IMG/VR virus record: IMGVR_UViG_3300045110_000206
Span: 1-30,669 of that record
Source: a virus
Reading direction: 5' to 3' (one strand)
DNA length: 30,669 nt
In this document: in pieces, positions 1 to 30,669 of the stretch
Position numbering within the stretch: position 1 is the stretch's first letter
Layout of the letters: each line of letters opens with the position of its first letter
Notes under the pieces: generated by a model
What the model saw: only the letters and a program-made list of their open reading frames with translations
Database searches by the model: none
What the model was told of the DNA's origin: nothing
Position numbers and translations under genes: made by a program

Positions 1-116
1 TGCAATGCCTCGTCGCCGTGCAGATTGCTCGACATGATCGCGCGGGTCAGCCGCGACGTGAGATCGGGCTGCATGCCGCTGCCGGGCTGGTCTTGGATGG
101 TCAGGCTGAGTGTCAT
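1..116 (-). CDS. Phage structural protein, 5' end only
   Basis: An open frame starts at an ATG at 116 and runs off the left edge of the window. The 38 visible residues start MTLSLTIQDQPGSG and contain no recognisable domain. It is the next gene downstream of the putative distal tail protein in the minus-strand operon, so a baseplate or tail-associated protein is the likeliest role by position only. It is separated from the upstream gene by about 130 nt that carry a composite palindrome, which is unusual in an operon where most genes overlap. Confidence 0.55.
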   Translation of the reverse strand, partial: MTLSLTIQDQPGSGMQPDLTSRLTRAIMSSNLHGDEAL

Positions 117-151
117 ACTGTATCAACCATAGATGAGAAACCGCCGAACGA

Positions 152-238
152 AACCGCCGATAGCCGGACAGATGAACGCCGATAACGATTCATATGTTTC
201 ATTCCTATCGGCGTTCATCGCTTGTTCTATCGGCGGTT
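152..238 (+). repeat. 87-bp composite palindrome, copy 1
   Basis: Nested inverted repeat. Outer 12-nt arms are at 152-163 (AACCGCCGATAG) and 227-238 (its reverse complement). Inner 14-nt arms are at 171-184 (GATGAACGCCGATA) and 206-219 (perfect reverse complement), around a 21-nt A/T-richer centre. All four arms share the core CGCCGATA. A further half-copy of the outer arm lies just outside at about 139-150. The element fills most of the gap between two minus-strand genes. A second copy lies in the opposite orientation at 5462-5548 and matches at 80 of 87 positions. The design resembles REPIN or MITE elements or a multi-site protein-binding region; function unknown. Confidence 0.9.
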
Positions 239-249
239 CCTCGTCTGTC

Positions 250-1653
250 CTACTGCGGAATAAGGAATGGCGCACGCCGCGACAAGGCCAGCGTAAAGCT
301 GATCTGCGCTGCGGCGGTCGTATCCCACGGACGCCAGAGCGTGCCCTGCGTGGTCAGCCACAGCGCGGTCATCACAGCCTCTTTGCTGACCAGGTAGGCG
401 TCGCCGTTGATCGGCCACGGCTCATCGGTGCCGGTCGTCGCCTCGCGGCCGATGACCCCCGGCGCCACCTGGGTCAGACTCTGCGGGTCGTACACGATGC
501 TGAGCGGGCTGGTCGCAGATATGCCATTAAACGGGACGTAGGCCGTCGGATCACTTACGGATGCGACCACGCGCGCGTCGCTCGCGTTGTTCAGCGCGAT
601 GCACGCCACCACGTCGATATCGATCGTGCTGTTGAACCACTCCGTGATGATCATGACCTTGGTGGCCGGCGATGCCGGCGGCATATCAATAATGCCGAGA
701 AAGACCGGCTGCGGAATGCCGGCCGTTCCAAAGTAGGTATCGCTAATCGGGACGATCGGGCCAAGGATCGGCAGGCTATTCCGAAACAACACCGCCTGCA
801 TGGTGTCCGCGCCCGTCGGCGTGGCGTTGATCCGAATGGTCGCGAACACCGCCACCTGAAAGGCGTTGGCCGCAAACGGCGCGGAGAACGCCTTGTCGAG
901 CTGGAGCGACGCTGGCGGAGCCGACAGGCGCATGACGCTCCCGGCCGAGGCGTGCGCCGCCGCGTCAGCGGTGCTGGTGGCGGTGCCGGTGCCGCTCTTG
1001 GTCATCGTCTCGGCCTCGATCAGCTCGATCCGATTCTGCGGCGCGATCAGGAGATACCCCAGCTGAAACGCCAGCGCCGAGCGCTGGAGCGGGCCTGAGA
1101 GCGTCGCGACCATCGGCGTCAGATGGTCGACCGCGCCGGCCGCGAACGTCGCGGTCAGCACGCTCGGCATGCCTGCCGTGTTGGAGGTTGCGGTCTGCGT
1201 CGCGCCCTGAAACAGCGGGCCGCGCACGAACGACAGCGTAATGTTCTGGATGACATACTTACCGAAATGCTCATGCCAGATCGGCGGCAGCGTCAAACCG
1301 GCCGGCGCGCCAGGCGCACGCCCGCGCACGAGCGCGACCACGGGGCTGGTCAAGGTCGAGTCCTGCGCCACGGCGCGGATCGTCACGGCGCTGACCTTTT
1401 CGCCCTGCCACCAGCGAAAGGCCTGCTCCAGCAAGGTCTGAAGCTTGTCGGCGGCGGTGTAGGCTAAGGCGGCGGTCGTGCCCATGGCATGCACGGTGAT
1501 CGTGTCGGTCGCCACGTCATACGGCCCCTGACTGCCGAGCAGGCTCTCGCGGAGCGGCGCAATCGTCGGTGCGTAACTCACGAGCGCATAGCTGATATTG
1601 TCGGTCAGCTCCAGCGCGGTTGTCCCATCCGTGATTTCTAAGAAACTCAGCAT
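250..1653 (-). CDS. Putative distal tail (Dit-like) protein
   Basis: 467 aa, translated immediately after the tape measure gene (TGATG overlap at 1653-1655). In siphoviruses the gene directly downstream of the tape measure usually encodes the distal tail hub protein, and the length fits a Dit with an extra domain. The N-terminal half (about residues 1-150, including the KYVIQNITLSFVRGPLF stretch) would be the tail-tube-like part. The C-terminal part is rich in beta-prone, Thr/Ala-rich sequence such as would form a jelly-roll. I recognise no catalytic motif. The assignment rests on gene order and general composition. Confidence 0.5.
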   Translation of the reverse strand: MLSFLEITDGTTALELTDNISYALVSYAPTIAPLRESLLGSQGPYDVATDTITVHAMGTTAALAYTAADKLQTLLEQAFRWWQGEKVSAVTIRAVAQDSTLTSPVVALVRGRAPGAPAGLTLPPIWHEHFGKYVIQNITLSFVRGPLFQGATQTATSNTAGMPSVLTATFAAGAVDHLTPMVATLSGPLQRSALAFQLGYLLIAPQNRIELIEAETMTKSGTGTATSTADAAAHASAGSVMRLSAPPASLQLDKAFSAPFAANAFQVAVFATIRINATPTGADTMQAVLFRNSLPILGPIVPISDTYFGTAGIPQPVFLGIIDMPPASPATKVMIITEWFNSTIDIDVVACIALNNASDARVVASVSDPTAYVPFNGISATSPLSIVYDPQSLTQVAPGVIGREATTGTDEPWPINGDAYLVSKEAVMTALWLTTQGTLWRPWDTTAAAQISFTLALSRRAPFLIPQ

Positions 1654-4600
1654 CAGGCCGCCCCCACGCGCATACGTACGTCGGCTTGCCGACCCTCGGC
1701 CGCCAGCCCGGCCTGCACCCCCCGCGTGATGTCGGCGACGGTGAGCGACGACCCGCGCGCGTCGACGTTGATAATCGTCTGCGAACTAACCGCCCCCCCG
1801 CGCCCCAGAGAGCCCAGCTGCATCAGGCTTGGCATGGCGTTTCTGATCGCGCTGGTCGGCGTGACGTAGCTATTGGTCTCAGGCGTCACGATCTCCGGCC
1901 CCCGTTCGCCCACGACATAACTGTCCATCGCTTGCATCGAGCCGCCCGCAGCCTTGCCGCCGCTATCGCCGCCGCCCTGGTGGCGCGGGTTCTGATCCTC
2001 TTCCGTGCGCTGGCCGTGCGACTCGTAGTTCGTGGTCACGGTCGTCGTGATCTGCGTGGGGATGCGCTCCAGGCTCTCGATATAGTGATCGGCGTCCTGC
2101 TTGCCCTCGATAAAATTGTTGGTCTGGGTCGCGACATACTCTTTGGCGTAGTCATCCATCGCCTTCTGCGTATCCTGGGCCGACTGCTGCTCATCGCGCA
2201 GCTTGCCGATCAGGCCGTCGATCGAGCCGCCCGAATCTTTGGCGCTATCATCGATATGCTGCGCCATCCTGAGAAACGTGGTGGCGGTCGAGGACTCCTG
2301 TAGCCCGTACTCTTTTTCCAAGGCGGCGGTGATCTCGGCGGCCTTGTCTTTGGAGATGTTGCCCAATTGCGCTTGCGCCACGGTGTAGTCGATCAACATC
2401 TGGCCCAAATGCTGGGTCTGCGCCGCCTGCTGGCGCGCGTAGGACGATGCCGCCGCGCCCTCCTGGTCGGCGTAGGACTGATTGACCTGCGCGATCTGAT
2501 CGTCAATGCCCTGCTTTTGCTCTTTGGTCGTCGCGTCCTGTTTCTTTTTTTCCAGGTCAGCGATCTTCTGCGCGTGGTCGGCCGATCGCTGCTCGACGCC
2601 GGTTGCGAACTCGCTGTAGCTGGCGGCGTACTTCTGGACGGCATCCTGGCCATCCTGAAACGTCTTCTCGATCTTCTTGCCCAGGTCTTCGATGTCTTTG
2701 GCGGTGAGACTCGTCTGGCCGCTCAGATCCGACTCGGCCGACTGTAACTCGGTCGCGCGCTGGGTCGCGGTCATGGTGTGCGCGGTCTGCTCAATCAGCG
2801 CCTGACTGACCTTGTTGTAGGCGTCGGTCACTTGCACCAGACCATCACGGTGCGACTGGATGGTCTTCAGCTCGGCGTTGTACTGCTCCTCCGAGAGCTG
2901 TCCGGCCGCCATGCGCTTGCCTAAGCTCTCGACCTCGCCCTGAATCTGGTCGCGCAGCACCTGAATCGTCGCGGCGTACGGCTCTAAGGCTTTCTTGGCC
3001 TCGCCGGTCTGGGTGGCGTAGTCCTCGATCGCGAGCGTACTGGCCTCCCACCAGGGCTTGCTATTCAAGAGCTCCTGGGTGGCCGTCTGGACTTTGCCAA
3101 TGAAGTCGTTGTAGGCCAGCACCACCCCGCCGACCGCAACGGCGATCAGGGCGTAGGGGGCTAAGGCCGCCATAATCGCCGCCGCGTTGGCGTAGAACGC
3201 GGCGGCCTGGGCAGCCAGGGCCGGGATGCTTTCGTAGATCGCCGGGATCGCGCTCGCGGTCTGGACAAGCGCGTAGGCGACCAGGGCGGCGGTCACGCCC
3301 GTCAGCGCCGGGATGGCAATGGTCTGGGCGGTTCCAGCGATCTTGGCTAAGGCGGTCTCGCCCTTGATGGTCGCGTCGGCGTAGTCGGTGATCGCGTTGA
3401 TGCCCGTCGCCAGCACATTGACCAGCTTGGTCAGGATCGGCAGCATAGCCGTGCCGACCGTGATTTGAAACGCCTCCAGGCTGCCCATCATATTGTCGAC
3501 CGCGACGTTGAAGCCCTGCTGCTTCTTGGCGGCCTGGACAGCGGCCGAGCCGGCTTTGGCCATCTCCTCGGCCATGTGCTGATAGCCGTCGGCGCCGGCG
3601 TCGGCCAGCATGCCGGCGGTGCGGATGGCGTCCGCCCCAAAGGCGGCGTTCAAGGCCGCGCTCTTCTGGGCCGCGCTCATCCCCTTCAGGCTGTCTTGCA
3701 GGAGCTGCGCAGCCTTGTCCATCCCGATGAACGCGCCCTGGGCGTCGTAGAACTTGGACGTGCCCTCGGCGGTCAAGAGATTCAGGTTCTTGAAGGCCGC
3801 GGCCTGGCTGTCGGTGGTCGGTTGCAACCGGGTGAGGAAGGTCTTAAAGGATGTCCCGGCGTCGGCGGCGCTGCTAAACCCTGAACTGATCAGCGCCATC
3901 GATGTCACGGTCTCGCGAAACGAGAGCCCGGCGATGTCGGCCGACTTGCCACTGTTCGCGAGGCCCAGCGCAAGGTCGTCCACATCCACGGTCGAGGCGT
4001 TCGCGGCCTGCGACAAGAGGTTGACCGAATCCTTGAGGAACGCGGCTTTTTCGTCCGCGCTGGCTGCGCTATCCACCCAGACGCCGAGCTGCTTCGAGGC
4101 AATCTCAGCCGCCTGGGCGATTGACACTTCGCCAGCCGCCGCCAAATTCAGCACGTCGCGCAGGCCGCCGGCGGCGATCGTGGCCGGCTCGATCCCGCCT
4201 TTGGCCATCTCGATCGCGGCCTGCTGCACCTCGGCGGTCGAGACCGGCAGCTCGCGGCCCAGGGAGATGAACAGATCCTTGAACTGGTCGAGCGACTGAC
4301 CGCTTTCGTCCAGGGCGCTGCCGGTCACGCTGGCGAAGCGGTTCATGCCGCTCTCGAAGTCGCCACTGACATTGATGGTGTCGCCGACGAACTTGAGGAT
4401 CGCGCGCCCGGCCTGCTCGGCAGCGTTGGTCAGCAGCACACCGACTTGCCGCGCCGCGCCGACCGCGACTTGCTGCAAGCCGCTGAGGCCTTTGGCGCCG
4501 TCTGCAGCGTCATCACCAAGCTTATCCAGCGCCTTGCCCGCGCCGCCGGCGCTGTCGTCGAGCGCGTTGACGCCTGCTACGGCCGGCGCGGCGGCGCTGG

Positions 4601-4697
4601 CCAGCTTGGTCTCAGCCGCCGCGACTTGCCCCAGCGTATTGAGATAGGCGTCAGCGCCCTGCGCGACGAGATCGATTCCGACCTGTTCCAGAGCCAT
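1653..4697 (-). CDS. Tail tape measure protein
   Basis: 1014 aa, the longest gene of the tail module. It sets tail length and is threaded through the tail tube. Residues about 110-340 resemble the TP901/phage minor-tail core (SVTGSALDESGQ, then NSGKSADIAGLSFRETVTSM and later AGTSFKTFLTRL). About 440-530 is strongly hydrophobic with several membrane-type segments. About 550-760 is Gln/Lys/Glu/Ala-rich and coiled-coil-like. The C-terminus has a Gly-rich QGGGDSGGKAAGGS stretch followed by VVGERGPEIVTP, a motif often found at the end of tape measure proteins. The ATG at 4697 has a GAAGG upstream and overlaps the chaperone extension frame by 47 nt. Confidence 0.93.
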   Translation of the reverse strand: MALEQVGIDLVAQGADAYLNTLGQVAAAETKLASAAAPAVAGVNALDDSAGGAGKALDKLGDDAADGAKGLSGLQQVAVGAARQVGVLLTNAAEQAGRAILKFVGDTINVSGDFESGMNRFASVTGSALDESGQSLDQFKDLFISLGRELPVSTAEVQQAAIEMAKGGIEPATIAAGGLRDVLNLAAAGEVSIAQAAEIASKQLGVWVDSAASADEKAAFLKDSVNLLSQAANASTVDVDDLALGLANSGKSADIAGLSFRETVTSMALISSGFSSAADAGTSFKTFLTRLQPTTDSQAAAFKNLNLLTAEGTSKFYDAQGAFIGMDKAAQLLQDSLKGMSAAQKSAALNAAFGADAIRTAGMLADAGADGYQHMAEEMAKAGSAAVQAAKKQQGFNVAVDNMMGSLEAFQITVGTAMLPILTKLVNVLATGINAITDYADATIKGETALAKIAGTAQTIAIPALTGVTAALVAYALVQTASAIPAIYESIPALAAQAAAFYANAAAIMAALAPYALIAVAVGGVVLAYNDFIGKVQTATQELLNSKPWWEASTLAIEDYATQTGEAKKALEPYAATIQVLRDQIQGEVESLGKRMAAGQLSEEQYNAELKTIQSHRDGLVQVTDAYNKVSQALIEQTAHTMTATQRATELQSAESDLSGQTSLTAKDIEDLGKKIEKTFQDGQDAVQKYAASYSEFATGVEQRSADHAQKIADLEKKKQDATTKEQKQGIDDQIAQVNQSYADQEGAAASSYARQQAAQTQHLGQMLIDYTVAQAQLGNISKDKAAEITAALEKEYGLQESSTATTFLRMAQHIDDSAKDSGGSIDGLIGKLRDEQQSAQDTQKAMDDYAKEYVATQTNNFIEGKQDADHYIESLERIPTQITTTVTTNYESHGQRTEEDQNPRHQGGGDSGGKAAGGSMQAMDSYVVGERGPEIVTPETNSYVTPTSAIRNAMPSLMQLGSLGRGGAVSSQTIINVDARGSSLTVADITRGVQAGLAAEGRQADVRMRVGAA

Positions 4698-4869
4698 GGT
4701 GAGCCTTCAAACTTTGCGCGTAGTGGTCGACCGCCGCAAACCGCATCTCGATCCGGTACTCGGCGACAATCAGCGCCTGGCTATCGCTGTCTAAACTGTC
4801 AAATCGTTCCCACTCCACGCCGCGCCAGCGGGCGGCGCGCAGCAACTCGTAGTCAGCGCTAAAGCCCAT
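4651..4869 (-). CDS. Tail assembly chaperone, second (T) frame
   Basis: 72 codons counted from its first ATG at 4869; the frame is open further upstream and overlaps the end of the preceding chaperone gene in the +1 frame. It contains FSADYELLRAARWRGVEWERF and later YRIEMRFAAVDHY, a size and Trp/Tyr/Arg-rich composition like the T part of gpGT chaperones. No Shine-Dalgarno sequence precedes the ATG, which favours expression as a frameshift extension of the upstream gene. The fusion product would be about 265 aa. It ends 47 nt inside the tape measure gene. Independent initiation at 4869 remains possible. Confidence 0.6.
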   Translation of the reverse strand: MGFSADYELLRAARWRGVEWERFDSLDSDSQALIVAEYRIEMRFAAVDHYAQSLKAHHGSGTGRNRSRRAGR

Positions 4870-4885
4870 CGCGCCAGAAGGCGGG

Positions 4886-5449
4886 TCAAGCGATGGGCTG
4901 AAGAGCGGTTTCCCCTGGTAGGTCGGGTTGAAATCCGGCGATATGCGCTTGGATCGCCGCCTCCTGCGGAGAAGAGCGTTCGAAGATCGCTTTCAGCAGA
5001 TCCGTCCAATCGTCATCGCTGCCGACGCACACAAACGCGACATACACGTAGTGGTCGTCGAAGCCTGCGAGGTCGATCCCCTCGGCCGCCATATCCGCGC
5101 GCACACTGGCCACTGCGGCATGGTCGACCTCGCACACCACGCCGCGTCGGATGGCCAGCCGCTTCAGGCGCAGGCCGGTCTCCTCGTTGACCCGCGCGTT
5201 CCAGTCGCGCTTGAGATCCTGATAGATCGGGTGCGCATAATTCGGGATGGTCACACTGCCATCGCCATAATCGACCGTCGAGGTCGGCGGCTGCGGCTCT
5301 TCAAACCCTACCGCCTGCGTGACCTGACGGCGGGTCTCTTGCCGCAGCAGACTGCTCACTTTGCGAATCTGCACGCTGCGCCCGGTGTCCTGAAACGTGT
5401 GGTCGTACAGCACCTCGGGCGGCGGCGTGCGACCGTTCTTTTGGCTCAT
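4886..5449 (-). CDS. Tail assembly chaperone, first (G) frame
   Basis: 187 aa (MSQKNGRTPPPEV...). The ATG at 5449 has AGGAG a few bases upstream; a longer frame reaching 5506 would begin inside the palindromic repeat and is rejected. It lies between a putative major tail protein and the tape measure, the standard place for the tail assembly chaperone that coats the tape measure before tube polymerisation. The C-terminus (IAGFQPDLPGETALQPIA) overlaps an open +1 frame continuing as GKPLFSPSLDPPSGAMGF. Gene order is the main evidence; the sequence itself shows only a helical, acidic C-terminal half. Confidence 0.6.
   Translation of the reverse strand: MSQKNGRTPPPEVLYDHTFQDTGRSVQIRKVSSLLRQETRRQVTQAVGFEEPQPPTSTVDYGDGSVTIPNYAHPIYQDLKRDWNARVNEETGLRLKRLAIRRGVVCEVDHAAVASVRADMAAEGIDLAGFDDHYVYVAFVCVGSDDDWTDLLKAIFERSSPQEAAIQAHIAGFQPDLPGETALQPIA
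4909..4917 (-). other. Candidate +1 frameshift site GGG-G-AAA
   Basis: Near the end of the chaperone gene the zero-frame codons read CCA GGG GAA ACC. The four consecutive G (4915-4912) let a tRNA-Gly on GGG re-pair one base downstream on GGG, after which AAA CCG CTC is read in the frame that leads into the 72-codon downstream ORF. A +1 (or -2) shift is what the two frames require. The exact slip position is inferred. Confidence 0.4.
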
Positions 5450-5461
5450 GGAAACTCCTGT

Positions 5462-5548
5462 AACCGCCGATGGAACAAGCGATAAACGCCGATAGAAACG
5501 AAACACATGAATCTTTATCGGCGTGCATCTGTCCGGCTATCGGCGGTT
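5462..5548 (-). repeat. 87-bp composite palindrome, copy 2 (inverted)
   Basis: The reverse complement of this segment matches copy 1 at 152-238 at 80 of 87 positions with no gap. Outer arms AACCGCCGAT and ATCGGCGGTT are intact; the inner arms carry two mismatches. An additional outer half-arm, CTATCGGCGGTT, follows at about 5560-5571. It occupies the 5' untranslated gap just upstream of the chaperone gene, ending about 12 nt before its start codon. Confidence 0.9.
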
Positions 5549-5584
5549 CCCGTCTTCGGCTATCGGCGGTTTTGTTTCTTCTGC

Positions 5585-7135
5585 CTACAACACCGGTGAC
5601 TGCCCGATCAGGATAATGCCGTCGACCAGGCCGCCGCCCAGTCCGCTGATCGCGATGTTGTTGGCGGCGACCATGACATCCGGCACGCGCGGCACGGCCA
5701 GGCGGTTCGCGCGCCCGAAGGTCGGCAGATTGCCCGGCAACCGACTGGTGTTGTTCTCGCCCCACAGCGCGCCGCCCATCACGGTCGCAAACAGCGCAGC
5801 GGTCGGCCCGGTGCGGGTCGCGGCGATGTAGCCCGCCTCTGCGGTCGGCCAGACGATATCCTGGATCGCGGTCAGCGCCGCGCCCGGCAGTACCTGTTGC
5901 GTCCACGATGCGCCGCCGTCGAGCGTGTACCAGACCTTGCCGCTGGTGTCGAGCGTGCCCACCCAATACTCCAAGACGGTCTTGACCGCGACGGCGCTGT
6001 GCGCGCCGGTCACGCCCGCCGCCGTCGCCGCCCAGCTCACGCCGCGATTGGTCGACTTGATGATCGTGTTACTCGCGCCCACCGCCAGCAGCACACCGCC
6101 GCCGCCGTGGATGCGGTTGAGGTTGTTGGATGTCGTGCCGGCCGCCGACAGCACGCTGACGCCCGACAGGATGTCGGTTGACAGATAGATGTAGCCGCCA
6201 TCGGCCACGAAGTACACCCGCGAGGGGCTTTCCACGAACATATCGTTCGGCGTTTTGGCCGCGACAAAGCCGCTTGATACCTTTGTCCACGTCCCCGGCA
6301 CGCCGGTCATCTGATTGATCTGACTGACGTAGTAGGCGTTTTCGGTCTTCGAGACCACCACCAGATACTGACCGACGATGTCGATCGCCGTGACCAGACT
6401 GCCGATCGCCAGCCCGGTGATCGCGCTGGCGGCCCAGGTGCGCCCGCCGTTGGTGGTGTACTCGACCACGCCGTTCACCGCCGAGCTGCCGCCAGCGGTC
6501 TGCTGCAATTGGTAGATCCACTGCGTGCCGTCGTTGCCGGGGCCGCAGTCACTGCACTGCGCAAAGCCGCCGTACACGCCATCGACCACCTCGGTGGTCA
6601 CCTCCACCGACGCGACTTCGCCGATCGGGATGCCGCCCACACTGTAGACATCGCCCAGCCACGAGAACTGCACCGCCGCCGTGCTCTCATCACTGCCGTC
6701 AAACGGCGTGCGCCCGGCATAGGTCTTGTCGCTGCTGAGGCCGCGCGACAGTACATTCATGGTCAGCCAGCCGTTGAGCGGATCGGCCGGGTCGTTGCAC
6801 AGCCCCTCCGACTCGTAGATGTTGATCGGGCAGTTGAGCCGAAACTTGTACCACGGAATGCCGCCAAACTTCTGCTTGAAGGTGATCTCGGCGCTCGGAA
6901 TGTCCGGCGCGTCGATCGTGATGCCGGTCTGCTTGAACAGCCCGCGCACCTGCGGGTCGTTCACGTTGATCGCGTTGATGCCGCCGCGATCGGGCCGCGA
7001 GATGTCACCGACCATCAGATACTGTTCGTCCATGCCCGCAAACCGATACGGATTATTCGGAGCCGGGCCGCCGCGCTGGGTGAATGCTCTGATAAAATTC
7101 TGGGTTAAATTTTCGTTCGTCTGCGTCACTGGCAT
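5585..7135 (-). CDS. Putative major tail protein with Asp-box repeats
   Basis: 516 aa, preceded by a strong AAAGGAG Shine-Dalgarno. Residues about 1-185 could form the tail-tube or adaptor part. From about 225 there are Asp-box (BNR, S/T-x-D/N-x-G-x-T/S-W) motifs: YTTNGGRTW near 226, STNRGVSW near 362 and YTLDGGASW near 405, typical of sialidase or Ycf48-like beta-propellers. Position between connector-type genes and the tail chaperone suggests a major tail protein with an exposed propeller domain that may bind glycans on the host surface. A tail spike or a separate virion decoration protein is an alternative. Two Cys (QCSDCG) near 195 are unexplained. Confidence 0.55.
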   Translation of the reverse strand: MPVTQTNENLTQNFIRAFTQRGGPAPNNPYRFAGMDEQYLMVGDISRPDRGGINAINVNDPQVRGLFKQTGITIDAPDIPSAEITFKQKFGGIPWYKFRLNCPINIYESEGLCNDPADPLNGWLTMNVLSRGLSSDKTYAGRTPFDGSDESTAAVQFSWLGDVYSVGGIPIGEVASVEVTTEVVDGVYGGFAQCSDCGPGNDGTQWIYQLQQTAGGSSAVNGVVEYTTNGGRTWAASAITGLAIGSLVTAIDIVGQYLVVVSKTENAYYVSQINQMTGVPGTWTKVSSGFVAAKTPNDMFVESPSRVYFVADGGYIYLSTDILSGVSVLSAAGTTSNNLNRIHGGGGVLLAVGASNTIIKSTNRGVSWAATAAGVTGAHSAVAVKTVLEYWVGTLDTSGKVWYTLDGGASWTQQVLPGAALTAIQDIVWPTAEAGYIAATRTGPTAALFATVMGGALWGENNTSRLPGNLPTFGRANRLAVPRVPDVMVAANNIAISGLGGGLVDGIILIGQSPVL

Positions 7136-7147
7136 GTGCGTGCTCCT

Positions 7148-8422
7148 TTATGCTGCGTAGCCGCGCCGTAGGGTGGAGTCCTGGCTCATTTTCCAGGCCT
7201 GAATATGGCCCAGCCGCGTCCCGAAGGGGTTGTCCATGTCCTTCTGGCTGCGCTGGTAGCGCTCGGTCTCGGTGGCCTGCAAGGCCATGTCCATCTGCAA
7301 GTCGTGCAGTCGCTCATTGGTCTCGCGACAGGCCACGATCCGCCGCTTGACCTCCGCTGCGGCCAGCATGGTCACCACTTGCTGCCACTTCTTCGCCATC
7401 ACGCCGCGCTCTAAGGGGTAGCCGGCGAGATACCGCAGGACGACCCGATCGGGCTCGGCGTAGCAGTTGCAGGCGCTCATACCCGACCAGAGGCCGGTGC
7501 TGGCGTTGTAGACTGCCGCCGCTGGTGTGATCAGCCCCAGCGTGCGGTCGCGAATGCCGGCCCGCGCGATCACCTCCGCGAACGTGCCGGGGTCGGTCGA
7601 GCCAAACGCCGGCCCGACGCAGAAGCCCGCGCCCCAGCCGCCGCAGTCTGACGACTCATACTGCAAGGTGGCCTGGCAGGTCGTCACACTATTCCCGCCG
7701 CCGTCGGTCGTGCGCTGATAGACATCCAGGCTGGTCACGAAGTTGCCCGCGAGGGTCGCATCAAGCGCATTTAGCACGGGCGCTTCGTACAGGATGGGCC
7801 GCACCACCAACCAGCGCCGGCCGATGATCGTGACGTTGCCGCCGGCGATCGCCACCTGGATCGGCTCGATCCGCCAGCGATCGAACGTGCGCGTGTCGTC
7901 GAAGCGATCCGCTGCGCTGAAGTAGACCGCGATCTGGCTGATGTCGGTCACACTCGTCGGTAGCGTGATGGTAAAGGTGTCGTCCATGCCGCTTGAGAAT
8001 TGATCGGAGTACACCAGCGTGCCGCCGCCGCCCGTGGCGCTGCCGATCAAGGTCAGCTGCTCGATGCCCATCGCCTGAATATGAAACTCGGGCGACATGA
8101 CCGCCACGCGCCGCCCGGTCGCGTCCACGTCGCGGTAGCGCACCATGCTGGCGTCGCCCAGGCGCGGCCATTCAAGCGGATCGGTCTCGACATACTGCGG
8201 CGCCACGCGGTAGTGGAGATAGTCGAACAGCATCTGTTCGGCGCGCTCGATCGCGCGCCTGAGATCGTCCCTTCCGGCCGTGTCGCTGCCCTGCCAGCTA
8301 TACTCGCGGAGCAGCCCCGAGCACTTGGACTGGTCGACGATCGGGCCGCCGGCCAAACCCCAAAAGAGCCAGGGATTCAGGCCAATTTCTGCGCGCCAGA
8401 TGTCGAGCGGCAGGAGATTCAT
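7148..8422 (-). CDS. Virion structural protein, head-tail connector candidate
   Basis: 424 aa. The ATG at 8422 overlaps the preceding stop (ATGA); an alternative start at 8434 lacks that coupling. The N-terminus (MNLLPLDIWRAEIGLNPWLF) and the C-terminal third (a helical stretch with MAKKWQQVVTMLAAAEVKRR) flank a beta-rich centre with Gly-rich loops and many Cys. Helical adaptor proteins that attach the portal to the tail have comparable ends, but I do not recognise the family. It lies just upstream of the putative major tail protein. Confidence 0.4.
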   Translation of the reverse strand: MNLLPLDIWRAEIGLNPWLFWGLAGGPIVDQSKCSGLLREYSWQGSDTAGRDDLRRAIERAEQMLFDYLHYRVAPQYVETDPLEWPRLGDASMVRYRDVDATGRRVAVMSPEFHIQAMGIEQLTLIGSATGGGGTLVYSDQFSSGMDDTFTITLPTSVTDISQIAVYFSAADRFDDTRTFDRWRIEPIQVAIAGGNVTIIGRRWLVVRPILYEAPVLNALDATLAGNFVTSLDVYQRTTDGGGNSVTTCQATLQYESSDCGGWGAGFCVGPAFGSTDPGTFAEVIARAGIRDRTLGLITPAAAVYNASTGLWSGMSACNCYAEPDRVVLRYLAGYPLERGVMAKKWQQVVTMLAAAEVKRRIVACRETNERLHDLQMDMALQATETERYQRSQKDMDNPFGTRLGHIQAWKMSQDSTLRRGYAA

Positions 8423-8847
8423 ACATCCCCCCATGCGGCCCCGTTGATTTTCAAGTAGGCTAAGACCTCGTTATTACTGACCTGGATCGGCGCCCGACCA
8501 CCGGCGAACAGGATGAAGCGCATTTGATTCACGCCCGCAATACTCATCAGCACGATCGTGCTGGGCACGGTTCCAAACGTCTGCGTTGATGTCGTGGCCG
8601 TGATGGTCGCGACGCTCACGCCGAGTGCGGTCGCGAGCAATTGCTTGAGCCCCGCCGTGGTGATGTCCGTATCCTGAAATTGCGCGCGCATGATCGTCGC
8701 GTTGCCATCCAGCCGGCCGCGCCAATGCATCAGCTCGGCGGGCTGCGGGTGTGTCGGCGGGCCAATTTGCGAGAGCGTCGCGCGAAAGGCGTCTTTTTGC
8801 GCCTGCGTCAGCGCGATATTTTCCGCGCCCAGGTAGGTCGAGATCAT
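8419..8847 (-). CDS. Hypothetical phage protein, 142 aa
   Basis: The start at 8847 (MISTYLGAENIALTQ) is coupled by ATGA to the stop of the 29-aa gene upstream; the frame extends further upstream but without a better start. The N-terminal half is helical and polar; the C-terminal half (TITATTSTQTFGTVPSTIVLMS) is beta-rich. No motif recognised. Its place between LamG-like and connector-like genes suggests a virion component. Confidence 0.55.
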   Translation of the reverse strand: MISTYLGAENIALTQAQKDAFRATLSQIGPPTHPQPAELMHWRGRLDGNATIMRAQFQDTDITTAGLKQLLATALGVSVATITATTSTQTFGTVPSTIVLMSIAGVNQMRFILFAGGRAPIQVSNNEVLAYLKINGAAWGDV

Positions 8848-8933
8848 CGCATCATGCTCCAGATCAACACAAACAGCACCAGGAACGCAAACAGAAAGGC
8901 CAGGAACGCCAGCAGCAGTGCGCGACATCTCAT
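8844..8933 (-). CDS. 29-aa single-pass membrane mini-protein
   Basis: Begins MRCRALLLAFLAFLF and ends WSMMR: almost entirely one hydrophobic helix with positive charges at the N-terminus. It is ATGA-coupled at both ends (start overlaps the LamG-like gene stop; stop overlaps the next start), which supports translation despite its size. Function unknown; it could be a holin- or toxin-like peptide or simply a translational coupling cistron. Confidence 0.5.
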   Translation of the reverse strand: MRCRALLLAFLAFLFAFLVLFVLIWSMMR

Positions 8934-9880
8934 AGCGTCGCCGCGCTCAGCACTTCAGCGGCCGACAGCGCGCGATTGAATACGGCGCCGTCCGCCATGA
9001 GCCCGTTCCAGACTTGCGCCGCCGCGCCGATATTGAGGCTGCCGAGCAGCGTCTGCGTGCTGCTGAGCGCCCCCGCGAATGTGCCCAGGCCGGTTGAGAC
9101 CGGCGTGATCACCGTGCCGTTGACGTAAAATCTGACCTCGCCAACTCCCGCATTCACACTTTTATCCCAGGTCAGGCCAACGTGAAACCAGATGATTGGA
9201 TTGAAGGATGTTTTCGCGGCCCCCAGCGCCGTGCCGCCGGCCACATAGAGCATATCTATTTCGTTATTTGCGACCGGCTTGAAGATGCCGACGCGATTGC
9301 TGGCATCGACCTGAAACAAGATCATGCGCCGTGTCACGCCATCCGTCCAGACGGCCGGCGCGTTCACTTTGCCCCAGCAGAGAAACGATCCTTGTTGCCC
9401 GTTGAACGCCGCCGCGAGCGACGGCGTAAACACGTTGTTATAGCTGGTCGCGCCGTCGAAGCTCGGCGCCGACCGCCCGTCGCCCGGGCCCGGCTGGCCC
9501 AACGTCACGCCGGTATACGCGCCGTTCCTGCCGTTGCCGCTGCGGTCAAACGCCACGCTGCCCGAGGGCTCATCCATCGGCCAGAAGGCGATCGGGCCGA
9601 GCGCCGCGATCTTGGCGCCATACGCCGAGCCGAGATAGCCGCTGACCACGCGCACCGGCTGCGGCGGCCCGGCGAGGGTGAAGCCATTGCCGCGCGAGAC
9701 CACGATCGGCACGGGCTCATTCCCCTGCGTCGGTCGGTTGTCGAACACCTCGACCATCGGGCGTGCGGGGCCGGCTTCGACGGCCCGGCCATCGCTGACC
9801 ACGGCGACGCGCAGCGCCGGAGAGCCGTCGGGCGGCTGACTGGAGACCACCACCGGGATGGCTGGCCCTGCCTGAGTCAT
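8930..9880 (-). CDS. LamG/concanavalin-like domain protein
   Basis: 316 aa from the ATG at 9880, which overlaps the stop of the DUF1360-like gene. Residues about 85-316 look like a LamG-type jelly-roll: ALGPIAFWPMDEPSGSVAFD at its start, then SGNGRNGAYTGVTLG, IWFHVGLTWDKS, VRFYVNGT, and WNGLMADGAVFNRALSAAEV at the end. These motifs are typical of LamG_3 domains that bind sugars or other ligands. Probably a virion surface adhesin or decoration protein. A head fibre or tail fibre cannot be told apart here. Confidence 0.75.
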   Translation of the reverse strand: MTQAGPAIPVVVSSQPPDGSPALRVAVVSDGRAVEAGPARPMVEVFDNRPTQGNEPVPIVVSRGNGFTLAGPPQPVRVVSGYLGSAYGAKIAALGPIAFWPMDEPSGSVAFDRSGNGRNGAYTGVTLGQPGPGDGRSAPSFDGATSYNNVFTPSLAAAFNGQQGSFLCWGKVNAPAVWTDGVTRRMILFQVDASNRVGIFKPVANNEIDMLYVAGGTALGAAKTSFNPIIWFHVGLTWDKSVNAGVGEVRFYVNGTVITPVSTGLGTFAGALSSTQTLLGSLNIGAAAQVWNGLMADGAVFNRALSAAEVLSAATL

Positions 9881-10155
9881 CGCTTGTTTTCCCACTTTCG
9901 AATGATCACGGCCACGCCCGACAGCGCCAGCCAGGTCAGCCACCAATCGCCTGTCCAATCGATCCACAGCGCGACGGGAAGCGCGATCCACACCGACATA
10001 CAGATGATGCAGGCCAGCCCGCGCCCGATCCAGGTCTCCGGTTTTGCCAGGTTGCGCAGCTTCACAAACATGGAAAACGGCCCTTCCTCATCCGTCAGCA
10101 TCCGCGACAGGCGGTAGACCGCCAGGCTGGCCAGGATGACGGTCAGCGGCTGCAT
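9877..10155 (-). CDS. DUF1360-like membrane protein
   Basis: 92 aa with two or three hydrophobic segments. AVYRLSRMLTDEEGPFSMFVKLR at residues about 12-34 is the hallmark of the DUF1360 family, found in phages and in spore formers; CIICMSVW follows, also typical. GAGG lies four bases before the ATG, and the gene overlaps the isomerase gene by 13 nt. Function unknown in the family. Confidence 0.75.
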   Translation of the reverse strand: MQPLTVILASLAVYRLSRMLTDEEGPFSMFVKLRNLAKPETWIGRGLACIICMSVWIALPVALWIDWTGDWWLTWLALSGVAVIIRKWENKR

Positions 10156-10643
10156 AGCGCCTCGGTCAGCCAGTGGCCGATCGCACTGTGGCAGTCCTCA
10201 ATGATGCCGTAGTGCGTGTGCGGGACGCGCACAACCAGATCGGCATCGACAATCTCTGGAGCAAGATCGCTACTCAGCATCGCCCGCTTCATTCCGTTCT
10301 GATCCGCCCAATCAAGCGCGGCCCACAGATTATTACTTGCGCCGGAGCAACTGATCACCAGCAGCGCATCGTCGGGCCGCGCAAGAACGGCTAACTCATG
10401 TCGTAGCGCCATCCGATAGCTCGTGTCATTCGCCCACGCGGTCAGCACGGCTGGATTGCTGCCCAGCGCCACTATGCGCCGCCCGGCGGCTTTACTCAGG
10501 TCGCAGGCCCAGTGCTGCGCCGTTGACGCGCTGCCGCCGTTCCCTGCCAGCCACAGCGTGCCCTCGCAGGCCTGGACGAAGGCGATCAGCGGCGCAATGT
10601 CGAGGCGTGCGAGCGCCACTTTCAGCTCTTCGATGTAGTTCAC
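10143..10643 (-). CDS. gmhA-like: GmhA-like phosphosugar isomerase (SIS domain)
   Basis: 166 aa with a GTG start overlapping the kinase stop (GTGA). The SIS fold is marked by GNGGSAS at 34-40, a following QH at 43-44, SCSGASNN in the middle and IEDCHSAIGHW at 148-158, as in sedoheptulose-7-phosphate isomerases that make D-glycero-D-manno-heptose 7-phosphate. It is shorter than typical GmhA (about 190 aa), and Asp48 stands where GmhA enzymes usually have a catalytic Glu; that alignment is by eye. Pairing with a heptose kinase-like gene supports a heptose pathway. A generic SIS isomerase is the alternative. Confidence 0.75.
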   Translation of the reverse strand: MNYIEELKVALARLDIAPLIAFVQACEGTLWLAGNGGSASTAQHWACDLSKAAGRRIVALGSNPAVLTAWANDTSYRMALRHELAVLARPDDALLVISCSGASNNLWAALDWADQNGMKRAMLSSDLAPEIVDADLVVRVPHTHYGIIEDCHSAIGHWLTEALCSR

Positions 10644-11560
10644 GAATACACCACCTGGCAGCCCGGCACGCCGACGCGAATCGGCACATGCCGCAGGCCC
10701 AGCGCCGCCACAATCGCCGCGTGGCGCTCAGGCGGCGCGAGAAAGAGCAGGAATCCGCCGCCGCCCGCGCCGCAGAGCTTGCCGCCCCAGGCGCCGGCAG
10801 CGTATGCGGTTCTATACCAAGCGTCTATCTGTGTACTCGCGATGTACTTACGTTTCGTAAGCCACGCGACGTGCATGATCGCGCCGCAGTAGTCAATCTG
10901 TCCGTTCCGTAGTGATTGCGCGAATCTGTGCGCGAGTTGCGCGAGTTGCCGCACGTCGTCACGATCCTGCTGCTGGCTGGCCAGCACCGCGCCCGCGTCG
11001 CCCTGTCGCGCGAGGCCCGTGTCGAGCAACAGGCAGTGCGCAGAGAGTGCGCCCAGGTCGCACACGATCGGATCGACCGCCACGCCGGCGCTGGTGAAGG
11101 TCAACAGGTTCAGTCCACCATAGGCCGCCGTGTACTGGTCTTGCTTGCCGATCGGCTTGTGGCAGCGCTCCATTTCAATCGCGCATGCCCCCTGAGCGAT
11201 TTGCCGCGTTTCAGCCCCAAGCAGGGCGCGTAGCAGCCCCACCGTGAAGCTGCTAGAACTGCCCAGGCCGCTGCCGCCCGGCAGATCGGCGATCGAATGC
11301 ACTTCGATGCCACCCTCGCGCTTCGACCAGCGCAGCGCCTCTCTGATCAGCTCGTGTTGCAGTTCGTCCACCGTCGCGACGTTCTCTGTCAGAGAATACG
11401 CCGCGCGAATGCTGCCGTCGTACTTCGGATTAACCGCCACATAGACATACTTATCAATGGCGGCCGCGACGACCGCGCCCGACTCTTCACTGTAGAAGCT
11501 GGGACGGTCGCTGCCGCCGCCGACGAAGCTGATTCGGAGGGGCGTCTTGGTCACGATCAT
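10640..11560 (-). CDS. hddA-like: GHMP kinase, heptose-7-phosphate kinase (HddA) type
   Basis: 306 aa from the ATG at 11560, five bases after the preceding stop. The N-terminus reads TKTPLRISFVGGGSD, the GHMP motif PGGSGLGSSSS sits at 94-104, GKQDQYTAAYGG at about 138-149 and the C-terminal GKLCGAGGGGFLLF at about 266-279. This set matches D-glycero-D-manno-heptose 7-phosphate kinases and the related L-fucose kinase domain. It would phosphorylate the anomeric carbon before nucleotidyl transfer. No bisphosphate phosphatase (GmhB) or nucleotidyltransferase (HddC) is in the window, so host enzymes would be needed. Confidence 0.85.
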   Translation of the reverse strand: MIVTKTPLRISFVGGGSDRPSFYSEESGAVVAAAIDKYVYVAVNPKYDGSIRAAYSLTENVATVDELQHELIREALRWSKREGGIEVHSIADLPGGSGLGSSSSFTVGLLRALLGAETRQIAQGACAIEMERCHKPIGKQDQYTAAYGGLNLLTFTSAGVAVDPIVCDLGALSAHCLLLDTGLARQGDAGAVLASQQQDRDDVRQLAQLAHRFAQSLRNGQIDYCGAIMHVAWLTKRKYIASTQIDAWYRTAYAAGAWGGKLCGAGGGGFLLFLAPPERHAAIVAALGLRHVPIRVGVPGCQVVYS

Positions 11561-11564
11561 CAGG

Positions 11565-12323
11565 TCACCATGTCTTATGTGCGAACAGGATCGGATCGCC
11601 ATGCAGCGTCGCGGTCTCTTTCACGCCCCAGCCGCCGTAGGGCGGCCCCAGCTCGCCCCAGTGACCGTGTGTCGAGAACGACTGCGGCAACACCACGCGC
11701 GTAAACCCTTCATTGATACACAGATTGAGCGTCCACTGCTGCACGGCGATATGCGCGAAATACGGCGCGGTGTCGAGCCAGCGGCGCAGATACGCCTGCC
11801 AGAGTCTGAGCCAGGTTGAGCGGGTGGCCACCACGCAGCCGGCATTCCCGATCGGGTCACTGGCGCTCGTGTGAAAGAGCGTGCTGATCTCGTCATCGCT
11901 GACCAAGGGCTGAATGCGGCAGAGCTCATTGATCATGTTGTCGCCGCCCGCCTTTGGCTCATTCGGCCCGATGCCGATCTGGCCGTCCTGCCACGCTTGC
12001 AGCCAGGCCCACTCGTCAGCGGTGAAACTGCGCTGCATTTTCACGTCGCCGTCGATGCAGATGATCACCGCGTCATCCGGTGTGTCCAGATACGGCAGCC
12101 AGTTGCCGTGCTGGATGCAGCCGTTGCCGGGGTCGCCGAGCGACCGATCGAGCATGCCGGCCGGGATGGTGTAGCAACGCACCCCCTCGGGACAATCCGG
12201 CCTTTCGCAGCCCACCAGGCCCAGCGCCACGCAGGCGCGACCCGCGTGCCTGCTCAGGTAGTCGAGCGTGCCGATTTCTTTTAGGCGCGGTAGATAGTTG
12301 TGCGTCGCGATCGTCGTGATCAC
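11565..12323 (-). CDS. Glycosyltransferase-like protein, GT-A type
   Basis: 252 aa from a GTG at 12323 that overlaps the methyltransferase stop (GTGA). It starts VITTIATHNYLPRLKEIGTL and has DDAVIICIDGDVKM, with a D-x-D motif after a hydrophobic strand, as in metal-dependent GT-A glycosyltransferases. The C-terminus contains many aromatic and His residues. Placement in the sugar cassette supports transferase activity. The family could not be named. Confidence 0.55.
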   Translation of the reverse strand: MITTIATHNYLPRLKEIGTLDYLSRHAGRACVALGLVGCERPDCPEGVRCYTIPAGMLDRSLGDPGNGCIQHGNWLPYLDTPDDAVIICIDGDVKMQRSFTADEWAWLQAWQDGQIGIGPNEPKAGGDNMINELCRIQPLVSDDEISTLFHTSASDPIGNAGCVVATRSTWLRLWQAYLRRWLDTAPYFAHIAVQQWTLNLCINEGFTRVVLPQSFSTHGHWGELGPPYGGWGVKETATLHGDPILFAHKTW

Positions 12324-12880
12324 GACCGGACGAACACCAGCCCCTGCCGTGTACTGAACGGGTGCGCGCCGTTCGCTCTGACCCAGATTGTCGCTTCGGT
12401 GTCGAGCGCCCATCCGTGCTGCTCCAAAAGACTAATCCAGTACCCCTGCGGCTGACAGTTGACATGGTGCCAGCCAGGAAAGCCCGGCGGCGCGGCGGTG
12501 AGAAAGAGTACTTTGCCGACCGCGAACGTCTGCATAAAATTCGGTATAAATTCGGCCTCGACGTGCTCCACGAACTCCATACACCAGATCAGGCCAAAGC
12601 TGCGCGGCGGGACGAACGGCCCCGTCGTATAGTCGTGAATGATGACGTTCGGCCGCTCCATATGCGGATCGCCGTCAATCCCCCAGGCATCGTAGCCGCG
12701 TTCCGCCGCCGCCTGCACCATGCCGCCCGGCCCACAGCCGACATCCAGGAACGAGCTTTTGCGAAACCGCACGGTCAGATAGTCGAGCGTCGCAGTGTCG
12801 ATATTCGAATTCCCAAAATGCCCTCCCAAATGTGGTGGCAGCGTGCGCTCGGCATCGGTCAGCGGCTGATCGTCGGCCAT
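12320..12880 (-). CDS. Class I SAM-dependent methyltransferase
   Basis: 186 aa. Motif I FLDVGCGPGG is at residues 44-53, an acidic residue ending the second strand is at about 70 (WGIDGD), and WCMEFVEHV at 99-107 matches motif IV/post-IV of sugar or small-molecule methyltransferases. It overlaps the upstream transferase gene by 22 nt and the downstream one by 4 nt. Within the cassette it probably O-methylates a sugar; a nucleic acid or protein substrate is less likely because no such specificity domain is visible. Confidence 0.85.
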   Translation of the reverse strand: MADDQPLTDAERTLPPHLGGHFGNSNIDTATLDYLTVRFRKSSFLDVGCGPGGMVQAAAERGYDAWGIDGDPHMERPNVIIHDYTTGPFVPPRSFGLIWCMEFVEHVEAEFIPNFMQTFAVGKVLFLTAAPPGFPGWHHVNCQPQGYWISLLEQHGWALDTEATIWVRANGAHPFSTRQGLVFVRS

Positions 12881-13512
12881 CCGCGTGCCTTTCGTTCGTT
12901 AAACAGCCGCTGATCGCGCTCGACCTGCGCGCGGCCCTCGGCATACACCCGATCATTATCCCCGCCGAAGTAGGGATGATCGTGATAGAGTGTGGCCCAG
13001 GGCGCTTTGGCGTACAGGCCCAACTCAATTGTCCGCGCACATAATTCCGTGTCGCCAAAGTTGTGGTCGTACCAGACTGGCCAGCCGCCCAGATAGGTCA
13101 GCAGATCACGGTCGATCAGAAAGTGGCAGCTATGCTCCGTCTCGTGATGTCCATCGTTGAAGCCTAATAGGCCGTACTGGTCGAACGTCGCCTGGTACGC
13201 CGCGTAGGCGCGCGCCAGCCAGTGCTGACCCGGCAACAGGTCGTTGGCCAGGTTGACGATCAGATCGAACTCGTGCCAATAGTCGGTTGCCTGCTGAAGC
13301 GCATGCCAGTAGCCGGGTCGCGCGCTATCCATGCGCCAGATCGGCAGATCGGCATTGGCCAGCGCGCCCATCACAGCCGGGTCGCGATCGACCATGCAGA
13401 TCAGCTGCCAGGTTTCTGGCCCTTGCTCCATCCCCGCCGTCGCCAGCAGCCGCTTGACGTTGCGCACGGTCTGCTCAGGGCGGCCGCGGCAGGGCATAAT
13501 CGCGGCGATCAT
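12859..13512 (-). CDS. Glycosyltransferase, GT-A fold
   Basis: 217 aa, ATGA-coupled to the preceding GT2 gene. MIAAIMPCRGRPEQTVRNVKRL is a typical GT-A opening. LICMVDRDP follows as the second strand, and the FDLIVNLANDLLPG segment takes the position of the metal-binding D-x-D region, with ND rather than a canonical DxD. Later, HNFGDTELCARTIELG resembles the ED region of GT2 enzymes. Probably transfers a sugar; substrate unknown. Confidence 0.65.
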   Translation of the reverse strand: MIAAIMPCRGRPEQTVRNVKRLLATAGMEQGPETWQLICMVDRDPAVMGALANADLPIWRMDSARPGYWHALQQATDYWHEFDLIVNLANDLLPGQHWLARAYAAYQATFDQYGLLGFNDGHHETEHSCHFLIDRDLLTYLGGWPVWYDHNFGDTELCARTIELGLYAKAPWATLYHDHPYFGGDNDRVYAEGRAQVERDQRLFNERKARGWPTISR

Positions 13513-14573
13513 CGTCTGGGCCTCAGCACCTTACTTGCCGCGTCGGGCGTCAGCACGTCGGTGGGTTTGAGGATCGGCAGCGGCGTGGGCGGCTCGGGGC
13601 CGTCGAACACCGGAATCACGCGCACCGGGATGCCGTGCTCGATCAGCCAGTCAGCCTGGTCGCGCGTGACATCCTTGTAGCGGTCGATCGCATTGTTGCC
13701 CAAGCGGATCGCGTTCTGCCGATCGGGGTACTCCCAGGTCTGCGCGCCGCGCTCATCGCCCAGGTACTCCACACGCACCTTGCCGTCCGCCATCTCGGCG
13801 GCGTGCGGGAACGGCGCGCCCATGCTCGCATCGCGGGCCACGCCCACAAGTTCGGCGTCGCCGCCACAACATGTCGCCATGGGGATCCTTCCTTCCGTAT
13901 CACGATAGCGGACTAATACCGCCTCCATCAGCTCCTGCGGGCCGCCATAGAAGCGCGTCATCCGATCGCCCTCGTACACGCGATAGGTAAAGATCGGCTG
14001 CGGCAGCCGGTGGCCGCACACGCCGGCCATAGCCAATCGGAGATGAAAGCTCCAGTCCTCCCAGGCGTCCACGCCCTCATCGTAGCCGCCCACCTGGAGC
14101 GCCAGCTTGGTGGGAATAAGCGCGGTCACGACATGGATGTTGTGATGCCGCATGTGGTTTTGCACGTACTCCGGCGCCGGCCGGAGCATTGTGCGCCCGT
14201 CGCGCTCTACGGTGTACGCATCCGCATACACGTAGCCATGGCCGCCGCGCCCGTACTCGCGCAGCAGGTTCTCGACCGCATGGGGTAGGAGATAGTCGTC
14301 GGCGTCCAAAGGGAGAATGAACGCCCCGCGCGCGACCGCTAAGGCCCGGTTGCGCGTGTGCGCCGGCCCGCGCCGCTCGCCGTCACTCGGCAGGATCGTG
14401 ACCCCCTCCATCGGCCCAACATCCGTCCCGCCGTCGCAGGCGATAATCATTTCGCAGCGTGAGGCCAGGCTCTGCCAGGCCACGCTGGCGGCCGCCGTGC
14501 GCGCGTGGTCGGCGTGGCGCGGCTCGCAGGGCGTGATGATCGAGACTAACGGTTGAGCCATCGGCGCCACCAT
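13509..14573 (-). CDS. Family 2 glycosyltransferase
   Basis: 354 aa. PLVSIITPCEPRHADHARTA opens the GT-A fold, MIIACDGGTD is the second strand, and LPLDADDYLLP at about 88-97 contains the D-x-D metal site. WEDWSFHLRL near 171-180 provides the ED motif. The C-terminal about 120 residues are an extra region of unknown function ending in a Pro-rich tail. The GGAAAGG before the ATG at 14573 and overlap with the upstream gene support this start; MAQPLV at 14561 is an alternative. First gene of the sugar cassette. Confidence 0.88.
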   Translation of the reverse strand: MVAPMAQPLVSIITPCEPRHADHARTAAASVAWQSLASRCEMIIACDGGTDVGPMEGVTILPSDGERRGPAHTRNRALAVARGAFILPLDADDYLLPHAVENLLREYGRGGHGYVYADAYTVERDGRTMLRPAPEYVQNHMRHHNIHVVTALIPTKLALQVGGYDEGVDAWEDWSFHLRLAMAGVCGHRLPQPIFTYRVYEGDRMTRFYGGPQELMEAVLVRYRDTEGRIPMATCCGGDAELVGVARDASMGAPFPHAAEMADGKVRVEYLGDERGAQTWEYPDRQNAIRLGNNAIDRYKDVTRDQADWLIEHGIPVRVIPVFDGPEPPTPLPILKPTDVLTPDAASKVLRPRR

Positions 14574-14779
14574 GGCCTTTCCAGCTTGAGAATGCGCTGG
14601 GTGAGATCATCAATGCGACGATTGGTCGCGTTACGTTCGTAGACAAACCAATCGTAGGTCACGAGTGCATCAGCCCGCGGCGCAAAGTACACCGGCGCAG
14701 CAGGGATTGTGTGATCGGCCAACACCTTTTCGGCTTCATCGCGGGCGATATCAGCGATCCACGCTGCATCATTACTCAT
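14546..14779 (-). CDS. Hypothetical small phage protein, 77 aa
   Basis: Starts MSNDAAWIADIARDEAEKV at 14779, overlapping the stop of the 70-aa gene; a longer frame to 14818 lacks coupling. Ends in a basic, Trp-rich PWWRRWLNR after a helical stretch (NRRIDDLTQRILKLE). No family recognised. It sits between the capsid and the sugar cassette. Confidence 0.55.
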   Translation of the reverse strand: MSNDAAWIADIARDEAEKVLADHTIPAAPVYFAPRADALVTYDWFVYERNATNRRIDDLTQRILKLERPWWRRWLNR

Positions 14780-14984
14780 CGGCCGCCCTGCCTTCCGCGT
14801 GTGGCTCCCGTTCGTCAAGCAGTCGCGCCAGCTCCGCGATCAGCAGGAACTGGCCATGCCCCGGCGCGCCCGCGTCGAGGTGATCGGCAGCGTACACGCG
14901 CGCGTGCCGGATCTGCGCCAGCTCGCGCGGCGTGAACGCCGCCATCCAGGCTGGTTGTAAAGGTGCCTGGGGTGTGTCGCCCAT
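14772..14984 (-). CDS. Hypothetical small protein downstream of capsid, 70 aa
   Basis: Preceded by GGGAGG and translated after the capsid gene. It reads MGDTPQAPLQPAWMAAFTPRE, then a helical FLLIAELARLLDER. No domain recognised. Position suggests a head accessory protein, unproven. Confidence 0.55.
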   Translation of the reverse strand: MGDTPQAPLQPAWMAAFTPRELAQIRHARVYAADHLDAGAPGHGQFLLIAELARLLDEREPHAEGRAADE

Positions 14985-15008
14985 CGGTTGTTCCTCCCTT
15001 TGGGATGT

Positions 15009-15033
15009 GAGCGGCAGCCCGTTGCCGCCGCTC
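15009..15033 (-). other. Hairpin downstream of the capsid gene
   Basis: GAGCGGC at one end pairs with GCCGCTC at the other, with further pairing inside. It lies in the 72-nt gap between capsid and the next gene and has no T-run. It may stabilise the capsid mRNA 3' end or lower downstream expression. Confidence 0.45.
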
Positions 15034-15056
15034 GTGTCAGTATCCGCCTACCCCGC

Positions 15057-16472
15057 TCAGCTATTCGGGTAGAAATACGGCACTGGGCTGGTCGGGCTGC
15101 CGCCATTCTCGAAGTACGGATTGGCCGGATCCCACTCCTGCTCGTGAATGCTGTAGGTGTAGCGCAGATTCTGGAAGCGCGCCGCCAGAAACGGCGTGAG
15201 CAGAATCAGGCGCGGGCGCTCGATCACCTCGACCTGCACGCAGGTGTGGGTGGGCGACAGCCGGCTGAATAGGAAGCGTCCGTTATCCAGCACCTCGAAG
15301 TAGCCGCCGGGGGCCATACGGCTGGCCGCTGCGACCGCCTCGGCGTTCATGTCGAAGTATTCCCAGTACAGACTGGGCTGGCCGTTCACGGTGAGGGGCA
15401 GCATGTAGATGTCGCTCTGGTAGGTGCCGACCACGCCGCCGGCGGCGATCGTCTCACTTATCGTGTCGTCGATCACCACCTCGTACTCCTTGCCCTCGAT
15501 CGGCAGCATGCGGGTCTGGCGGAGCCGATCGCGCATGTTGGTCTGCTCTTCAAGCGAGGAGGTGCGCACGATGCCGTAGCTGGTGGGACACCCGCTGGTC
15601 GCGTACACGCACGGCCAGATGCTTGAGAGCGTCAGCCACGCGCCGTAGCGCATGGAGAGCGCCCACTTGACCTCCAGCCCCAGCTGCTCGGCGAGGCGCT
15701 CCATATTGTTGACCGCGTTGGCCAGCAGGGCGTAGATCGTGCCGCCAGCGGTGTTGATGCTCGCGCCGTTGAGATCGACCACCAGGCTGTCGACCGCCGC
15801 GCACAGCACGCCCGTCCTGGCGTCGCGCTTGCCGGTCGCAATCTGCCGATCGAGGCCGTTGAACTGCTGATAGCCGAGTGAGCCGGCGGTGGTGATCGCG
15901 TTCCCGGTGTAGACATTGCGGGCGTAGTCGCGCGCGTAGCCGTTGAACAGCTCGGCGATCTTGTACTCGTACTCAGTCTGAAAGATGCGCTGCCAGTTGA
16001 TCGGCCCCGGCGTCGGCACGTCGCCGCCCGGCTGGCCCAAAAGCACGTTATCGCGAAACTCGCCGCGATTGATCGTCTGCCCGGCGTACTTGATATTGAG
16101 CACCTGACTCATCCGCCCCTGCTGGCCGAAGGGGAAGGTCTGAATACAGGTCTTGAAACTGCCCACGGTCGGCCAGTCGGCGCAGGCGGCGGTCGGCTCG
16201 CTACCCGTACTGGCCAGCTGCCCGGTCAGCACCGGGTACAGCTCATTGGTGTTCACGCTCTTCATGACCGGGATGCGGCCCGCGATGCCCTTGGGCATGA
16301 TCATCGCGTTGACGATCTGCTTGTTCAGGCCGGGGAAGCCGAGTAAGCCGCCGGGGCCGTGCAGCGGCGTGCCGGCCGCTGTGCCGGCGTCCTTGAGGGC
16401 GGGCGATGCCGACGCCAGCCAGTTCAGAACCTGAATGGCGTCGGGTGAAAGGGCTGGCGCTGCATACGTCAT
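15057..16472 (-). CDS. Major capsid protein
   Basis: 471 aa, with the strong AAGGAG Shine-Dalgarno expected for an abundant protein. It follows the protease/scaffold gene and precedes small accessory genes, the normal place for the HK97-fold capsid protein. Residues 34-49 (GTPLHGPGGLLGFPGL) repeat almost exactly the N-terminus of the protease/scaffold protein. The middle and C-terminal parts are rich in Asn, Tyr and aromatic residues (YSIHEQEWDPANPYFENGG). The family is not named with certainty. Confidence 0.75.
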   Translation of the reverse strand: MTYAAPALSPDAIQVLNWLASASPALKDAGTAAGTPLHGPGGLLGFPGLNKQIVNAMIMPKGIAGRIPVMKSVNTNELYPVLTGQLASTGSEPTAACADWPTVGSFKTCIQTFPFGQQGRMSQVLNIKYAGQTINRGEFRDNVLLGQPGGDVPTPGPINWQRIFQTEYEYKIAELFNGYARDYARNVYTGNAITTAGSLGYQQFNGLDRQIATGKRDARTGVLCAAVDSLVVDLNGASINTAGGTIYALLANAVNNMERLAEQLGLEVKWALSMRYGAWLTLSSIWPCVYATSGCPTSYGIVRTSSLEEQTNMRDRLRQTRMLPIEGKEYEVVIDDTISETIAAGGVVGTYQSDIYMLPLTVNGQPSLYWEYFDMNAEAVAAASRMAPGGYFEVLDNGRFLFSRLSPTHTCVQVEVIERPRLILLTPFLAARFQNLRYTYSIHEQEWDPANPYFENGGSPTSPVPYFYPNS

Positions 16473-16515
16473 GCGAGTAGTCTCCTTACGTCAAAGACAA
16501 CAATCAGTCGAGCGG

Positions 16516-19011
16516 TTATGGCGCGGTCGGTGGCGGCGTCCATCCGGCAAAGCCGCCGCCGGCGTCGGTGCGGTAGAGCGCGGGCATCGTGCGCGCGGCG
16601 ATGGCGGCGTAGGGCCGGCTTGGGTCGTTCGGCACGTCGGGCGCGTTCGGGTCGGCGGGCGCTTGCGGCCCGGCGCTCTTCAGCGCGGCGGCCACGTCGT
16701 CGGGCAGGATGGTGGCGGGCTGATCGCCCTCGATCTGGGCGATCTTGGCGGCCAGCGCGGCGAACTGCGACTTGAGGCCAGTCAATTCCTGTGCGCGCGC
16801 GTCGTCCTTCTGCGCCACGCCGCCGTACATGCCCTTCAGCTCGGCGTGCGCGTCGCCGATCGACTTGACCATATCCTGCATCTTCAGTACGGGCGCGAGC
16901 AGCGCGCCGAGCTTGGCGGCGAACTCGTCCCAGGACATGTCGCCGATGTAGTCGCCCGCCATTTGCGCGGTGTCGTCGAGTGGCGGCTCGCCTTCGGCTT
17001 CCTCATCCACGCCGCTGTCACCGCCCAGCGCGGGATCGTCCTCGGCGTCCATCGGCGCGCTGGCGGCGGGCGGCGCGGCCTTGACGGCGTAGACCACCCC
17101 GCCGATCGTGATCTCCTCGGGCGGGGCAGGCGCATCGTCGCTCTTGAAGGCGATCCCCTGATTTTCTGCGCTCTTGTCGCTTTGTTCCATGAGCGCGAGT
17201 TGTGACGCAGCGACCTCGGGCGGTACGCCTTTGCCGTTCATATCGGCAAGGTAGGCTTTGACGCGCGCTTCATACGTTGCCTGATCCATGCGATGCTCCT
17301 TAACAGTGAGGCCGGTAAACAAGTTACTGGCGCGACCATATTTGATAGGCACAACCGATCGCTCAAAGCGCCGAGTCGTGTCGAAGATGCCGCCCGGTCG
17401 CGGCTCGTCTATTGGATGAAAAAACCCCGGCGACAGCTCATAGTCATCAGCGCTTGCCGCGAATGCCTGTCCGATGGCCACATTTCTGAACGTGCCGCTT
17501 TCGATCGATGTGCGGCCGATCACCGTCGAGTAGTCGCAGTCGCCAATATCCAGTCCCGGCCCCCACGGTGCAACCATGTCGAATGGATCGGGCTGTCCGA
17601 TATGCCAGTAGCGCAGCGGGCCGAACTGCTTCGTCGCCATCATGCGCAAACTGTCGGCATCTAAGGCCGCCTCGCTGATAATTTCGCCGTCGCGGTCGCG
17701 GTAGGCCGTGGTCGTGCGCGCGATCCAGCGATGCTGGCCAGCGTGATCTTTGAAGACGGTGAATGATTTCGTGCGCCAGTCCTCCGGCAGCGCGTCCATC
17801 GCGCCGATCGCTTTCGCGCGCCGAATAATGCCCTGCTTCACCGCATCCTTGTCGTGCTTGGTGCGCCCCAGGCTGCGCACGGCGTCTTTGACATCCTGCG
17901 CCGTCACGATCGGAAAGCTGCGATCGGGGCCGGCGAAGATATCTTCATCAAGGTTCGATCGCTTCGTTCCGCCGTAGGTCTCAGCCTTGACCCGCCACAT
18001 GCCGCTCGATTCATCGGCCATCCCCGCGTCGGTCAGCTGATTGCGCTGCGCCTGGGTCAGCTTGATTCCCGCCTGCGCCTGGCGCTTCAACCGATCGAGG
18101 ACGCGTTGCTGTTTTGCCTGCCGATCGGCGACGGCCGCAGCGCGGCGCGCTTCCACCTGGCGGCGTCGCTCCGCCGTGGCCTGCGCACGACTCGCGCGCG
18201 CCGCGTCAGCGGCCTCCTGGCGAGCCGATCGCGCGATGTCGGCGGCCTGGCGGTTCGCGCTGCCACCACCACCACCCCCGCCGCCGGCTTTGGGCTTTTT
18301 CGCCGCTGCTGTTGCCGCCGCTGCGGCGCGCTTGGCATCCGCCTTCTTTTTGCGATCGGCCGCCGCAGCTCTCCGCTCACCGCGCGCCGTGGTGCGGTCG
18401 CGCGCCGAACTGATGCTGTCGCCCGCGCGCCCCGCATCGCCGGCGTTGGCCGCGTTCATCAGCGCCCGCCCCGTGCCGGTCATGCGGTAGCTGCCGTCCT
18501 GCGCGCGCTCGACCAGGCCGGCTTGCTCAAAGCCCGCGCGTGCGATCGCCGCTGGGTCGGGCTGCTGCCCGCTGCGCAGCGCCTCTAAGGCGGCCTGTCC
18601 ATCGGGAGCGATGCCCAGACCACCAAGCACCTTGGATCGATTCTGGGCCTGTTCCGCCGTGCGCGCGGCCTGACGTTGCTCGGGCGTCTGCGCGGCCTGC
18701 TTGGGTTTCTTTGCCCCGCCCGCGCCCCGTCCCTTTTTCGGCGCGGTCGTTTTGATGGGCGTGCGCTTCGGCGGCGGCGGTTGTTTACTGTAGACATTCC
18801 CGCGCTTGGGCGTCGCGCCCCCTGGCGTCCCACCGCTCCCGGCCTGGAACTTGCCGGTGTCGCCCCGGTACAAATTGCCCTTAATCTGCTTCGCCTTCGT
18901 CCGCATGCCCCACTTGCGGGTCTTGCGTCGGCGCGAACCGAGGCCAGGCGTGCCGAGCAGCCCGCCGGGGCCATGCAGGGGTGTTCCAATCTGTGGTGCT
19001 GGATCGGACAT
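16516..19011 (-). CDS. Head maturation protease / scaffold fusion protein
   Basis: 831 aa, much longer than usual prohead proteases (about 200 aa). Layout: residues 9-24 hold GTPLHGPGGLLGTPGL, shared with the capsid; about 25-320 is a basic, Ala/Arg/Lys-rich disordered region with an eight-Gly run; about 345-395 is FPIVTAQDVKDAVRSLGR...IIRRAKAIGA, a helical domain often found in phage head proteins; about 400-560 is a protease-like domain (RDRDGEIISEAAL, LRYWHIG, ELSPGFFHP) like XkdF/prohead proteases; the rest is acidic and coiled-coil-like, as in scaffolds. No clear Shine-Dalgarno precedes the ATG; a terminator-like hairpin does. A later start at residue 36 would lose the shared peptide. 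Confidence 0.75.
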   Translation of the reverse strand: MSDPAPQIGTPLHGPGGLLGTPGLGSRRRKTRKWGMRTKAKQIKGNLYRGDTGKFQAGSGGTPGGATPKRGNVYSKQPPPPKRTPIKTTAPKKGRGAGGAKKPKQAAQTPEQRQAARTAEQAQNRSKVLGGLGIAPDGQAALEALRSGQQPDPAAIARAGFEQAGLVERAQDGSYRMTGTGRALMNAANAGDAGRAGDSISSARDRTTARGERRAAAADRKKKADAKRAAAAATAAAKKPKAGGGGGGGGSANRQAADIARSARQEAADAARASRAQATAERRRQVEARRAAAVADRQAKQQRVLDRLKRQAQAGIKLTQAQRNQLTDAGMADESSGMWRVKAETYGGTKRSNLDEDIFAGPDRSFPIVTAQDVKDAVRSLGRTKHDKDAVKQGIIRRAKAIGAMDALPEDWRTKSFTVFKDHAGQHRWIARTTTAYRDRDGEIISEAALDADSLRMMATKQFGPLRYWHIGQPDPFDMVAPWGPGLDIGDCDYSTVIGRTSIESGTFRNVAIGQAFAASADDYELSPGFFHPIDEPRPGGIFDTTRRFERSVVPIKYGRASNLFTGLTVKEHRMDQATYEARVKAYLADMNGKGVPPEVAASQLALMEQSDKSAENQGIAFKSDDAPAPPEEITIGGVVYAVKAAPPAASAPMDAEDDPALGGDSGVDEEAEGEPPLDDTAQMAGDYIGDMSWDEFAAKLGALLAPVLKMQDMVKSIGDAHAELKGMYGGVAQKDDARAQELTGLKSQFAALAAKIAQIEGDQPATILPDDVAAALKSAGPQAPADPNAPDVPNDPSRPYAAIAARTMPALYRTDAGGGFAGWTPPPTAP

Positions 19012-19019
19012 AGGAGATC

Positions 19020-19060
19020 AAAAAGGGGCGCTATCCCTCGCTAAAGAGAGACAGCGCCCC
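19020..19060 (-). terminator. Terminator-like hairpin before the protease gene
   Basis: On the minus strand a 15-position stem with two mismatches (GGGGCGCTGTC pairing with the GATAGCGCCCC side) and a 6-nt loop is followed directly by TTTTT. The T-run ends nine bases before the ATG at 19011. It could stop transcription from the head-completion genes, or act as an attenuator controlling protease and capsid expression. Confidence 0.7.
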
Positions 19061-19091
19061 GACTCACGTGTCGTGACGATATGTCAATATG

Positions 19092-19241
19092 TTACTGCTT
19101 AGTATAATCCATTCTGTCAATGGCTGCCGTGCGGCAGCGCGGCGTCCATCCGTAGGCTTCTAGTAGCGCAGTATCGAGCGCTTTGAGGAGCGCGATCAGC
19201 GTGCCGCGAAACAGCAGCAGGGTTGAGAGACTGAGATTCAC
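19092..19241 (-). CDS. Hypothetical mini-protein, 49 aa
   Basis: A GTG start overlaps the upstream stop (GTGA). It begins VNLSLSTLLLFRGTLIALLKAL and ends DRMDYTKQ. Moderately hydrophobic N-terminal helix; no family recognised. The coupling supports translation; it is the last gene before the terminator-like hairpin. Confidence 0.45.
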   Translation of the reverse strand: MNLSLSTLLLFRGTLIALLKALDTALLEAYGWTPRCRTAAIDRMDYTKQ

Positions 19242-19594
19242 CGCATCACCTTCAGCGTCGCGCGGCTCTGTGTCGGGTCGTCCACGAAGCGCACGCGCCG
19301 GCTTACGTTGATCTGCTCCCGGTGGCCGCGCGCCGCCATCCGCATCGCCTGGGCCAGCCAGGACGCCGCGCTGTTCCAGTCGGGGCGCATGGCCATCAGC
19401 AGCAGCTGCAACAGCGTGGCGTTGCGCTCGACCAGGTCAGGCCGATCGGGCGGGAAGAGTGCGGCGGCTTCCACGCGATCGGGGAGAATGTCTAAGACAA
19501 AGCCCTCCGACGTGCCGATCGTGCGCGTGCCGTCTTCCGACGACGACCAGACGAACGACTCCGGCGGATGGGTGAACAGCTCAACGAGATCCAA
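19238..19594 (-). CDS. Hypothetical head-tail module protein, about 118 aa
   Basis: The frame is open from 19723, but the upstream part is an antiphase reading of a Pro-rich gene. A TTG at 19594 preceded by AGGAG gives LDLVELFTHPPESFVW and is my chosen start. The C-terminal half is helical (LLQLLLMAMRPDWNSAASWLAQAM) and then basic. No family recognised. Start codon is the main uncertainty. Confidence 0.5.
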   Translation of the reverse strand: MDLVELFTHPPESFVWSSSEDGTRTIGTSEGFVLDILPDRVEAAALFPPDRPDLVERNATLLQLLLMAMRPDWNSAASWLAQAMRMAARGHREQINVSRRVRFVDDPTQSRATLKVMR

Positions 19595-19865
19595 AGAACT
19601 CCTCCAGAGCCTCGCGCAGCGTGATTGGCGCGCGGTGTCGAGCGGCAGGCGCCGGATAGGGCGGCGGGTAGGGCGCCGCCTGTTCGGTCGGTTCGGGCGT
19701 ATCGGTCGGTTCCATCGTCGCATCCAGATCGGGCGCCTCTGTCGGTGGAATGGGCGTGAACGTCGCGCGCGGCGGCAGTGGCGCGCTGCCCTCCGTTACG
19801 ATCGGGCTGAACGCCAGCATGGCGATCAGGAACAGGACACTGAGCAGGATGATTGGGATGCGCAT
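19581..19865 (-). CDS. Membrane-anchored Pro/Thr-rich protein, 94 aa
   Basis: An N-terminal hydrophobic segment (RIPIILLSVLFLIAMLAF, residues 2-19) is a signal peptide or membrane anchor without a lipobox Cys. A linker with TFTPIPPTEAP, TPEPTEQ and PYPPPYPAPAA follows, then a short helix. The ATG abuts the preceding stop. A secreted or anchored protein inside the head-completion module is odd. The linker style resembles extracytoplasmic proteins of Chloroflexota. A spanin-like or moron function is possible, unproven. Confidence 0.6.
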   Translation of the reverse strand: MRIPIILLSVLFLIAMLAFSPIVTEGSAPLPPRATFTPIPPTEAPDLDATMEPTDTPEPTEQAAPYPPPYPAPAARHRAPITLREALEEFFGSR

Positions 19866-20339
19866 TTAGACCTCTGCATCGATAGCACGCTGAAAAATCG
19901 CCGCCACCTGCCGCCGCCACTTCTCGGCGATCACCTGGTCGAACGCGCGCGCTTCCGTGCCAGGGTGATGGATCGGCTTCCGCGTGAATACCACATTCCC
20001 GCCCTTGCTGCCCGCCCCGCTCCCGATCGTGCGCGGGACGGTCTTTGATCGGAACGGCGTGCGAAAGACCAATGTGCCGCCCGGTCGCGGCGCGATGATG
20101 TGCGGCCGTGTGCCGGCGTTGAGCCGCGCGTAGTTCTCGTCATCCGTCCCTACCCGGCGCGTGTAGGGCGTGGGGCTCTCAATCGCGAACGTCGGCTTGT
20201 CGTCCCATGTCTGCGTGGTCACACGAAAGTCGGTCTGGATCGCCAGCGCCGTGCTCTGCATGGTGTTGGTGATCGCGCGCGCCATTGCCTGCGGATTCAC
20301 GCTCAGCTTGCGGGGTAGGATCACTTTGGACTTTCCCAT
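19866..20339 (-). CDS. HK97 gp10-like head-tail completion protein
   Basis: 157 aa, TGATG-coupled to the gene before it. Helical N-terminus (QAMARAITNTMQSTALAI), central NAGTRPHIIAPRPGGTLVF and C-terminal KPIHHPGTEARAFDQVIAEKW match the layout of HK97 gp10 / minor tail Z proteins, where a HPGxxA motif precedes the last helix. Joins head and tail at the neck. Confidence 0.65.
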   Translation of the reverse strand: MGKSKVILPRKLSVNPQAMARAITNTMQSTALAIQTDFRVTTQTWDDKPTFAIESPTPYTRRVGTDDENYARLNAGTRPHIIAPRPGGTLVFRTPFRSKTVPRTIGSGAGSKGGNVVFTRKPIHHPGTEARAFDQVIAEKWRRQVAAIFQRAIDAEV

Positions 20340-20602
20340 CAGCGATACACCTTCGTTACACGCAGGATCTGCGGGTCACCTGGACGCACATGCACCCGCA
20401 GATGGAATGTGTATCGTGTTGGCCCGCTACTTGGTATGGCCGCCAATATACACCTGCATTTTTGTATACTGTTCTTTTCTTCCGGCAAGCGGATGTCAAC
20501 GGTTGCGCCATCGCTAAGGCCGTGTATCAGCGCCTTCAACGGTCGCCACTTCTGATGGCGCTCCTGTCCAAAAGGGATATCGATAAGCGGGATCGCACGC
20601 AT
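20339..20602 (-). CDS. Hypothetical head-tail protein, 87 aa
   Basis: Starts MRAIPLIDIPFGQERHQKWR at 20602 (TGATG with the upstream stop) or three bases earlier at a GTG. Beta-rich, with TRYTFHLRVHVRPGDPQI near the end. A head-tail stopper or adaptor by size and position only. The local base composition around 20430-20500 is more A/T-rich than the neighbouring genes. Confidence 0.5.
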   Translation of the reverse strand: MRAIPLIDIPFGQERHQKWRPLKALIHGLSDGATVDIRLPEEKNSIQKCRCILAAIPSSGPTRYTFHLRVHVRPGDPQILRVTKVYR

Positions 20603-21162
20603 CACTGTACCACCCCATCCCTGACTCGAAGCGGCGCCCAGTCCTGCCCGCGCTGTTTGCAGATCTGGCAGTGGTCGGTCGCGCCGAGCACCCAGGTGCA
20701 GTCATAGTTGCCGTCCCCCGCAAGCCGCTGCACGTCCCACATGCACGTACAGTTGGTCAAACACCGGCTGGATCCATCGGCCGGCATGGCCGGGAGCGGC
20801 AGCATATCGACCGCGCCCCGCCAGTAGGGCGTCTTAATCGACCCGGCGTACATATTCGCGCGCGCGTTCCACCCCGCCTGCCACTGGGATCCGTCCTGCA
20901 GCTCGATGGCGAAGTCCCCCAGGAAGCGCAGCTGTGTGGCCAGATCGGTCGTCACCGCCGTTTCCATCGCCGGCGTCAGATTGTCCACGCCCGCCCCGGC
21001 CAGCATCGCCGCCCCGTGGTAGCGCGCCAGCTGGCGCGAGAGCTCCTGCTGCCAGGCCTGCACGCCGTTCGGATAGTCGGCCTCCAGGCTGTCCGTCGCG
21101 GTCGCGATCAGCTTCGACAACCTAGCGATCAGCCAGGTCAGCGGAGCAGGCGGGTTAGGCAC
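20602..21162 (-). CDS. Minor head protein, phage Mu gpF / SPP1 gp7-like
   Basis: 186 aa with a GTG start overlapping the portal gene by 8 nt. N-terminal two-thirds is helical. The C-terminus has a Cys-rich region: RCLTNCTCMW, YDCTWVLGATDHCQICKQRGQDW, as in the minor head proteins encoded just after the portal. Those proteins are packaged with the DNA or help prohead assembly. The Cys clusters may bind zinc. Confidence 0.65.
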   Translation of the reverse strand: MPNPPAPLTWLIARLSKLIATATDSLEADYPNGVQAWQQELSRQLARYHGAAMLAGAGVDNLTPAMETAVTTDLATQLRFLGDFAIELQDGSQWQAGWNARANMYAGSIKTPYWRGAVDMLPLPAMPADGSSRCLTNCTCMWDVQRLAGDGNYDCTWVLGATDHCQICKQRGQDWAPLRVRDGVVQ

Positions 21163-22717
21163 GGCGCGCGGCCTTTCCTAACCGCTTCGCCCAGCCCATT
21201 TCCGACTCGAGCAGCGCGGCCGCGTCGTCATCCGCCGCGTCCTTGGTGGCCATGCCCGGCGCTTGTTGCTTCGGCGGCGCGGTCGGTGCGCCCTGGATGA
21301 GCGCGAGACTGGCCGGGCTGAGACTCGCGCGCTCGGGCGTCTGCTTCTCGTCGTCACTCAGCTGCCCGCCGCTGGTCACATCGCCTGCCACGAGCTCCTG
21401 CGGCAAGTCCTCGCTATCGACCGCCAGCTGGCGCGCCATCGCCGGGCTGATCTCGCCCGAGTCGATCTGCACCTTGCGCGTGTCGGCGCGCAGCTTCTGG
21501 ACTTCGGCTCTGGCCTTCTGGTCGCGCATGTCGTGCTCGTCGACAAATTGCAGTTCGGTCGTCGCCGGCAGCACCCGATCGGACACGGTCTGCTCCCACC
21601 ACTTGATGAACGCCGCGATCCCAATGCCCTGCCCGGCTTCCTGGAGCACCACCGTCTGCGTGCCGGTGCCCAGCCCCTGCCCGGATAAGGGCTGAATATC
21701 CTGCACCGGCACGCCGATGCAGTTGGCGTAGATCAGATAGCCGTTATCGCGCTCGTCTTTGGGTACGAAGCTGCTGAGCAGCTCTTTCAGCTTGACCTCG
21801 ACCATGGATATCGGCGTGTCGCTGGGGATGGCTCCCAGGATCGTGCCCAGGTAGTACACCAGCCCGCGTGCCTGCGCGTCGGCCTCGCCGCTCCGGAGGA
21901 TGGCTTGCAGCGTCGGGTCGTTGATGCCTTGGAGAAAGACCAGCTTATTCGCGCCGCCGCCGGTCAAATTCTCGTAGACCAGTTGCTCCATCGCCGCGAG
22001 TTTGGCGATCGTCTTGTAGGCTCGATCGGCAGCGCTGCGCCCGACGCCGAACAGCTCGGCGCGCGGGCTGGGTTGGTCGGCGTACATCAGCACCTGGTCC
22101 CACCTGAGAATCTGCTGCATGCCGTTCAGCGGCATATAGCGCAGCGGGTAGGCCAGGTTGCCGGTGCGGATACAGCGCAGGGAGTCGAGGTGGTACAGGC
22201 CGGTGATCTTCGCGCCGGGTGAGGAGGTGGTCACCGCCGCCTCGCTGAAGTCTTGCCGCAGCGCGCCGTTTATAACCTGCGGCTGCGCGGCCTTGACGCG
22301 GATCTGCGTGGTCACGTCGCCCTGCCTGCGAATGCGGATAAACACGCCGTTATTGGGCAGCAGCAGATCCTGCACGACCTTGAGCGCGAACGGAACCCAG
22401 CCCTCGCCGCCGTTCGCTTTCTTCAGCAGCTCCTGGCTGGCCGCGACCTTGCGCGACGAGTCCGTGCTGTCGCTCACGATGTAGCCGTGGGCCGCGAACT
22501 TGGTGGCCGTGCGCGCGACCGCCGCCGCCCACATCGATTCCTTTTCGAGCGTGTTACACAGCACCCAGTCGCGGCGCGGACTCCAGTAGGTCGGCAGATC
22601 GGTGTACGAGGGCGGCGACATCAGCCAGGGGAAGGCCAGGCCGAACACCGCCGGGGCGCTCGACGGGTATTCCAGCGTGTTGCCCTGGATGGCGGATGGT
22701 GCGAGGGTGTCAGTCAT
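21155..22717 (-). CDS. Portal protein
   Basis: 520 aa, the usual size. It sits directly after terminase (plus one small gene) and before the minor head protein. YWSPRRDWVLCNTLEKESMWAAAVARTATKFA opens a helical and beta region typical of portals; ILRWDQVLMYADQPSP and VGRSAADRAYKTIAKLAAMEQ match the wing/stem segment. A long hydrophilic, Ala/Pro/Gln-rich C-terminal tail starts at about 430. Forms the dodecameric ring through which DNA is packaged. Confidence 0.9.
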   Translation of the reverse strand: MTDTLAPSAIQGNTLEYPSSAPAVFGLAFPWLMSPPSYTDLPTYWSPRRDWVLCNTLEKESMWAAAVARTATKFAAHGYIVSDSTDSSRKVAASQELLKKANGGEGWVPFALKVVQDLLLPNNGVFIRIRRQGDVTTQIRVKAAQPQVINGALRQDFSEAAVTTSSPGAKITGLYHLDSLRCIRTGNLAYPLRYMPLNGMQQILRWDQVLMYADQPSPRAELFGVGRSAADRAYKTIAKLAAMEQLVYENLTGGGANKLVFLQGINDPTLQAILRSGEADAQARGLVYYLGTILGAIPSDTPISMVEVKLKELLSSFVPKDERDNGYLIYANCIGVPVQDIQPLSGQGLGTGTQTVVLQEAGQGIGIAAFIKWWEQTVSDRVLPATTELQFVDEHDMRDQKARAEVQKLRADTRKVQIDSGEISPAMARQLAVDSEDLPQELVAGDVTSGGQLSDDEKQTPERASLSPASLALIQGAPTAPPKQQAPGMATKDAADDDAAALLESEMGWAKRLGKAARRA

Positions 22718-22887
22718 TGCTTCAGCCCTTCAAGAAAGCGCGCTTCGGTCGGCATATGCCAGTGGGCGCCGTCCCACACAAAGCCCAGCGCCCGCAGGCG
22801 CTCGGCGCAGCGCCGGCCAGTCCAATGCGGCGCATAAAACCAGCGTTGATAGATCGCCTTGGCAGTGGCGCGCTGTGCGATGCTCAT
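22714..22887 (-). CDS. Hypothetical small protein, 57 aa
   Basis: Begins MSIAQRATAKAIYQRWFYAPH at an ATGA overlap with the terminase stop and ends in an overlap with the portal start. WTGRRCAERLRALGFVWDGAHWHM suggests a compact fold like the single-stranded-nucleic-acid or helix-turn mini-domains with repeated Trp. Coupling at both ends supports translation; no function known. Confidence 0.55.
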   Translation of the reverse strand: MSIAQRATAKAIYQRWFYAPHWTGRRCAERLRALGFVWDGAHWHMPTEARFLEGLKQ

Positions 22888-24200
22888 TGCTCAAACCGTT
22901 GCGACCACACGCCATAGCGCAGCGCGTCGATCGAGTGGTCAAACGCCTTGATAATCTTGCCGTTCGCGTCCTTGCGGTAGCTGGGCATCTCGGCGCGCAG
23001 ATTGGCGCAGCGCGGATGGACGTTCACCCGTCTGCGGCCATTCTGGTCAAGCGCGAGCGCCCGCCGCAGCTCTTTGATGCTCTCTTCGACATCACTCGGG
23101 CTGTTGCGCGTGTAGACGCCGGCGGCGTGCAGCCGGCCTTTCAGCTCGGCCGCGCTCTTATCGACCACCGCGTAGTCAGGGTGTGGGTACGGGAGCGCAA
23201 GCACGTCGGCGACGTGGACATCCGAGAGCAGGCCCGCTTCGTCGCTCTCATCGAACACATTGATTGTCCCATCATGGCGCACCTGAGCGAGCAGAAACAC
23301 GCGCGGGTGGCTGTCGGCCGTCCACTGGCCCGTCTGCGCGTCGCGTACGCCCACGTAGCCGTCATCGACAAACCAGAGCACCTCGCCCGCGCCCGCCTCG
23401 AACTCGGCAGCTGTGGTCACGTTGCCATCGGACGGGCCGTCGCTCCACACCCCGAAGATCACGCCCGTCGCCTGAACCCAGAGCCCCAGGCCCAGCCGCT
23501 GATACTCTGTGCCGACCCGTTCTCCGGTCTTGGCATCAATATGGCCCAGGCGTTCCAATTTCTCTTTATAGGCGCGCCCCTCGGCTGTCCACTGCCCGTT
23601 GCGATACAATCTAGGGTTGTCTTCGTGCCGGCTATGCAGCATCGTGGTCGTGCCGGACTGCGCCCGAATCCACAACCAATGCGTCGGCGCGTCCGGATTG
23701 CAGTCGGCCAGCAGCTGCTGGTAGGGCATCACGCCGTTGCGCAGCCGGGTCGTCAGCGCCAGCCAGGCCGCCAGATCCAGCTCGGTCGCCTCCTGGACAT
23801 AGATCATATCATATTCGGTCGACATGATCTTGCCGGGCTTATCCAGGCCGCCCACGACGATCGCACTCTTGTTCGGGTAGTGGTAGACCTGCCGGAAGTT
23901 GCGACGCGGGCCATCTTTGAGCGGGTCGCCGCTCGGCAGCACCTTGTCCTCAAACGTGACCAGCGCAGCTTCGGAGAGACTCTCGCGGGTCTTCCGAATA
24001 ATCAGCCCGCGCATCCCGGCGTATTTCAGCGCGCAAAAGTGCAGCTTCTCCAAGCACGCGCGACTCTTGCCCGTGCCAGCCGGGCCGCTGATCACGATCT
24101 CGATCGCCTTCGACCGCCACATGTCGGCGCTCGCGCCATGGGCGCTGTAGCCGCGCGCGCGGGGGGGTGGCGGATTATGCGTCGTCGGGGTCGAAAGCAT
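22884..24200 (-). CDS. terL: Terminase large subunit
   Basis: 438 aa. The ATPase has Walker A GPAGTGKS at 39-46 and Walker B YDMIYVQE with ATEL at 130-140 (catalytic Glu at 137). A C-terminal RNase H-like nuclease has acidic FVDDGYVG near 277-284, VVDKSAAEL near 345-353 and DHSIDALRYGVW near 421-432. This is the DNA-packaging motor and head-filling nuclease. The start at 24200 overlaps the small subunit gene by 26 nt. The N-terminus (about 25 residues, Pro-rich) is poorly conserved-looking; a later start near the MWRSKA segment is possible. Confidence 0.95.
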   Translation of the reverse strand: MLSTPTTHNPPPPRARGYSAHGASADMWRSKAIEIVISGPAGTGKSRACLEKLHFCALKYAGMRGLIIRKTRESLSEAALVTFEDKVLPSGDPLKDGPRRNFRQVYHYPNKSAIVVGGLDKPGKIMSTEYDMIYVQEATELDLAAWLALTTRLRNGVMPYQQLLADCNPDAPTHWLWIRAQSGTTTMLHSRHEDNPRLYRNGQWTAEGRAYKEKLERLGHIDAKTGERVGTEYQRLGLGLWVQATGVIFGVWSDGPSDGNVTTAAEFEAGAGEVLWFVDDGYVGVRDAQTGQWTADSHPRVFLLAQVRHDGTINVFDESDEAGLLSDVHVADVLALPYPHPDYAVVDKSAAELKGRLHAAGVYTRNSPSDVEESIKELRRALALDQNGRRRVNVHPRCANLRAEMPSYRKDANGKIIKAFDHSIDALRYGVWSQRFEQ

Positions 24201-24705
24201 CGGTTTTCTCGTAGACCTTGAAGAGCGGCTGCCCGTCAGCGCCCGTATGTTCGACTTTATCGGTGAAGAGCTTGTGATGCTTGCCGAGTAAGGCGAGCGC
24301 CGCCTGCGCGTCGTACAGCTCGATCCGCTCGCCTTCCTTCGTCACGCCGCGGGCCTTCACGAGATGCAATACCCCCCGCTCGCGCGCTTGCTCCAGGTCG
24401 ATGTCGCCGGCGTCGTTCAGGAGATCAGCCATCGACCCGCGCGCCTGCGATGTGAGCCGCGCCAGCACCTCATCAGCAGGCATCGCGTAGAGTGCGAGTC
24501 CGGCGTTGACAGCCGCGCGCACCTTAAGTTTTCTTAAGATCTGGCTCGCCTGCACGTCGGCGGTTTTCTCGCTGTAGCCGGCGCGGATCGCCGCGTTGCG
24601 CTGATGCAAGTCGCGCAGATATTCAATCACGAGCTTGCGCTCTTTGCCCTTCAGCTCAGCCAGTGCCGCGTCGAATGCCTGTTGCAATGTCTCCTGGTCT
24701 GCCAC
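24175..24705 (-). CDS. terS: Terminase small subunit
   Basis: 176 aa. VIEYLRDLHQRNAAIRAGYSEKTADVQASQIL near residues 26-57 is the helix-turn-helix-type N-terminal domain of the Terminase_2 family that binds the packaging site. The rest is helical with an acidic C-terminus (ending FDPDDA). Lies immediately before TerL, as in most phages. Confidence 0.9.
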   Translation of the reverse strand: MADQETLQQAFDAALAELKGKERKLVIEYLRDLHQRNAAIRAGYSEKTADVQASQILRKLKVRAAVNAGLALYAMPADEVLARLTSQARGSMADLLNDAGDIDLEQARERGVLHLVKARGVTKEGERIELYDAQAALALLGKHHKLFTDKVEHTGADGQPLFKVYEKTDAFDPDDA

Positions 24706-24711
24706 GATCTG

Positions 24712-24849
24712 CTACGCCTGCGGCTTGCGCTGCCCAAGCACCCACAGGATCGCTTCGTACACTGCGCGCGCGATCACCCAGCCGATCCCCACGAAGAAAC
24801 CGAACAAGATCAGGTTAACCCACAGATAGGCCGTAAAACCAATGTCCAT
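24712..24849 (-). CDS. 45-aa membrane mini-protein, holin candidate
   Basis: Starts MDIGFTAYLWVNLILFGFF after a GGAGG Shine-Dalgarno. One long hydrophobic region (about residues 5-28) followed by an amphipathic helix (YEAILWVLGQRKPQA). It sits between a similar small gene and terS, close to the endolysin. Such small hydrophobic proteins next to an amidase are good holin candidates. Confidence 0.55.
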   Translation of the reverse strand: MDIGFTAYLWVNLILFGFFVGIGWVIARAVYEAILWVLGQRKPQA

Positions 24850-24852
24850 TGT

Positions 24853-24963
24853 TTACCTCCCTCCGAATATCCACCAGACGATCGACCCGGCGGCGTACCA
24901 GATCGCGACCCACAGCAGCGCGCCAAGCGCCATGATGATGATGTGCGCGCGCCGGACGGTCAT
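24853..24963 (-). CDS. 36-aa membrane mini-protein, lysis candidate
   Basis: MTVRRAHIIIMALGALLWVA begins at an ATGA overlap with the endolysin stop and ends GSIVWWIFGGR. One transmembrane helix after a basic N-terminus. Translational coupling to the amidase suggests a lysis role (holin or antiholin), inferred from position. Confidence 0.55.
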   Translation of the reverse strand: MTVRRAHIIIMALGALLWVAIWYAAGSIVWWIFGGR

Positions 24964-25724
24964 AGCGGCCGCGCGTAGCTGCTGGGGATGAACCCAATCC
25001 CCGGCTCGGTCGTTGGACTATCCGACACCCACAGCCAGCCATCCTGCTCCTGGCCCATGTTGATGACATCCCCCACGCTCAGCCACGTCTGCCCGTTATC
25101 CGGCCCGCCGGCCAGGGGCGCGGCGGGGCTGCGCGACGTAAACACGGCGCACGGCGCGACCACGGTGTACGGGCTATAGGCGGGGGCTGGAGCGAGCACC
25201 GTGTCGCGCCAGGCGATAAACTCAGCGTGTGTCCAGTTTGTAGGGTCTTTCTTGCGGACGTAGGGGCCATCGATCGCGATCTGGCCGTGCGTCTCGATCG
25301 CCGGGATGGGGATCTGATAGTCATGGGTCAGTTTATTCAGCAGCCACGCCAGCGCGTCCTTTTGCACGGCTGGCCACGACTCGCCGCTGGCGTGCAGACA
25401 CTCGATGCCGATCGAGTGCGGATTGCTGTAGGCCGGCTGGGCTGTCCAGTTCCCGTTGCTCTGCTGGCCGCCGGCGTGCCAGGCCTGGTACAGTCGGCTA
25501 TCCAAAAACTGGATAATCTCGCCATGTTTGCCGATCAGAAAGTCGCTCGATACATCAGCGGAGTGGTACAAATAGCCGGCGGCGCTCTCCAGCGTCTGCC
25601 CTTTCGCGCCCTCGGTCGAATGCACGACGATCGCGGACGGCGCATAGGGGCGCGTGGCGTAGCCATGGTAGACGGGGTAGGCGCGGGCCTTGTCGTAGGT
25701 CGTCGCGTCGATGTGGTACGTCAT
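24960..25724 (-). CDS. Endolysin: N-acetylmuramoyl-L-alanine amidase with SH3-like domain
   Basis: 254 aa from the ATG at 25724 (ATGA overlap with the upstream gene; GGGAG nearby). The Amidase_2 domain spans about residues 20-170: IVVHSTEG supplies the first Zn ligand His35, WHAGG is at 82-86, SIGIECLH at 104-111, ETHGQIA gives His146, and KKDPTNW (158-164) the last ligand and transition-state residue region. Residues about 186-254 form an SH3b-like wall-binding domain (TSRSP, QTWLSVGDVI, DGWLWVSD, IGFIPSSYA). Cleaves the amide bond of peptidoglycan to release progeny. Confidence 0.9.
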   Translation of the reverse strand: MTYHIDATTYDKARAYPVYHGYATRPYAPSAIVVHSTEGAKGQTLESAAGYLYHSADVSSDFLIGKHGEIIQFLDSRLYQAWHAGGQQSNGNWTAQPAYSNPHSIGIECLHASGESWPAVQKDALAWLLNKLTHDYQIPIPAIETHGQIAIDGPYVRKKDPTNWTHAEFIAWRDTVLAPAPAYSPYTVVAPCAVFTSRSPAAPLAGGPDNGQTWLSVGDVINMGQEQDGWLWVSDSPTTEPGIGFIPSSYARPL

Positions 25725-26104
25725 AGCCATCTCCCGAGCAGCTGCGCCAGCAGCAGGATGGTCATCGCGCCAAGCCAGAGGTTGAGATACAGTTGGCGCC
25801 GGCCGCGCTCGCCACGATCGGACGACAGCCACTCTTCGATGTGTGTGACCCGCTGGACAAGGTTGGTCATCACGTTGAGATTGAGATCGGCCTGGTCGTA
25901 GCGCCGGAGGAGCTTGCGCGTGCTGTCGTCGATGTTGCCGTCGGCCACCGCGCCCACGATGCCGACCTCGCGCCGCAGATCCTCGCGCTCGTTCAGCAGT
26001 TCGACGGGGGCGTGCATGTCGCCGGCGCTGGCAATCTGGATCTCGATATGCTCCAGCCGCCGAATCTTGGCCTGGCGGATTTTGGCTAAGGCCTCGTCAC
26101 GCAT
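25721..26104 (-). CDS. Coiled-coil protein with C-terminal TM helix
   Basis: About 127 aa starting MRDEALAKIRQAKIRRLEHI (ATG at 26104; a GTG lies three bases upstream). Polar helical coiled coil, then a basic stretch (GERGRRQLYLN) and a C-terminal membrane helix (LWLGAMTILLLAQLLGRWL). The layout resembles tail-anchored phage proteins next to endolysins, such as XhlA-like haemolysin/holin accessory proteins. It overlaps the upstream gene by 8 nt and is coupled to the endolysin. Confidence 0.6.
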   Translation of the reverse strand: MRDEALAKIRQAKIRRLEHIEIQIASAGDMHAPVELLNEREDLRREVGIVGAVADGNIDDSTRKLLRRYDQADLNLNVMTNLVQRVTHIEEWLSSDRGERGRRQLYLNLWLGAMTILLLAQLLGRWL

Positions 26105-26573
26105 CACGCGCCGCCTTGATGTCCAGCAGCGCCGTTACCTCATCCCAGCGCGCCAGCACGCCGCGCAGCCCGACGGTCAGGCGGATGCGCTCATCGCGCT
26201 GCAATTCGTCCTGGATGACCTCATGCTCGATCGTGGCGATCTCGTCATTGATGGCGGCGATCTGAGCGAGGATCTGGTCAATCAGCGGGCCGCGCCGATC
26301 GAACTCGGTCTGGAGCGAGCGGATCATCGTGGTCGTCTCGTGATGCCGATCGCGCAGATCGGCGATCAGGCTGGCCTCGTTGCGCCCTAAGCGCGTGTTG
26401 ATCGACTCCTCGATCCGCGCGATGTCCATCTGGAGGCTGGTCGTTTTGGCTTCCAGCGCTTTGAGAATGCGAAACGACAGTAGATCGATCGCGGCCTCGG
26501 GTACGTGCAGCGCGCGCAGCTCAGCGATGCTGGTGCGAATATCGAGCGGCAAAAATTGGGTGTTGTGCGACAT
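26097..26573 (-). CDS. Coiled-coil protein, 158 aa
   Basis: MSHNTQFLPLDIRTSIAELR followed by almost continuous heptad-like helix (ILKALEAKTTSLQMDIARIE, then IDQILAQIAAINDEIATIE). No motif or membrane segment. First gene of the leftward lysis/packaging operon, divergent from another coiled-coil gene at 26724. Confidence 0.55.
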   Translation of the reverse strand: MSHNTQFLPLDIRTSIAELRALHVPEAAIDLLSFRILKALEAKTTSLQMDIARIEESINTRLGRNEASLIADLRDRHHETTTMIRSLQTEFDRRGPLIDQILAQIAAINDEIATIEHEVIQDELQRDERIRLTVGLRGVLARWDEVTALLDIKAARDA

Positions 26574-26723
26574 GTGCGCGGACTCGGGGCGCCGGAGGTG
26601 TGGTATCTCAGTTTACCATAACACGCAAGCCCATGTGTGCTAGAATAGATCGCAATCAGGCCGGGCGTGCGTCGGAGGTGTGGTGACCCAGGCGTAGGCC
26701 CGGCCTGTGGAGTGGAGTCGCGG
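26574..26723. promoter_or_regulatory. Divergent intergenic region with 16-nt repeats
   Basis: Between two divergent genes. GCG(C/T)CGGAGGTGTGGT occurs at 26589-26604 and 26669-26684, exactly 80 bp apart and identical at 15 of 16 positions. TGCTAGAAT at 26638-26646 is an extended -10 box for the rightward gene; no good -35 is seen. A weaker TGTTATGGT-like extended -10 faces leftward. The repeats could be operators for a regulator outside the window. Confidence 0.5.
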
Positions 26724-27131
26724 ATGCACAATGCGCAGATAGCGGCGCAGCTCAGCGCGATCGCGGCGCGCCTTGAGGGGATCGAGACACGGCTGGCGGC
26801 GCGGGTCTCGGAGGCGGAGATCCGCCGCGCCATGCATGACGTGCTCGACACGCTCGGCCTGGTCGTCCAGCTGAAAGAGCTGAAGATCAGCGAGCGCGAG
26901 CAGCTCGCCATCCTGGTGGGACTCGCCGCAGAGCTGCTGAGCGAAGCGCGCACCCACGAGCAGGCGCGCCAGGCGACGCAGGCGGACGCCGGGACGCAAG
27001 TGGACGATCGGAGTTTGGAGATTATGCACTTGCTGGTGCAGCTGCGCGAGCTGGGCCGCAAGCATGTCGCGGGGCTATACGATCTGGAGCGCGCGATCGA
27101 GGCGCAGCGAGCGACCGATCGGGCGCCGTGA
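26724..27131 (+). CDS. Coiled-coil protein, 135 aa (plus strand)
   Basis: The ATG at 26724 has TGGAG six bases upstream. MHNAQIAAQLSAIAARLEGIE leads into a long Ala/Glu/Arg-rich coiled coil with QLKELKISEREQLAILVG. One of only two genes on the plus strand. Transcribed as a single unit ending at the hairpin at 27153-27199. No function known. Confidence 0.55.
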   Translation: MHNAQIAAQLSAIAARLEGIETRLAARVSEAEIRRAMHDVLDTLGLVVQLKELKISEREQLAILVGLAAELLSEARTHEQARQATQADAGTQVDDRSLEIMHLLVQLRELGRKHVAGLYDLERAIEAQRATDRAP

Positions 27132-27152
27132 CAGGCGTGGCCTGTGGACATG

Positions 27153-27199
27153 CAAAACAATCGCCCCGTTCTCGAATTGAGAACGGGGCGATTGTTTTG
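27153..27199 (+). terminator. Perfect 21-bp hairpin terminator
   Basis: Positions 27153-27173 are the exact reverse complement of 27179-27199 around the 5-nt loop GAATT. The stem starts CAAAACAATCGCCCC and ends GGGGCGATTGTTTTG, so each strand ends in an A/T tract with TTTT, as expected of a bidirectional terminator. It follows the rightward coiled-coil gene by about 20 nt. Confidence 0.9.
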
Positions 27200-27537
27200 T
27201 GGGGATCGCGCGCCGCCCTTGCCGGGGCAGCAGCTACGCGACCAATCCCACAATACTGTCGTGTGGGGCAGCGGCTCCGTTTACACTGAAAGCAGCGCCT
27301 GGAATGTGTCCCGGTTCCAGGAAGCCCTTATCCGCTTTGTCACCCCTGGCGGGCATTGGTGCGGCGGCCGCTCGTTCGCACTGGATGAACCCAGCGATCG
27401 ACTGCTGCGAGGAACACCGCGCCGCTAGGATAGCACAACCGTGCGCTCGACGCAAGACCGCCGCGATCCATTGGCGCGGATCGCGGCGGTTCCGACTGCG
27501 TGCGTGCGTGCGGTGCGGCGAGTATAGCACAGGCGGG
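27200..27537. other. Gap between convergent genes
   Basis: No convincing gene. The open frames here are low-complexity high-G+C readings. The region holds one strong hairpin (27457-27490) near the end of the leftward gene. I see no promoter pair or RNA gene. Confidence 0.5.
27457..27490 (-). terminator. 13-bp hairpin downstream of the Cys/His-rich gene
   Basis: ACCGCCGCGATCC at 27457-27469 pairs perfectly with GGATCGCGGCGGT at 27478-27490 over an 8-nt loop. It lies about 50 nt beyond the stop of the leftward gene. There is no T-run, so Rho-independent termination would be inefficient. Confidence 0.45.
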
Positions 27538-27963
27538 CTAGCGGCGTCCATTCGCCGGCGCAGCCTCGTGCGGCCAGTCGAACTTCAGCGCGCAGTAGCC
27601 GCGGCTGTTGAGCTGCTCCCCAGGAATGTGCTGCGCGGCCGAGGGGCAGCCCCAGAAGCCCGGCAGATCCCCGCGCGCGGCGACCCAGCGGATGCGCGCC
27701 GGCCGCCCGTCGTGCCGCGTGTGCAGCGGACAGCACGGCTCGCCGTCGCCGTCGATGAGCGGCTGCGTCAAGGGCTTGGCTTGGGGCTTGCCCCCGCCGA
27801 ACGCGGGCCGCTTAGGCGCGCTGTAGCCGCGCTTGGTGAGCGCGCGCGAGACCAGCTCGATCCGGTCGATCGTCTCTTTCGTGGTGGTCGCGTAGATTGT
27901 CCAGGTGAAGCCGTTGATCTCGACCTGGGTGGAGGGGATGCAGGGCTCAGAGAGTTCGCTCAT
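27538..27963 (-). CDS. Cys/His-rich phage protein, 141 aa
   Basis: VEINGFTWTIYATTTKETIDRIELVSRAL opens a small alpha/beta domain, a linker (FGGGKPQAKPLTQPLIDGD) follows, and the C-terminal CCPLHTRHDGRPARIR...GFWGCPSAAQHI has Cys and His spacing like a topoisomerase-type or short zinc ribbon. Likely nucleic acid binding. No strong Shine-Dalgarno precedes the ATG. Confidence 0.6.
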   Translation of the reverse strand: MSELSEPCIPSTQVEINGFTWTIYATTTKETIDRIELVSRALTKRGYSAPKRPAFGGGKPQAKPLTQPLIDGDGEPCCPLHTRHDGRPARIRWVAARGDLPGFWGCPSAAQHIPGEQLNSRGYCALKFDWPHEAAPANGRR

Positions 27964-28001
27964 GATCGTTTCGCTTTCGTTGTTGAGTTGATTGTACTAC
28001 G

Positions 28002-28091
28002 TTAATCGTTCGGGTTCTCAATCGGTTCGACCGGGCCGACCGGGCCATTGCCGATCGGAGCGGTCTCAGTTGGCGGGGTGTCGTCGGGCAT
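28002..28091 (-). CDS. 29-aa Pro-rich peptide
   Basis: MPDDTPPTETAPIGNGPVGP, then EPIENPND, with GTGAGG seven bases upstream of the ATG at 28091. Acidic, Pro/Gly-rich, no cysteine. It is the first cistron after the promoter at 28150-28177. It may be a leader peptide. Confidence 0.45.
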   Translation of the reverse strand: MPDDTPPTETAPIGNGPVGPVEPIENPND

Positions 28092-28149
28092 GTTGACCTC
28101 ACTTTCCACTGATTAACTATCGTTATTCTTAGTAAACAGCATTTCGATT

Positions 28150-28177
28150 ATTGTAGACAGCGCTAAAGCATTGTCGA
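28150..28177 (-). promoter_or_regulatory. Sigma70-like promoter for the 29-aa/Cys-rich operon
   Basis: On the minus strand TCGACA and TACAAT are separated by 16 bases, about 60 nt upstream of the 29-aa ORF. The segment is A/T-rich compared with its surroundings. Confidence 0.55.
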
Positions 28178-28195
28178 TGCCATTTGCGCCGCGAA

Positions 28196-28212
28196 CCCCG
28201 GCGTTGCCGGGG
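28196..28212 (-). terminator. GC-rich hairpin after the GIY-YIG gene
   Basis: CCCCGGC and GCCGGGG form a 7-bp stem over GTT, nine bases beyond the stop of the GIY-YIG gene. There is no T-run beyond TTC, so it is a weak or Rho-assisted terminator. Confidence 0.5.
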
Positions 28213-28220
28213 CAGGTTCA

Positions 28221-28715
28221 TCACAGTAAATCATCGTCTATCCCAGAAGGCGCGGGGATCCGCCGCCCTCTCCACTCCTGCTGCACTTTGATTTCAAGCC
28301 AGTCCATGCGGCCGAGCTCGATCGCGGGCAACTCCTCCAGGTCACCTGCCCCGAAGAAGTCGGGGAGGGTCAGCTGCTCGACCACGGGCGGAAGGGGCAG
28401 CGCTCTGGGCTTGCGACCTTTCGCTGCGCAGCAGGCCGGGCAGAACACATGCGTTTCCTTGCGGCGCTTGATCAGCTTCTCGGTCGCGAGCGGCGCCGGC
28501 CAGTGGTAGATCTCGAAGACCAGGCCCTGCTTGAGCGCAGCGGCGACGATCTTGGCGCCCTTGCCCGCCAGATGCTTCGCAATCCGCGCGTCCAAGTCTT
28601 CGGTAAAACCCAGGTAGTGCCGAGCTTGGGCGCGCGGATTGCTCAGGTTGCCCAGCGGCGCGGAGAAGTGAAACAGGTAGACTGTTCCAATGGTAGCGGC
28701 ATTCCAGGGCCACAT
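28221..28715 (-). CDS. GIY-YIG nuclease-like protein
   Basis: 164 aa. VYLFHF (12-17) stands for GIY, HYLGFTEDLDARIAKHL (33-49) for YIG with Arg44 and His48, and EKLIKRRKETHVFCPAC (79-95) supplies the downstream Glu and a CPAC motif often seen after this domain. The C-terminal part (PPVVEQLTLPDFFG) is probably disordered. The start abuts the stop of the gene before it. Could cut DNA in recombination or host degradation; homing is unlikely as it sits in an operon. Confidence 0.8.
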   Translation of the reverse strand: MWPWNAATIGTVYLFHFSAPLGNLSNPRAQARHYLGFTEDLDARIAKHLAGKGAKIVAAALKQGLVFEIYHWPAPLATEKLIKRRKETHVFCPACCAAKGRKPRALPLPPVVEQLTLPDFFGAGDLEELPAIELGRMDWLEIKVQQEWRGRRIPAPSGIDDDLL

Positions 28716-29402
28716 CTATGCGGCCTCGCTGTACAGGCGCTGGCGCGCCGCGCAGAGCCGCTGCCCGAGCTCGGAGGGCGTCGGCTCAACATCCCCATCG
28801 TCGAAGCGCTCCATGTCATCGTGGGCAGTCTCCAAGCCAATACAGAGCGCGATCGGCCAATGCATATTCGCGCCGGCGGCGCAATTGCAGATCCAATCGC
28901 CGTCCATCGTGAGCAGGTGAGCCGGCTGGCCTGGTCGGCTACTCGGCACGAGCCGCGCGCCGCTCGGCAGTACATCGGGCCGGACGCCGGCGCGGTACTG
29001 GGCGAGCGCGTTGGTGAACGCCGTGGCGGCCGCGCGCTCCGCCTTGCGATGCGCCAGATCTCCCGTGGCGTCGGCCAGCCGGGCGGCGTCGCTGTGTTCG
29101 ATCGCCAGCCGCTCCAAGGCGCCCTCGATCGCCGCGTCGAGTGGCCCGGCGGCCCACTTCTCATCGTAGCGGGCGATCCAGCCTTCGACATCACTGGGCA
29201 TCCAGTCGCCCGTGATCGCGGTGAGCTGCCGCGCCACCAGGCGGTACTTGCTGGCGTAATCCAGGCCGCGCCAGCGCGCCGCCCGCGCCTCGCCTTTGAG
29301 CGACAGGAAGACGGCGAGGAACTGGGCATCAGCTTCGGCCATGCGGGCGTCTGCTTCGGCGGTGTGGAGGGCGGTGGCGACGATGGTGTCGATGGTCTTC
29401 AT
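28716..29402 (-). CDS. Unknown protein with degenerate SWIM-like zinc motif, 228 aa
   Basis: ATG at 29402 with AGGA seven bases upstream; the longer frame to 29456 starts inside the promoter. N-terminal half is helical and Ala-rich. About residues 180-205 read TMDGDWICNCAAGANMHWP then CIGLE, resembling a SWIM finger (CxC...CxH) with the second half altered. First gene of the leftward operon controlled by the divergent operators; followed directly by the GIY-YIG gene. Confidence 0.6.
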   Translation of the reverse strand: MKTIDTIVATALHTAEADARMAEADAQFLAVFLSLKGEARAARWRGLDYASKYRLVARQLTAITGDWMPSDVEGWIARYDEKWAAGPLDAAIEGALERLAIEHSDAARLADATGDLAHRKAERAAATAFTNALAQYRAGVRPDVLPSGARLVPSSRPGQPAHLLTMDGDWICNCAAGANMHWPIALCIGLETAHDDMERFDDGDVEPTPSELGQRLCAARQRLYSEAA

Positions 29403-29426
29403 TGCGGTGTCCTGTGGTGTTACAAC

Positions 29427-29501
29427 GGTATCAAATTGACACCTGAATTGTACCACAGGACTGACATCCTGTCAATACCCTATTGACACCGAATTGATAC
29501 C
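29427..29501. promoter_or_regulatory. Operator array between divergent promoters
   Basis: Palindromic sites: GGTATCAAATTGACACC (29427-29443), TGACATCCTGTCA (29462-29474), TGTCAATACCCTATTGACA (29470-29488) and the direct pair TTGACACC/TTGATACC (29483-29501). The half-site TTGAYACC recurs in both orientations and overlaps both promoters. The small ribbon-helix-helix protein encoded next door is the obvious ligand, inferred. Confidence 0.75.
29447..29475 (-). promoter_or_regulatory. Leftward sigma70 promoter
   Basis: TTGACA (29475-29470) and TACAAT (29452-29447) on the minus strand with a 17-base spacer, about 45 nt upstream of the 228-aa gene. Embedded in the operator array. Confidence 0.8.
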
Positions 29502-29511
29502 GTGCTATAGT
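29483..29511 (+). promoter_or_regulatory. Rightward sigma70 promoter
   Basis: TTGACA (29483-29488) and TATAGT (29506-29511) with a 17-base spacer. Drives the ribbon-helix-helix gene at 29548. The -35 box is shared with an operator half-site, so autorepression is expected. Confidence 0.85.
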
Positions 29512-29547
29512 GAGTTGCGTTGAGTGATCAAGCAAAGAGAGGGTGTT

Positions 29548-29766
29548 ATGAGCGAGAGTCAAGAAAAGGCTTATCGGCTGCGAATCCCTGAAGATTTGTA
29601 TGCTGAGGTCGAGCGGGTGGCGGTGGCGGAAGACCGGAGCGTAAACGGCCAAATCGTGGCGTTTCTGCGCGAATCGGTGCGGCGCTGGAATATGCGGCAG
29701 GCGCGGCGCGAGAGTGAGGGGTATACTACCGAAGACATAGAAGACCCCGATCTCGTGGCCGCGTAA
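29548..29766 (+). CDS. Ribbon-helix-helix (Arc/CopG-like) repressor
   Basis: 72 aa; ATG at 29548 preceded by AGAGAGGG. A beta strand KAYRLRIPE (7-15), helix DLYAEVERVAVAEDR (16-30), turn and second helix SVNGQIVAFLRESVRRW (31-47) form the RHH fold; the rest is acidic. Arc-like repressors bind short operators as dimers or tetramers. It sits beside four palindromic half-site clusters and divergent promoters, so it probably represses itself and the leftward operon, a candidate lysis-lysogeny or early/late switch. Confidence 0.88.
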   Translation: MSESQEKAYRLRIPEDLYAEVERVAVAEDRSVNGQIVAFLRESVRRWNMRQARRESEGYTTEDIEDPDLVAA

Positions 29767-29788
29767 CCATCCACGAGACGGGGTTTTC
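29745..29788 (+). terminator. Intrinsic terminator of the repressor gene
   Basis: CCCCGATCTCGTGG pairs with CCACGAGACGGGG (one bulged base) and is followed by TTTT. The left arm lies inside the last codons of the gene. Confidence 0.85.
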
Positions 29789-29838
29789 TACTGAGTGAAG
29801 CCGCCAGTTGTCCACGCCGCCGGCTTGCACTCTATGTG

Positions 29839-29934
29839 TCAGCGCTTCTCTCGCTTTCGCTTGATCAGCACCTTAACAACCAAAGAAGGTTCGCCGCCCA
29901 CGAAACCAATCGTGACGAGCGGCAGATGAATCAA
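29839..29934 (-). CDS. Possible 31-aa basic peptide
   Basis: A TTG at 29934 opens LIHLPLVTIGFVGGEPSLVV and ends KRKREKR. It lies in an otherwise empty 190-nt stretch between the repressor terminator and the membrane protein gene. No clear Shine-Dalgarno; weak evidence, it may be chance. Confidence 0.2.
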   Translation of the reverse strand: MIHLPLVTIGFVGGEPSLVVKVLIKRKREKR

Positions 29935-29981
29935 TTGTAATCGCAAGTTTGTTCTACACAACGTAGAAACGATCGATTTCT

Positions 29982-30506
29982 TTAGAGCCCGCTGAGCGAA
30001 AGCTGAAGGCGTTTCAGATCGCGCTCACATGTTTCGAGCTGTGGGCCGATGTTCGCGACGAGAGCGATAGTCAGCGCGTCAACGGATGGGAGTCCGGTGA
30101 CCGCCGCGCCGCACGCATCGGTCACGCCCTTCGCCCGATCCTTCAGCGGCCCGTAGCGGGATGGCAGCGCCGCCTGCTGAATTACCTTTTGCCCGCCCGT
30201 GATAATCGCCGCAGCGGCCGTGACCTTGCCTTTCCAAGCGGCCGTTGCGCGGATCTCGTGGCCGAGCTGGCGAAGATCGCGCGTGGCCTGAACCATCGAC
30301 TCGGCGCGGGTGTTCATCGTCTCGACAACGGCCCGCTCATCTACGCTCAACGTCGGCTCAGGAACATTTGTCGAGACGAGCTCGGCAGCCGGCTGCGCCG
30401 GCGCCGGCGTGCTGCTGAACGGGCGCCAGCCGATCGCCAGCGCAAGACCCACCAATACAATGCCGAGTCCGACGATACCGAAGAGTGCGAGGCGTAGAAC
30501 ACGCAT
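29982..30506 (-). CDS. Membrane-anchored protein, 174 aa
   Basis: ATG at 30506 preceded by GGAGG. N-terminal anchor (LALFGIVGLGIVLVGLALAIGW, about residues 6-27) without a lipobox, a Pro/Ala-rich linker, then a helical domain about 55-170 with two Cys. The protein would face outside or the periplasm-equivalent. It lies next to the attachment site, where lysogenic-conversion genes are common, so a superinfection-exclusion or moron role is possible but unproven. Confidence 0.6.
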   Translation of the reverse strand: MRVLRLALFGIVGLGIVLVGLALAIGWRPFSSTPAPAQPAAELVSTNVPEPTLSVDERAVVETMNTRAESMVQATRDLRQLGHEIRATAAWKGKVTAAAAIITGGQKVIQQAALPSRYGPLKDRAKGVTDACGAAVTGLPSVDALTIALVANIGPQLETCERDLKRLQLSLSGL

Positions 30507-30557
30507 ACTTCCTCCGATCGTGGTGGAATGTGGTGCAAGATAGCATCCACGATCAGG

Positions 30558-30585
30558 ATGATACTGGCTTTTTGGATCGCAGCAA
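30558..30585 (-). promoter_or_regulatory. Possible promoter for the membrane protein
   Basis: TTGCTG and TATCAT on the minus strand with a 16-base spacer, about 50 nt upstream of the start. It overlaps the left inverted-repeat arm of the attachment-site region. Confidence 0.4.
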
Positions 30586-30656
30586 ACAGGTAGGAGTGGC
30601 TCCCCGACCAGGATTCGAACCTGGAACCTACTGATTTCCTGCGATCATAAAAAGCC
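30566..30656. repeat. Inverted repeats flanking the tRNA half
   Basis: GGCTTTTT-G-GATCGCAG (30566-30582) and CTGCGATC-AT-AAAAAGCC (30639-30656) are inverted copies, perfect except for a 1-nt length difference in the middle. They bracket the 40-nt tRNA-derived core by 14 nt on one side and 2 nt on the other. They may be integrase binding arms. Confidence 0.7.
30597..30636 (-). other. tRNA 3'-half, probable attP core (tRNA-Asn-like)
   Basis: On the minus strand AATCAGTAGG, then the T-arm CCAGG-TTCGAAT-CCTGG, acceptor strand TCGGGGA, discriminator G and CCA. The 5' half of a tRNA is missing: upstream bases do not form an acceptor, D-arm or anticodon arm. Identity with tRNA-Asn (GTT) breaks off exactly at the anticodon loop, from memory of that tRNA. 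This is the usual crossover site of tyrosine integrases at tRNA genes. Phage-type genes lie on the CCA side, so attP is more likely than a prophage-host junction. No integrase is in the window. Confidence 0.75.
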
Positions 30657-30669
30657 GGCTCAATACACG

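Follow-up and report, generated by a model that had tools for sequence, protein, structure and literature searches.

Palindromic inserts at two junctions of a phage tail operon, probably ORF-less members of a GxxExxY-type element family

REPINs, which occur with RAYT transposases (Bertels and Rainey, 2011; PMC3116915), are miniature, extragenic, ORF-less inverted pairs that fold into hairpins and spread without an enzyme of their own, and in all of this they resemble the two palindromes that we describe here. They differ in that a REPIN pairs two arms, each a REP palindrome in its own right, and is partnered by a tyrosine transposase, whereas our copies have arms of tandem 9-12-mers without self-palindromy and are associated with the GxxExxY family. 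The intervening sequences (IVS) of 23S rRNA, with their S23p/IVP protein, are alike in having terminal inverted repeats and short direct repeats around one small ORF; RNase III cleaves the stem and mobility has long been suspected (PMC4990558). The study of the Coxiella IVS describes heptameric repeats beside S23p as well as inverted repeats, reports cleavage by RNase III and discusses mobility without settling it (PMC4990558). However, IVS consist of 7-nt units, encode a four-helix IVP protein and are sited in rRNA (PMC4990558), whereas the element studied here, found in a phage operon, has 9-12-bp units and is without an ORF, and does not belong to the IVS/IVP type. MITEs of IS elements are likewise small and ORF-less, with inverted ends and empty sites in relatives; in contrast to these, no target-site duplication was seen for our copies, and no parent DDE transposon was identified. 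We found no published account of these repeats, or of an association of such arms with GxxExxY genes, in the literature searched, which covered few subscription papers and no bioRxiv preprints.

The palindrome pair and its setting

The window is the whole stretch of viral DNA that we analyzed (30,669 nt, IMG/VR record IMGVR_UViG_3300045110_000206). Near its left end, two palindromic inserts lie at two junctions, A and B, of a tail operon of this soil phage whose genes (BNR tail protein, chaperone-like ORF, tape measure protein, tail2 and next gene) are all on the minus strand. Relative to transcription, copies A and B are oriented oppositely. The features are as follows.

start at 116, minus strand: next gene, beyond junction B
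138..238, plus strand: palindromic insert copy B, core 152-238 plus partial outer unit 138-151; separates tail2 from the next gene
152..184, plus strand: arm of copy B, AACCGCCGATA-GCCGGACAGAT-GAACGCCGATA; identical arm in viral contig L013, few changes in L006 and L014
206..238, minus strand: opposite arm of copy B, AACCGCCGATA-GAACAAGCGAT-GAACGCCGATA
250..1653, minus strand: tail protein (tail2), upstream of copy B; ORF conserved in relatives
1653..4697, minus strand: tail length tape measure protein (TMP), with PHROG hits
4886..5449, minus strand: tape-measure chaperone-like ORF without a family hit, named for its position; downstream of copy A
5462..5572, minus strand: palindromic insert copy A, between the BNR tail protein and the chaperone-like ORF (core 5462-5548; half arm 5549-5572)
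5462..5494, plus strand: arm of copy A, AACCGCCGATG-GAACAAGCGAT-AAACGCCGATA
5516..5548, minus strand: opposite arm of copy A, AACCGCCGATA-GCCGGACAGAT-GCACGCCGATA
5585..7135, minus strand: BNR/Asp-box repeat tail protein, upstream of copy A; weak Pfam BNR hit, conserved in relatives

The sequence-only reading had described the pair as an 87-bp inverted repeat, and we found that 152-238 and the reverse complement of 5462-5548 are indeed identical at 80 of 87 positions (blastn, 92% over 87 bp). The longest inverted repeat in the window is 141-238/5462-5559 (98 nt, 88% complementary), and when gaps are allowed the homology reaches 138-238 and 5462-5572, taking in an incomplete additional unit at one side; each copy has an 87-bp core and measures 101-111 bp when the partial outer units are included. 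Each copy is itself palindromic, with outer arms AACCGCCGATA/TATCGGCGGTT, inner arms CGCCGATA/TATCGGCG and a 21-nt loop. The phage arms have the layout AACCGCCGATA..GAT..ACGCCGATA. The same reading had all nested arms sharing one box, which is true in part: both copies are palindromic with nested arms, but in copy A CGCCGATG replaces CGCCGATA in one outer arm (from 5465). Copy A also has an additional half arm at 5561-5571. The CGCCGATA box occurs 10 times in the window, with 8 of these within the two copies, as compared to a mean of 1.9 and a maximum of 5 in shuffles, and the DNA folding z-scores of the two copies are -8.0 and -3.8. The inverted pair is real and far beyond chance.

That the copies fill the only long gaps holds within the leftmost ~8 kb, where the tail block lies; elsewhere in the window, however, the ORF calls leave gaps of 89-254 nt (for example 14819-15056, 19012-19237 and 24706-24959), some of which small genes may fill. 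Within the tail block, a second minus-strand frame (4690-5449) has no stop between a point within the chaperone-like ORF and the start of the TMP, and its length is conserved in relatives. With GGGGAAA nearby, it is a candidate programmed frameshift of the tape-measure chaperone type.

Filled and empty sites, and copies beyond the phage family

As relatives we used ten phage records from two protein searches of viral contigs. Where the contigs span the gene, identity to the window is 70-99% for the BNR tail protein and 52-93% for the TMP, and the order BNR-chaperone-TMP-tail2-next gene is kept, in one orientation, in all relatives as far as the contigs extend. Junction B measures 133 nt in the window as compared to -4 to 6 nt in L143, L144, L146, L147, L148 and L150, and in three of these six the stop and start overlap. 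Junction A measures 135 nt in the window as compared to 9-10 nt in L144, L146, L148 and L153. Because both junctions are near-empty in relatives, the phage family gets by with neither palindrome, and it is well supported that they are insertions at gene junctions. The relatives are too diverged to fix the borders of the inserts or a target duplication, and no target-site duplication is evident at the junctions in this comparison.

Other relatives carry different sequence at junction A. In L143 and L145 there is a different palindrome with repeated AGCTGAT/TCAGCTC-type units (7-mer arms), and in L149, L150 and L151 the junction is GC-rich, 106-119 nt long and, as judged by eye, has inverted ends. 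Since the palindromes there differ, at least two families of short palindromic insert are tolerated at junction A. Relative L218 has two AGCTGAAAGCTGA-type palindromes located elsewhere, and in relative L202 a short-unit palindrome at 543-627 (GATGAGC/TTCTTCG-type 7-mers) overlaps predicted ORFs and is not in a clear gap.

Further copies are present in four other soil viral contigs (full in L006, L008 and L014, half in L013), and a large related family is present in bacteria. The four contigs share little with the window (~40% identity, two proteins), and the gene contexts of the copies differ. When the six copies are aligned, the AACCGCCGAT and ACGCCGAT units are invariant, the middle units are variable and the loops differ in both length and sequence; conserved arms with variable loops are how a mobile palindrome recognized via its arms should look. 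INPHARED phages contained no similar DNA. In bacterial genomes, at least 120 stretches have the half-arm pattern, and while some of these are coding, many are full palindromes (for example AACCGCCGATAAACGCAGATGCACGCCGATA...TATCGGCGTTTATCCGCGTGTATCGGCGGT). A stricter arm pattern gave 1-40 hits in 20 of the 26 bacterial genomes checked and its reversed control pattern gave 0, and related palindromes are spread over many bacterial phyla. No gene of note, and in particular no transposase, recurs within 1.5 kb of the bacterial copies. The exact phage arm subfamily has no copy in 400 Chloroflexota genomes or in 396 genomes of one class, and in the bacterial genomes searched it was never seen with a GxxExxY gene. 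A distant capsid relative (35%) lies in one Chloroflexota genome, and Chloroflexota may, as a weak guess, include the host. In L164, L167 and L251, from Geobacter-like genomes, palindromes with this type of arm follow one another in tandem at a spacing of ~130-270 bp, some of them beside GxxExxY genes.

GxxExxY and IVP genes between palindromic arms

That GxxExxY genes are found close to repeats of this kind was a suspicion that served as a lead, and we tested it. The GxxExxY domain (PF13366) is present in 17 of 20 arm-bearing genomes (up to 15 copies) as compared to 3 of 14 controls, groups that are not phylum-matched, and in 49 of 251 Chloroflexota, a comparison that is likewise not phylum-matched. 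To score flanking arms, we oriented each locus by its gene and measured the inverted-repeat score of upstream versus downstream sequence, with the 99th percentile of 745 control ORFs as the threshold. We found that 41 of 54 GxxExxY genes have flanking inverted arms at or above this threshold: 21 of 26 from arm-bearing genomes and 20 of 28 from a Chloroflexota sample that was not selected for arms. Ten genes in each of the two groups score above the highest null value. The GxxExxY ORF fills the loop, with a median of 4 nt from its stop to the right arm and 32 nt from the left arm to the domain; an in-frame ATG lies inside the arm in 8 of the 41, and in L241 the arm encodes MNTDLHR. The enclosed proteins match TIGR04256 and retain D...ExK as in PD-(D/E)XK nucleases; a search for a solved GxxExxY structure found none.

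It is arm similarity that would tie the phage element to these genes. In L238 and L241, the GxxExxY gene is enclosed by CCGAT-type arms that resemble the phage arms, and in L321, the only viral contig with a GxxExxY gene that we saw, the gene lies inside CCACGGATGAACACGG-type arms. In L243 and L251, the gene is found between the palindromes of an array and not in a loop. A first-unit motif of the tandem 9-12-bp units, ACCRC..GA, is present in all phage arms, 39 of 82 GxxExxY arms and 0 of 34 IVP arms, counts that are descriptive because the motif was picked by eye. No GxxExxY ORF lies inside the loop of the window copies, and since this loop is just 21 nt, they can only be ORF-less derivatives.

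Genes for the 23S rRNA intervening-sequence protein (IVP, PF05635) behave similarly, with 17 of 29 at or above the same threshold, and their arms are built of 7-mers such as TCAGCTA or GTTGACA. At junction A, L143 and L145 have palindromes that resemble members of this IVP class lacking the ORF. Several Chloroflexota genomes (G044, G054, G090, G098, G106 and G146) have several GxxExxY genes each and are often rich in IVP (PF05635) genes too, with as many as 22.

Origin of the inserts

The reading that we prefer, at a probability of roughly 0.62, is that the two copies are ORF-less, non-autonomous members of GxxExxY-type palindromic elements and were probably acquired from the host. The arms of this family consist of 9-12 bp units, the first typically ACCRCNGAN and later ones ACRCNGAN, and the family occurs in many bacterial phyla. 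Complete members hold a GxxExxY gene (TIGR04256/PF13366, PD-(D/E)XK type) in the loop, and in short members, such as these two, nothing but a variable loop lies between the arms. Recognition of ACGCCGAT-type units in an extruded or single-stranded hairpin would fall to the GxxExxY nuclease, or to a host factor that uses the same arms, and the recognized element would be moved or copied into intergenic DNA that permits it, in trans as well. In mRNA, each copy forms a strong stem that RNase III possibly cuts, as it is known to do in 23S rRNA intervening sequences; such cutting would be a tolerated side effect and not a switch. We infer the role of GxxExxY as mobilizer; it could alternatively be a passenger or a domesticated partner, and because a passenger gene would look identical, the gene-in-loop picture does not single out a mobilizer.

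It is unlikely that the copies instead came from the host as REPIN-like or IS-derived MITEs, mobile through a RAYT (Y1) or DDE transposase, with a likeness to GxxExxY arms that has nothing to do with mobilization by GxxExxY. An insertion of REPIN/MITE-like kind had been proposed by the sequence-only reading, and in kind this is borne out by the empty sites in close relatives, the copies in other phages and the large bacterial family: the copies are small, palindromic, extragenic and dispersed, they have no ORF and both filled and empty sites among relatives, as MITEs in the broad sense do, and REPINs likewise fold into hairpins and are non-autonomous (PMC3116915). However, they are not REPINs in the strict sense, as their arms are not self-palindromic REPs but tandem 9-12-mers starting AACC, which need two arms together to fold and have no GTAG/CGTC-type end tag. 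Nor does a transposase recur within 1.5 kb of the bacterial copies; GxxExxY is consistently enclosed instead.

We also regard it as quite improbable that the palindromes serve the phage at the RNA or DNA level and were selected at these junctions, for example as RNase III sites, translation modulators or protein-binding sites. As RNA the two copies do form strong stems (folding energies of -45.2 and -35.8 kcal/mol, with z-scores of -8.2 and -4.6), copy A stops just short of the ribosome-binding region of the chaperone-like ORF, most CGCCGATA boxes of the window (8 of 10) are in the copies and several relatives have some palindrome at junction A. Yet close relatives have 9-10 nt at A and no palindrome at B, the same palindromes lie at other genes in other phages and in bacteria, the terminator signal is not above chance and the palindromes match no Rfam family. 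The suggestion of a conserved regulator or replication region is not upheld either, because in relatives the sites are empty or occupied by unrelated palindromes; a local effect of the copies on mRNA may nevertheless exist. The remaining proposal, a phase switch in which the 5.2-kb block flips between the inverted repeats, can draw on two near-identical copies in inverted orientation, but its probability is close to nil, because gene order and orientation are the same in the relatives wherever this can be checked. Most relatives also miss one or both repeats, an inversion would set the TMP and the chaperone-like ORF against the operon, and no invertase or recombinase was recognized among the proteins searched (a subset of the ORFs). 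We rejected two further candidates: intrinsic terminators, as terminator-like matches are no more frequent than in shuffles and the U-run is absent after copy A, and a tRNA/att site, as no tRNA was found.

Beyond the GxxExxY-type origin of the two copies, a wider reading is tentative and falls somewhat short of even odds: GxxExxY proteins may be the enzymes of a widespread, unrecognized class of palindromic mobile elements, IVP with 7-mer arms may be a sister class, and miniatures of both may invade phages at the same junction. Many genomes have annotated GxxExxY proteins that carry no assigned function, and short palindromes of tandem units are a widespread kind of repeat that lacks an explanation. 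If the two belong together, each gains a testable role: the protein as a nuclease-like partner of a palindromic substrate of its own, and the miniature derivatives as forms that reach phages. The phage family, with natural empty and filled sites and two palindrome classes at one junction, makes insertion preference and effects on tail-gene expression testable.

Elsewhere in the window, 27153-27199 is a perfect 21-bp inverted repeat with a 5-nt loop (CAAAACAATCGCCCCGTTCTC...), and similar perfect hairpins with the core GGTTCTC...GAGAACC are present in relatives (L202:7413-7453, L214:1950-1990 and L214:5918-5962). The block at 10143-14573 contains an SIS-isomerase-like ORF, a GHMP kinase (Pfam) and glycosyltransferase-like ORFs, which suggests phage-borne sugar or glycan metabolism.
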